49,069 bases of DNA, from NCBI GenBank assembly GCA_011090425.1, contig PHGD01000020.1:1-49069 (forward strand), read 5' to 3'. The notes beneath the pieces were generated by a model. That model was given only the letters and a program-made list of their open reading frames with translations. It had not been told where the DNA came from and ran no database searches. Source of the stretch: Nitrospira sp. LK70. Lineage in GTDB: Bacteria; Nitrospirota; Nitrospiria; Nitrospirales; Nitrospiraceae. Made by a program: the position numbers and the translations under genes. Positions within the stretch are counted from its first letter, which is position 1. Each line of letters begins with the position of its first letter. Below, one piece after another: positions 1 through 49,069 of this stretch.

Positions 1-139
1 TAGGCAAAACCCGGCGCTTGAAAAGACACTTGGTCTACACTCTAGCCACTTGGAAACTCAGTCCCCTGTATTTACGCGCCTTCCCGAGAGCCTTACCTCG
101 AAAAATCGGCCATTCTTGAGCGGGGTTGAGAAAGTTGGG

Positions 140-1288
140 TTAGGGTTCGCTATAAGTGATTCGGTAAATCACGCCGGCTAAATCGTCAGAGACCAACAGT
201 GCACCATCCGGCATGACGAGGACGTCGGCAGGGCGGCCCCATGCCTTTTCGCCTTGAAGCCATCCTCTTGCAAAGACCGAATATCGCGTTCGCCCTTGCT
301 CATCTCGCGACACAAGCGTGATCCGATAGCCGATTTTTTCGCTCCGATTCCAAGATCCATGCTCGGCGATAAAAATCTGATTCCGATATTCCTTGGGGAA
401 CATGCTGCCGGTGTAAAAACGCATGCCCAGGGGGGCGACGTGAGGCCCCAGATTGGCGGCAGGTGCCGTGAATTCTCGGCAAGCCCGTTTGCGGCCGTAC
501 TGAGGATCCGGGATCGCTCTCCCGTGGCAATAGGGATAACCGAAGTGCAGTCCGGGCGCCGGCGCATGGTTCAGTTCGTCCGGCGGTTGATTGTCACCGA
601 GATGATCCCGACCATTATCGGTGAACCATAAGTCATGCGTGTTCGGGTCCCAATCGAAACCGACCGAATTTCGGACCCCACGCGCGACGATTTCGTATCC
701 GCTCCCGTCCGGGTTGAGCCTGCCGATGAGAGCATAGCGATCGGGATCGGGCTCACAGATATTGCAGGGCGCTCCCACCGGGACATAGAGCTTCTCATCG
801 GGGCCGAAGGCGATAAACTTCCATCCGTGACTAGTCTCTTGTGGGAAATGGTCCGCGATGACCACCGGCGGCGGCACATTTTTCAATTGTGTGTCGATAT
901 CCGCGAACCGCAAAATGCGATCGACGGCAGACACATAGAGTGAGCCGTTTTGATAAGCCACGCCCACCGGCATATGCAACCCGCGAGCGATCGTGAGCAC
1001 TTCGTCGGCCTGCTGATCGCCGTTCTTGTCCAGCACAGCATAGACATCGCCTTTGTCTCTTGTACCGACAAAGAGGGTGCCGTTTTGCCCTAGAGCCATC
1101 CCGCGCGCATTCGGAACATTGTCCGCGTAGACCGCAATGGTAAAGCCAGGAGGAAGTTTGATCGTATCGAGAGGAAGTGCATCGGCTTCGCTCCGGTTCC
1201 CGAAGAGGAGCAGCATCAGCGACGCGCAGATCGAACCCACAATACGATTCATGACTGTGCTTTTTCTCACACGGTTTGTGGTTATCAT
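140..1288 (-). CDS. Secreted PQQ-dependent sugar (sorbosone/glucose-type) dehydrogenase
   Basis: A 382-aa protein with a basic start and hydrophobic stretch (about residues 13-35) typical of a signal peptide, then a six-bladed beta-propeller of the soluble glucose/sorbosone dehydrogenase family (GSDH). Supporting segments are LPPGFTIAVYA at the start of the propeller, GVRNSVGFDWDP, and DELN within the ligand-side loops. Such enzymes oxidise aldoses or related compounds in the periplasm using PQQ. The start overlaps the stop of the upstream permease gene by ATGA and has a purine-rich GAGAAAG ahead of it. An internal ATG at 1252 is an alternative start. It is the last gene of the pqq operon, which makes PQQ dependence likely; the substrate is not readable from sequence. 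Confidence 0.85.
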   Translation of the reverse strand: MITTNRVRKSTVMNRIVGSICASLMLLLFGNRSEADALPLDTIKLPPGFTIAVYADNVPNARGMALGQNGTLFVGTRDKGDVYAVLDKNGDQQADEVLTIARGLHMPVGVAYQNGSLYVSAVDRILRFADIDTQLKNVPPPVVIADHFPQETSHGWKFIAFGPDEKLYVPVGAPCNICEPDPDRYALIGRLNPDGSGYEIVARGVRNSVGFDWDPNTHDLWFTDNGRDHLGDNQPPDELNHAPAPGLHFGYPYCHGRAIPDPQYGRKRACREFTAPAANLGPHVAPLGMRFYTGSMFPKEYRNQIFIAEHGSWNRSEKIGYRITLVSRDEQGRTRYSVFARGWLQGEKAWGRPADVLVMPDGALLVSDDLAGVIYRITYSEP

Positions 1289-1806
1289 GATGACTTTCTC
1301 ACGACTAGATTAAAAATCCACTGTCCCAATATCCCCATGATCGGAGGAACCAAGAGGGCAGGCAAACATCGAGCAATGGTCAACCGCCACCCTAGCAGAG
1401 GAGCTTCATAGGTCAGGACTCTAATGGGGCTGACCAAGGTCTTGGCGGTAATCAGAGCAATCAAGGCGCCAGGAGGTACCCCGGTTTTCCAGAGGCTCGC
1501 TGCCAGCGGAAACAAGAGATAGGGCCCTCCAGGAATCACTAACCCGGCCATCCAAGCCATAAAGATTCCGCGTGTCGAGGACTCAGTTCCCAGCCATGCG
1601 GTGATCTGAGCCGGGGAAATCAATACATCGACAAACCCCGCAAGAAGGAAGCCCAACAGCAATTCGACCCAGACGCTTTCGAATAGGCGGCCGCTTGCAT
1701 AGAGTCCCTGCAGCGGCAAAGAGCGATCTCTTGCAAAAGCGAACACGGCGATAGACACGGACAGCACGAGCAAAATGATCAGATTGGCATTCATGCGTCG
1801 GGTCAT
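1285..1806 (-). CDS. Small predicted permease (ArsP/DUF318-like, half length)
   Basis: A 173-aa integral membrane protein with about four or five hydrophobic segments. The pattern VELLLGFLLAGFVDVLI, then AWLGTES, then VIPGGPYLLFPLAASLW and a final LVPPIMGILGQW resembles the permease family that includes ArsP (PF03773). Family members are usually 300 aa or more with two such halves, so this is a half-length version. It overlaps pqqE by ATGA and the downstream dehydrogenase by ATGA, so all three are translationally coupled. A role in moving PQQ, a substrate or a metal is only a guess from context. Confidence 0.6.
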   Translation of the reverse strand: MTRRMNANLIILLVLSVSIAVFAFARDRSLPLQGLYASGRLFESVWVELLLGFLLAGFVDVLISPAQITAWLGTESSTRGIFMAWMAGLVIPGGPYLLFPLAASLWKTGVPPGALIALITAKTLVSPIRVLTYEAPLLGWRLTIARCLPALLVPPIMGILGQWIFNLVVRKSS

Positions 1807-2906
1807 CGTGAAGCATACCCTCGGGCGGTCCGATAATCGAACCGGACAGAGGTTCCGGTCGTGCGACTAGCCTGAGTTCTTGCCGACTCAATGTGGCCAT
1901 GGCCGGGAGCGAGAGAGCAGGCGGGGTCGGTCATGCCAGCATCTCCCATAACATGAAACGTTTGGCAGCGACAGCCGCCGAAGTCTATGGTGCGGCGGTC
2001 ACAGGTCCTGCAAGGATCGGGCAGCCAATCTTCGCCACGGAATCGATTGAATCCCGCTGAATGATGCCAGATATCCGCGAGCCGGCGCTGTGTGACATGC
2101 TCGAAACGCAATCCTGGGATCGTATGAGCCAGATGGCAGGGCAACGCAAGGCCTTCCGGATTGACCACGATGAAACGGCGCCCCCATCCTTCCATGCATG
2201 ATTTGGGGTACTCGGAGTAATAGTCCGGCGTGACAAAGAGCACCTCCATTTGTCCACAAAGGCGTGCTTTAGCCTCAGCCGCTACCGTTCGCGCCCGCTC
2301 GATTTGCTCACGAGTGGGGAGGAGCGCGGCGCGATTCTTCAACGCCCACCCAAGATACTGCGTATTCGCCAACTCGAGCCGATCGGCGGAAACACGTTCA
2401 GCTAGATCGATGAGCTCTTCGATTTCAGAGATGTTTTCTCGATGAAGCACGACGTTTATGGTCAATGGAAGTCCGAGTGATGTGACCCAGTGCATGGCGT
2501 CGAGCTTGCGGCTGAACGACGGGGCTCCGGCGATTCGGTCCGATAGGGATGATCTCGTACTTTGAATGGATACTTGCACGTTATCCAGCCCCAGTGAGCG
2601 AAGTCGGGAGAGCCGTTCGAACGTGAGCGGAATTCCGCTCGTGATGAGGTTCGTATACAGGTCGAGCTTGCCGGCTCCCTCGATGAGCGGTTCCAGATCA
2701 TCCCTCAACAACGGCTCGCCTCCCGTGAGATTGAGTTGAACCACGCCGAGTGCTTCGGCTTCATGAAAGACCCGAAGCCATGTGTCGGTGTCGATTTCGT
2801 TCTCATGTTTTGCAAAATCCCGCGGATTTGAACAGTAGGGACAGCGAAGCGGACAGCGATAAGTGAGTTCGGCGATTAGTGTATAAGGGCGATGCTCGTT
2901 GTTCAT
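1803..2906 (-). CDS. pqqE: PQQ biosynthesis radical SAM enzyme PqqE
   Basis: A 367-aa radical SAM/SPASM protein that forms the Glu-Tyr carbon-carbon crosslink in PqqA, the first step of PQQ synthesis. The radical SAM cluster motif C-x3-C-x2-C is at residues 18-25 (CPLRCPYC), followed by the NLTGGEPLL glycine motif. The C-terminal 130 residues carry the SPASM auxiliary cluster cysteines, including CMEGWG, CHLAH, CRTC and CRC. The open frame extends 17 codons further upstream. I chose the ATG at 2906 because its ATGA overlaps the pqqD stop and the protein then begins just before the conserved YTLIAELTYRC. It also overlaps the next permease gene by ATGA. Confidence 0.95.
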   Translation of the reverse strand: MNNEHRPYTLIAELTYRCPLRCPYCSNPRDFAKHENEIDTDTWLRVFHEAEALGVVQLNLTGGEPLLRDDLEPLIEGAGKLDLYTNLITSGIPLTFERLSRLRSLGLDNVQVSIQSTRSSLSDRIAGAPSFSRKLDAMHWVTSLGLPLTINVVLHRENISEIEELIDLAERVSADRLELANTQYLGWALKNRAALLPTREQIERARTVAAEAKARLCGQMEVLFVTPDYYSEYPKSCMEGWGRRFIVVNPEGLALPCHLAHTIPGLRFEHVTQRRLADIWHHSAGFNRFRGEDWLPDPCRTCDRRTIDFGGCRCQTFHVMGDAGMTDPACSLAPGHGHIESARTQASRTTGTSVRFDYRTARGYASR

Positions 2907-3184
2907 GACAGACGTTGAAGCAGGCCGCGATCGGCGAGGACATCCAGAAATCGACACACCTCTCGCCTGATCTCGTCAGGAGACACGTTATCATAGGCTC
3001 GGGTGAGATGATCCACCATACCATCGATCGTCCATTCACCCGTGCAAAGCCGCGCAATTGCCGTGGCCGTGTCGTTCAGTTCGAGCCCCGTTTCGGGGTA
3101 CAAGAGCAGGTGGCGGCCGGTCTGCCGATCGAACCGAAGGCGAACTTTGGGACTAAGCTGAGGTCTAACTGTCGTGAGAGTCAT
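2903..3184 (-). CDS. pqqD: PqqA-binding chaperone PqqD
   Basis: A 93-aa PqqD that binds the PqqA peptide and presents it to PqqE. Recognisable features are the N-terminal LSPKVRLRFDRQTG strand region, LNDTATAIARLCTG in the winged-helix part and DVLADRGLL at the C terminus. The reading frame stays open to 3238, but family length and the first conserved block favour the ATG at 3184, which lies 20 bp inside the end of pqqC. Its stop overlaps the pqqE start by ATGA. The domain is complete and separate, not fused to PqqC as in some bacteria. Confidence 0.92.
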   Translation of the reverse strand: MTLTTVRPQLSPKVRLRFDRQTGRHLLLYPETGLELNDTATAIARLCTGEWTIDGMVDHLTRAYDNVSPDEIRREVCRFLDVLADRGLLQRLS

Positions 3185-3947
3185 GGGCAGTTTGCCTTCG
3201 TTCCAACGCCGTTTCGACATAGGCCAGAGAGAGCTCATCGAGCAGGGTCCATAAAATGTCGGCTTTCTTGACCAAGGCCCTCACACAGCTTTCTTGAAGG
3301 GAATACGTGGTCGCGTGCTGAACCACGAATTCGACGGCCTGGTTCGAATCGAGAGCTGCACGAGAGATACGCAACTGAAAATACTCCAGGGACTCCAAGC
3401 GCACCCAGGGATAATGTTGTTTCCATGCTTCGAGACGCCGCGCCATGAGGGAAGGCGCAAACAATTCCGTGAGCGAGGATGCCACGGCCTCGAGAAGCGG
3501 AGCCTCATGGACGAACCGGACATATTCGTCGCATGCGAGCCTGACTCCCGGGAGTACGGCTCGGAGACTCCTCACTTCGTCGGCGTCGAGGCCTGTGCCC
3601 CGCGCCAACTCAAGCCAGAGGGCGAGTCCACCTGCTCCTTCCTGTTCGCCGTCATGGTCCTGGATGCGACGGAGCCACATCCGTCGAAAGGCCGGATCTT
3701 CGGATTTCGAAACAATAAGGGCATCCTTGATGGGGATCCGCGTTTGATAGTAGTAGCGGTTCAGTACCCACTGTTGGAGCTGTGTTTTCGTCAAATGTCC
3801 GTTGTGCATCAGCTCATGGAAAGGATGGCGATCATGGTAGCGGTGAGAGCCTTCCCGCTTGAGCCATTGGAGAAAGGCGTCCTGTGAGAGCCGATCCCGA
3901 TGGTGGTCTTCCTTCATCATCACAATCGGATCTCCATTCCGTCCCAT
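3165..3947 (-). CDS. pqqC: Pyrroloquinoline-quinone synthase PqqC
   Basis: A 260-aa all-helical oxidase that performs the last ring closure and eight-electron oxidation to PQQ. Family blocks are visible: RYHDRHPFHELMHNG near residue 36, the QQWVLNRYYYQTRIPIKDA segment, RIQDHDGEQ, and LFAPSLMARRLEAW. The start at 3947 is preceded by GGGAGGTCGC, a strong ribosome binding site at good spacing. An internal ATG at 3920 that touches the pqqB stop (TGATG) is a weaker alternative. The first choice gives a 28-bp overlap with pqqB, in keeping with the compact operon. Confidence 0.95.
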   Translation of the reverse strand: MGRNGDPIVMMKEDHHRDRLSQDAFLQWLKREGSHRYHDRHPFHELMHNGHLTKTQLQQWVLNRYYYQTRIPIKDALIVSKSEDPAFRRMWLRRIQDHDGEQEGAGGLALWLELARGTGLDADEVRSLRAVLPGVRLACDEYVRFVHEAPLLEAVASSLTELFAPSLMARRLEAWKQHYPWVRLESLEYFQLRISRAALDSNQAVEFVVQHATTYSLQESCVRALVKKADILWTLLDELSLAYVETALERRQTAHDSHDS

Positions 3948-4852
3948 GCGACCTCCCAGCCTGCCGCCTCAACCAATTTTCGTTCGGGAGAATCCTCTCG
4001 TAACATCGGATTGGTGTTGTTGATGTGGATGAATACCCGGCGGAGAGCGGCAATCTTGGAAAGCATCGAAAGGCTTCCCTCCGGTCCACCGACAGGGCAA
4101 TGTGCGAGATCTTCCGCCGATTTTTCAAGGAAGCCCGGCACGGACAATTCATCGCTCGACCAAAACGTCCCGTCGAGCATGACGCAATCGGCTCCTTCGA
4201 GCGCGTTGAGAACCGATGGTGTGATCCGGCCGACAGCGGAAAAATAGGCCAGCACCTTTCCGTTGGTTGATTGTCGAAATCGAAATCCTACATTCACGTC
4301 CGCCTCACCGGATGAAACGAGTCCTTCCAGATGAATTGGAAGCTTGCCGGGAACAGCCACGGCTGTCACCGTCAGCCTCGACGGCCTTCCGTCCACAAGC
4401 AATACTGGTTCCTCAACATCAAGTTTCAATGTCCGCCACGTGATCTGTTCGGCGAAACGCTGGAGTGTCCGATACAAGACATTGCCTTCGGTAAATCCTC
4501 GACGCACAGACTCGGTCGCATACAAGACGAGCCGGTGATTCTCCCGGAGCGAGAGGAGTCCCAAACAGTGGTCCAGATCTCCGTTGGTCAAAAAAATGGC
4601 TTGGATCGGCGTAGAACGTGATTGACGTGGATGGAGGGCGTCGAAGCTTTCGATCTGAGCGCGAACCTCCGGAGAGGCGTTGATGAGAAACCAGTCACCA
4701 TCGTCCGCGCTGAGACAGACAGATTCTTGCGTCCGAGGGCTCGCAGCAATCAGCCCTTTCCGCATGCCTCCGCAATTCACACAGGCGCAGTTCCACTGTG
4801 GAAATCCGCCTCCGGCGGCCGACCCTAGAACCCGAAGGACCATCGCATCCAC
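3920..4852 (-). CDS. pqqB: PQQ biosynthesis protein PqqB, metallo-beta-lactamase fold
   Basis: A 310-aa PqqB, the metallo-beta-lactamase-fold enzyme that hydroxylates the crosslinked Glu-Tyr intermediate. It shows the glycine-rich start VLGSAAGGGFPQWNC, the zinc site NCACVNC at residues 21-27, the modified metal motif TNGDLDH at 89-95 that replaces the usual HxHxDH, and the C-terminal FIHINNTNPML block. The open frame starts with a GTG at 4852. An ATG three codons later (4843) has GGGTGG just upstream and may be the true start. It lies six bases after the pqqA stop. Confidence 0.95.
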   Translation of the reverse strand: MDAMVLRVLGSAAGGGFPQWNCACVNCGGMRKGLIAASPRTQESVCLSADDGDWFLINASPEVRAQIESFDALHPRQSRSTPIQAIFLTNGDLDHCLGLLSLRENHRLVLYATESVRRGFTEGNVLYRTLQRFAEQITWRTLKLDVEEPVLLVDGRPSRLTVTAVAVPGKLPIHLEGLVSSGEADVNVGFRFRQSTNGKVLAYFSAVGRITPSVLNALEGADCVMLDGTFWSSDELSVPGFLEKSAEDLAHCPVGGPEGSLSMLSKIAALRRVFIHINNTNPMLREDSPERKLVEAAGWEVAWDGMEIRL

Positions 4853-4858
4853 CCATTA

Positions 4859-4996
4859 CTATGCTTGACGAGTGGTGATGACCGGTGTCTCCGTCGATGG
4901 TTCCTTCGCGTCAGGGATGTCTTGAAAATCATCTTGGTAGGAGTTGATCTCGGCATCCATTTTTATCTCGACAAATGAAGGCGCTTCCCAATTCAT
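4859..4996 (-). CDS. pqqA: PQQ precursor peptide PqqA
   Basis: A 45-aa ribosomal peptide that supplies the Glu and Tyr carbons of PQQ. The diagnostic E-x3-Y pair is at residues 16-20 (EINSY). It starts MNWEAPSFVEIKMDAE, as many PqqA peptides do with a Trp-containing N terminus. The ATG at 4996 is preceded by AGAAGGAGGAACTGTG, the strongest ribosome binding site in the operon, which suits the need for excess peptide. It is the first gene of the operon, six bases ahead of pqqB. The tail after Tyr20 is longer than in short 23-29-aa PqqA peptides. Confidence 0.93.
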   Translation of the reverse strand: MNWEAPSFVEIKMDAEINSYQDDFQDIPDAKEPSTETPVITTRQA

Positions 4997-5483
4997 CACA
5001 GTTCCTCCTTCTGTTCTCGGCAATGTGCCGATCATCGCCGGAACTGGGTTTGCATTTCAATGTTCTCTTTTCCGCTCGACGGCTGTGAGCTCTGAACGCA
5101 CATCGGAGGAGCAGTAGCCCTTGCCGATCAAATTTTGCGCCGCGGCGCGATGGAGATTCTTCGGCCTAGCGAGAGCTTGTCGAGTTTGAGACCAGCCTCG
5201 ATGAGCAGGTATGAGCGAGACGCAGGACCTGCCCACGTGACAGACCAGGACGCGCTGCTGCTATTGAATGCTCACCACGAACAGTTTCCCTTCGTCCATT
5301 CCGCGCATCAGCATCGAGGTCGGTGGGAATACTTGTCGATACCAGCGATGTCGAAGAACAGGAAGATCGCACACAGCTGCGGGGCGGAGAGACGTTTGAC
5401 CTCAAAGCCCGCTCGATCGCGGGGCTGCAGTTACACAAAATCCGCCAAGGATCTGCTGTATACCGGAGAAGCCTCTGTCACGG
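4997..5483 (-). other. Non-coding leader region upstream of pqqA
   Basis: About 490 bp between pqqA and the repeat ORF. It must hold the pqq promoter, but I see no convincing -35/-10 pair. A short hairpin (CGGCA-CAT-TGCCG read on the minus strand) lies about 20-35 bp upstream of the pqqA start. Open frames on both strands here have no recognisable domain and look like chance. Confidence 0.4.
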
Positions 5484-6020
5484 CTATTCGCCGGGAAGTT
5501 TCTTACTTTGCACTGTACCACCTGGCACTGTACCCCCCGGTAGCGTGCCGCCCGGTACCATGCCACCAGGCACCGTTCCTCCAGGCAAGGTTTTATTGGG
5601 AAATGTTCCTCCCGGGACTGTTCCACCGGGAAGAGTCCCACCAGGCAACGTGCCACCCGGCACTGTCCCTCCGGGCAATGTGCCGCCAGCCGGCGTATTG
5701 TCAAGGCCGGAACGTCCTGTCCGTTCACCGGTCTTTCCCGAACGTAGGCTATCGATTGTTCTGCCGGACGGGTTGGACGAATCCCCAGTCCCTGCGGGGC
5801 AGTCCGAGGACATCACCAGGAGGGAGACTCCTAAAACGATGACGAGTGGTGCGATCTGTTTAGTCACAGCCTGGACGATTGTACGTAAACGAGTTTTGGT
5901 TTCTGAACCGATGGACGTTTGACCACATGGGCCTTCACTTTGTGAAGAGAACCAGGGCTCCTCACCACTGCCTGCGAGGCGGACTCTGTCCCTCAGATTG
6001 ACCTGATAACAAAAACCCAT
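5484..6020 (-). CDS. Possible secreted PGGT-repeat protein
   Basis: A 178-aa frame with a hydrophobic signal or anchor segment (about residues 58-72, IAPLVIVLGVSLLV), then a hydrophilic linker and a C-terminal run of PGGT[V/L/F] pentapeptides. The pentapeptides come from the 15-nt minisatellite at 5518-5697. The signal-like segment and the conservative hydrophobic choice at the fifth repeat position favour this strand. However, the opposite strand also reads as clean VPPG[T/N] repeats, so the coding strand is unsettled. The true start is uncertain; an in-frame GTG just before TKQIAPL would give a normal signal peptide. I do not recognise a family; a low-complexity surface or envelope protein is a guess. 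Confidence 0.42.
   Translation of the reverse strand: MGFCYQVNLRDRVRLAGSGEEPWFSSQSEGPCGQTSIGSETKTRLRTIVQAVTKQIAPLVIVLGVSLLVMSSDCPAGTGDSSNPSGRTIDSLRSGKTGERTGRSGLDNTPAGGTLPGGTVPGGTLPGGTLPGGTVPGGTFPNKTLPGGTVPGGMVPGGTLPGGTVPGGTVQSKKLPGE
5518..5697. repeat. 15-nt minisatellite, 12 units
   Basis: Twelve consecutive units of the pattern CCNCCNGGNANNGTN, with no insertion or deletion over 180 bp. One unit (around 5593-5607) is strongly diverged. Most variation falls at every third base. Because the pattern is strand-symmetric in its wobble positions, both the plus frame (VPPGT-type) and the minus frame (PGGTV-type) stay open and repetitive. Confidence 0.9.
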
Positions 6021-6140
6021 TCGTTCTTACTCCAACCATGTGACACCACACCACTGGGTATTACCCTCGCATTTACGCAGCCACAACTCGCTGTTCATCA
6101 ACCGCCCCTGCGTGCTGGGATCGGGGGGGCGCCAAGCTGC

Positions 6141-6335
6141 TCAGGCGGCGAAACAGGCCATTGCTTGCAACACCGTACGGGGCTCGATCCGCGCTAGGCC
6201 GAGGATCATGGGATAGAGGATGGTGAGCAACAACTCGCCCACGCTATAGCGATTGTTGCGCTGACCGACGACGACGTCCTCTGCCACCACGACCTTGACC
6301 TCGATGCGGGTCAGGGGATCGTTCTCCCAAAGCAT
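6141..6335 (-). pseudogene. Truncated IS1380-like transposase, N-terminal remnant
   Basis: A 64-codon frame containing RNNRYSVGELLLTILYPMILGL followed by ARIEPRTVLQ. This resembles the N-terminal region of IS1380-type DDE transposases as I remember them. The frame then stops, and the expected DDE catalytic core is absent on both sides. It therefore appears to be a decayed insertion sequence fragment. No clear terminal inverted repeats are visible. The family assignment is from memory of related proteins and not from a search. Confidence 0.55.
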
Positions 6336-6446
6336 GGTCGGTGTGAATCATGCCGGAGGGGGAATACTTGGCAGAGGTCCATACAAGGAGGTGCCGAGCG
6401 AAAACAAGGCAAACCGGAGACCTTGGTAACCAAGGAGAAGCCAGTG

Positions 6447-6493
6447 GGTTTGGTGCGCCCGACAGGACTGAATCTGATGTGCCCAGATCCGTC
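6447..6493 (-). repeat. Degenerate partial copy of the tRNA-Arg 3' half
   Basis: Bases 6447-6469 are identical over 23 nt to 6522-6544, which cover the CCA end, acceptor 3' strand and part of the T arm of the adjacent tRNA. A second match, cccagatccgt at 6482-6492, corresponds to the anticodon-stem 3' side at 6558-6568, displaced by 76 instead of 75. The copy lacks the 5' half and cannot fold as a tRNA. It looks like an attachment-site scar or a decayed tandem tRNA. Confidence 0.75.
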
Positions 6494-6525
6494 AGCGAGG
6501 CATGAAAAGAAGAGCAAGCGTGGTT

Positions 6526-6601
6526 TGGTGCGCCCGACAGGACTTGAACCTGTAACCCCCAGATCCGTAGTCTGGTGCTCTATCCATTGAGCTACGGGCG
6601 C
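6526..6601 (-). tRNA. tRNA-Arg (anticodon ACG)
   Basis: Read on the minus strand, the 76 nt fold as a full cloverleaf. The acceptor GCGCCCG pairs with CGGGCGC, the D arm is GCTC..GAGC, the anticodon stem CCAGA/TCTGG encloses loop CTACGGA with anticodon ACG, and the T arm CAGGTTCAAGTCCTG is followed by an encoded ACCA end. The ACG anticodon, read after A34 deamination to inosine, serves CGU/CGC/CGA arginine codons. Confidence 0.97.
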
Positions 6602-6766
6602 ATCTCTGAGATACGAGGCAATTGACGACGATGGTTAAGGATGGACTTTCGCCTCAGCACTTTGGTCTCAGCACGTACCAGAGTCAGTGGTTATACAGTT
6701 CTCGGAGAGTGAGGGTCAAGGGAGGAACAATGGGAAAGTCTGGATTCAAGGTTCGGCGACGGTCGG

Positions 6767-7111
6767 TCAGAGCATAGTCTTGCTCACTTCGTTTGAGAAG
6801 GAACTTTCGGCGCCATCCGAATTGTAGGCGGTGACTACGAAGAAATAGGTGGTGCCGGTCTGCAGGCCACTCACGGCGTAAATCGTGAGGTCCATAGTCA
6901 GGGTAGCAATCGGTGCTCCATAGGTGCCTGACGTAGTTGCCTGATAGATCTTGTATCCCGCGAGGTCCGGTCCACTATTGGCATCCCAGGAAAGCATGGC
7001 CGTTCCACCGGTTGGCGAGGAATCAGGTGAAGCGCATGCTATGATAACGAGCGGAAACAAACAGATCAGAAGCCAACGATACCGGCTGGTCATCGATCTC
7101 GGTAGCTCCAT
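6767..7111 (-). CDS. Small lipoprotein with one fibronectin type III domain
   Basis: A 114-aa protein with a lipoprotein signal ending in VIIAC (lipid Cys about residue 26), a short linker and one FN3 domain. The domain runs from AMLSWDANSGPDLAGYKIY through TTYFFVVTAYNSDGAESSFSNEVSK. The ATG at 7111 is preceded by AAGGAG at six bases. The FN3 domain closely resembles the C-terminal FN3 of the protein at 20278-21645, and both end within three residues after SNEVSK. It is expected to be anchored in the outer or inner membrane facing the periplasm or surface. Its function is unknown. Confidence 0.8.
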   Translation of the reverse strand: MELPRSMTSRYRWLLICLFPLVIIACASPDSSPTGGTAMLSWDANSGPDLAGYKIYQATTSGTYGAPIATLTMDLTIYAVSGLQTGTTYFFVVTAYNSDGAESSFSNEVSKTML

Positions 7112-7357
7112 GTCGAACTCCTTGGCTGTGGCAGTCCGTTCGGAAGTCTACCCGCAAAGTTTGTACCGTTGTCAGCGTGGAAATATTCCCACAGAAGTAT
7201 GTGGAACTACAAGAGATGAAAGTGGGTCACCAGCACAATCGGCAGGATGAGGTACGTCGTCTCGCAGTCAGAATCGTACGATTTTGCCTAAAGTTGTTAC
7301 TTTTTTAGAGAGACTGGATTAGGGGAGCGAGGTTCTAGTCCATGAAACGAACCGTAA

Positions 7358-7386
7358 GGGGGCTTCCTACTCGGTAGAAAGCCCCC
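7358..7386 (-). terminator. Hairpin terminator after the small secreted protein gene
   Basis: On the minus strand GGGGGCTTTCTAC and GTAGGAAGCCCCC form a 13-bp stem with one G-U pair and a 3-nt CGA loop. It starts about 27 bp downstream of the stop at 7413. The following bases (TTACGGTTCG) are only weakly U-rich, so efficiency is uncertain. Confidence 0.7.
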
Positions 7387-7412
7387 CCATCTCAGCTTTA
7401 CGAAGCTGAAGC

Positions 7413-7616
7413 TTATTTTCCAGGTGCAGGCTTCTTCTCTTCCTTCGCGCCGAAGATCTCGTCGACCTGGCCGCCGCCCTTCTTGTCTTTCTTCTCCTCA
7501 CCGTAGACCACGACGTGGTCGGGCTTCTTCCCTTCCTTCTTCTCGCCGGCGAAGGCTGGCGCGCTGAACGTCACTGCCACTGCCACTGCCATCACTGCCA
7601 TCAACATGCTCTTCAT
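7413..7616 (-). CDS. Small secreted Lys/Glu-rich protein
   Basis: A 67-aa protein with a clean signal peptide (hydrophobic MLMAVMAVAVAVTFSA, cleavage after AFA near residue 23). The mature part is highly charged, about 44 residues rich in KE and KK runs, with PDHVVVYG and QVDEIFG as the only non-charged segments. AGGGGGT precedes the ATG at about nine bases. It stands alone, with a hairpin terminator downstream and a short palindrome upstream. I do not recognise a family; a periplasmic protein of lineage-specific type is likely. Confidence 0.75.
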   Translation of the reverse strand: MKSMLMAVMAVAVAVTFSAPAFAGEKKEGKKPDHVVVYGEEKKDKKGGGQVDEIFGAKEEKKPAPGK

Positions 7617-8091
7617 TATGAGATACCCCCTGTGAGAAAGTTATAAGAATGTGTGCCATTCACTTGGCACTTACTAGGATGTTCAGCAAAGGTAGTGCCG
7701 TTCTGCTCTATTCGCAAGATGAAACGCAGACCATTGAGGAATCAGCAAGTTAGGAAATTTCTCTCATGAAGCCACGAATGATTAATCCTACATGACACTG
7801 TAGCGGAATGGTATCGGTACGACTAAACTGCCTCATTTCCATAGCGAGCCTGGTGATCGGCAAACTCTTTGCGCTCACCTTCCTTTAGTCGGTTGCAAAT
7901 TCGTTCGAGAGGCTCAACTGGAGGCTTCGTGTAAGACGCTAGACCCGGCCAGCAATGGGGCGAGATAGTTTGGGACGTTCAGGTAGAAACCAGATATATT
8001 CGTGTTCCTATTTCTATGTTCAGTATCATGACGGCGCCATCCTCGATCGGGCCGCAGCAGGGTGTTCATCTCGACAAAATCGGAACGATCC
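7617..8091. other. Intergenic region with a short palindrome
   Basis: About 475 bp without a convincing gene. A palindrome GTGCCA-n6-TGGCAC sits at 7653-7670, some 37-54 bp upstream of the small secreted protein start, where an operator could lie. TATAAC at about 7640 on the minus strand is a possible -10, but no good -35 matches it. The rest of the region shows only chance open frames. Confidence 0.45.
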
Positions 8092-8286
8092 TTACCCTCC
8101 CGAAATCACCGGGCGGATTTCGATTTGGTCTTTGTCGGAGAGCATCTCGTCCTCCGTCACTAATTCGTCGCCTCGAATCACCAGGTGAGCTTCAGCCAGA
8201 AGATTCAATTCGCGCAGTAGGTCTTTGGCTCGCTTCGGCCCTTTGATTTCGATCGACCGCGACGGGTGATTCAAGTGCACCTGCAT
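8092..8286 (-). CDS. ThiS/MoaD-like sulfur carrier protein
   Basis: A 64-aa ubiquitin-like protein ending in the di-glycine tail ISGG that ThiS, MoaD and TtuB-type carriers use for thiocarboxylation. The middle has the LLRELNL helix and the EDEMLSDKDQIEIRPVISGG ending seen in the family. The frame extends to a TTG at 8322, but the ATG at 8286 gives the usual length. It lies 50 bp after the CCA-adding enzyme gene on the same strand. No adenylating partner (ThiF/MoeB) or thiazole synthase is in the window, so the pathway it serves (thiamine, molybdopterin or tRNA thiolation) is open. Confidence 0.8.
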   Translation of the reverse strand: MQVHLNHPSRSIEIKGPKRAKDLLRELNLLAEAHLVIRGDELVTEDEMLSDKDQIEIRPVISGG

Positions 8287-8336
8287 GGGAGGATGATAAG
8301 CGTTCCAGCGGCCAATGGGCAAGGCCTATTCAAGGT

Positions 8337-9758
8337 CTACGAGTGAGCGTTTGAAAGGTCGGAGGAAGGATCTGACGAGCACCGAGCGGAGAATCGATTC
8401 TTTACGTAAGTGAGGCCTTCCTCCAGCGTTCCAAAGTCTCCATCAAGCTGAGCCTCGTAACAGTCGTCAAGGAGTCGGCCCATGTCAGGACCTGGACGGA
8501 TTCCTAATGCCAACAGGTGACGGCCCATGACCAGGGGAAGAGGAGCACGGCGGTCCACCGCCAGGTGCTGTGCCCGGGTCAACAACCACTCGCCGGCGGG
8601 AAATCCATCAAACTGTTTCGGCGGCCGCCCTGCGTGGTCTGCCCGAGCCACGCGCACCAATCGGTCGATGCGGTGGACTTGCTTCGCCAAGCGACGGATG
8701 GCGCTATCCGAAGCGTTGGCGTTATGGAGTGCACGGGGACGAAGATGGCAACACACCAGAGGGACCACCTCATCGATGAGGTCCTGCTGATTGGTCAGTC
8801 GTTCAAGAAAACGTCTCGTTGGGCCTGCCCCTTCCGATTCATGCCCCCGTGAGGTTACCTGTCCATATTCCTCTCTGGTCGTGGCCGGCTTGCCGAAGTC
8901 ATGACAGAGGACGCCCAACCCGACGGCAAGATCGTCCGGCTCATCACCGGTTCGCTCCGTTGCGAACCAGTCCAAGCAGTGGAGTGTGTGAACCCAGACG
9001 TCGCCTTCAGGGTGCCAGACGGGATCTTGTGGGCAGCCTTCAAGGGCCGCGAGCTCCGGATAGAAACGGAGCCAGCCGCAGTGACGTAAAAACTGTAAAC
9101 CAAGCGACGGCTTGCATCCTTGAAGGAGCAGCTTCTTCCATTCTTCCCACAGACGCTCGCTCGGCTGACCCTCCTGGGACAGTGTTCGGCACAAGGCCAC
9201 TGTTTCCGGCGCAACAGTGAGCTCGAAGCGGGCGGACAGCTGCATGCCACGCAAGACGCGCAGCGGATCTTCGGCGAATCGGTTTGACGTGTGGCGCAAT
9301 GTCCGTGAATCAAGATCGTCGCGACCGTTGAAGGGATCGCGAAGCTCCATGGTGTCCGGATCCCAAGCCATCGCGTTAACGGTGAAGTCTCGTCGAGCCA
9401 GCGCCTCATCAATGAGCATGTCGGGAGCGCTTTGCCTGAGCAAGCCGGGGAGAGAGGTATCGTCGGCAAGCATGCGGGAAGGAATGGAAAGATCGATCCG
9501 CAGACCTTGCAGCTTGAAGACCTGGAACGCTTTTCCGACGAATTGCACTGAGAAGTGCTCGCTCAACAGTGCGTAGACTTGACCAGGCGGGAGCCCAAGG
9601 ACTTCGAGATCCAGATCCCGAGGCTGTCGACCGAGCGCGAGATCGCGGACCGAGCCGCCGACTAGCCAGACCCTTCCGCCCCCACGACGAATGGTGCATT
9701 CAATACGTCGAAGGACTTCCCTTAGAGCAGGATCTGCAAGACGAAAGCGGGCCGGCAC
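8337..9758 (-). CDS. tRNA nucleotidyltransferase (CCA-adding type) with HD domain
   Basis: A 473-aa protein of the poly(A) polymerase/CCA-adding superfamily. The nucleotidyltransferase site is LVGGSVRDLALGRQPRDLDLEVLG (residues 32-55), with the DLDLE metal carboxylates. The RRDFTVNAMAWD and RFAEDPLRVLRGMQ blocks follow, then an HD phosphohydrolase domain with CHDFGKP and an H-x-S-E-G-AGPTRRFL motif. Such enzymes add or repair the tRNA CCA end. Some bacteria split CC and A addition between paralogues, so this may do only part. The GTG start directly abuts the galT stop with no gap. Confidence 0.88.
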   Translation of the reverse strand: MPARFRLADPALREVLRRIECTIRRGGGRVWLVGGSVRDLALGRQPRDLDLEVLGLPPGQVYALLSEHFSVQFVGKAFQVFKLQGLRIDLSIPSRMLADDTSLPGLLRQSAPDMLIDEALARRDFTVNAMAWDPDTMELRDPFNGRDDLDSRTLRHTSNRFAEDPLRVLRGMQLSARFELTVAPETVALCRTLSQEGQPSERLWEEWKKLLLQGCKPSLGLQFLRHCGWLRFYPELAALEGCPQDPVWHPEGDVWVHTLHCLDWFATERTGDEPDDLAVGLGVLCHDFGKPATTREEYGQVTSRGHESEGAGPTRRFLERLTNQQDLIDEVVPLVCCHLRPRALHNANASDSAIRRLAKQVHRIDRLVRVARADHAGRPPKQFDGFPAGEWLLTRAQHLAVDRRAPLPLVMGRHLLALGIRPGPDMGRLLDDCYEAQLDGDFGTLEEGLTYVKNRFSARCSSDPSSDLSNAHS

Positions 9759-10763
9759 TTAGAGCACCGCTTCGCGGAGAAACGTCGCGGCTTCTTCCGG
9801 TGACACCGGATTAATGTAGAAGCCGGTGCCCCATTCGAAGCCTGCAACTTGCGTCAGTTTGGGAATGATCTCCAGGTGCCAATGGTAGTAATCGCCGGTC
9901 TTCTCGTGAAGGGGAGAGCTATGCAGGATGAAGTTGTACGGGGGACGGGACAACACTTTGTCCATGCGGCGCAATGACTCCGAAAGAATGGGAGCCAGAA
10001 ATTCGAACTGCGACTTCTGACTTTCCTCAAAATACGCCGCGTGACGCTTGGGAAGAATCCACATTTCGAATGGAAACCGCGGTGCGAACGGCGTCATACA
10101 GAGAAACTCCGGATTTTCGGCGACGATCCGATCTCCATCCGAGAGATCCTGCCTGAGGATGTCGCAGTAGATGCAACGCTCCTTCTGCTGATAATGATTG
10201 CGGCATCCGTCAAGCTCCTCTTGGACGCTGGTCGGGACGATCGGTAGGGCGATGAGCTGAGAATGGCTGTGTTCCAATGTCGCACCGGCGGATACACCGT
10301 GGTTCTTGAAAATGAGAATGTAGCGGAACCGCAGATCCTTTCTGAGATCGATCATTCGGTCCCGATAGGCCCACAGCATGTCCTCGATCTTTTTGGTGGG
10401 GAGATCTGCGAGGCCTTCGACATGGTTGGGTGTTTCGATGATGACTTCGTGAGCGCCCACGCCGTTCATGCGGTCGTAGAGACCCACCCCCTCGCGACCC
10501 ATGTCACCTTCGACTTGCAACGCGGGAAATTTATTCGGGACGACGCGCACGGTCCAGTTGGGAGAATTGGGTCCGCCCGACTGCGGTCGATAGGCCATGA
10601 TTTCTTTCGGTGTGAGCCGTTCCTGTCCCGGGCAAAAGGGACAGAGGGCGGTGGAAACAGGTCGGGTCTGTTGAGGTTTGATGAAGTCATGTGGACGGCC
10701 CCTTCGTTCTGTGGAAATGATGACCCAGCGGCCCACAATGGGATCACGTCTTAAATCGGGCAT
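9759..10763 (-). CDS. galT: Galactose-1-phosphate uridylyltransferase
   Basis: A 334-aa HIT-superfamily transferase that exchanges UMP between UDP-glucose and galactose-1-phosphate (Leloir pathway). The N terminus MPDLRRDPIVGRWVIIS and zinc pair CPFCPG (about residues 42-47) are typical. The active-site segment is EHSHSQLIALP, and a second metal-binding part is HWHLEIIPKL near the end. Some GalT-like enzymes of this type act as sugar-1-P or nucleoside adenylyl/uridylyltransferases with wider substrates. It is directly followed by the CCA enzyme gene and preceded by the GH57 gene, which suggests sugar polymer turnover. Confidence 0.88.
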   Translation of the reverse strand: MPDLRRDPIVGRWVIISTERRGRPHDFIKPQQTRPVSTALCPFCPGQERLTPKEIMAYRPQSGGPNSPNWTVRVVPNKFPALQVEGDMGREGVGLYDRMNGVGAHEVIIETPNHVEGLADLPTKKIEDMLWAYRDRMIDLRKDLRFRYILIFKNHGVSAGATLEHSHSQLIALPIVPTSVQEELDGCRNHYQQKERCIYCDILRQDLSDGDRIVAENPEFLCMTPFAPRFPFEMWILPKRHAAYFEESQKSQFEFLAPILSESLRRMDKVLSRPPYNFILHSSPLHEKTGDYYHWHLEIIPKLTQVAGFEWGTGFYINPVSPEEAATFLREAVL

Positions 10764-10791
10764 GTTCTCTCCGCTCTCTTTGAAAAGTTCT

Positions 10792-10826
10792 ACGTGCTCA
10801 GTCCTGAGTGCTCAGTGTCCCAGACG
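10792..10826. repeat. Short CTCAGYCC-type repeat between galT and the GH57 gene
   Basis: Contains GTGCTCAGTCCTGAGTGCTCAGTG, a small palindromic cluster of a CTCAG(T/C)CC heptamer-like word. The same word recurs many times at 14752-14824. It lies in the 116-bp gap between two genes. Confidence 0.55.
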
Positions 10827-10879
10827 AAGACCGATTTCACAACTCAAAACCCAGCACGCAACCCACAGCCCTGTTTCTC

Positions 10880-13084
10880 CTAAACTCTCCACAGTCCGGC
10901 CTCAAATTCCGGTCCAGGGACGGTGAGGATGGCCGAACCATGGCCGGGATAGCGGGCCACTTCAAGACCCTGTTCTCGGACGATGATCGAAATCTGGACT
11001 GCATTTCCTTGTTCCAAGCACAACTCCTTCCAAGGGACCGCCAACTCCAGAATGGCGTGGGCTTTGATCGAGCCATAAGAACCGATTTCCTCCCAGGCAT
11101 CCGTCTGGGTTCGGCGAGACAAGAGACATGTCTTCGGGGCCGGCGAGGAAGAAAGCGGAAACAGAAGACGAAACGTGAATTGAGGCCCTTGCAGAGTAAT
11201 GTCGACATCGAGGCCCTGTCGCGTGCGGCTCGTTTCGTCGGGGTCGAATCTCATCACGAAGTGATCCATGTTCCAGCCGAATCGGATCGCGGTGAAGAGC
11301 CCGTCGGCTTTCCACATGGCGCCAAGCGGGGGCCGCGTATCGATGCTTCCCGCGCCGCGCCATTCGAAAAAATCGGTCACCATGCCGTCGATCGTGGGAT
11401 TCAACAGGGCGAGCGGCTGTTGAATCGAATCGGACCAGGAGGCGATGTCCCTGGTGCAGATGGGATTGTTCAGTTGGTCGGGGGGCGGCATGCCTATATA
11501 GGTCCAAACATTGCGGAGATGAGTTCGAAAAAGCCGGTCGAATTCCGGTTTGAAATCGGTATCGAAATCATCACCGTACCACCAGAACCAGTCACTGCCC
11601 TCGGCGGCGTACAGTTCTTGCCATGCTGCTCTTGCGCGGTCAGGAGGAAGGCTCGGCGCCAGATCCATGAGCCGTGTGCGCGTATGACCGAGGAGATCCC
11701 ATCCGCGATTGTCTTCATGGTGCCCGATCCAGATCTTGTAGTCGGAATTGATCCAGGAGCCTGAATGGAGAGAGGGCAGTTGCTGCATGGGCTGAAAGGA
11801 GGTAATCGCATCGGAGATAGTCGACGTGTGGACCACGATCTGTCCGGCTTGATCCAGTTTATGATTCGTGAACGCCTCGTACAGGAGCGAAAGGAATCGT
11901 TCACCGCCGTCGTGATAGTGTTCCCACGGGTTTTCACCGTCCAACACGATGGTGATGACGATCTTATCTTGTGAGACTTCATGGAAGATGTCCCGCACAC
12001 GCCGCATGACATCCTCGGCTGCAGATTCGGGAGTCGTCTTGTGATAGACGAATCCGAACGCGTCGGAGATCTCGCGATCGCGAAACAGTGCGGTCAAGGA
12101 TTGCTCGGGTTCACCGATGCGATAAGGTTGATAGAGCGCGGACTGTCGATGCCAGGGACGGCCACACATTCCCAGAGAGCGTGCAAGGATGCCTTCGTCC
12201 GTGGCAAACCAACGAAGGCGGGCCTGATGGATAAGAGGAAGCATCTCGGGACACACCGATCCCTCTGATGGCCACAAACCGACAGGAGGCCGGCCGAATG
12301 TTTGATGATGAAAATCGACGGCCTGTTGAAGTTGAGCTGCGGCATCATCTGGGGCGTGAAAACGAGCGGGCAAGGGGAGGTCCGGCCTGGCCCGCCGGTT
12401 GATATCGGTGTCGATGACCAGCGGCAGAATCGGATGATAGAAAGGAGTCGTGGTCAGTTCGATTTGTTCCCGCTCCATGAGCCGTCGGTACAGGGGGAGA
12501 ATTTCTCGCACGGCCATCCGTTGCAGTTCCAATACTTCCTGCTTATCGTCCTCGGTGAAGCCACGATTTTTCTGGCGCAGCGCGGCCAGACGAGGATATT
12601 GTTGAACGGTGCCGTACCCGAACCAGGCGAGATTGTGCCAAACTTGCAGATCCAGGAGCTCTTGCGTGGAAAATTGACGGGCGATACGGTGGAGATCATG
12701 CCTCGGTATGTCCAATCCCCGTTTCACCAGCAACTCATGGTATCGTGGATAGGGTCGTACCATCGTCGCCCAGTTGGCCGAAAAGAAATGACGAACCAGG
12801 AAGGCCTTTTCTTCAAGAGTGAGATTGGCCGCTGGGCGTTGTGCATGTTCCAGAAAAAGGTCGAGGATCTTACCGGTGCCGATTTCCTGTAACTGTAAGA
12901 GAAGGGATGGGGTAAAATTGAATGTGGCTCGAACAGCAGGAAATTTTTCCAACAAAGCAGCCATGTCATAATAGGCCTTGGTCGCATGCAGACGCACCCA
13001 CGGCATGCTGGCCGATCCAGCTAGGGGATCGGTGTAATAGGGTTGGTGCATATGCCACAGGAAACACACGTGGACATGCTTCAT
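10880..13084 (-). CDS. Glycoside hydrolase family 57 protein
   Basis: A 734-aa GH57 enzyme of the alpha-glucan-acting type. The N-terminal family motif is HMHQPYY (residues 11-17). The catalytic nucleophile region is GLWPSEGSV, with Glu274 the expected nucleophile, and a second active-site block is DGENPWEHY (382-390). After the barrel come a helical segment (SDYKIWIGHHEDN, then WFWWYGDDFDTDF) and a C-terminal beta-rich part. The ATG at 13084 starts right at the conserved strand; the frame is open to 13171, where no ribosome binding site is seen. Amylase, glucanotransferase or branching activity cannot be told apart here. The neighbours galT and a CCA enzyme give only a loose sugar context. 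Confidence 0.88.
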   Translation of the reverse strand: MKHVHVCFLWHMHQPYYTDPLAGSASMPWVRLHATKAYYDMAALLEKFPAVRATFNFTPSLLLQLQEIGTGKILDLFLEHAQRPAANLTLEEKAFLVRHFFSANWATMVRPYPRYHELLVKRGLDIPRHDLHRIARQFSTQELLDLQVWHNLAWFGYGTVQQYPRLAALRQKNRGFTEDDKQEVLELQRMAVREILPLYRRLMEREQIELTTTPFYHPILPLVIDTDINRRARPDLPLPARFHAPDDAAAQLQQAVDFHHQTFGRPPVGLWPSEGSVCPEMLPLIHQARLRWFATDEGILARSLGMCGRPWHRQSALYQPYRIGEPEQSLTALFRDREISDAFGFVYHKTTPESAAEDVMRRVRDIFHEVSQDKIVITIVLDGENPWEHYHDGGERFLSLLYEAFTNHKLDQAGQIVVHTSTISDAITSFQPMQQLPSLHSGSWINSDYKIWIGHHEDNRGWDLLGHTRTRLMDLAPSLPPDRARAAWQELYAAEGSDWFWWYGDDFDTDFKPEFDRLFRTHLRNVWTYIGMPPPDQLNNPICTRDIASWSDSIQQPLALLNPTIDGMVTDFFEWRGAGSIDTRPPLGAMWKADGLFTAIRFGWNMDHFVMRFDPDETSRTRQGLDVDITLQGPQFTFRLLFPLSSSPAPKTCLLSRRTQTDAWEEIGSYGSIKAHAILELAVPWKELCLEQGNAVQISIIVREQGLEVARYPGHGSAILTVPGPEFEAGLWRV

Positions 13085-13184
13085 CGATGCCGCGTTCCCC
13101 TTTCTTTCGGCGAGTATGTCATAGGGGGTATGAGCATGCAATCCGCTGGTGAATTTATGATCGACCGTCATGTGAGGAGTTGAG

Positions 13185-13586
13185 ATGGCGACATTTTTTC
13201 GGTATTGGGGGCCGGTGTGCGGATATGCCGGGCTTATTTTCTATTTATCCGCACAGTCTCATCCTGAAACCCAAGTACCATTCGTCACGTATTTCAGTGA
13301 TAAGATCTTGCATGCCGTCGAATATGCGGTGTTGGGTGCGTTGTGTTACAGGGCAATTCGTGGAAGTGGGTCTGATTCATGGAGTCGACAAGCGATTCCA
13401 GCAGCCATTCTACTGACCTCGTTGTATGGGGTGAGCGACGAGGTTCACCAAGCGTTCGTTCCGTTTCGAGAATCGAGTTGGCTCGATTGGCTGGCGGATA
13501 CCGTCGGAGCCGCGATCGGAGTGCTTGCCATGCATCGGATAATGAATCTCAGACCGATGAGTTCAATTCCGGAAGCCCTGCCGTAG
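13185..13586 (+). CDS. VanZ-like membrane protein
   Basis: A 133-aa protein with about four membrane segments and the VanZ-family blocks SDKILHAVEYAVLGALC and YGVSDEVHQAFVPFRESSWLDWLADTVGA. The ATG follows GAGGAGTTGAG. VanZ proteins are associated with teicoplanin resistance in enterococci, but most bacterial members have no known role. It is divergent from the GH57 gene and 61 bp upstream of the AmgK-like gene, possibly in one transcript with the cell-wall recycling pair. Confidence 0.85.
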   Translation: MATFFRYWGPVCGYAGLIFYLSAQSHPETQVPFVTYFSDKILHAVEYAVLGALCYRAIRGSGSDSWSRQAIPAAILLTSLYGVSDEVHQAFVPFRESSWLDWLADTVGAAIGVLAMHRIMNLRPMSSIPEALP

Positions 13587-13647
13587 AGTCGATCGAATAG
13601 GTAGTGTTCGTGACAAGTCGCGGGACGCTCGCTATAATTCGCTGAGT

Positions 13648-14751
13648 ATGTTGCAGTCCAGCGCAACCCCTTTCAGGGCACCACTCTCTCCTCCTGATCA
13701 AACACTTATCGCTCAGGCCGTCGAGACTCGTCTTCCCCCTGGCCTCTTGTTGAGGACTCTGACGGCATTGGCAGGAGATGCCTCCAATCGGCGCTACTAT
13801 CGAGCCATCGTTGCTGGTGGACCACCGCATTCTGTAATCGTGATGCAGCTGGCTGAGCCGGAAGGATTCAAACAATCTGAAGAGGCGGTGAGCGGGGGTA
13901 TCCAGCAGATCTCCGAACTGCCGTTTGTCAACATCATGTCGCATCTGGCGAAAGCGAATGTGCCGGTGCCGACACTCTACTACTATGATCAATCCGCGGG
14001 GCTGCTCTATCTGGAGGATTTTGGAGATGTGACGTTGGCGGAAGCCGTCAGTCAGGCGGATGTCACGAGCTTGGAGGCGCGGTACAAGCAGGCGATCAAC
14101 GTCCTCGTCCAGATGCAGATCAATGCCACGACACCGGCGAACCCCGGGTGTATGGCGTTTCACCGTAGCTTCGACGTGCCGTTGTTGATGTGGGAGTTCG
14201 ACCACTTTCTTGAGTATGGAATTGTGGCGCGCAGCGGCAGACCGTTGCCCGATGGGGAAGCCACGGCGATAAGACGCGAGTTCGAGAAGATTGCGGAGCT
14301 GCTGGCTGGGCAGCCATGCGTCTTCACTCATCGTGATTACCATTCTCGCAATTTGATGGTCGACCGGCTCCGGCTCGGCGTGATCGACTTTCAGGATGCC
14401 TTGATGGGACCGGCGACCTACGATCTTGCCTCACTGCTACGGGATGCCTATATTCAGCTCGATGAAGCCCTCGTTGATGATTTAGTGGAGTACTACCTCG
14501 ACCAGCTGGCCGAACGACGTTTCGTCTGGGCTCATCGTGCCGCGTTCCGACGACTGTTTGATTTGACGAGTATTCAACGCAATTTGAAGGCTGCCGGCCG
14601 GTTTGTCTACATTGATCGGGTCAAGGGTAACCCGAAGTTCTTAGCCGATATTCCTCGTGTCTTGAGCTACGTCAAACGCAATCTTAATAAATATCCGGAA
14701 CTGGATACCCTCCGGAAGCACCTCAGCCCACACGTGCCGGAAGTGCAGTAG
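13648..14751 (+). CDS. AmgK-like sugar kinase (APH fold)
   Basis: A 367-aa aminoglycoside-phosphotransferase-fold kinase. The ATP-binding start is LAGDASNRRYYR (residues 41-52), the catalytic loop is HRDYHSRN (228-235) and the metal-binding DFQDALMGP begins at 247. With a MurU-like nucleotidyltransferase 79 bp downstream, this matches the AmgK-MurU pair. In Pseudomonas that pair phosphorylates MurNAc (and GlcNAc) at the anomeric position and makes UDP-MurNAc, bypassing de novo synthesis and fosfomycin inhibition. The pairing is the main argument; the sugar has not been shown for this protein. Confidence 0.78.
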   Translation: MLQSSATPFRAPLSPPDQTLIAQAVETRLPPGLLLRTLTALAGDASNRRYYRAIVAGGPPHSVIVMQLAEPEGFKQSEEAVSGGIQQISELPFVNIMSHLAKANVPVPTLYYYDQSAGLLYLEDFGDVTLAEAVSQADVTSLEARYKQAINVLVQMQINATTPANPGCMAFHRSFDVPLLMWEFDHFLEYGIVARSGRPLPDGEATAIRREFEKIAELLAGQPCVFTHRDYHSRNLMVDRLRLGVIDFQDALMGPATYDLASLLRDAYIQLDEALVDDLVEYYLDQLAERRFVWAHRAAFRRLFDLTSIQRNLKAAGRFVYIDRVKGNPKFLADIPRVLSYVKRNLNKYPELDTLRKHLSPHVPEVQ

Positions 14752-14824
14752 AGGACTGAGGGGTGAGGACTGAGACTGAACGTCGAATCATCGACTCAGC
14801 TCTCAGCCCTCAGCCCTCAGCACT
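14752..14824. repeat. CTCAGYCC heptamer cluster forming an imperfect hairpin
   Basis: The gap between amgK-like and murU-like genes is almost wholly built of GAGGACTGAGGGGTGAGGACTGAG on one side and CTCAGCTCTCAGCCCTCAGCCCTCAG on the other. The arms are near-complementary and flank about 16 nt. It can form an imperfect stem in the mRNA. The word recurs at 10792-10826. Confidence 0.65.
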
Positions 14825-14830
14825 GATCGT

Positions 14831-15589
14831 GTGAAAGCCATGATTCTTGCGGCTGGTCTTGGCACTCGCCTGCGACCGCTGACGGACACCATTCCTAAAC
14901 CGTTGCTGCCAGTCGGAGGAGTGCCGATCATCGTTTGGAACTTACTGCTGCTGAATCGGCATGGGTTCCGCCAAGTCGTCATCAATCTGCATCACCTTGG
15001 GCCGATGATCGAACAGGCGTTGGGCACCGGGTCGAAATTCGGAATCCGGATTATTTACTCCCATGAACCGATCATCCTTGGAACCGGCGGTGGGATTAAA
15101 CAGGCCGAGTCTCATTTTTCGGGAGAGCCGGTTCTGATTCTCAACGGGGATACGCTGGTGGAGCTGGATCTTGAGGCACTCTGCGATTTTCACCGCTCGC
15201 ACCATGCAGCGGCCACGTTGGTACTCCGGGAAGATCCGGACGCTGCCCGTTGGGGGCTGGTGGAAGTGGGAGACAAGGGGCAGATCTTACGTATAACTGG
15301 ACAAGGGCTTGTGGATTCCGTTCCGGTGACGCCGCGCATGTTCGCCGGAATTCATATCTTGCACCCACGATTGCTCCAGAAGGTGCCGAAAGGAGTGGCA
15401 TCATCGATCATCGATCCCTATGTGAAGGCCATCGAACGAGGAGAACCGGTGCTTGGGTACGACCTGCAGGGCTACTGGTCGGACATCGGCACGGCTGAGC
15501 GCTACGCGCAGGCGGAACGGGATGTCCGAGCGGGGCTGATTCGTTTGGAAGACCGGCAGTCTCTCGAACCGCGCGTTCTGCTCGAGTAA
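14831..15589 (+). CDS. MurU-like sugar-1-phosphate nucleotidyltransferase
   Basis: A 252-aa nucleotidyltransferase with the signature AMILAAGLGTRLRPLTD and IPKPLLPVGG at the N terminus, GTGGGIKQAE in the middle, LNGDTLVELD for the metal site, and YWSDIGTAERYAQAE near the end. By length and partner it fits MurU, which uridylylates MurNAc-1-P. Mannose-1-P or glucose-1-P specificity is an alternative for this fold. GTG at 14831 starts the frame (GTGAAAGCC). Confidence 0.8.
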   Translation: MKAMILAAGLGTRLRPLTDTIPKPLLPVGGVPIIVWNLLLLNRHGFRQVVINLHHLGPMIEQALGTGSKFGIRIIYSHEPIILGTGGGIKQAESHFSGEPVLILNGDTLVELDLEALCDFHRSHHAAATLVLREDPDAARWGLVEVGDKGQILRITGQGLVDSVPVTPRMFAGIHILHPRLLQKVPKGVASSIIDPYVKAIERGEPVLGYDLQGYWSDIGTAERYAQAERDVRAGLIRLEDRQSLEPRVLLE

Positions 15590-15640
15590 GTAGAATTGAT
15601 CTCGACCACGAGGCTTCACCCGCTGGCCACTCCATCGTGC

Positions 15641-17005
15641 CTATTCTTTTTGTTGTTTGAGTAACCGAGCCAGGTAGGTTCGTTGAAGCCCGAGCGAATC
15701 GGCGGCTTTCGTCTGATTGCCTTCGGCCTCCTCCATCGCGCGCGCGATGATGTAGCGGCTGTGCTGCTCCATCGATTCATGGTAGGGCAGGTTCAGATAG
15801 GGCAGGGGAGTATCGTCATTTCGATGGAGGATGGTGTCCTCCGCCAGTAGGGCCAACATCTCCGGTTCGATGATGTCTTTCGGGCTCAAGACGACCGCGC
15901 GCGCGATCACATTATCCAATTCTCGAATGTTTCCCGGCCAGGGATAGCGGATCAAGGCATTGAGCGCGGCTGTGCTCAGAGTCATGCCTGGTCTTTTCGC
16001 ATCTCTCGTATGTCGATCCAAAAAAAACTGGGCCAGCGCCGCGACATCCTCCGATCGTTCGCGAAGCGGCGGCAGGGTCAGGCTCACGACGTTGAGTCGA
16101 AAATAGAGATCTTCGCGGAAGTGGCCTGCCCGCACAGCTTGCCGAAGATCCTTGTTCGTGGCTGCAATGATGCGGATGTTCACAGAGACGATCTTGGAGC
16201 CGCCGACGCGGTGAAACTCACGGTCCTGCAGGACGCGTAAGAGCTTAGCCTGCAACGGAAGAGACATGTCTCCAATCTCGTCGAGGAAGACGGTCCCACC
16301 GTTGGCCATTTCCAGCTTGCCTTTTTGCTGCCGATCCGCCCCGGTGAACGCGCCACGTTCGTGGCCGAACAGTTCGTTCTCCAGCAGAGTCTCTGTCAAG
16401 GCCACGCAGTTGATCACGACGAGCGGCATCGAACAGCGATGACTCCACTGATGGATCGAACGCGCAAAGAGTTCTTTCCCGGTGCCGCTTTCGCCCAGCA
16501 GCAACACGCTCGCATCGGACTTGGCGGCTCGCTGTGCCGATTCCACGACGGACCTGACCGCTGGACTGTTGCCGACGATGTTGGCGTAACGGCTGTGGAC
16601 CTCGGAACGAAGATAGGCGACTTGCCGTCGGAGCGAATCTCGCTCTAACGCTTTGCGGATCACGATGAGCAGATGATCTTTGTCGAGAGGTTTGGTCAGA
16701 AAGTCGTAGGCGCCTTGTTTCATAGCGTCCACTGCTGCTTCAATGGATGCGTATGCGGTCATCACAATGACAGGAGGACCATCCGATGGTTTCATCTGGG
16801 ACAGACGCTTGAGGACCTCAAGCCCCGACACCTTGGGCAGCGTGAGGTCCAATAGGATAAGGTGCGGAGATTCGTCAACGATTTTGTCAAGCGCCTGCTG
16901 CCCCTCGGTGGCCACGATGGTCTCGTACCCGGAGGCTTGGAGCCGGTCCTCGAGCATCATGACGATGTCGGGATCATCGTCGACAATAAGAATTTTGGCG
17001 TTCAT
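15641..17005 (-). CDS. NtrC-type sigma-54 response regulator
   Basis: A 454-aa protein with a receiver domain (acidic DDD at 9-11, phosphoacceptor Asp53 in LLDLTLPK, Lys105), an AAA+ sigma-54 activator domain (Walker A GESGTGKE at 171-178, GAFTGA at 218-223 that contacts sigma-54) and a C-terminal Fis-type helix-turn-helix (EGNQTKAADSLGLQRTYLARLLKQQ). No sensor kinase gene is adjacent, so its partner is elsewhere. It lies 103 bp downstream of the DUF1015 gene on the same strand and could be cotranscribed. Confidence 0.93.
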   Translation of the reverse strand: MNAKILIVDDDPDIVMMLEDRLQASGYETIVATEGQQALDKIVDESPHLILLDLTLPKVSGLEVLKRLSQMKPSDGPPVIVMTAYASIEAAVDAMKQGAYDFLTKPLDKDHLLIVIRKALERDSLRRQVAYLRSEVHSRYANIVGNSPAVRSVVESAQRAAKSDASVLLLGESGTGKELFARSIHQWSHRCSMPLVVINCVALTETLLENELFGHERGAFTGADRQQKGKLEMANGGTVFLDEIGDMSLPLQAKLLRVLQDREFHRVGGSKIVSVNIRIIAATNKDLRQAVRAGHFREDLYFRLNVVSLTLPPLRERSEDVAALAQFFLDRHTRDAKRPGMTLSTAALNALIRYPWPGNIRELDNVIARAVVLSPKDIIEPEMLALLAEDTILHRNDDTPLPYLNLPYHESMEQHSRYIIARAMEEAEGNQTKAADSLGLQRTYLARLLKQQKE

Positions 17006-17107
17006 CGGAATAACCCTCTGCCTCGGGTCATCTGTCGGCCGTTATGGACGAATCGGCCAGGAAGTCGTTTTGCGATCGGCGGGCGACGATTTGAAAAACA
17101 TCTCCAC

Positions 17108-18430
17108 TTAACCGTTCATCACATTGATGACGAGGCCTGTCAACGGCTTCGGGTAAAAATAGGTTGATTTGTGCGGCATGCGTTCTCCCGCTGCTGCGAC
17201 GGCTTGAACTTCACTGACCTTCGTGGCATTGAGCAGGAATGCGCCCGTTCCTGTCCCGTTGGCCACCCAGTCCAGGGCTTCGTGGTCATCTTTGGTGTAG
17301 AGAATGGCTTCTTGTTCCTGTTGCGTGGGACAGAGTCTGGTCACGATCAATTGTTGCAGCAGAGAGACGTCGAGTTTGGCTCGAGGTGATGCTTGGGTGG
17401 AGGGTCGATAGGCCGGCTTCAGCGTGAACATGACGTATCGGTCGTCGCCTTGTCGCGTCAGTCCAAACACCGGGGCATTCTTCCCTTCCGTCCGCAAGGT
17501 GGTCAGGAACTGTGACCGCGCCTGTTGTTGTGTGGATGCGCTGAAGGGGAATTCGCGAAACTCGAACGTGTCTCCCAGTACCGTCTTGATCTGACCTGAA
17601 GAGGGTAAGGGGGTGGTTGCAACTCGGTGTGTCGGTAATACCGTCAGACCTGGATCTTCAAGCGGGGTGAGCAACATTAGCACCGAGTCGTAGGGCTGCA
17701 GCCCCATCGGAGACCCCGCCTGCTGTCGGCGGAGCTTTTGATAGTTCAACGCTGTTTCATAGCGATGGTGCCCGTCCGCGATGAACAACGGCTTGCTCTG
17801 CATCGCGTCGGTCACTTGTTGAAGGACAGTCCTATCGGTTACGGCCCACAGGCATTCGCGACAGCCTGCATCGTCTTGAAAGTCATAGCGCGCCGGCTTG
17901 CCTTTTACCGCAGTTTCCAGAAGTTGGACGATGGCGCCGAGCGGGTCTGAGTAGAGGGACCAGATCGGGCTGAAGTTTGAGCGACAGGCCTCGATCAGAT
18001 TCAGACGATCAGTCTTGGCCGCAGCGCGTGTATTCTCGTGAGGATAAATATGTCCGGAGTCGAGCGTCTCCAGCTTTGCCAGCGCCAAAAATCCCCGAAG
18101 CACTTTCTTGGGAGCATTGGGGGCTGAGTAGGGATGAGCGTATTCAATCGTGTGAAAGTAGACGGCCGGCTGTGTGTCGCGCTTGAGAATGCCCTCGGTG
18201 AGCCAGGTCTGCAGCATCGCGGCAGCGCGGCTATATCGGTTGTTGGCAGGGCTGTCACCGGTCTGATCGAGCCCCAATTCCATTCGGATAATGTTGTGAA
18301 GATGGCGGTCATGAAGTCGTCTCTGTCCCTCCACATCAATGATATCGTATGGCGGGGCGACCACGTCCTTGATGGAGCCCACGAGCGTCTGGTCGTACAG
18401 CATGCCCTGAAACGGAACGATCTGTGACAT
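17108..18430 (-). CDS. DUF1015 family protein
   Basis: A 440-aa protein of the DUF1015 family. Family blocks are VVAPPYDIID near the N terminus, IYPHENTRAAAKTDRLNL, LFIADGHHRYETALNY (the HHRYE motif) and MPHKSTYFYPKPLTGLV at the C terminus. The molecular function is unknown; it is conserved across many bacteria. The ATG at 18430 has AGAGG at six bases; two codons of open frame precede it. Confidence 0.9.
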   Translation of the reverse strand: MSQIVPFQGMLYDQTLVGSIKDVVAPPYDIIDVEGQRRLHDRHLHNIIRMELGLDQTGDSPANNRYSRAAAMLQTWLTEGILKRDTQPAVYFHTIEYAHPYSAPNAPKKVLRGFLALAKLETLDSGHIYPHENTRAAAKTDRLNLIEACRSNFSPIWSLYSDPLGAIVQLLETAVKGKPARYDFQDDAGCRECLWAVTDRTVLQQVTDAMQSKPLFIADGHHRYETALNYQKLRRQQAGSPMGLQPYDSVLMLLTPLEDPGLTVLPTHRVATTPLPSSGQIKTVLGDTFEFREFPFSASTQQQARSQFLTTLRTEGKNAPVFGLTRQGDDRYVMFTLKPAYRPSTQASPRAKLDVSLLQQLIVTRLCPTQQEQEAILYTKDDHEALDWVANGTGTGAFLLNATKVSEVQAVAAAGERMPHKSTYFYPKPLTGLVINVMNG

Positions 18431-18555
18431 GAACAACCTCTTCGGAGTGTCGTGACAGCGACACGGTTTGATGGTTATGGGAGAGAGTGGGATCCTTTCG
18501 CCATACGCCGTGTCGTTCCTACGGCCCAGCGTCTTTCCAGCCGGTGGGAAAACCG

Positions 18556-19560
18556 CTACCTGTCGCGGGTAATCATATAATCAGCGGCGACCGAGAGCGC
18601 GCGCCGTGCAGTACTGTCGTCAAAGTGTTCCAGCTCATGTTTGGCGGCAGCGATATAGGCACTCGCGCGATCCATCGCATAGGTGATCGAGCCGAAATCG
18701 GCCATCAACAATAAGATTCGTTCAAGATCGGCGGTGCTGAGCGTCCGAGTTTCCATTCGATCCTTGATCATCTGGCGATCCTGTTCAGAGCAATGCTGTA
18801 ACAGATGCAGAAGGGGCAGCGTCGCTTTTCCCTGCCGGAGATCCTGCCCGATCGTCTTACCGAGCGATGCCCCGTTTGCGATGTAATCCAAGGTGTCGTC
18901 CGCCACTTGAAAGGCGATCCCGAGGTATTGGCCGAAGCGGAACAACGCTTTCTGTTGTGTCTCGGGAGCATCGGCAAGAATGGCACCCATGCGGCAGGCA
19001 GCCGCAATCAAACCGGCGGTTTTGTGCTCGACGATCTTGATGTAATCGATTTCAGGCATGGCGGGATTGCCGTTGTAATACAACTGGAGGACTTCACCCT
19101 CGGCCATTTTTTTACAAGCCTCTGCGAGGACTTCATTGATCCCCTGGCTCTGAAACTCAACGACTTTGCACATGGCTTTGGTGTAGAGATAATCTCCCAC
19201 GAGGATGCTGATCTGGTTTCCCCAAACCTTGCGCGCGGTACTTCTGCCCCTCCGGAGATCGGCGTCATCCACGACATCGTCGTGTAGCAGGGTGGCGGTA
19301 TGGATGAATTCCACGATGCTGCCGAGCTGATGGTGCTCGGTTCCAGGATAGCCGCAAAGGCGAGCAGATAAGAGGAGGAGCAATGGTCTGATGCGTTTGC
19401 CGCCACCGCTCAAGATGTGGGCGGCAACCGTATTGACCAGGGTCACGCTGGAGTCGAGGTTTTTCCTGACTCGATTCTCCACTCCGTCAAGTTCATCACG
19501 GTAGGCGTCCCACACATCCGACATACCGTGCAGGGCTGCGATCGCTGGACCTTGTGCCAT
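18556..19560 (-). CDS. Polyprenyl (octaprenyl/heptaprenyl) diphosphate synthase
   Basis: A 334-aa trans-prenyltransferase. The first Asp-rich motif is DDVVDDADLRRG (94-105), the second is DDTLD (221-225), and GGGKRIRPLL binds IPP. It makes the long isoprenoid tail of quinones from farnesyl diphosphate and IPP. Chain length cannot be read with certainty. An internal ATG (MSDVWDAY, codon 13) is an alternative start. It is the first gene of a minus-strand group with the DUF1015 and NtrC-type genes. Confidence 0.92.
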   Translation of the reverse strand: MAQGPAIAALHGMSDVWDAYRDELDGVENRVRKNLDSSVTLVNTVAAHILSGGGKRIRPLLLLLSARLCGYPGTEHHQLGSIVEFIHTATLLHDDVVDDADLRRGRSTARKVWGNQISILVGDYLYTKAMCKVVEFQSQGINEVLAEACKKMAEGEVLQLYYNGNPAMPEIDYIKIVEHKTAGLIAAACRMGAILADAPETQQKALFRFGQYLGIAFQVADDTLDYIANGASLGKTIGQDLRQGKATLPLLHLLQHCSEQDRQMIKDRMETRTLSTADLERILLLMADFGSITYAMDRASAYIAAAKHELEHFDDSTARRALSVAADYMITRDR

Positions 19561-20277
19561 GCGGCGGATGGTATGGCAGCCGAGGAAATAAAGTCAAGCA
19601 ATTGAAAGAGGGTTATGCCTGGCCGACCTGGATTGTGTGTTGCACTATGTGCCATTAACTGTATATTCATACGCCGCAGTACCATTGTCCAAAACTGCCA
19701 GCCGGGCGTCGGGTAAGAGTATTGCCATAGATGACGCCGCGCCTCGTTGATGACCTACGTCCGGCCGACCTTAGGCTCCCGACGAATTAGGGTGGCAAAA
19801 CCACCTCTTCCCGGTGCTCAGCACATACATTCGTGCGGCTTACGGTCGACAGCGATTGCTGGCTCAACCGACATGGTCAACAGATACTGATAGAGCGCGA
19901 TGTCCTTGCATAGTCGGCTTTTGCTTGGCAGACCATGCGTTCGCTATCTGAGATTGCCAAAGATATCGAAGAGATCTCCATACGCATGCGCATGTCAAAT
20001 ACAGACAATACGAGTGGTTTTAGCACCGATAAGCATAAACATAAACCATCACTTAATGTGTACATCTACGAGGTATGAAACTTCTCCCTATGGATCCTTT
20101 TGTCTGAAACCGAACCGGGGGCACGAATTTCAGTAAGAGCCATAGAAACCTCTGCGTTTGAGCGCCCACTAGTCAAAATTGTTTCTCCATTCGCAAAGGG
20201 CACCTAACTTGCTCATAACCTTCTAGCCTTGTGTGCATCCACAGTTCGCAATGTGCTTTCCATGGAGGACTCTGATA
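19561..20277. other. Long intergenic region between divergent genes
   Basis: About 717 bp separating the prenyl synthase gene and the BACON/FN3 gene. It contains a short hairpin GGTGG-CAAAA-CCACC near 19790-19812 and one small open frame described separately. No recognisable riboswitch or mobile element is seen. The strong ribosome binding site of the BACON/FN3 gene lies at its right end. Confidence 0.4.
19935..20078 (+). CDS. Possible small protein, 47 aa
   Basis: An ATG-started 47-codon frame with balanced composition: an acidic/basic helix (LSEIAKDIEEISIRMRM) and a His/Lys-rich middle ending in NVYIYEV. There is no good ribosome binding site and no recognised family. It could be a degraded gene end. 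Reported because its composition looks more protein-like than other chance frames in this gap. Confidence 0.22.
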   Translation: MRSLSEIAKDIEEISIRMRMSNTDNTSGFSTDKHKHKPSLNVYIYEV

Positions 20278-21645
20278 ATGCGCCAAAAAACTCAGAGATT
20301 GTTGTTGTTTGTGTCCAGTATGGCCACGTTCTGGTTTGTTGGTGATCAGATAATTCCATTGATACAGCCGGCCTTGGCGGCGACCGATCGAGATACCATC
20401 TCGGCGGCGGCACCGCTGCCCGGTTCCATGCAAAGCCGACCGTCATCAGTCCCCACGCACAGGCTCATGTCTGAAGGGTCGGGACCGATACCACTTGCTG
20501 CGCCGCCCATCCCGCTTACGGCCCCACCAGCACCAAGACCCGCTATTGGAGTGAGCTCCTCAAGCTTTTCTTTCAGTGCTCAGCAAGGGAACAGCAGTCC
20601 GACAACGCAAACTCTCACTGTTACAAACAGAGGCGGGGGAACATTGAACTGGAATGCAGCTGCTACAGCCGCATGGCTGACTCTCAGTCCGGCGTCTGGT
20701 AAAAATACTGGCCCAATCACATTAACTGCCACTGCCGGCTCGTTGGCAGTAGGGACTTACAATACCCTGGTTACTGTCAGCGCAAGCAACGTAGCTCCTG
20801 TTTCCATCCCCATCACCCTTACAGTCACCCCCCCCTCGGCGACTGTTTCGCTCAGCCCGTCCTCGTTGATGTTCTCAGGAGTTCAGGGAGGGATCAATCC
20901 GGCGAGCCAAACCGTGACGGTCAATTCTAATGGCAATTGGACAGCCAGTAGCAACGCATCTTGGCTCACGCTGAGTCCATCGTCAGGCAACGGTGACGGA
21001 TCCATCGCAGCTAACGTTGCCTTATCAGCGACTACTGTAGGCCCCAACAACGCTACGATCACCGTTACGAACGGCGGCGTGACAAGAACTAGTTCCGTCA
21101 CATTCACCGTATCAGCCGCCTCATTGACGGCTTCCCCCAACAGCGTGACCTACACAGCTACGCAGGAAAGGGCAAACCCTTCCCCCCAGAGCATCGCCAT
21201 TAATGCGAATGGAACGTGGAGCGTCAGCGGTGGTGCCCCTTGGTTATCGCTTAGTGCCACGTCAGGCTCTAACAATGGAATCATTACGGCAAGCGTCAAT
21301 ACGGCAAACGCGACCCAGGGAGATAATGAGACCACCATCACTGTGAAGAGTGGCGGCATAATCAAAACCGTAAAAGTCACCTTGAGGTTGGATCCTCCAT
21401 CGAGTTCGTCCGTCACGCTGACTTGGAATGCGAATGTCGAAAGCGACCTAGCGGGCTATCGAGTGTATCGGGCGACGTCATCAGGAAAGTACGGGGCCGC
21501 CATTGCTACGATCCAAGGTAATACGCCCAAGTACATTGCAACAGGACTCCAATTCAATACGACATATTTCTTTGTCGTGACTGCCTATGACATCGCGGGG
21601 AATGAAAGCGCTTACTCCAACGAGGTCAGCAAGAGTATCTTCTGA
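20278..21645 (+). CDS. Secreted protein with BACON-like repeats and a C-terminal FN3 domain
   Basis: A 455-aa protein with a signal peptide (to about ALAA, residue 35), a Pro-rich linker, three tandem Ig-like BACON-type repeats and one FN3 domain. The repeats contain WLTLSPASG, WLTLSPSSG and WLSLSATSG. The FN3 runs from VTLTWNANVESDLAGYRVYR to SNEVSKSIF. The ATG at 20278 has GGAGGA at eight bases, which decides against an upstream in-frame start at 20233. Its FN3 is paralogous to the lipoprotein at 6767-7111. It sits directly ahead of the secretion/pilus cluster on the same strand, so it could be a substrate or surface partner, but this is inference. Confidence 0.82.
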   Translation: MRQKTQRLLLFVSSMATFWFVGDQIIPLIQPALAATDRDTISAAAPLPGSMQSRPSSVPTHRLMSEGSGPIPLAAPPIPLTAPPAPRPAIGVSSSSFSFSAQQGNSSPTTQTLTVTNRGGGTLNWNAAATAAWLTLSPASGKNTGPITLTATAGSLAVGTYNTLVTVSASNVAPVSIPITLTVTPPSATVSLSPSSLMFSGVQGGINPASQTVTVNSNGNWTASSNASWLTLSPSSGNGDGSIAANVALSATTVGPNNATITVTNGGVTRTSSVTFTVSAASLTASPNSVTYTATQERANPSPQSIAINANGTWSVSGGAPWLSLSATSGSNNGIITASVNTANATQGDNETTITVKSGGIIKTVKVTLRLDPPSSSSVTLTWNANVESDLAGYRVYRATSSGKYGAAIATIQGNTPKYIATGLQFNTTYFFVVTAYDIAGNESAYSNEVSKSIF

Positions 21646-21864
21646 CCCACGCGAGCAAAGGCTTGCGTTACTGATGGGTCGAAACAGTCTCTCGACGGTT
21701 GTTCGCACAGAAGCCGCTTCTTCAACCGACCGAAGAGCCGATTTTATGGTTCCTCAGGTCTCGGGGGCATACTTTTGCGGCGGTCAAATCTGTCACCGTG
21801 CTCTACCCTAACCTGTTGATTTGTTCTTGTGGAACGTCGCTCTTATCTCTACTGGGCTTTTCCT

Positions 21865-21892
21865 TTGAGCCTGTCCTGATCCGTAGTATAAA
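21865..21892 (+). promoter_or_regulatory. Candidate sigma-70 promoter of the secretin operon
   Basis: TTGAGC at 21865-21870 and TATAAA at 21887-21892 are separated by 16 bp. Transcription would begin near 21899, leaving almost no leader for the ATG at 21908 and thus favouring one of the downstream in-frame starts. Confidence 0.45.
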
Positions 21893-21907
21893 AATTGATG
21901 GCTGGGC

Positions 21908-24301
21908 ATGGGAAATGCTTTCATGTCGCAGGGGATGTCCATAGGAAACATAAGTGTGGCTTGCAAATTGAAGCCGTGGCTTCATAACCGAACGATAGAA
22001 ATCATCCAGGTTCTGACAATCCTCGGGATCTTTGGATGTGCTTTGTTGGTGTCTCCGGAGGTCAAGCGTGGAGATCAGCATTTGGCAGAGGAGCGTTGGG
22101 AAGAAGCCATCCTTGCGTACAAACATGCGCTAAAAGAGGATCCTTTTGATCCATCTCTGCAACGCAAGTACGCGTTGGCTCGCGAGCGCGCGGCGGCGAC
22201 ACACGCGGAGCAGGGTCGGGCCTATCTGAAGGAAAAGCAATTCGATCTTGCCCTTGAAGAATTCAAGCGGGCTCTGACCATCGACCCCTCCAGTGCCGAC
22301 CACCAAGCGGGGTTTATGGAAACCACTCGTGTGAAAGAATCCAGATCTCATTACCGCGAGGCGGAACGGCTGGCTCAACATGGACGAATCGAGGAGGCGA
22401 TGGGTAGTTTTGGGCGGGCTGTTGAACTCGATCCAACATATCAAGAGGCCCTGGAAGGCATTACCAGGCTTACCGAAGAGCAACAAGGACTCGCAAGGGG
22501 CGAGCGTTCGAGGCAGCCCGTGACGCTAAAATTCAAGAATGCCGGCATCAAGGAAGTCTTGGAGAGTGTGGCGAAGGTTGGCGGGTTTACATTGGTTTTC
22601 GACAAGGATGTGAGGAACGACCCTATTTCTATTTCGATTCAGGACACATCTTTTGATGAAGCACTGCACCTGATTCTCAATAGCAACAGTTTGTTTTCCC
22701 GCCAGATATCTCCAACAGTCTTGATCGTCAGCCCTGATACCAAGCAGAAACAGGAACAGTATCAGGATTTGATGATCCGAACCTTTTACCTTTCGAACGC
22801 CAAATCCAAAGACATGGTATCGCTCCTGAAAAGCATGCTCGATTCGAAACGCATGCATGCCAATGAGCAGTTGAACACGATCGTAATCCGTGATCAGCCG
22901 GAAAAAATCCAGATGGCTGAAAAAATTATCCTGGCCAACGATCGCCAGGAAGCAGAAGTGCTCTTTGACGTCGAAGTGCTGGAGGTCGATCGGACCGTCA
23001 ATCAGACCTATGGACTGACATATCCGAAACAGGTCGCCTATGCCATGGTTCCCCCAGGGCCTGCTGGCCTTATTGCGGGGACACTTGCCCAGCAGTTCAC
23101 CCTGCGTCAGTTGACCAACTTAGGACAGGATAATTATCTCTTCAAGCTTCCAACGAATGTTCAGTTGGATTTCTTCAAACAGATAACGGACGCCAAAACG
23201 CTTGCCGCGCCGAAGATCCGGGTCGTGAACAATAAGAAAGCGGAGATCAACATCGGCGACAAGCAGCCGATCCTCCTGTCCACGACAAACGTCCTGCCCG
23301 GTCAAGCCACGACGGGCGCCGTGCCGACGACATCGACTGTGACATCGATTGAGTTTCGGGATACCGGCGTCAAACTGACGGTGGAACCTTCTATCAGGGT
23401 GGGGGGCGAGCTCGGATTGAAAATGAAGATCGAGGTGATTCGATTGGGCGAGCAGGTCACGTTGCAGGCGTCTCCGCCCATTACGCAGTTCAAGTTCGGC
23501 AATCGGTCTGCCGAGACGATGCTCAGCATCAAGGATGGGGAAACCATTATCCTAGGCGGGCTCTTGCAAGAGGAGGATCGGAAAACCAGAGTGACGATCC
23601 CGTGGCTCGGGGACCTTCCTTGGATCGGGAATCTCATCAGTTCGTTCAAGACCGACCGGGTTACCACGGAAGTGATTTTGACAATTACGCCGCATATTGT
23701 GCAGAACATGATCCCTCCGACACTCGACGCGCAAGCGTTCTGGTCCGGCACGGAATTCACCTATGCAACCGAGCCGATGTATCCTGTCCCTGGACGGAAG
23801 GTATCCACGTCGTTGAGAACAGGGTACGGAGAGCATCCCGTCGTAGATGACAGGGTGGCGAAAGATGCCGGAGAAAGAAACCTGGTCCGTTCCTTGGCTC
23901 AACTGGCTGTCGCCGAACCGCTGCTGACCATCCGTCCGGATGAATCGGCTGTTCAAGCCGGTCGGGAAATCAGGTTGTCGGTCGTGGATGGCCGGATCGG
24001 TGCGTCGGACCGCCACCTATTCAAGTTCGAATATGACCCGAAGGTGCTTCAGTTCAAACGGCTCAGTGCGGCGGAACTTGTCACCCCATCGGACCTCCCT
24101 CCTGGAGACCAGGGAAAGGCCGTAGGGAGTATCGCATTCCGGCTGGCCCGTCCGAACCAACCTGCTCCGCGGTCCGTGAGTATTATCTTTGTCGCAAGGA
24201 CGCCTGGGGTGTCGCCGGTTCGCGTTGAACTGACTGATCCTGATGGTGCGGCACAGACATCATCCGGAATAATCGGGACAGGCGTGGTGAGAGTGCGGTG
24301 A
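21908..24301 (+). CDS. Secretin (GspD/PilQ/MshL-type) with N-terminal TPR and C-terminal cohesin-like domain
   Basis: A 797-aa outer-membrane secretin. After a hydrophobic segment with a possible lipidated Cys (LGIFGCALL), TPR repeats cover about residues 50-180. An STN-like N0 domain follows (PVTLKFKNAGIKEVLESVAK), then a NolW-type domain (RTFYLSNAKSKDMVSLLKSML). The secretin core has VPTTSTVTSIEFRDTGVKL and DGETIILGGLLQEEDR. The last 130 residues (from LLTIRPDESAVQAG) look like a cohesin-type beta sandwich. The start is uncertain: ATGs at 21908, 21923 and 21935, and a GTG at 21956 with AGGAA upstream, all fit. Its stop overlaps the next gene by GTGA. It forms the outer-membrane gate of this assembly system. 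Confidence 0.88.
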   Translation: MGNAFMSQGMSIGNISVACKLKPWLHNRTIEIIQVLTILGIFGCALLVSPEVKRGDQHLAEERWEEAILAYKHALKEDPFDPSLQRKYALARERAAATHAEQGRAYLKEKQFDLALEEFKRALTIDPSSADHQAGFMETTRVKESRSHYREAERLAQHGRIEEAMGSFGRAVELDPTYQEALEGITRLTEEQQGLARGERSRQPVTLKFKNAGIKEVLESVAKVGGFTLVFDKDVRNDPISISIQDTSFDEALHLILNSNSLFSRQISPTVLIVSPDTKQKQEQYQDLMIRTFYLSNAKSKDMVSLLKSMLDSKRMHANEQLNTIVIRDQPEKIQMAEKIILANDRQEAEVLFDVEVLEVDRTVNQTYGLTYPKQVAYAMVPPGPAGLIAGTLAQQFTLRQLTNLGQDNYLFKLPTNVQLDFFKQITDAKTLAAPKIRVVNNKKAEINIGDKQPILLSTTNVLPGQATTGAVPTTSTVTSIEFRDTGVKLTVEPSIRVGGELGLKMKIEVIRLGEQVTLQASPPITQFKFGNRSAETMLSIKDGETIILGGLLQEEDRKTRVTIPWLGDLPWIGNLISSFKTDRVTTEVILTITPHIVQNMIPPTLDAQAFWSGTEFTYATEPMYPVPGRKVSTSLRTGYGEHPVVDDRVAKDAGERNLVRSLAQLAVAEPLLTIRPDESAVQAGREIRLSVVDGRIGASDRHLFKFEYDPKVLQFKRLSAAELVTPSDLPPGDQGKAVGSIAFRLARPNQPAPRSVSIIFVARTPGVSPVRVELTDPDGAAQTSSGIIGTGVVRVR

Positions 24302-24804
24302 GCGAGGGGGGGGTCACACTCATCGAGATTCTCGTCACCATGGCAATCATTGTGCTCTTGGCGTCGGTCGCCATGCCATTGAGTAAGGTATCCACGAAAA
24401 GAGCCCAGGAGATAGAGCTGCGCCAGCATCTTCGGACCATTCGTGGCGCGATCGATCTGTTCAAAATGGAATGGAATCGTGATGGAGATGTCTTACTTGG
24501 AGTGGTCTGTATGAAGAATAGGTTGGTGTGTAAGGAAATCACGGGACAGTACGGCTATCCGAAGTCCCTCGATGCTCTGTTGGGAGTAAAACTGGCGGGA
24601 GAAGAGGCGACGGTTCGAGGCACCACGGTAAGGCGCTATTTACGGGTGATGCCCATCGACCCACTCACAGGCAAATCCGATTGGGCTCTGCGTTGTTACA
24701 AAGATCGTCCGAGGCCGTCCAGCTGGTGCGGTGAAGATGTCTACGATGTAATGACACAAAGTGAGGAGTCTGCACTCGATGGTACCAAGTACCAGGATTG
24801 GTAA
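24298..24804 (+). CDS. Type II pseudopilin (GspG-like) 1
   Basis: A 168-aa pseudopilin. The short leader MSEGG is followed by the cleavage-type sequence G|VTLIEILVTMAIIVLLAS with Glu at mature position 5, then a helix and a C-terminal part with several cysteines. GTG at 24298 overlaps the secretin stop. The PKSLDALLG and DPLTGKSDWALRCY segments match GspG-like proteins. It would be processed by a prepilin peptidase that is not in the window. Confidence 0.88.
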   Translation: MSEGGVTLIEILVTMAIIVLLASVAMPLSKVSTKRAQEIELRQHLRTIRGAIDLFKMEWNRDGDVLLGVVCMKNRLVCKEITGQYGYPKSLDALLGVKLAGEEATVRGTTVRRYLRVMPIDPLTGKSDWALRCYKDRPRPSSWCGEDVYDVMTQSEESALDGTKYQDW

Positions 24805-24805
24805 G

Positions 24806-25180
24806 GTGGGTGGATGGAATGCAAAGGGTTTTACACTGATCGAACTTATGATCACCGTGTCCATCATCGGCATTTTGGCTACTATTGCTGTTCCGTCCTA
24901 TCAATCATCCTTGATCAAAGCTAGGGAGACGGTGTTGCGGCAAGATCTTTTCACGCTGCGTGAGTTATTGGACCATCATCGTGCGGACAAAGGGAAGTAT
25001 CCTCCGGCTCTGGATGGTCTGGTAACTGCAGGATATCTGCGGGCCCTACCGAATGACCCCTTTACGAATTCGCCGAGTTCTTGGCAACAGATCATTGAAC
25101 CAACAGAGGGTGGCATCTTTGATGTGTATTCAGGGTCGGACCTTGTTGGGACAAACGGGACTCCATATAACCAATGGTGA
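24806..25180 (+). CDS. Type II pseudopilin (GspG-like) 2
   Basis: A 124-aa pseudopilin with leader MGGWNAKG, then FTLIELMITVSIIGILATIAVPSY (Glu at mature position 5). The mature domain has YPPALDGLVTAGYLRALPNDPF, the GspG major-pseudopilin pattern. I chose GTG at 24806 because AGGA lies eight bases upstream and the leader has usual length. The frame is open further up, with an ATG at 24779 and GTG at 24761 as alternatives. It follows the first pseudopilin by one base. Confidence 0.85.
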   Translation: MGGWNAKGFTLIELMITVSIIGILATIAVPSYQSSLIKARETVLRQDLFTLRELLDHHRADKGKYPPALDGLVTAGYLRALPNDPFTNSPSSWQQIIEPTEGGIFDVYSGSDLVGTNGTPYNQW

Positions 25181-25992
25181 ACAGCCGCGTGAGATCGCCT
25201 CAGAGTAGTTTCTGCCCCGGACAGGAAGCGTTTCGAGTGAGGGGAGAATGGAGGGGTAGGTTCCTGGGAATCCTTCTGCTCGGCATGTCGGCCTGTAGTC
25301 CGCTCGAACCCACCATCATGGAAGAACCAAAGATGGCGGATCTCCAACTCACGGTAGACACCCTTAGGACATCTTTGCGAGATGCCCAGCGAACAGTTGC
25401 CGAGTTGAGAGCAGAGGCCGACGCACGGCGTCAGGAATTGGCTGATGTGCAGATCGTTCGGGCGCAGCTCGAAGGGCGCATTCGGGAGGCAGAACGTCGG
25501 TTGACGGAAGCTCGCCATGTGATTGATCTCCAGCGGGAAGAACTGAGCAGCGCTCGTTCCGAACGGGAAGAGGTGGGGCGGACCAGAGCCACACTGCAGG
25601 ATCAGCGGAAGCAGCGTCAAAAGCAGTTATCGAAAGTTGGGAGGCAGGCGAAGGGAAATGTGTCTCCCGCGACTATGGTCTCTTCAAAAGATGGGCAACT
25701 GGAGTTGACGATCGTCGGCCCTCAGCAGGATGCCCTGGCAGCAGCTCTGGAGGAGGGCACCAGGGTTGTCTCGGGGGTGGCGACTGAGGTATCGAGGGCA
25801 TCCTCGGTCGGCGATCCACCGCAGAGTTCTCTGTCGACAACTGTGGGGCCTCGCATACAGGTAGTAGTCAAGTCTGGGGATACCTTGTGGAGTATCGCAC
25901 GTCGACATCACACGTCCGTCAGACGTCTCATGGTTCGCAACGCGCTGCCGAACGACCGTATTCAAGTTGGTCAAGCCCTTTTGGCTCACTGA
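25174..25992 (+). CDS. Coiled-coil lipoprotein with C-terminal LysM domain
   Basis: A 272-aa protein. A lipoprotein signal (hydrophobic FLGILLLGMSAC, lipid Cys about residue 41) is followed by a long heptad-rich coiled coil (about 52-160) and a C-terminal LysM domain (VVVKSGDTLWSIARRHHTSVRRLMVRNALPNDRIQVGQALL) that binds peptidoglycan. It overlaps the second pseudopilin by seven bases. Its likely job is to anchor or align the secretion machine to the cell wall, similar to FimV/TsaP-like proteins, which is inference from domains and position. Confidence 0.82.
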   Translation: MVNSRVRSPQSSFCPGQEAFRVRGEWRGRFLGILLLGMSACSPLEPTIMEEPKMADLQLTVDTLRTSLRDAQRTVAELRAEADARRQELADVQIVRAQLEGRIREAERRLTEARHVIDLQREELSSARSEREEVGRTRATLQDQRKQRQKQLSKVGRQAKGNVSPATMVSSKDGQLELTIVGPQQDALAAALEEGTRVVSGVATEVSRASSVGDPPQSSLSTTVGPRIQVVVKSGDTLWSIARRHHTSVRRLMVRNALPNDRIQVGQALLAH

Positions 25993-26073
25993 GCCCCCTA
26001 GTGAAGCGTCCGCGCGCGAGCGAATGTGGTGGTGCGCGATAGACGAAGCGGCAAGTCCTGAAGGTCCAGATCG

Positions 26074-27288
26074 ATGGCGGTATTTGCGTATCGAGTCGCA
26101 CGTCCTGATGGGTCCACAATCCATGGGCATGTGGAAGGGGAAAATGAATCGTTGGTTCGCGCCAAACTAGAGTCACAAGGGTTGTTGGTTTTCAATCTTC
26201 ACCGTCGGGGAGTCACCTCAGTCAAGACGGATGCGTCGTGGTCATGGGGAAAGCTTTCGCTGAGTCAGTTCTTGGTCTTCAATCAAGAGTTATTGGCTCT
26301 GGTCAAGTCCGGGCTACCCATTATGCGCATCTGGGATCTCCTGATCGAACGAGCCGGCCATGCTGGATTTCAGCGGATACTACGTGACGTGCGAGAAGAC
26401 ATCCGAGGCGGAGCCTCTACCTCGGACGCTTTAACTAAACACCCCGTATATTTCCCGGAACTCTATGTCGCCACGGTAAAGGCAGGAGAGCAATCGGGCA
26501 ATCTTCCGGAGGTGCTACAGCGGTACGTTGCGTATCTAAAGCTGATGGTCGGGCTTCGTCAGAAGGTGAAGAAGGCGATCTCCTATCCCATCGTTCTCAT
26601 CGGTATCGGCCTGGCCGTGGTCGGTTTCCTGTTGATCTATGTCATGCCGACTTTCATATCGGTCTATGGAGAATCAGCGAAGACCTTACCATGGGCGACT
26701 CAGGTCTTGCTTGATGTGGTCATGCATGCCGAGTCACGGATAGTGCCAGCAGTAGTCGCCATGATCGGCATCATGATTGGAATACATGCCTACTACGCCA
26801 CCCCGGCAGGACAGCTGGCGATCGATCGGCTTGTGCTGAAACTCCCATTTGTGGGTCAGATTGCAGCCGAACACAATACTATTCAGCTTACGCGAACGCT
26901 CGGAACGGTGCTTGCTGGAGGCACCCCGCTCATTGATGCCTTGCAAGGCGCGCGAGGCGCCGTTTCAAACAGATGGATTTCACAAGCAACGATCAGAGCC
27001 GTCAATGAGATTCGTGAGGGTGCGACACTGGCTGATGCATTGGATCGTTCCAGAGTGCTCCCGAGACTCGCGACCGAAATGTTATCGGTAGGGGAAGAAA
27101 CGGGTTCGCTTGACACGATGTTGCGGGACGTCGCGGAGTTTTATGAGGCTGATCTCGATACGAAGCTTGCGGAGCTCACCGCCTGGATAGAGCCGGTCTT
27201 GCTGCTTGTCATGGGAGTGTTGGTCGGAGGAATCGTCATTGTGATGTACCTGCCCGTATTTCAGATGGCCGGGACCGTCGGCGGTTAG
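26074..27288 (+). CDS. GspF/PilC-type inner-membrane platform protein
   Basis: A 404-aa polytopic protein with two GspF domains. The start MAVFAYRVARPDGSTIHGHVEG, the FNQELLALVKSGLPI and LYVATVKAGEQSGNLPEVL motifs of the first domain, three membrane segments and the second domain LGTVLAGGTPLIDAL and MLSVGEETGSLDTML are typical. It is the inner-membrane base that transmits ATPase motion to pilin assembly. The 81-bp gap after the LysM gene is the largest inside this part of the cluster. Confidence 0.93.
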   Translation: MAVFAYRVARPDGSTIHGHVEGENESLVRAKLESQGLLVFNLHRRGVTSVKTDASWSWGKLSLSQFLVFNQELLALVKSGLPIMRIWDLLIERAGHAGFQRILRDVREDIRGGASTSDALTKHPVYFPELYVATVKAGEQSGNLPEVLQRYVAYLKLMVGLRQKVKKAISYPIVLIGIGLAVVGFLLIYVMPTFISVYGESAKTLPWATQVLLDVVMHAESRIVPAVVAMIGIMIGIHAYYATPAGQLAIDRLVLKLPFVGQIAAEHNTIQLTRTLGTVLAGGTPLIDALQGARGAVSNRWISQATIRAVNEIREGATLADALDRSRVLPRLATEMLSVGEETGSLDTMLRDVAEFYEADLDTKLAELTAWIEPVLLLVMGVLVGGIVIVMYLPVFQMAGTVGG

Positions 27289-27345
27289 ATGGGAGAGAAG
27301 GAAAATCTGATGGTGATAAGGATACAGGAATGAGAAAGGTTGTGT

Positions 27346-29073
27346 ATGCCACGTAGCCTTACGAAGCCATCCCTTGCCGAAGTCTTGGTCGACCAACGAA
27401 TGCTTTCAAAGCACACGGTTGAGGATGTTCTGCTCCGACTTAAGGGAGTATCTGCTTCCTTAGGAGAAACGCTGATCGGTGAAGGACTCCTCTCGGAAGA
27501 TCAATTGGCCCATGCCCGGGCTGTTCAATGCGGTCTTCCCTATGATCCGCTGACGGATTTTCAGGTCGATCCTCGATACTATGAGACTATCTCGATCAAG
27601 TTGATGCAGCGATTTCCCTTCGTGCCGATCGCTGAGCGTTCCGGAACACTGACGATCGTCGTTGCCGACCCGCAAAACCTCCTCGGGCTCGACGAACTGG
27701 AGCAGCTGATTGGAAAGCCGCTGGATCGAGTCGTCAGTACCAAGAGCGCGATTCTGGCGGCGCTGGAACGCAGCGAAGGATCGAGTCAAGCGCTCCGTGA
27801 GCTCGAAGCGGAATATCGGTCGATATTAGTGAAAGAAGATGATCGAGGAGAAGAAATCTCAACTCTTGATCATTCGGAGGAAGAGCAGAGTCCGGCCGTG
27901 AAGCTGCTGGATTCGATTTTGCTGAGTGCGATGCAGCGCCGCGCAAGTGACATCCACATCGAAGCGGCAGATCGTGCGACCAAAGTCAAGCTTCGTGTAG
28001 ACGGCATCCTGATTCCTGCCATGGAACCGCTGGACGTTCGATTGCATGCCCCGTTAGTGTCCCGTTTAAAGGTCATGTCGGAGCTTGATATTGCCGAGCG
28101 TCGGGTGCCCCAAGACGGAAGCTTTCGCATGAGGCTGAATCGAAAGACGGTGGATTTTCGTGTTTCCATTCTTCCCAGCGTTTTCGGCGAGTCGGTCGTG
28201 ATTCGAATATTGGACCGGGACTCGATTGCGACCGGAGTGTCGTCCCTGAAGCTCGAACGGCTCGGATTTAATCCGGAAGATCTGAAACGATTCAGGAAAG
28301 CCATTACTCGACCCTATGGCATGGTATTGGTGACGGGGCCGACAGGAAGCGGGAAGACGACGACGCTGTACGCCGCGATATCCGAGATGAACACGCTCGA
28401 AGATAAGTTGATTACGATCGAAGATCCCGTTGAATACCAACTCTCAGGAGTGGTGCAGATTCCCGTCAATGAAAAGAAAGGAGTCACGTTTGCCCGCGGT
28501 CTCCGCTCCATACTCCGTCATGATCCTGACAAAATTATGGTTGGCGAAATTCGAGACGCCGAGACGGCGCAGATCGCGATCCAATCGGCCCTGACCGGGC
28601 ATCTTGTGTTGACCACGGTGCATGCGAACAATGTGTTCGACGTCATCGGGCGGTTCGCGTCGATGGGAATTGACACCTATAATTTTTTGGCCGCTCTCAA
28701 CTGCGTGTTGGCGCAGCGGCTGGTCCGAATCCTGTGTCCGTCATGTCGGACGCCAGGCAAGGTACAACAGGCCCTTATTGAGGAATCAGGATTGGACTAC
28801 GAGCAATACAAGGATACGTCGTTCTACGAAGGAAAGGGGTGCCCACAATGTCATGGCACAGGGTATCGAGGGAGAGAATGCATCACGGAATTTCTCGATT
28901 TGACGGACGAAATCAAAGAAATGATTCATGCCGAGCGACCCCTTTCAGAAATCCGGTATCGGGCCGTGATCGATGGAATGATTACGCTGCGGCAGTCGGC
29001 GCTGAAAAAAGTGTTGAATGGGGAGACGTCGCTGCGAGAAATCAATCGTGTGACGTTCAGCGAAGAAGGGTAA
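27346..29073 (+). CDS. GspE/PilB-type assembly ATPase
   Basis: A 575-aa secretion ATPase with an N-terminal MshEN-type domain (about 1-140), then the motor. Walker A is GPTGSGKT (331-338), the Asp box is LITIEDPVEYQL, the Walker B region is GEIRDAETAQIA, and the His box is TVHANN. A tetracysteine zinc motif (CPSC then CPQC near 475-510) is typical of GspE/PilB. ATG at 27346 has AAAGG at six bases; a TTG two codons upstream is an alternative. It powers assembly of the pseudopilus. Confidence 0.94.
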   Translation: MPRSLTKPSLAEVLVDQRMLSKHTVEDVLLRLKGVSASLGETLIGEGLLSEDQLAHARAVQCGLPYDPLTDFQVDPRYYETISIKLMQRFPFVPIAERSGTLTIVVADPQNLLGLDELEQLIGKPLDRVVSTKSAILAALERSEGSSQALRELEAEYRSILVKEDDRGEEISTLDHSEEEQSPAVKLLDSILLSAMQRRASDIHIEAADRATKVKLRVDGILIPAMEPLDVRLHAPLVSRLKVMSELDIAERRVPQDGSFRMRLNRKTVDFRVSILPSVFGESVVIRILDRDSIATGVSSLKLERLGFNPEDLKRFRKAITRPYGMVLVTGPTGSGKTTTLYAAISEMNTLEDKLITIEDPVEYQLSGVVQIPVNEKKGVTFARGLRSILRHDPDKIMVGEIRDAETAQIAIQSALTGHLVLTTVHANNVFDVIGRFASMGIDTYNFLAALNCVLAQRLVRILCPSCRTPGKVQQALIEESGLDYEQYKDTSFYEGKGCPQCHGTGYRGRECITEFLDLTDEIKEMIHAERPLSEIRYRAVIDGMITLRQSALKKVLNGETSLREINRVTFSEEG

Positions 29074-29077
29074 TGTG

Positions 29078-30073
29078 ATGTGGCAATGGGCTAGTAGCCG
29101 ACCACAGCGTTGCTTGAAATTCGGAACCGACTCGATCGCGTGGGCGGAAATCGAGCGAAATTGGCGTGGACAGCGTCGACACACGTGCGTCATGTCACCG
29201 CTTTCCGATGGCATGATCAAACCTTCTCCAACTGAGGAGAATGTGTCCGACCCGTCCGAAATGGCAAATCGTATTCGTGCCCTGACGGCCTCAGAGTCGA
29301 TTCACCAGGTGGTCGGGGGAGCAATCTTCGCTGAGCTTCCTCGACGAATTGGAGTGTTGCTGCCTGACACGGCGGTTCGAGCGACGGTCCTGCAGCTCGA
29401 GCGGATCCCTGTCAGGCGCGAGGAACGCGATGCGTTGATCCGCTGGCGGCTTGGTCAAGAGCAACTGTTCCCACTAAACGATGCGAGGGTCTCGTTCCAG
29501 GTATTTCATGATCGCTCGGGAGGTAAAGGACCGGCCTATACTGTGCTGACGGTCGCGGCCCAGGAATCGGTGCTGGAACAGTACGAGTCTCTGTGTGAAT
29601 CTGTCGGGCTCATCCCTCAAGAAGTGGGGATCACGAGCCTACGGATCTTCGATCTATGGAGAAGGGCTTTAGGTGGATCTCGTTGGCGAAGCCGAGAGTG
29701 TCTGTGGATCAACCTATCGGATCGAGCCTTAACGACCATGATTTGTCAACGAGGTCGCTTGCTGTTCTACCGATGCAAACTGTTGGGGGTCGAGGCGACT
29801 GAAGCGCTTGCGAAGACCGACATGCTGAACAAGATTCTTGGGGAATGCTGCGCATCGTTAGAGATCTGTCAACAACAACATCCCTCAGCGGTCGTTAAGG
29901 AAGCCATTATTTGTGCAGACGGAGACATTTCGGCCTTTCAAGAATTGATCGAGGCAGAGCTCCGACTGCCCGTCGAACATCTAGGCTGGGAATCGATCGA
30001 GGCCCTTGGCCGGGTGGCCAAAAGGAGTCACCGAGGGATGATATCGTTGGCCGCGATGGCTGGGTTGTTCTAG
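29078..30073 (+). CDS. PilM/GspL-like actin-fold protein
   Basis: A 331-aa protein in the PilM position. It has an actin-like fold by context: LKFGTDSIAWAEIE near the start, EERDALIRWRLGQEQLFPL in the middle and CLWINLSDRALTTMICQRGRLLFYR later. A GTG at 29075 directly before the ATG is an equal alternative start. The sequence is divergent from classical PilM, so function is assigned mainly by order (ATPase, M, N, O, P). It would couple the cytoplasmic ATPase to the inner-membrane PilN-like partner. Confidence 0.72.
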   Translation: MWQWASSRPQRCLKFGTDSIAWAEIERNWRGQRRHTCVMSPLSDGMIKPSPTEENVSDPSEMANRIRALTASESIHQVVGGAIFAELPRRIGVLLPDTAVRATVLQLERIPVRREERDALIRWRLGQEQLFPLNDARVSFQVFHDRSGGKGPAYTVLTVAAQESVLEQYESLCESVGLIPQEVGITSLRIFDLWRRALGGSRWRSRECLWINLSDRALTTMICQRGRLLFYRCKLLGVEATEALAKTDMLNKILGECCASLEICQQQHPSAVVKEAIICADGDISAFQELIEAELRLPVEHLGWESIEALGRVAKRSHRGMISLAAMAGLF

Positions 30074-30074
30074 C

Positions 30075-30704
30075 ATGACGATCATGATCTCCGCAGTCAC
30101 GAGGTTCTTTGAATCACTCAAGTCAATTCCATTGCTGCGCGGTGCCGATGATCAATTCCGGATAAATCTGAGCCGCCATTATCGGCCGGTGGTCGTTCCG
30201 CTTCGATTGCTCTTGATCGCGAGCTGTGTTCTGCTTCTGACAGGGATTAGTTTGAACTTCAGGCAAGTGATGCTCACCCATCAAGAATCTTTGACCATCC
30301 AAGTAGAATTGGATGCAGTACGGCAACAGGACCTAGACTTGATCGCAGAGGCCCGACATGAAGGCATTGATTTGTCTGAGGAAGCGTTGAAGAAGCTGTC
30401 CTTCGAGGTTGAGTTGGCGAATCAGCTGCTTGAAAAAAGAACCTTTTCGTGGACAAAGTTCTTGACCGAATTGGAACAGGCGATCCCTTCACGCCTTGCG
30501 CTCAACAGTGTCCGCTTCGATCAAGCCAGCACTATGGTTCGACTCACGGGAATCGCGACGAGCCTGGAAGACATCACGAGTTTCACCGTCGGACTCCAGG
30601 GTCACGCAACATTTAAGGACCCGATTTTAGCGCAGCATCGTGTCGGACCGAACGGGTTGGTGCAATTCGACGTCACATTACAGTACAGGCTTGAAGGAGC
30701 TTGA
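30075..30704 (+). CDS. PilN-like inner-membrane protein
   Basis: A 209-aa bitopic protein: a short cytoplasmic N terminus with INLSRHYR, one membrane segment (about 43-61, PLRLLLIASCVLLLTGISL), a coiled coil and a ferredoxin-like C-terminal domain (FLTELEQAIPSRLALNSVRF). The INL motif is where PilN binds PilM. It begins one base after the PilM-like stop and ends one frame away from the PilO-like start. Confidence 0.78.
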   Translation: MTIMISAVTRFFESLKSIPLLRGADDQFRINLSRHYRPVVVPLRLLLIASCVLLLTGISLNFRQVMLTHQESLTIQVELDAVRQQDLDLIAEARHEGIDLSEEALKKLSFEVELANQLLEKRTFSWTKFLTELEQAIPSRLALNSVRFDQASTMVRLTGIATSLEDITSFTVGLQGHATFKDPILAQHRVGPNGLVQFDVTLQYRLEGA

Positions 30705-31280
30705 GTGGTGAAAGATCGCCTGCTCTTTCTCTGGCAACATCCCTTCGCACCCTTGCTTCCATGGGTGGTGGTCGCTCTGAGTCTCCTTTTCATACTGTTT
30801 CTCGTCCAGGACCTCGGTGTGACAGGCGTACAAGCCAGCCGAGAGCGTTTGGAGAAGGAATGGGCCGCAACCCGCCAGAAGTTGATGCTTCATCGAGAAG
30901 CAAGAAAAGCGAAGCAGGACCTGAGCCGAGTATGGGCGCTGCTTCCAGCCGAGCGCGACTTTACTCCGTTAGCGCTGGGGATTTCAGAGGAAGCGAAGCG
31001 CGATCGTGTCACCTTGCCGGCGTTGTCCTATAAGACCGAGCCTACGCTCGTCGCAACTACGAGGAAAGGACTGTTGCAGGGGCCGATGACCGGACGATAC
31101 GAGGATCTCCGCCGATTCATCTATGGTGTCGAGACGGCGGAAGAATTGGTCTTTATCGAGGATCTTGAGCTGACTCGGTCCGGAGGCACTCAGGACGAGT
31201 TATTGACATTCAATATTAGGATCGCCACGTACCTTCGCGGCGATGCCGGGGAGTCCGGTGTGCCAGGGCCATCACAGTAA
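30705..31280 (+). CDS. PilO-like inner-membrane protein
   Basis: A 191-aa bitopic protein with one membrane segment near residues 17-37, a coiled coil to about 75, and a C-terminal alpha/beta domain ending in FNIRIATYLRG. It starts on GTG directly after the PilN-like stop, with AAGGAG five bases upstream; a second adjacent GTG is possible. Order and topology match PilO, the partner of PilN. Confidence 0.72.
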   Translation: MVKDRLLFLWQHPFAPLLPWVVVALSLLFILFLVQDLGVTGVQASRERLEKEWAATRQKLMLHREARKAKQDLSRVWALLPAERDFTPLALGISEEAKRDRVTLPALSYKTEPTLVATTRKGLLQGPMTGRYEDLRRFIYGVETAEELVFIEDLELTRSGGTQDELLTFNIRIATYLRGDAGESGVPGPSQ

Positions 31281-31282
31281 CC

Positions 31283-31897
31283 ATGGATGCGAAAAAGAAG
31301 ACGATTCTTGCTGCCTCGCTTATCTTCCTCTGGGTAGGACTGGTGGTATGGCAAGGACGGTCTCAACAGGAGATTGTTCGTGTTCCGCTCACGAATGTCA
31401 CAGGGCATCCGTCGTCCCTGGGGCGACATGTGGAGAAGAGCGGGACAGGGTTGCGCGTCAATCTCGATCTGCTTGCTTCAATGGATCTTCAACTCCAGGC
31501 GAACTTCACAGGGCCTCGGAACATCTTTTCCGTACCCCGTCCCGATGGCACGTTCGTAGCCGGGAATGCCTCAGCTTCCCTGGACCAGTCTGGTTCTGGT
31601 CCAGTCGAGATCTTGAGGCAACAAGAGGATGCGGTGGAATTAGAGCAGTTTCGATACCTGGGATTTCTTCGCCTGGGCGAGAGTCGCCGAAAAAATAGAG
31701 ATATTGCGGTACTCAAGAGAGATGATGAGGTGCTGGTGCTCAGAATCGATGATCGTGTCGACGACCATCTGATCCTCAAGGCGATCAATTCTGAAAGTGT
31801 GACCATCCGAAACACCGAGACCCATACGGATCAAACGGTGCCGTTGTCGGAAGAGTTATCGGAAGAGCCAGCAAAAACCCCAACGGGTCAGGAGTGA
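31283..31897 (+). CDS. PilP/GspC-like periplasmic connector
   Basis: A 204-aa protein with one N-terminal membrane segment (about 6-23) and a periplasmic part. The stretch FTGPRNIFSVPRPDG resembles the RNIF/RDPF motif in PilP and GspC proteins, and the C-terminal YLGFLRLG..DIAVLKRDDEVLVLRIDDRV..LILKAINSESVTI is the beta-sandwich (HR-like) domain. It would link the inner-membrane complex to the secretin. The start is two bases after the PilO-like stop. Confidence 0.72.
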   Translation: MDAKKKTILAASLIFLWVGLVVWQGRSQQEIVRVPLTNVTGHPSSLGRHVEKSGTGLRVNLDLLASMDLQLQANFTGPRNIFSVPRPDGTFVAGNASASLDQSGSGPVEILRQQEDAVELEQFRYLGFLRLGESRRKNRDIAVLKRDDEVLVLRIDDRVDDHLILKAINSESVTIRNTETHTDQTVPLSEELSEEPAKTPTGQE

Positions 31898-31903
31898 CGG
31901 ATA

Positions 31904-32611
31904 ATGGAGAGCCTTTTGGCGCCGCTGAGGCGGCAAGAAACGGGGTTCTCATACCTCATGGTGATGATTGCCGTCACTCTCATGGGGCTTGCCATGACGA
32001 TGGCTGCCCGGCAGTTGAAGACGGTAGTGCAACGGGAGCTCGAGGCAGATTTGTTGGCCAAGGGGATAGAAATTCAAACGGCCCTGGCTCTCTACTCGGC
32101 CAGCGCGAAGGCTGGAAGAGTTGTACCCGGTGAGGTGTACCCGCAAACGCTGGCCGAACTCACGAGACCGCCCAAGCCCTTCCTCAGGAAGGTCTACCTC
32201 GACCCGGTGGGACGTGGTGAGTGGGAATTGCTGCGGGCACCCAAGGGCGGTATTATGGGAGTTCGAAGCAAGAGCAGACACAAACCGATCAAGCAAGGTA
32301 ATTTCCCGCTCGCAGTGCGTCATTTTGAGGGAAAGCCGACTCACTACGATTGGGTATTCCAGTATCCGAATCCGTCTACGGGAGCCTCGGCTTGGCCTGT
32401 CGCGAGGCCGTTTGCGGTTCCTCCACAGCCGACCATCCGTGATCAGCCGATCGCTCCAGTGGAACCGAGCTCTCAAGGCCAATCGATTGATTTGGAAAAG
32501 ATGGATCCTCCAGGCGACCCAATGAATCTGATGGGCTCGTCTCCGTCAACGGCCCCGACCTCGCCACAAGAACCTCCTGCGGATCCTCTTCCACCGGAAG
32601 CAACACCGTAG
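31904..32611 (+). CDS. Atypical pseudopilin-like protein with Pro-rich tail
   Basis: A 235-aa protein. Leader MESLLAPLRRQETG is followed by FSYLMVMIAVTLMGLAMTMAA, a prepilin-like hydrophobic helix. Position 5 of the mature part is Met in place of the usual Glu, so it resembles minor pseudopilins that do not need Glu5. A helix (RELEADLLAKGIEIQTALALY), a GspG-like middle and a Pro/Ser-rich C-terminal tail follow. It closes the operon; the next gene proA begins 93 bp downstream. Confidence 0.75.
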   Translation: MESLLAPLRRQETGFSYLMVMIAVTLMGLAMTMAARQLKTVVQRELEADLLAKGIEIQTALALYSASAKAGRVVPGEVYPQTLAELTRPPKPFLRKVYLDPVGRGEWELLRAPKGGIMGVRSKSRHKPIKQGNFPLAVRHFEGKPTHYDWVFQYPNPSTGASAWPVARPFAVPPQPTIRDQPIAPVEPSSQGQSIDLEKMDPPGDPMNLMGSSPSTAPTSPQEPPADPLPPEATP

Positions 32612-32704
32612 GTTAGGCAAGGTTGGCATTGGCCATCGCCTGCACTTTGGGCTGCTATGGAGCGCTAGGATCAGACTCTTGACCCGTCTCTGACCCACAC
32701 GGTA

Positions 32705-34060
32705 TTGTCAACCATCAATCTAGACTTATTGAATCACTTGGTGCGAAGCGTGGAACCTCTCGACAAGACTGTCTCCGATCAGAACAGCGACGAGTCCAAG
32801 CCGTTGCCTGTTTTCGAGTATGTCTTGGAGCTGGTTTCCAAGGCTAAACAGGCATCGAGGAGATTGGCGTCTCTGCCGACAGCGACCAAGGATCAGGCAC
32901 TCCTTGCCATGGCGGAGGCGATCGAGGTTAAGTCGGACGAACTCCTTGCAGCGAATGAGCAAGATGTGAAAGCCATTGGAATGGTGCCTGGAATGAAGGC
33001 GATGGCAGATCGCTTGAGATTGACCGAGAAGCGGATCGCTGAAATGGCCGCCGGTATTCGTGAAGTGGCGAAGTTGCCCGATCCTGTGGGAATGATGTCC
33101 GCTATGTGGACGAGACCCAACGGGATGCAGGTCGGGCGGATACGTGTGCCCATTGGAGTGATCGGCATCATTTATGAGTCGCGTCCCAATGTGACGGCCG
33201 ATGCGGCGGCACTTTGTCTCAAATCGGGCAACGTCTGTGTGTTGCGAGGCGGCAGCGAGGCGATTCAGTCCAACCTGACGATCGCCGCTGTTTTGTCTGA
33301 GGCATCGGAAAAAGCCGGTGTTCCATCCGGCGCGATCACGTTTGTCGACCGTACGGATCGTGAGGTGGTGCCGTTGTTGCTCAAGCAGGATCGGTTCATC
33401 GACTTGATCATTCCGCGTGGCGGCGATTCGTTGATGAAACTCATCGCGGAACACTCGACGATTCCCGTGGTGAAGCATGATGCAGGTGTCTGTCATATCT
33501 ATGTCGATGCCGAAGCGGATTCGGCGATGGCGGAGGCCATTTGTGTCAATGCCAAAGCGCAGCGGCCATCCACTTGCAACGCGATGGAAACTCTGCTGGT
33601 TCACCAGTCGGTCGCGCGGGCTCTGTTGCCCTCACTTGCCCAAACCCTCAGCGCGGCCAACGTCGAGATTCGTGGTTGTCCAAAGACCTGCCAGTTGATT
33701 CCTGAGGCCAAGCCGGCAAGCGAACAGGATTACGGTAAAGAGTTTCTTGACCTCATCCTTGCCGTGAGAATCGTGAAGAATATGGATGAAGCGATGGAAC
33801 ATATCGCACGGTATGGATCACGACATACGGAAGCAATCGTGACGTCTGATTATGGACGCGCTATGCGGTTTCTCAAAGAGGTCGATGCCGGCGCCGTTCT
33901 TGTGAATGCCTCCACCAGACTGAACGACGGGTATCAGTTCGGGCTGGGGGCCGAAATCGGCATCAGCACGTCCCACATTCATGCACGGGGCCCCATGGGG
34001 TTGGACGAGTTAACCTGCTCTAAATTCATTGTCTTGGGGAGCGGTCAACTCCGCGAGTGA
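32705..34060 (+). CDS. proA: Glutamate-5-semialdehyde dehydrogenase (gamma-glutamyl phosphate reductase)
   Basis: A 451-aa proline-biosynthesis enzyme reducing glutamyl-5-phosphate with NADPH. Recognised blocks are IGIIYESRPNVTADAAALCLKSGN, VLRGGSEA, and the catalytic Cys291 in RPSTCNAMETLLVH, then GADVLVNASTR-like VLVNASTRLNDGYQFGLGAEIGIST. The start is unclear: a TTG at 32705 opens the frame, no ribosome binding site is seen, and the first 35 residues exceed the usual family length. Internal GTG codons at 32741 and 32750 are alternatives. The stop is immediately followed by the ATG of the next gene. Confidence 0.93.
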   Translation: MSTINLDLLNHLVRSVEPLDKTVSDQNSDESKPLPVFEYVLELVSKAKQASRRLASLPTATKDQALLAMAEAIEVKSDELLAANEQDVKAIGMVPGMKAMADRLRLTEKRIAEMAAGIREVAKLPDPVGMMSAMWTRPNGMQVGRIRVPIGVIGIIYESRPNVTADAAALCLKSGNVCVLRGGSEAIQSNLTIAAVLSEASEKAGVPSGAITFVDRTDREVVPLLLKQDRFIDLIIPRGGDSLMKLIAEHSTIPVVKHDAGVCHIYVDAEADSAMAEAICVNAKAQRPSTCNAMETLLVHQSVARALLPSLAQTLSAANVEIRGCPKTCQLIPEAKPASEQDYGKEFLDLILAVRIVKNMDEAMEHIARYGSRHTEAIVTSDYGRAMRFLKEVDAGAVLVNASTRLNDGYQFGLGAEIGISTSHIHARGPMGLDELTCSKFIVLGSGQLRE

Positions 34061-35851
34061 ATGTCCTCGGACGCCATTTCATTTGCCCTGAACAGTCCCG
34101 GCTATCTCCGGTTCCCTTCCACACGTATACTCGCTGAGTCCTTCGACAGGGTCGGGGGACACGTTGAAACGCTTCCAACCGGGCACCTCGTCTTTTATCG
34201 ACCTGATGGACGACGATTTCTAGCTGCGGATCCGGCAGGCCATCCCTTGCATGAATGCGAATGGGAGTCGACTGGCGCCGAGATCGTCTCATTAAAGCGA
34301 GCGCGAGTCCGACTTGATTGGGGGCGATGGATCGGGATTAAGCCCTGTGGGCTGGTGAATGAAACCGGACTGAATCTGACGTCGAGACCTAATTGGCAAC
34401 GGATCACTCGTGATGATCTCCGTGCCATGGCTGCCGGGGCATTACGAGTCCCCATTGAGGAGGTGCGGTGGTTTTATCGCGATGAGGATTTGGCTATCGA
34501 TCCCAAAGGGATAGCCACGATTCGTCAACGAAAAGACGCCTTGTATGTGTTGGATGGTGGGGGATTTGACACGATGCGCTTCATGGCCTGTATGGGAGCC
34601 ATGCACTGGGACCAGATTGACTTTCTTCCGGTGGTCGAACTGTTCAAATCGTTGTTACCGGGGACGGGCTCTGCCGTGTTCGAGCTGATTCGCGGACTGT
34701 ATGACGATCAGAACAAGGGACGTTCTGCCCCGAGGGTCTTACGGTATCGAGGGATTCCTACGTATCCATCCGAGGCCGCCTTTCGCTTGTTCGCCGCCTT
34801 TTTCACGCCTCAGCCGTTAGATAATGAGGATCCATTAACAGCTTTTATGAATCCCTCAACATCTCATCGGATTGCCTGGTTGCCAGCCCAAGATCTTCCC
34901 GTTCGGTATTTTGACGAGAGCCAAGGGTTATGTCTGACGGTGAAAAATGGAACTGTTCAAAAGGCCACACTTGCCGAAGACCCGACGGGTCTTCCGTACG
35001 TCAGTTCGATCGGGCGCCCTGTGCTCCCGCTAGATCGCAGCCTTCGTGTCGAAGGGAGTCGGTTGATTTTGAGAGATCGTGAAACGGAAATATCCTTGCC
35101 GTTAAATCCCGATCTCCTGGTGAGGCCGTCGCCGCCCGACGAATGTCCGGTCAGTCCGGTCGATTGGCGAACAGTATTCGTAGAAGGGGTCCCGAAGATT
35201 CCAGCTGCCGAAGCCTTCGAGGCGGTGCCTTTGTTTCCAGAAGACGACGCGGAAATCAGCGAACTCGCCGCCCAACCCTTCGTTGCGGACTATCTTGACG
35301 ATCTTGAGGAGCAGGATCACGAGGTTGGACGGCTACGGTCGGAGGCAGGGCGTGTGTGCATCGCGAACGGAGATGCCGTCATTTCCACTTGTATTCGCTT
35401 TGACCGGCCACGTGACTATACCGTGAATGTCCGCTACTTTGCCTATGCACAGCGTCAGGCTCAGCAGGTCTGGACTCAATGTGCTGAGGTGCAACGATGG
35501 GATTGGCTGAAACGAATCCGAATGGTAGCAACGGATACGTGGGAGGAGCCTCTGGCAAGCCGGGAACTCTATGATCTGATTTATCAATGGCTGCCGTATG
35601 ACTTGTTCGATTCGTCGACAACCATGAGAACGATCGTCGCGAGATTGAGTCACATGTTACGGCGGGGTGGTAATGCGTTTGTCGTGGGCCCGGTTCACCT
35701 AGGGGGGCATCTGGCGCAGGATCGCTCGCGGTTGCTGGTGCATAGGGATCAATCAGTTGCCTCTCTTCCGACCGTTCTTATGCATAAGACGATCTTGCCG
35801 AGGGCCAGACTTAAACCAGGTCTGACGTTATTCCATGTCGGACGATTGTAG
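34061..35851 (+). CDS. Large protein of unknown function coupled to proA
   Basis: A 596-aa protein I do not recognise. It has no signal peptide or membrane segment. The N-terminal part is rich in short beta-like segments (GYLRFPSTRILAESF, GHLVFYRPDGRRFLAADP). The region around 455-570 (QVWTQCAEVQRWDWLKRIRM, ELYDLIYQWLPYDLF, RLSHMLRRGGNAFVVGP) recalls the last strands of a Rossmann methyltransferase, but no clear SAM glycine motif is visible. The ATG directly abuts the proA stop, so translation is probably coupled. A cytoplasmic enzyme is likely; the link to proline is only positional. Confidence 0.8.
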   Translation: MSSDAISFALNSPGYLRFPSTRILAESFDRVGGHVETLPTGHLVFYRPDGRRFLAADPAGHPLHECEWESTGAEIVSLKRARVRLDWGRWIGIKPCGLVNETGLNLTSRPNWQRITRDDLRAMAAGALRVPIEEVRWFYRDEDLAIDPKGIATIRQRKDALYVLDGGGFDTMRFMACMGAMHWDQIDFLPVVELFKSLLPGTGSAVFELIRGLYDDQNKGRSAPRVLRYRGIPTYPSEAAFRLFAAFFTPQPLDNEDPLTAFMNPSTSHRIAWLPAQDLPVRYFDESQGLCLTVKNGTVQKATLAEDPTGLPYVSSIGRPVLPLDRSLRVEGSRLILRDRETEISLPLNPDLLVRPSPPDECPVSPVDWRTVFVEGVPKIPAAEAFEAVPLFPEDDAEISELAAQPFVADYLDDLEEQDHEVGRLRSEAGRVCIANGDAVISTCIRFDRPRDYTVNVRYFAYAQRQAQQVWTQCAEVQRWDWLKRIRMVATDTWEEPLASRELYDLIYQWLPYDLFDSSTTMRTIVARLSHMLRRGGNAFVVGPVHLGGHLAQDRSRLLVHRDQSVASLPTVLMHKTILPRARLKPGLTLFHVGRL

Positions 35852-36020
35852 ACTTGCGTGCAGGGCTCGGATTGGGTCGGGGTCTTCTCCCGTGCAGAAA
35901 CTGGCTTGTCTCTCGAAATTTCTGTAGAATTCCCGGACAGCTGCTGCGACCTGGAAATCGTATCGTACAGACAAGGGCCTGACTGGTTGGAGGCTCGTGT
36001 ATGAATCGGGGAGGAGGATT

Positions 36021-36197
36021 ATGCCAAGTGTGCTGGACCGAGTGATCGAAAGAGAATTGAGAAGAGAGTTGAAGGATGCATTGATTCGGTTTGAGCAACA
36101 ACTGCTACAGACTGGTGTCACGGAGGAAAACGTAAAGAATAGAATGCGTGGGGCTAAGCAATTTGTTGCCTTCCTGTATGGTCGATATCTCGGATAA
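36021..36197 (+). CDS. Small helical protein, 58 aa
   Basis: A 58-aa highly charged, probably helical protein (SVLDRVIERELRRELKDALIRFEQQLL...NRMRGAKQFVAFLYGRYLG). The ATG at 36021 follows GGGGAGGAGGATT, a strong ribosome binding site; the frame is open a further eight codons. No family is recognised. The strong site argues that it is translated. A hairpin (ATTCGCC..GGCGAAT) about 15-45 bp downstream might end its transcript. Confidence 0.6.
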   Translation: MPSVLDRVIERELRRELKDALIRFEQQLLQTGVTEENVKNRMRGAKQFVAFLYGRYLG

Positions 36198-36319
36198 CAG
36201 CCGTAGCGGTATTCGCCTGTCGAGCCCCACGGGCGTGGCGAATGGGCGAAGGTGGGTGGACGTGGCCCGCTTCAGGCGGTTTCCGAGAGTGAGCCGATAC
36301 AGAGTACGAAGGGTACCGA

Positions 36320-36889
36320 TCAATCTCCCGGTGCTTGCTTCACAGCACATTGAGCCGATCGTACATAGTGCAGTCCGCGAACGATGAGGAACCCTGCAAT
36401 GGTTGGGAGCCAGACCCATTTCACCTCGCTGGCGAGTACGTGAAAGGCATCCTCGCTAAAAAATGCGCTGATGCCGATCGGAGACACCGCAACCGGTCGA
36501 GCCGCGAAAAAGTACCGGCTTGGATCGAACGGAGAGAAGAAGGCCACGCCGAGTCCGCCATCGGTCAGTGCATCCAACAGACCATGTGATGCAGTGCAGA
36601 GGAAGAGATAGACGAATATACCTACCCGGGCTGCCCTTGCTTTCTGTTTGTGCCACATGGCCATGAGAGCAGCGCTCAACAGGCCGGCAAATAAGAGGGA
36701 ATGCGTCATGCCGCGATGGCCCCAGAGGTCGCCGTATTGGATGCCGAAGTAAAAGCCGATGACATCCAGATCCGGCACAATCGAACAAGTCGTACCAAGG
36801 AGCAAGACCTTCCAGGTCATGATTGGATGTGAGGAAGCCTTGCCGAGCGCGAGGGCGACGAACGCATGGGAGAATGCCGATGCCATCAA
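36320..36889 (-). CDS. YdjM/DUF457-type membrane-bound metal-dependent hydrolase
   Basis: A 189-aa polytopic protein of the YdjM family (PF04307). The conserved residues are SHAFVALALG at the N terminus, SIVPDLDVIGF, WGHRGMTHSL and CTASHGLLDALTDGGLG. The family is predicted to coordinate metal at the membrane; the reaction is not established, and one member is LexA-controlled in E. coli. Two or three other membrane segments are visible. Confidence 0.87.
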   Translation of the reverse strand: MMASAFSHAFVALALGKASSHPIMTWKVLLLGTTCSIVPDLDVIGFYFGIQYGDLWGHRGMTHSLLFAGLLSAALMAMWHKQKARAARVGIFVYLFLCTASHGLLDALTDGGLGVAFFSPFDPSRYFFAARPVAVSPIGISAFFSEDAFHVLASEVKWVWLPTIAGFLIVRGLHYVRSAQCAVKQAPGD

Positions 36890-36916
36890 GCCGGCCTTTC
36901 ACACGAAGAATGAACG

Positions 36917-37381
36917 TCAGCGTCCGTTCTCGAAACTGATCTGTCGCCAAGCTTCATAGACGACCACTGCCGCGGCGTTCGAAAGGTTGAGACTGCGACT
37001 CTCAGGGAGCATCGGCAAACGGATGCGCCTTTCTTCCGCAAACGATTCAAGCAGTGTAGCCGGCAGCCCACTGGTTTCGGGGCCGAATAGAAATGCATCG
37101 CCTTTGGTGTAGCTGGCACGATCGTAACGATGCGTGTTGCGTGTAGAAACGGCGAATAGGCGGCGAGCCTTGAAGCGTGCGGCGCACTCGGCCCAATTGT
37201 CGTAGACGTTGAGCGTGGCAAACTCGTGGTAGTCTAAGCCGGCACGCAGCAGTTGTCTGTCGTCCAGAGAAAACCCCAACGGTTTGACAAGGTGCAGCCC
37301 CACACCGGTGTTGGCGCAGAGCCGGATGATATTGCCGGTGTTAGGGGGAATCTGAGGTTGATAAAGGATGACATCAAACAT
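36917..37381 (-). CDS. trmL: tRNA (cytidine/uridine-34-2'-O)-methyltransferase
   Basis: A 154-aa SPOUT methyltransferase that modifies the wobble base of tRNA-Leu species. It shows NTGNIIR (14-20), LFGPETSGLP (98-107) and SLNLSNAAAVVVYEAWR (130-146), the knot that binds SAM. The open frame runs further upstream to 37723, overlapping the divergent regulator gene. I chose the ATG at 37381 because the protein then begins exactly at the conserved FDVILYQPQIPPNTGN. The extension has no family counterpart. Confidence 0.92.
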   Translation of the reverse strand: MFDVILYQPQIPPNTGNIIRLCANTGVGLHLVKPLGFSLDDRQLLRAGLDYHEFATLNVYDNWAECAARFKARRLFAVSTRNTHRYDRASYTKGDAFLFGPETSGLPATLLESFAEERRIRLPMLPESRSLNLSNAAAVVVYEAWRQISFENGR

Positions 37382-37490
37382 TGAGGCGAGAAGTGTATCA
37401 CGGCCAGAGACTTTGTCACGATGCGGCATTGTGGAGTCGGGAGGTGTCCCCCCTTGAATCTGATTCTCACCACGCCCCATACTTCCACCC

Positions 37491-39440
37491 ATGGCTCTTT
37501 CGTCAGCCGATCCTTCCAAGCCGCTACAGGACCTTGAAACCGACGTCGCCTTGCGCGCAATTCTCGAAGGGACCGCAACGGAAACCGGGCAACAGTTTTT
37601 CACGGCTCTGGTCCAGAACCTTGTCAAGGCTCTTGGCACGCACGGCGCATGGGTGACGGAATATTTCCCCGAGACACGTCGGCTGCGGGCATTCGCTTTC
37701 TGGCTGGACGGCCAGTGGGTCAAGGACTATGAAATGGACATTGCCGGAACGCCTTGTGAGCGGGTGATCGATACAGCCAAACTGGTGCATTTCCCCGATC
37801 GTATGCTGGAAATTTTTCCTCACGATGAGGAAATGAGGACTATCGGTGTGGTGAGCTATATGGGCGTGCCGTTGCAAGACACGGACGGGAAGAGTCTCGG
37901 TCATATGGCTGTGATCGACCGGCGACCCATTCCGGAGGAGCCGCGTGTCCATGCAGTGTTTCAGATCTTTGCCGCGCGAGCAGCGGCAGAATTGCAGCGA
38001 CTGCGGGCGGAAGCCCAGGTGCGCGAGCGGGAGGAAAAAGTCGGGCAGCTCCTCAATAGTGCGATGGACGCGATCATCGAGCTCGATGATCGCCTTCATA
38101 TCAGCCACGTGAATCCCGCCACGGTGAAAGCATTTCGCTGTCCCGCGGACAAAATGACGGGCCAGGATTTCCGGCGCTTCATTAGTCATCAAGATTCGGA
38201 GCGGCTTCTCACACTGATCGCCGAGTTAGACGGACTTCCGGAAGGCGAGCGGTCGCGCTGGATTCCCGGCGGGCTCACCGCCCGCTGTCCAGAAGACGAG
38301 TCCTTTCCCGCCGAAGCTACGCTCTCCCGTTTCGAGCTGCATCGCCGGAAGTACACGACGCTGATCCTCCGAAACGTCCGTGACCGTGTAGAAGCGGAAC
38401 AGAAAATTCAGTCGCTCACCGTCGAAACCGAATTCCTACGGGAAGAACTCCGGGCACTATATCAAGACGGCACGTTGATCGGTGAGAGCCTGGCTCTTAA
38501 ACAGGTGCTCCGTGATGTTTCCCAAGTCGCAGGAACTGACACCACCGTCTTAATCATGGGCGAAACGGGCACCGGCAAGGAACTGGTCGCGCGCGCCATC
38601 CATGCAGCCAGTTCTCGACGGGAACGGCCATTGATCACCGTCAACTGCGCGACCATCCCGGCCACTTTAATCGAGAGCGAATTCTTCGGCCACGAGCCAG
38701 GCGCCTTTACCGGGGCAACCAAGAAGCGCGAAGGTCGGTTCTCTCTGGCCGACAAAGGCACCATTTTCCTGGACGAAATCGGCGAATTGCCGCTCGAGTT
38801 ACAGGCGAAATTGCTCCGCGTGCTGCAAGAGGGCGAGTTCGACCCGGTCGGCAGTTCAAGGACCACGAAAGTCGATGTACGGGTGCTTGCTGCCACCAAT
38901 CGAGATCTTGCATCAGCAGTCAAGCAGGGCACATTCCGCGAAGACCTCTACTACCGGCTGAACGTGTTTCCGATCAGGCTGCCGCCCTTGCGTGAACGGG
39001 GCGACGATGTGGTGAGGCTTGCCTCCGTCTTTGCCAAACGGTTCGCCGCGAAGATGGGACGGACGCTTGCGCCGCTAACCGCCGGCGACGCCCGTAGGCT
39101 TCAAACTTATCGTTGGCCCGGCAACGTGCGAGAGCTGCAAAATGTCCTCGAGCGAGCCGTCATTACTGCAGAGGACGGCAAGCTTAACCTTGATCGAGCC
39201 TTGCCGGAGACGCTATTGGTTCATGGAGTTCCAGCAAGCAGAACCGCTTCTCCTCCCGACGCTATTCTTTCAGCAAAGGAACTCGAGGAACTGGAACGAA
39301 CCAACATTCTAAGAGCTCTTGAGGCTGCAAAGTGGAAAGTGTCCGGTGAAAAGGGTGCGGCATCATTACTTGGACTCAATGCCTCGACGCTCTCATCGCG
39401 TATGAAAGCGCTGAAGATTCACAAACCTGTCTCACGCTGA
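37491..39440 (+). CDS. Sigma-54-dependent activator with GAF and PAS sensor domains
   Basis: A 649-aa enhancer-binding protein. A GAF-like domain covers about 25-170, a PAS domain 185-300 and the AAA+ domain 325-560, with Walker A GETGTGKE at 357-364 and GAFTGA at 404-409. A Fis-type HTH is at the C terminus (EKGAASLLGLNASTLSSRMKALKIHK). It lacks a receiver domain, so a ligand or redox cue sensed by GAF/PAS is more likely than phosphorylation. Two sigma-54 promoters with matching upstream dyads lie downstream (39491-39627 and 44481-44617), and these are its likely targets. It is divergent from trmL. Confidence 0.93.
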   Translation: MALSSADPSKPLQDLETDVALRAILEGTATETGQQFFTALVQNLVKALGTHGAWVTEYFPETRRLRAFAFWLDGQWVKDYEMDIAGTPCERVIDTAKLVHFPDRMLEIFPHDEEMRTIGVVSYMGVPLQDTDGKSLGHMAVIDRRPIPEEPRVHAVFQIFAARAAAELQRLRAEAQVREREEKVGQLLNSAMDAIIELDDRLHISHVNPATVKAFRCPADKMTGQDFRRFISHQDSERLLTLIAELDGLPEGERSRWIPGGLTARCPEDESFPAEATLSRFELHRRKYTTLILRNVRDRVEAEQKIQSLTVETEFLREELRALYQDGTLIGESLALKQVLRDVSQVAGTDTTVLIMGETGTGKELVARAIHAASSRRERPLITVNCATIPATLIESEFFGHEPGAFTGATKKREGRFSLADKGTIFLDEIGELPLELQAKLLRVLQEGEFDPVGSSRTTKVDVRVLAATNRDLASAVKQGTFREDLYYRLNVFPIRLPPLRERGDDVVRLASVFAKRFAAKMGRTLAPLTAGDARRLQTYRWPGNVRELQNVLERAVITAEDGKLNLDRALPETLLVHGVPASRTASPPDAILSAKELEELERTNILRALEAAKWKVSGEKGAASLLGLNASTLSSRMKALKIHKPVSR

Positions 39441-39490
39441 TCTTGCCTCTGAGCGCCCAGACCTTCCTACCTGCGGGAATATCTTTCTTT

Positions 39491-39548
39491 TGCGAAATCT
39501 CGAAAATGCACTCGTGAGATCTCATAAGTCGTGAAATCTTGTGAGGCA
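39491..39548 (+). promoter_or_regulatory. Putative enhancer (UAS) of the RND operon
   Basis: Contains the dyad CTCGTGAGATCTCATAAG beginning at 39511, with related elements on both sides (TGCGAAATCT, GTCGTGAAATCT). Aligned to 44481-44538 at a constant offset of 4990, the central 20 bases match at 18 positions. It lies about 100 bp upstream of the -24/-12 promoter, the usual range for sigma-54 activators. Confidence 0.65.
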
Positions 39549-39611
39549 TCTGCTTGCTTTGTCTGATCTCTAACCCTTTGAACATGCATCGTGTGCTCTC
39601 ATTGAAAGGCG

Positions 39612-39627
39612 TGGCACCAATGCTGCT
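39612..39627 (+). promoter_or_regulatory. Sigma-54 (-24/-12) promoter of the RND operon
   Basis: TGGCACCAATGCTGCT has the -24 GG and -12 GC separated by exactly 10 bases and a good TGGCAC box. It differs by one base from the promoter at 44602-44617. Confidence 0.75.
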
Positions 39628-39677
39628 CTAAGAATTCAGCACCGCGTCAATCACTTACAGCAAGGAGTGGGACTACG

Positions 39678-39800
39678 ATGACTATTTGGGAGCTTGGCAA
39701 TGACAAGGGTAGCAGGACAGGAAGCAGCCTGAGATTCAGGTCGGGGCTGCGCCTATGGATAATTCAACCTAAACATCAAGCTCAGATTTCTTTGAGCTGA
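39678..39800 (+). CDS. Possible 40-aa leader ORF ahead of the RND operon
   Basis: An ATG-started 40-codon frame (begins MTIWELGNDKG) with AAGGAG about 12 bases upstream. It is the first start codon after the sigma-54 promoter and ends 13 bp before the membrane fusion protein start. The sequence is basic and unfamiliar. It may be a translated leader or chance. Confidence 0.33.
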   Translation: MTIWELGNDKGSRTGSSLRFRSGLRLWIIQPKHQAQISLS

Positions 39801-39813
39801 GACAGGATCGGTC

Positions 39814-40977
39814 ATGATAACAACACGATGCTTAATTGCAACGACGTTTCTACTGGTCGGGTGCGGATCCAAGGGGGAACCATTTACGGCGGTGGTTTCA
39901 GCCGCTTCACAGGAGGCTATTCAGGCTGAGGTTGTCGAGGTCAAACACGTTTCGGTGCCGATCCGCATTGACGTGACCGGTCAGGTAGTGGCGATCTTTC
40001 AGGCTGCACTTTCCAGCCGTATCCAAGCAACCATCGACACACTGTTCGTTCGAGAAGGCACGCCGGTCGTCAAGGGACAGACGCTTATTCAGCTGGATAA
40101 CCGTGACGTACGGGCCGACTTGGCGCGCGCCTCGGCGGAGGTAGAAAACACGAAGGCCCAACTCGACCGTATGAACCAGTTGTACGCTCAAGATGCCGTT
40201 TCAAAACAAGAGATGGAGAATGCAACTCGTGCTTACAAGGTAGCGGAAGCCAACCGTACGACAGTGCTCGCCCAGCTGAGTTATACGATTGTCAAGGCGC
40301 CGTTCGACGGCGTGATTACCGAGAAAATGGTGGAAGCAGGTGAATTGGCCTCGCCGGGGCAGCTCCTGTTGAAGATGGAAAATCCCCGGCAACTCCGGCT
40401 TAGAGCGACTGTGGCGGAGGGAGATTTGAGATCGGTATCTCTCGGGGACAAGATTGCTGTGGTCATCGATGCCTTGGGTGAACAAGCGCTGGACGGCGTC
40501 GTCGGTCAAATTCTGCCGGTCGGCGATTCGCAGACTCACACGTTTACCGTGAAAGTGGACTTGCCTGCTGAACCGGGGCTGAAAACCGGCATGTTCGGAC
40601 GATTCCAATTGGCTAAAGGAACCAGCAAGACGATTCTCGTGCCAGGGACCGCCGTCGTCGAACGTGGCGAACTCACGAGCGTCTTCGCCGTTGGCTCGGA
40701 TCAGATCGCCCGCCTTCGCTGGGTCAAAGTCGGTCGGCACCTCGGCCAACAGATCGAAATCCTGTCCGGTGTGAATGTCGGCGAGTCGGTGCTGCTCGAT
40801 GCGACTAGGGGTATTGATGGTGTGGTCGTCAAGATCGTCGATGCCGCGACATCAGCTGCCCTGCCGACAATGTGCAGCCTATCTTGTCAGCCACCTTGGT
40901 CAAAAGATGCGAGTTCTGTCGCTCAGGTTTCAGATAGCGGTCTCTCTTACGTGAAACGTTCCACTCAAGTTCGGTGA
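39814..40977 (+). CDS. RND efflux periplasmic adaptor (membrane fusion protein)
   Basis: A 387-aa lipoprotein adaptor: signal ending LLVGC (lipid Cys about 17), barrel-sandwich lipoyl halves (IDTLFVREGTPVVKGQTLIQLD and APFDGVITEKMVEAGELASPGQ), a helical hairpin between them, and beta-barrel/MP domains to about residue 345 (VPGTAVVERGE..VFAV). It links the RND pump to an outer-membrane channel, for which no gene is nearby. The last 40 residues (from PTMCSLSC) do not resemble the family and may be an extension created by a shifted stop. It ends four bases before the pump gene. Confidence 0.9.
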   Translation: MITTRCLIATTFLLVGCGSKGEPFTAVVSAASQEAIQAEVVEVKHVSVPIRIDVTGQVVAIFQAALSSRIQATIDTLFVREGTPVVKGQTLIQLDNRDVRADLARASAEVENTKAQLDRMNQLYAQDAVSKQEMENATRAYKVAEANRTTVLAQLSYTIVKAPFDGVITEKMVEAGELASPGQLLLKMENPRQLRLRATVAEGDLRSVSLGDKIAVVIDALGEQALDGVVGQILPVGDSQTHTFTVKVDLPAEPGLKTGMFGRFQLAKGTSKTILVPGTAVVERGELTSVFAVGSDQIARLRWVKVGRHLGQQIEILSGVNVGESVLLDATRGIDGVVVKIVDAATSAALPTMCSLSCQPPWSKDASSVAQVSDSGLSYVKRSTQVR

Positions 40978-40981
40978 ACGA

Positions 40982-43900
40982 ATGACGAACCATCGTCCCG
41001 GCCTTTCGGGCCGCATCGCCGCCCTCTTCATCGGGAGCAAGCTGACGCCGCTCATGATGGCGGGGGCATTGTTGCTGGGCCTGTTTGCGGTCGTCGCCAC
41101 GCCGCGTGAAGAAGAGCCTCAGATCGTTGTTCCCATGGCCGACGTCTGGCTGCCCTTTCCCGGCGCCTCCGCCAAAATTGTCGAAGAACAGCTGACCAAA
41201 CCTTTCGAGCGCAAGATCTCCGAAATCAAGGGCGTGGAGTACGTGTATTCGATCTCGCGGCCAGGGGGCGCCCTGGTCATCGTCCGCTTCTACGTCGGCC
41301 AGCAGATGGAGCAGAGCCTGGTCGATCTCTACGATAAGCTGATGTCGAATCAGGATCTGTTGCCACCGGGGGCCGAACCCTTTGTGGTCAAGCCGAAGGA
41401 CGTGAACGACATCCCGATTGTGACGATCACCCTGTCGAGCGAACAGTATGGCGAATTCGAATTGCATCAATTGGCCGAGCAGGTATTGGAGGAAGCCAAG
41501 AAGGTTGCCGGCACATCCGGGGGCTTCATCGTCGGCGGTCGGGCGCGAGAGCTGCGGGTGCAGATAGACCCCGCAAGGGTGAAGGCCTATGGGCTGACCC
41601 CCTTGCAAATCGCGGCGGTCATTCGCGGGGAGAATCGAGCCTTGCCGACGGGCCGCTTCGACAGCCGCAATCAGAACTTCCTTGTGGAGACCGGTCGGTT
41701 CATTCGGTCGCGCGAAGACCTGGAAAGCCTGGTCGTCGGCGTGAGCGATCAACGACCGGTCTATCTGCGGCAAGTGGCGGAGATCATCGACGGGCCGGCC
41801 GAAGCGACGAACTATGTCTGGTTCGGTCTCGGTGCCGGTGATGCCTCGTCTGATCCCTCTCGACGGACGTCTCACGAGTCTCCGGCTGTGACCGTGGCCA
41901 TTGCCAAACAGGGTGGCGTCAACACGGTGACCGTCGCTGAGCAGGTCATCCGCAAGGTCGAAGACATGAAAGGAGTGACAGTTCCGTCGGATGTCCGCGT
42001 TACCATCACGCGCGATTACGGGGAGACCGCGCAAGAGAAGGCCAACGATCTGCTGTGGCACCTGCTCATCGCCGTCGTCGCCGTGGTCCTCTTCCTCGGC
42101 GTTGCGCTCGGACCGCGCCCTGCCCTCGTCGTGTCCGTCACGATTCCGCTCACCCTGGCCTTGACGCTGTTTACGTCCATGCTCATCGGCTACACGATTA
42201 ACCGAGCCACGCTCTTCGCCCTGATCTTCTCCACCGGCATTCTAGTGGACGACGCCATCGTCGTCGTCGAGAACACGTACCGACACCTGCGGCTGCGCCT
42301 TCGTCCCCATGATGAAGCGGCTATCTATGCCGTCGATGAAGTTGGAAATCCGACGATTCTGGCGACCTTCACCGTCATCGCTTCGCTCCTTCCAATAGCT
42401 TTCATATCCGGTTTGATAGGCCCCTACATGAGGCCGATTCCCATCAATGCCTCCATCGCCATGTTCTTTTCCCTGCTCGTGGCTTTTGTGGTGATTCCGT
42501 GGTTCTGCCGAACCTGTTACCGTCCAGGGGTTGCCGTCAAAGACGTTGATCACGAAGAAAATGAAACCGGCTTCACGGCACGCCTCTATCGTTGGGCGCT
42601 CTCACGGTTGTTGCTCCGGCCGTACTTAGCTTATTCCTTCTTGAGCATGATCACCCTCATGCTGGTCTGGTCTTGCCTTTTATTTTACACAGGCCACGTG
42701 GTTATGAAGATGCTGCCGTTCGACAACAAGAGTGAGATTCAGTTGGTGATCGATATGCCGGAAGGGACGACTCTGGAGGAAACCGCCCAGGCCGCTAAGG
42801 CTCTGACGCAATATGTCCGCACCCTTCCAGAGGTGCGGGACTACCAGGCCTACGTCGGCACGGCTTCCCCATTCAACTTCAACGGCCTGATGCGCCACTA
42901 CTTTCTGCGGTCGCTGCCGCACGAGGCGGATATTCAGATCAACTTGGTACCCAAGGCTGAACGGCGGACTCAGAGCCATGACACCGCACAGCGGATTCGT
43001 TCCTCTATTCAAGAGATCGGGCGTCAGTATGGCGCGAATGTCAAGATCGTTGAAGTGCCGCCGGGTCCGCCCGTGCAATCGGTGTTGGTGGCGGAAATTT
43101 ACGGTCCCGACTATGGGCGGCAACTTGCCGTTGCGAGCGAGGTTCGAGCATTGTTCGAGTCTACGCAGGGGGTTGTCGATGTAGACGACTCTGTCGAGGC
43201 GGATCAGGTGAAGTACGTCTTCACGGTCGATCAGGCGAAAGCGGCGCTCGTCGGAATTTCTTCCGAGGAGATTGTAGCCACGTTGCACATGGCATTGGAG
43301 GGAACGAAAGTCGGGCTCGTCCATACTCCCCGGGAGAAGAGCCCGGTGCAAATCATGCTGCGCCTTCCCCTGGCGGAGCGAACGGGGCTCGAACCTCTCG
43401 GGGAACTCGGATTGAGGACGAAGAACGGCGGGATCGTCCAGCTCTCCGAACTGCTCACGGTCGAACGGACGGTGCAGGACAAAGCCATTTACCATAAGAA
43501 CCAAAAACCCGTGGTGTATGTGACGGCCGACGTGGGAGGACCTGGCGCGGAGAAGGCGGAGAGTCCCGTGTACGGCGTGCTCGGAGTTGGGAAGAAACTG
43601 AAAGACTATCGGCCGGTCGAAGGATATCGGATCGAACAACACTACGTCTCCCAACCCTGGTCGGAAGATAAGTTCGGGATGAAATGGGACGGGGAATGGC
43701 AGATCACCTATGAGACATTCCGCGACATGGGCATCGCCTTTGCCGTGGCGATGTTGCTGATTTACCTCCTGATCGTCGGGCAGTTCCAATCCTTTCTCAC
43801 TCCGCTGATCATCATGGCTCCGATTCCACTCACGCTGATCGGCATTCTACCGGGGCATTGGCTGACAGGATCGTATTTTACGGCCCCGTCGATAATCGGC

Positions 43901-44281
43901 TTCATCGCGCTCGGCGGCATCATCGTTCGGAACTCGATATTGCTCGTGGATTTCATCCAGCTTCAAGAGCGTACGGGTGTTCCATTGCTGGAGGCGGTCA
44001 TTAAGGCCGGCGTGATCCGTACGAGACCGATTCTCTTGACGGCAGCCGCGCTCATGGTAGGCGCCTTCGTGATCGTTCTCGATCCGATCTTCCAAGGGCT
44101 GGCTGTATCGCTCCTTTTTGGCGTAGGGGCTTCGACGGTGCTCACACTGTTCGTGATCCCCTTGCTCTACTACCGCATTGTCGGACAAACGTCCCAATCC
44201 GGCCGGCCTTCCGCGGAAATTGCGATGAGAAACGGAGAAGCGGTCATTCATCGCGTGCGGGCAGAAGAAGTTTCGGTTTGA
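40982..44281 (+). CDS. RND efflux pump inner-membrane transporter
   Basis: A 1099-aa proton-driven RND transporter of the AcrB/HAE class with about twelve membrane segments and two large periplasmic loops. The family pattern includes PFPGASAKIVEEQLTKPFE in the first porter domain, VVLFLGVALGPRPALVVSVTIPLTL and ILVDDAIVVVENTYRH (the paired Asp of TM4) in the first half, and GFIALGGIIVRNSILLVDFI in the second. A cytoplasmic tail follows the last segment. The substrate is not deducible. It is cotranscribed with the adaptor under the sigma-54 promoter at 39612. Confidence 0.94.
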   Translation: MTNHRPGLSGRIAALFIGSKLTPLMMAGALLLGLFAVVATPREEEPQIVVPMADVWLPFPGASAKIVEEQLTKPFERKISEIKGVEYVYSISRPGGALVIVRFYVGQQMEQSLVDLYDKLMSNQDLLPPGAEPFVVKPKDVNDIPIVTITLSSEQYGEFELHQLAEQVLEEAKKVAGTSGGFIVGGRARELRVQIDPARVKAYGLTPLQIAAVIRGENRALPTGRFDSRNQNFLVETGRFIRSREDLESLVVGVSDQRPVYLRQVAEIIDGPAEATNYVWFGLGAGDASSDPSRRTSHESPAVTVAIAKQGGVNTVTVAEQVIRKVEDMKGVTVPSDVRVTITRDYGETAQEKANDLLWHLLIAVVAVVLFLGVALGPRPALVVSVTIPLTLALTLFTSMLIGYTINRATLFALIFSTGILVDDAIVVVENTYRHLRLRLRPHDEAAIYAVDEVGNPTILATFTVIASLLPIAFISGLIGPYMRPIPINASIAMFFSLLVAFVVIPWFCRTCYRPGVAVKDVDHEENETGFTARLYRWALSRLLLRPYLAYSFLSMITLMLVWSCLLFYTGHVVMKMLPFDNKSEIQLVIDMPEGTTLEETAQAAKALTQYVRTLPEVRDYQAYVGTASPFNFNGLMRHYFLRSLPHEADIQINLVPKAERRTQSHDTAQRIRSSIQEIGRQYGANVKIVEVPPGPPVQSVLVAEIYGPDYGRQLAVASEVRALFESTQGVVDVDDSVEADQVKYVFTVDQAKAALVGISSEEIVATLHMALEGTKVGLVHTPREKSPVQIMLRLPLAERTGLEPLGELGLRTKNGGIVQLSELLTVERTVQDKAIYHKNQKPVVYVTADVGGPGAEKAESPVYGVLGVGKKLKDYRPVEGYRIEQHYVSQPWSEDKFGMKWDGEWQITYETFRDMGIAFAVAMLLIYLLIVGQFQSFLTPLIIMAPIPLTLIGILPGHWLTGSYFTAPSIIGFIALGGIIVRNSILLVDFIQLQERTGVPLLEAVIKAGVIRTRPILLTAAALMVGAFVIVLDPIFQGLAVSLLFGVGASTVLTLFVIPLLYYRIVGQTSQSGRPSAEIAMRNGEAVIHRVRAEEVSV

Positions 44282-44480
44282 GCGAGCGGATATGGCTTCC
44301 TGCAAGAGACTGAGTTTTCCCCTGTAGTACACGGAAAGATGGGTTGACGGCATTGGGATTGACAAGGCCTGTGGCTGAAGGCGGCGGGCAGCGCACAGGG
44401 TTGGATGTCACAGGTGAGAAAGTCCAACTGGAGAACAGTTTCTCTTGTCTTACTTTGCCACAACTGTTTTCCCGCGGACT

Positions 44481-44538
44481 TGTCAAATTTCACAAATCCT
44501 CTCGTGAGATTTCATGAGTCGCGAGGTTTCGTGGACGG
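44481..44538 (+). promoter_or_regulatory. Putative enhancer (UAS) of the small membrane protein gene
   Basis: Contains the dyad CTCGTGAGATTTCATGAG at 44501-44518 plus flanking similar elements (GTCAAATTTCAC, GTCGCGAGGTTTCG). The central dyad is 101 bp upstream of the -24/-12 promoter start, exactly as in the copy at 39491. Confidence 0.65.
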
Positions 44539-44601
44539 CTCGTTTCTCCTTTCCCACTCCAATCTGGATGATATTCCTTCGGTTTCTCGAAGTTGCCGCC
44601 C

Positions 44602-44617
44602 TGGCATCAATGCTGCT
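44602..44617 (+). promoter_or_regulatory. Sigma-54 (-24/-12) promoter of the small membrane protein gene
   Basis: TGGCATCAATGCTGCT: GG and GC separated by 10 bases, one mismatch to the promoter at 39612-39627. The start codon of the next gene is 43 bp further on. Confidence 0.75.
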
Positions 44618-44659
44618 CCATGCATCTGCATCGGTTTGAGCAACAGAAAGGAGCAAGCG

Positions 44660-45094
44660 ATGGCGAACACATATGATCTCGGCTGGTGGTATTGGTTTCT
44701 GACTGTGGCGCTGTTGGCAGCCTGGCTTGCCGGCTGGCAGCCGGGAATCTACCTGGCGATGGCGCTCTGTGTCATTCAGATCATTCATGTGAGGAGCCTC
44801 ACGCATGCACTCACCGCCTTTCCCATACAGGTGCGGATAGCCTATCTGGGGCTGTTGCTGGCAGGGCTATGGGAGCCATTGGCCTGGCTCCACTGGGTGC
44901 AACTGGTTGGAACCAGCGCCAGGGTTTTGGTCGGCTACTGTTTCCTGGCGAGAACCCTGTCGTTGGCACCTTGGAACAGCGTACAGCCGTTCACACTTGC
45001 GTTGCTCCAGCGAACCTACTTCGCGCTGCAGGCGGCCGCACCTCCTTGTGGTGCTGTGTTTGCTCGCATTTCGCTCGAACGGGCGCAGGTATGA
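44660..45094 (+). CDS. Four-helix membrane protein under sigma-54 control
   Basis: A 144-aa protein, nearly all hydrophobic, with about four membrane segments (WYWFLTVALLAAWLAGW, IYLAMALCVIQIIHV, VRIAYLGLLLAGLWEPLAW, LVGTSARVLVGYCFLA). I recognise the general pattern (Trp-rich N terminus, LARTLSLAPWN near the end) as that of a conserved bacterial hypothetical family without known function. ATG at 44660 follows AAAGGAGCAAGCG. The frame is open upstream to 44405, through the promoter, which excludes that longer start. The shared regulation with the RND pump suggests a part in the same envelope response. Confidence 0.82.
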   Translation: MANTYDLGWWYWFLTVALLAAWLAGWQPGIYLAMALCVIQIIHVRSLTHALTAFPIQVRIAYLGLLLAGLWEPLAWLHWVQLVGTSARVLVGYCFLARTLSLAPWNSVQPFTLALLQRTYFALQAAAPPCGAVFARISLERAQV

Positions 45095-45835
45095 GCCGGG
45101 GAGCATTGTCCCGCAATGCCTGATTCACCGCAGCATATGGGAGGGAGAGTGATGGTACAGGCAACTATGAGCGGAATCGTCAAGGGCGTCGATGTGGGGA
45201 TCGGTTAGGGGCAGCCGGTCCAGGCTGTCCAGCAGAATCCAAGGTTGGAGGGCTCGCAGTTCCGAGCCCTCAACTGCCTCTCTCGTATACGTTCCGATAC
45301 AGTGGTTGAAGAAACAGATACAGTTCATTCAGTTGTCGGCTGACAACGTCCTAGCCCGGCCAAGCCGACTCCTATCCTTCAGCTTCAATTCCTCCAGAAA
45401 TTCCAGCAGTCTTAGCCCGTCATCCCGATCAACACCAATCTTTTCACGCGGCAAGCTCCTGGCCTGGGAGTTGCTATTCACAATGGTGTACGAGGTCTTC
45501 GATGATGCGGCTCCTCTTACATAAGCTTGGACACCTGATGGCCCTTGGCGCCAGAACAATGGTCCAAATTGGAATGACCCTGTTTCTGACGAAACAGTTG
45601 ATCCTGCGAGACTGGTTCGAGAAGGCGATCTCGTAGCTTATGTGGGCAAGATATTTCGAGGGCAAGAAATCAACCACTATGGGAGGAGTTGAGTTCCCAT
45701 ATGAACTTGCTGAGTAGAAATATAATAGGATGATTGCTGCAGCGGTCGCAAGGTTTGCATCGGCTGCATCGCTTCCATGCGTATGCCTGGAGGCAACGTG
45801 CAGACGAACCAAAGCGGGTCTTGCAATCTGTCTGT
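45095..45835. other. Gene-poor region with decayed sequence
   Basis: About 740 bp. The first part contains an OsmC-like remnant described separately. From 45307 on I see only short chance frames on both strands and no RNA gene or repeat. Confidence 0.45.
45152..45306 (+). pseudogene. OsmC-like N-terminal remnant
   Basis: A GGGAGGGAGAG site is followed by ATG at 45152 and a frame reading MVQATMSGIVKGVDVGIG, a TAG stop, then in the same frame QPVQAVQQNPRLEGSQFRALN. This order (GV[DN]V, ..AVQ.[ND]P.L, FRA.N) is that of the N terminus of the YhfA/OsmC-type peroxiredoxin-like proteins. The remaining domain, including catalytic cysteines, is absent. It therefore looks like a stop-containing, truncated relic. 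The match is from memory of the family. Confidence 0.4.
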
Positions 45836-46249
45836 CTATCCCGTACCCAGGACTTTGGCCGCTTTTTTCACATCCTTAGTCTTGACCCACAGAATGGCGC
45901 CGAAGCGTCCCTGGCCCGCCGTTGCAGCAGTCACAGCAGTCAGGTTGATTTTGGCTGAAGCAAGTTGGTCGGTCAGAGCCACCAGCGCACCTGGACGATC
46001 ATCGCCATACACCAAGAAACATACTTTCGGGCCCCGCATTTTCCACTTCAGCGGCTTCACAATATTCTTGAGCGAAGTGGGATCTTCCGGCACCACATCC
46101 ACTTGCGTGCGACGATTCCGAGGAAACGCATGCACCGCCAGCAGGTTGACTCCGGCGTCGTGGAGTGGCCTCAGCATGTGAGCCAAGGTTCCTGACTTAT
46201 CTGGAATGGTCACCTTGAAATAGCGAACAGTGCGAATCAGATCAGCCAT
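45836..46249 (-). CDS. Tandem ACT-domain protein
   Basis: A 137-aa protein with two ACT folds: FKVTIPDKSGTLAHMLRPLHDAGVNLLAVHAFP (about 11-45) and CFLVYGDDRPGALVALTDQLASAKINLTAVTAA (about 77-110). Such stand-alone proteins bind amino acids or other small ligands and act as sensors. AGGAGGG lies upstream of the ATG. There is no catalytic domain and no metabolic gene next to it. Confidence 0.88.
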   Translation of the reverse strand: MADLIRTVRYFKVTIPDKSGTLAHMLRPLHDAGVNLLAVHAFPRNRRTQVDVVPEDPTSLKNIVKPLKWKMRGPKVCFLVYGDDRPGALVALTDQLASAKINLTAVTAATAGQGRFGAILWVKTKDVKKAAKVLGTG

Positions 46250-46372
46250 CGGGCCCTCCTTTACCAGTCCGCATAGCGGGTATCATTCGGTAGAACATGC
46301 GTCGTTTTGAAATAAGGGGTGTGAGAACATCATCAGAGCGACCACCCTCCGCAGAAAATTCGTCATGACGGA

Positions 46373-46771
46373 ATGGTGAAAATCAGCTATAGCCTAGGCG
46401 TCCACCCTGAGGAATGCAACCAGGCAAAGACATTGTCTCAAGGGGTGGTTCAGCAGCTCCAAAGCCGGCTTGATCGGTCACCTTTGGGCGCGGACGGGGA
46501 TGACCTCCGAAAAGTAGAAAGTCCAGATTTGTGGTCCCGTGTCCTCATGTCGTCCAGCCCTTCCGGATTCCTACGAGCCCCCACTGATCTGCCAATTCCC
46601 GCTCGAAGCAACAAGTCAAATACATCCGGGTTCGTCATCGGCATGTATGGACTCGATCATCCTGCTTCACATTGGGCTCAGACCACACTTGGGTTACTCG
46701 TGACCGGCATGGTGGCCCAAGGCTATGCGCTCTACTACTCGATCAAACGGATGCAGCAACTGAACTGCTGA
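46373..46771 (+). CDS. Hypothetical protein with C-terminal membrane segment
   Basis: A 132-aa frame of weak coding character, Ser/Leu-rich in the first 85 residues. The end is more protein-like: HWAQTTLGLLVTGMVAQGYALYYSIKRMQQLN, one membrane segment followed by a basic helix. It has no clear ribosome binding site and no recognised family. It may be the C-terminal part of a decayed gene. Confidence 0.35.
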   Translation: MVKISYSLGVHPEECNQAKTLSQGVVQQLQSRLDRSPLGADGDDLRKVESPDLWSRVLMSSSPSGFLRAPTDLPIPARSNKSNTSGFVIGMYGLDHPASHWAQTTLGLLVTGMVAQGYALYYSIKRMQQLNC

Positions 46772-46881
46772 TCAGGCTTTCCCGGCTTGCGTGACCAGCC
46801 CCAATACCACCGGCATGCTCGTACAAGCTCATCATTCGTTCTGTTCCAGTTTGCTGTGGACGGATGGAGATCCACTTAGAC

Positions 46882-48543
46882 TTAGCTAGGCTTCCTGGTG
46901 AAATCTCGCCCAAAGACTCGGAAGTTCGGGGGAAGGGCGTTGCGGGGGGTGTGATTGTTAACTGCTTTGTAGATATATCGATTTGTCAAAGTCTTAGGTG
47001 TGGGCGAACTCTCTAGTGCCGCCTGACCTGTAAGAATGACTGTGTTCACTCGCGTGTATCTATCTTGGCTGGAGAAGAGTTCTTCTATGGCTGGGGCTAC
47101 AGAATCAATGCGTGTGTGTACTGCTCCCAGCTTACCGGACGGCACATGTACATATATCAGGTTAGAGGAATCACCAGGGACCTGACTAGCAGCTTTTCGG
47201 ACACTATCCACCACGCTTCGAATCCACCCACCAGGCCGAATAACCCTCCACGCAACACCCCAAGCGGGAATTGGCCTCGGGATACCAGTGCTATCTGCTT
47301 TGAGTGTGGATTCTACGAATCCGTAGTCAATTCCGGCTGGCAGTTGAATCCCTGAGTCGTCCGTTAATACTGCGCCTGGCAGGAGGCTTATGGTAAATTT
47401 CCCTCCGCACTCTAACTCCAAGCCATCCTCAGATATATCCCTTTCAAGAGCCCGCGAAATACATTCGATTAACGGTGTGAGGTCTTCTGAGGTTGGGTCT
47501 GTTCTGCAGGAGATCTGGATGAAAACTCTTGCATTGTTAACGCTGAGTATCTCTTTAAGACGAGCGTCCGCGCTGTCAAAAACTTCACGAACTCTACGTG
47601 GTCCCATGCTTGAAATGCTCTTGTACTTACATTCAACGTGCACGCTCTGTCCACTACTTAGTGTTCGAAACTCCCCTGTGCGATGAGAATCAGTCTTTTC
47701 TACCTCAATGCCAGCCTCGATGTAACGGGCCATTACGTAGAGTTCGTACTTCGTAGGCTCACAGTCGCTCGCGCTTCGAAATCTCGGACTCAGTGAACGA
47801 ACGTTAAGGATTTCGCTTGTCAAGCGCAAGTCATGCGCAAGCATTAATATCCAGAGGACCGCCGACGATTTGTGGATGTGGAGGAGGTCCGAAGCTTCGT
47901 ACAATTCCTTTGCCTCAATGTAGTTCGTTACCAAAGGATTGTCGCTTCGCTTTTGTTTGACCTTTTCTATTTCTTTGACGAGCCATCCTGGCCGACCATG
48001 ATCAACAATGGATGCAAGATGAATTAAAGACTCATCAAGCACAGGTCGAATATCAGATGGTTCAGGAGGTGTGTCATTTGGAAATATTTTGAGAACTTCT
48101 GGTTCGCGAAGCCGCCCAACAAATTCGTAGGCCTCTGATTCTGTGGTTTGCCATAATGGGCCGTTGAGGTGAACCGTGTACCTCCCGTCAAGTCCAGGCC
48201 TAAGACCACGTCCGGGCATTAGCCGAAAGAGCAGTATCTCTGCGATGAGTTCAGCCAGCGTTGTGCTTTTGAAGCTAATTCCCAGGGTGTCCTTAATTTG
48301 CCTTAGAGTTGAGTCACCTAAATCCCCATGGGCGTTTTCACCCAGATAGATCAGTTCAGATGAGTGCTCAAGATTGATTCCATGTTCACTGTTTAGACAG
48401 GTGAAGCACCATCCTTCCTGTCGAGTCTCGTCGGGTCGTAGGTCTAGCATGCCGCAAGTGCCTAATTTAGCTGTTAGCGGCCGAAAGGGATCACGCTGAG
48501 TACCTGTTCCCGTAAAACGAGATAGAAAATAATACTTGGGCAT
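46882..48543 (-). CDS. Unknown 553-aa protein with possible PD-(D/E)XK nuclease motif
   Basis: No named family recognised. The N terminus (PKYYFLSRFTGTGTQRDPFRP) is followed by a possible metal-binding group: Cys30, Cys46, Cys49 and His54. Residues 262-308 read as a PD-(D/E)XK-like core: helix EPTKYELYVMARYIEAG, then EVEKTDSHRTGEF, then a strand with VECKYK, giving Glu291 and Glu304-x-Lys306 as possible catalytic residues. The later part is alpha/beta with YVHVPSGKLG. The gene is visibly lower in GC than its neighbours and lies next to an ISL3 element, so it appears acquired. A stand-alone defence or repair nuclease is a reasonable guess only. Confidence 0.8.
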   Translation of the reverse strand: MPKYYFLSRFTGTGTQRDPFRPLTAKLGTCGMLDLRPDETRQEGWCFTCLNSEHGINLEHSSELIYLGENAHGDLGDSTLRQIKDTLGISFKSTTLAELIAEILLFRLMPGRGLRPGLDGRYTVHLNGPLWQTTESEAYEFVGRLREPEVLKIFPNDTPPEPSDIRPVLDESLIHLASIVDHGRPGWLVKEIEKVKQKRSDNPLVTNYIEAKELYEASDLLHIHKSSAVLWILMLAHDLRLTSEILNVRSLSPRFRSASDCEPTKYELYVMARYIEAGIEVEKTDSHRTGEFRTLSSGQSVHVECKYKSISSMGPRRVREVFDSADARLKEILSVNNARVFIQISCRTDPTSEDLTPLIECISRALERDISEDGLELECGGKFTISLLPGAVLTDDSGIQLPAGIDYGFVESTLKADSTGIPRPIPAWGVAWRVIRPGGWIRSVVDSVRKAASQVPGDSSNLIYVHVPSGKLGAVHTRIDSVAPAIEELFSSQDRYTRVNTVILTGQAALESSPTPKTLTNRYIYKAVNNHTPRNALPPNFRVFGRDFTRKPS

Positions 48544-48607
48544 CGGAAAAATACTTCTAACTATATGGGTATTGCCGAAGAACTCCTCGGGAATGATGTG
48601 CGAAGTT

Positions 48608-48623
48608 ATAACAATTGTGTTAT
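48608..48623. promoter_or_regulatory. AT-rich palindrome upstream of the 553-aa gene
   Basis: ATAACA-ATTG-TGTTAT lies about 65-80 bp upstream of the ATG at 48543, where a promoter or operator for that gene would be. There is no clear -35/-10 pair to support it further. Confidence 0.35.
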
Positions 48624-48727
48624 GGGGAATCTAAGGAGTGCTCGCGTCAAATGTGGGCTGGCTTGCGGATTGCCCATGAAGGACATCCACATGTTCACCA
48701 GGATGATCTGGTAGGTGCAGTCAAAGT

Positions 48728-48883
48728 TCACGGTTTCTTTGCCACCACCTTGCCGTTTTCCCACCCGTAGATCGGCGTCCCATACATCTTGGCGGTTTTT
48801 CGAGCCACCCTGGCAGCTCTGCGGAGTGCGCGGCCGACGGTCTGTACAAACCGTGTGTTCTCCGTCTGCCGCTTTGTCTTCAT
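48728..48883 (-). CDS. 51-aa basic protein coupled to the ISL3 transposase
   Basis: A 51-aa Arg/Lys-rich protein: a helical, positively charged first part ([24 protein letters not shown]) and a C-terminal [16 protein letters not shown]. The ATG overlaps the transposase stop (ATGA), with GGGAGAG just upstream, so it is probably translated together with it. I recall similar short proteins ending in TP[IL]Y.W..GK[VI]V...P in other bacteria, of unknown function. It could be a passenger of the IS or a short DNA-binding partner. Confidence 0.65.
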
Positions 48884-49069
48884 GTGACTCTCCCCAGCAG
48901 CTGCGGGGCAGGTCCAGAATTATCATGGCGCTTCAGGAAATAGTGTGGGTAGAGATCGAGTCCTCCACAATGGAAATAGATTGCGGTCTTGAAATGTTCG
49001 ACGTTGCGGAAGCCGCGGGCCGTTTTCTTGACCCATTGGATTGTCGAGTTGATGGCTTCGACTCCCGCA
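48880..49069 (-). mobile_element. ISL3-family transposase, C-terminal part (runs off the window)
   Basis: The last 62 codons of a transposase frame that continues beyond the right edge. The end reads [19 protein letters not shown], then [17 protein letters not shown], which is the conserved C-terminal helix region of ISL3-type transposases (E-x-x-N-x-x-I-x-x-x-K-x-x-A-x-G-F-R-N), with the last catalytic Glu in GVEAIN. The element's end should lie at lower coordinates, left of 48728, but I could not identify a terminal inverted repeat. Confidence 0.82.

Follow-up and report, generated by a model that had tools for sequence, protein, structure and literature searches.

What holds together, in Nitrospira sp. 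LK70, an RND pump and a small membrane protein whose promoters share one sequence and one geometry? In the window, by which we mean the whole 49,069-nucleotide stretch analysed here (contig PHGD01000020.1), a sequence-only reading had proposed a local sigma-54 regulon under an adjoining activator. This observation is real and extends further than first described. The modules, their conservation, their linkage to the activator and the traces of their duplication can be read from the DNA of the window and its relatives, and we consider it very likely that the locus is a small self-linked sigma-54 regulon wired as set out below. Nitrospira are nitrifiers of importance and are difficult to manipulate. 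Of their many uncharacterised sigma-54 activators, one is here assigned a clean DNA motif and a target set that is small and defined.

The activator and its proposed enhancer-promoter modules

The regulatory elements of the window, with the evidence for each, are as follows.

37491-39440, + strand: sigma-54 enhancer-binding activator (Pfam, motif check, orthologues in 10 genera)
39489-39506, + strand: dyad I of the pump array, TTTGCGAAATCTCGAAAA (alignment of 32 modules)
39511-39528, + strand: dyad II of the pump array, CTCGTGAGATCTCATAAG (genome scan, module alignment)
39528-39545, + strand: dyad III of the pump array, GTCGTGAAATCTTGTGAG (module alignment)
39571-39581, + strand: IHF-like site TAACCCTTTGA in the array-promoter interval before the pump (YAAN4-5YTGA pattern)
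39612-39628, + strand: sigma-54 promoter of the pump, TGGCACCAATGCTGCTC (GG-N10-GC, TGGCA...GC context)
44479-44496, + strand: dyad I of the second array, CTTGTCAAATTTCACAAA (module alignment)
44501-44518, + strand: dyad II of the second array, CTCGTGAGATTTCATGAG (genome scan, module alignment)
44518-44535, + strand: dyad III of the second array, GTCGCGAGGTTTCGTGGA (module alignment)
44602-44618, + strand: sigma-54 promoter of the membrane protein, TGGCATCAATGCTGCTC (GG-N10-GC, TGGCA...GC context)

As the sequence-only reading had it, the adjacent gene encodes an activator with GAF (residues 34-168), PAS (188-245), AAA+ (329-495) and Fis (598-640) domains by Pfam and no receiver domain. The AAA+ sigma-54 interaction domain is confirmed (PF00158, 246 bits), the Fis-type DNA-binding domain scores 22.9 bits against a cut-off of 22 (PF02954), and the motif check found both GAFTGA (residue 404) and Walker A GETGTGKE (residue 357) intact. 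An rpoN gene is present in the genome. The promoters at 39612 and 44602 are both of the -24/-12 type, differ by a single base and carry GG-N10-GC within a TGGCA...GC context. The dyad reported before each of them, of the pattern CTCGTGAGAT, starts exactly 101 bp upstream at both sites, and in the 4.70-Mb genome it is matched exactly at these two sites only, the reversed-pattern control giving none; with up to three mismatches there are nine matches, namely the two sites, their reverse-strand readings and five scattered others.

Alignment of 32 modules from the window and the genus revealed that each array consists of three dyads, with the CTCGTGAGAT dyad in the middle, centres I and II lying 22 bp apart and II and III 17 bp apart, and an approximate consensus of TCRYGARATYTCRYGA. 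The mean number of palindromic pairs out of nine, uncorrected for kinship, is 5.9, 6.3 and 5.0 for dyads I, II and III, respectively, versus 2.1 for the spacer; the third dyad is degenerate in a few genomes. An IHF-like YAAN4-5YTGA site lies 40-43 bp before the TGG in 21 of the 32 modules (0.5 expected in shuffles, kinship again uncorrected) and is absent from the other 11, the second window module included. The two additional dyads of each array had been overlooked, as had an OsmC pseudogene and a stump of the membrane protein gene before the pump.

Linkage of the module to the activator

Orthologues of the activator occur in 28 of the 79 genus genomes (identity 74-89%) and, across the order, in 56 of 235 genomes, representing 10 of 37 genera and two families. 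In the activator tree, the window groups with G054, G032, G010 and G027a, and G055 with G066, G059 and G078. At nearly all orthologous loci with readable downstream sequence, the array and promoter lie directly 3' of the activator gene, with a dyad-to-promoter distance of 98-103 bp within the genus; in the second family (activator identity 62-65%), inspection by eye shows a divergent array and a TGGCA...GC promoter, which the strict scan does not capture. A gapped module pattern gave 29 matches in the 79 genus genomes and none for the reversed control. As 25 of these matches are at the activator cassette and four elsewhere (two of the four inside long open frames), the regulon is essentially local. 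The complete genome of Nitrospira moscoviensis (NZ_CP011801), one of the members, has one match to a module pattern, and its cassette is arranged as activator, membrane protein and OsmC. The strict pattern was found in 19 of 28 genomes with the activator and in 1 of 51 without it (Fisher p ~1e-10), or in 4 of the 51 when chance hits are counted (p ~4e-8), and mean identity across modules is 71% for arrays, 86% for promoters, 45% for spacers and 29% for upstream sequence, all of these statistics being inflated by kinship of the sequences.

Since the array and promoter lie behind nearly all readable orthologues of the activator, over a range of 10 genera and two families, binding of the activator to the array is strongly implied. 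The dyads could instead bind another regulator, for example a repressor, with the adjacent activator acting elsewhere: activator-dyad binding is a prediction, and further candidate AAA+ activators are numerous in the genome (57 at first look). However, the array stands behind the activator throughout this range and is rare in genomes lacking it, and its distance from the sigma-54 promoter is typical for an enhancer, which makes this alternative very unlikely. The proposal of a local sigma-54 regulon under the adjoining receiver-less activator therefore agrees with what is found order-wide. The regulon is new as a regulon, its mechanism being of a familiar kind; in the literature searched for work on Nitrospira sigma-54 enhancers or OsmC we found no description of the cassette, and for Bradyrhizobium a single sigma-54 promoter has been predicted ahead of an OsmC-like gene (PMC13207237).

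Predicted target genes and the history of the two modules

Downstream of the modules, the window contains the following genes and gene remnants.

39678-39800, + strand: stump of the small membrane protein gene, a 41-codon ORF before the pump (counterparts in G055 and G137)
39814-40977, + strand: periplasmic adaptor subunit of the RND pump (NCBIfam TIGR01730, 188.6 bits, cut-off 94.9)
40982-44281, + strand: RND pump permease, AcrB family (Pfam ACR_tran)
44660-45094, + strand: small membrane protein, 144 aa (orthologues at the same position in relatives; no family match)
45152-45274, + strand: OsmC pseudogene, its frame being MVQATMSGIVKGVDVGIG, an in-frame stop and GQPVQAVQQNPRLEGSQFRALN

Of 51 loci, 35 have an OsmC-family gene downstream and 28 have the small membrane protein, truncated in some; the commonest order behind the module is the membrane protein followed by OsmC, and in the second family OsmC is the sole recognised target. 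SnoaL-like, MBL-fold, methyltransferase and PD40 genes stand behind the module at other loci, and in several relatives SnoaL-MBL-methyltransferase operons replace the usual targets. The frame of the window OsmC pseudogene resembles the start of the OsmC proteins found at the same place in relatives, and two OsmC-family genes are present elsewhere in the genome. The cassette OsmC subfamily keeps the LAAC cysteine and has a serine where the second cysteine of OsmC/Ohr proteins would presumably be expected; because of this replacement, peroxidase activity is not assured. The same serine and the same N-terminal extension are seen in the OsmC-like protein of PDB 2opl, which cassette OsmC matches over its full length (E 3e-55) but which was deposited as a hypothetical protein; we know of no link between it and any sigma-54 activator.

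The small membrane protein matched no Pfam or NCBIfam family. Its model is mostly helical (pLDDT 80.8), and no fold was assigned, as the best PDB match had an E-value of 4.1. Its gammaproteobacterial relatives stand in other surroundings, sharing no activator, module or steady neighbour, with an OsmC gene near a few. In the window, its frame is open upstream across the second module (44405-44659, a 229-aa ORF), and conservation favours the start at 44660. Just past the promoter at loci L037 (G033), L050 (G030) and L047 (G051), an internal deletion appears to have left only the first and last codons of the gene (for example, MAALLDLGVCVPCGAVFRRMSLAQVS).

The sequence-only reading had made efflux the theme of the response, and the pump turns out to be a late addition found behind the module in four genomes: the window, G054, G055 and G137, the last of another genus. 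Its permease is a paralogue of the genus-wide RND pump, of which the LK70 genome retains another copy, 83% identical, at G000:C104. Absence of the dyad upstream of orthologous pump genes had been named as an argument against the regulon; indeed, no module was found upstream of those copies of the genus-wide pump for which this region was examined, and because the window pump is a relocated paralogue this weighs nothing against the regulon. A pump-centred efflux regulon, with the membrane protein as a pump accessory, would fit the presence of modules at both genes in the window, G054 and G055. Most relatives, however, have the module and the membrane protein without the pump, and the G137 pump has the module without an intact membrane protein; we regard this reading as very unlikely and take OsmC and the membrane protein as the usual targets.

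How the pump obtained its module is suggested by remnants. The window pump is preceded by a stump of the membrane protein gene, and so are the pumps of G055 and G137, where the stump (ATGACGATTCGGGATCTTGGCAATGAC... and ATGACGACCATTCGGGATCACGGC..., respectively) has a beginning like that of the intact genes (ATGACGATTCGCGATCTCGGCTGGTGG...). G055 also contains, before the pump module as well as before its second membrane-protein module, fragments of the coding end of the activator Fis domain (87% and 79% identical). They lie at 10188-10325 and 15697-15837 of the L045 reverse complement, without the rest of the activator gene. It had been argued that the dyad-promoter spacer is not conserved and that the match is not simply a recent duplication. 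The first point holds between the two window copies, whose spacers are 37% identical, and fails across species, where the second module's spacer shares 97% identity with the corresponding G054 spacer and 73-80% with those of several other modules. The first window module is a mosaic, with an array like those of G027b and G059 and a promoter and downstream part like G055_pump (92%). As judged from these comparisons, the two window modules derive from an old duplication followed by recombination and not from independent origins, and the argument against duplication does not stand. Convergence or site-only selection, to which the dissimilar window spacers might point, is very unlikely, the least probable of the alternatives, in view of the Fis-end fragments, the stump before the pump copy, the alignability of the second spacer between species and the mosaic of two module types in the first copy.

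Proposed mechanism and known systems

The mechanism that the cassette most resembles is that of NorR at norVW in Escherichia coli, likewise a receiver-less GAF-AAA+-Fis activator whose gene adjoins its target and whose sigma-54 promoter is preceded by three enhancer sites, comparable to the three dyads in the alignment of 32 modules (PMC2941729; PMC4987338). The three NorR sites are essential and act as a scaffold for the AAA+ ring (PMC2941729; PMC4987338). The likeness is mechanistic only: the window activator carries an extra PAS domain, and NorR binds GT-N7-AC and has targets other than those seen here. As a NorR the activator was rejected, scoring 371.4 bits under a cut-off of 476 and lacking the iron-site residues; in a weak pairwise alignment, H111, C113 and D131 of the NorR GAF domain stand opposite V, Y and I, and R75, Y98 and D99 fall in gaps. 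Its AAA+/Fis half is of the FhlA type, but FhlA binds CATTTCGTACGAAATG and no formate genes are seen at the window locus; as an FhlA it was also rejected (359.8 bits under a cut-off of 830). Regulators annotated 'FhlA' have been reported for every Nitrospira surveyed, and the targets known for FhlA for some of them only (PMC5596200); these regulators may not be the window activator.

We propose that the three dyads behind the activator gene constitute its own enhancer, with a probable IHF bend site and then a -24/-12 promoter downstream of them. Using their Fis domains, activator dimers would occupy all three dyads and form a ring in the manner of NorR. When the GAF or PAS domain receives a signal, possibly a ligand or a redox change as previously suggested, the AAA+ ATPase would be unlocked and would then open sigma-54 RNA polymerase at the promoter. 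Ancestrally, the output would be an OsmC-family protein, usually together with the small membrane protein, and would serve to detoxify an oxidised or electrophilic organic compound, a role to which we give an even chance; the detoxification reading is not uniform, as several relatives carry SnoaL-MBL-methyltransferase operons instead. Because the targets comprise OsmC, efflux, SnoaL, MBL and methyltransferase functions, a reactive or oxidised organic compound is the most likely signal, a view we hold about as readily as we doubt it. In the window lineage, the module was copied along with adjacent coding sequence; the RND pump would now be driven by one copy and the small membrane protein by the other, while OsmC has decayed.

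One sensor would thereby connect a protein of the OsmC type with an as yet unnamed family of membrane proteins, and regulon growth through module duplication appears to have been caught with intermediates still present. Somewhat more tentatively, the activator 3' end, three-site enhancer and promoter may form a portable cassette that is copied locally and recruits new genes. If so, the pump and the hydrolase-methyltransferase operons would fall under one reactive-organic-compound sensor in nitrifiers.

Some loci depart from the usual arrangement. In G034 (L026, 2793-4236), an unrelated opposite-strand 388-aa frame parts the activator from the module, as an inserted mobile element would, and the same frame comes after the activator in G031 (L052, from 3828). 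In a MAG labelled Planctomycetaceae (L175, JANQRQ010000022.1), the activator (60-64%) and the membrane protein occur together, through transfer or misbinning.
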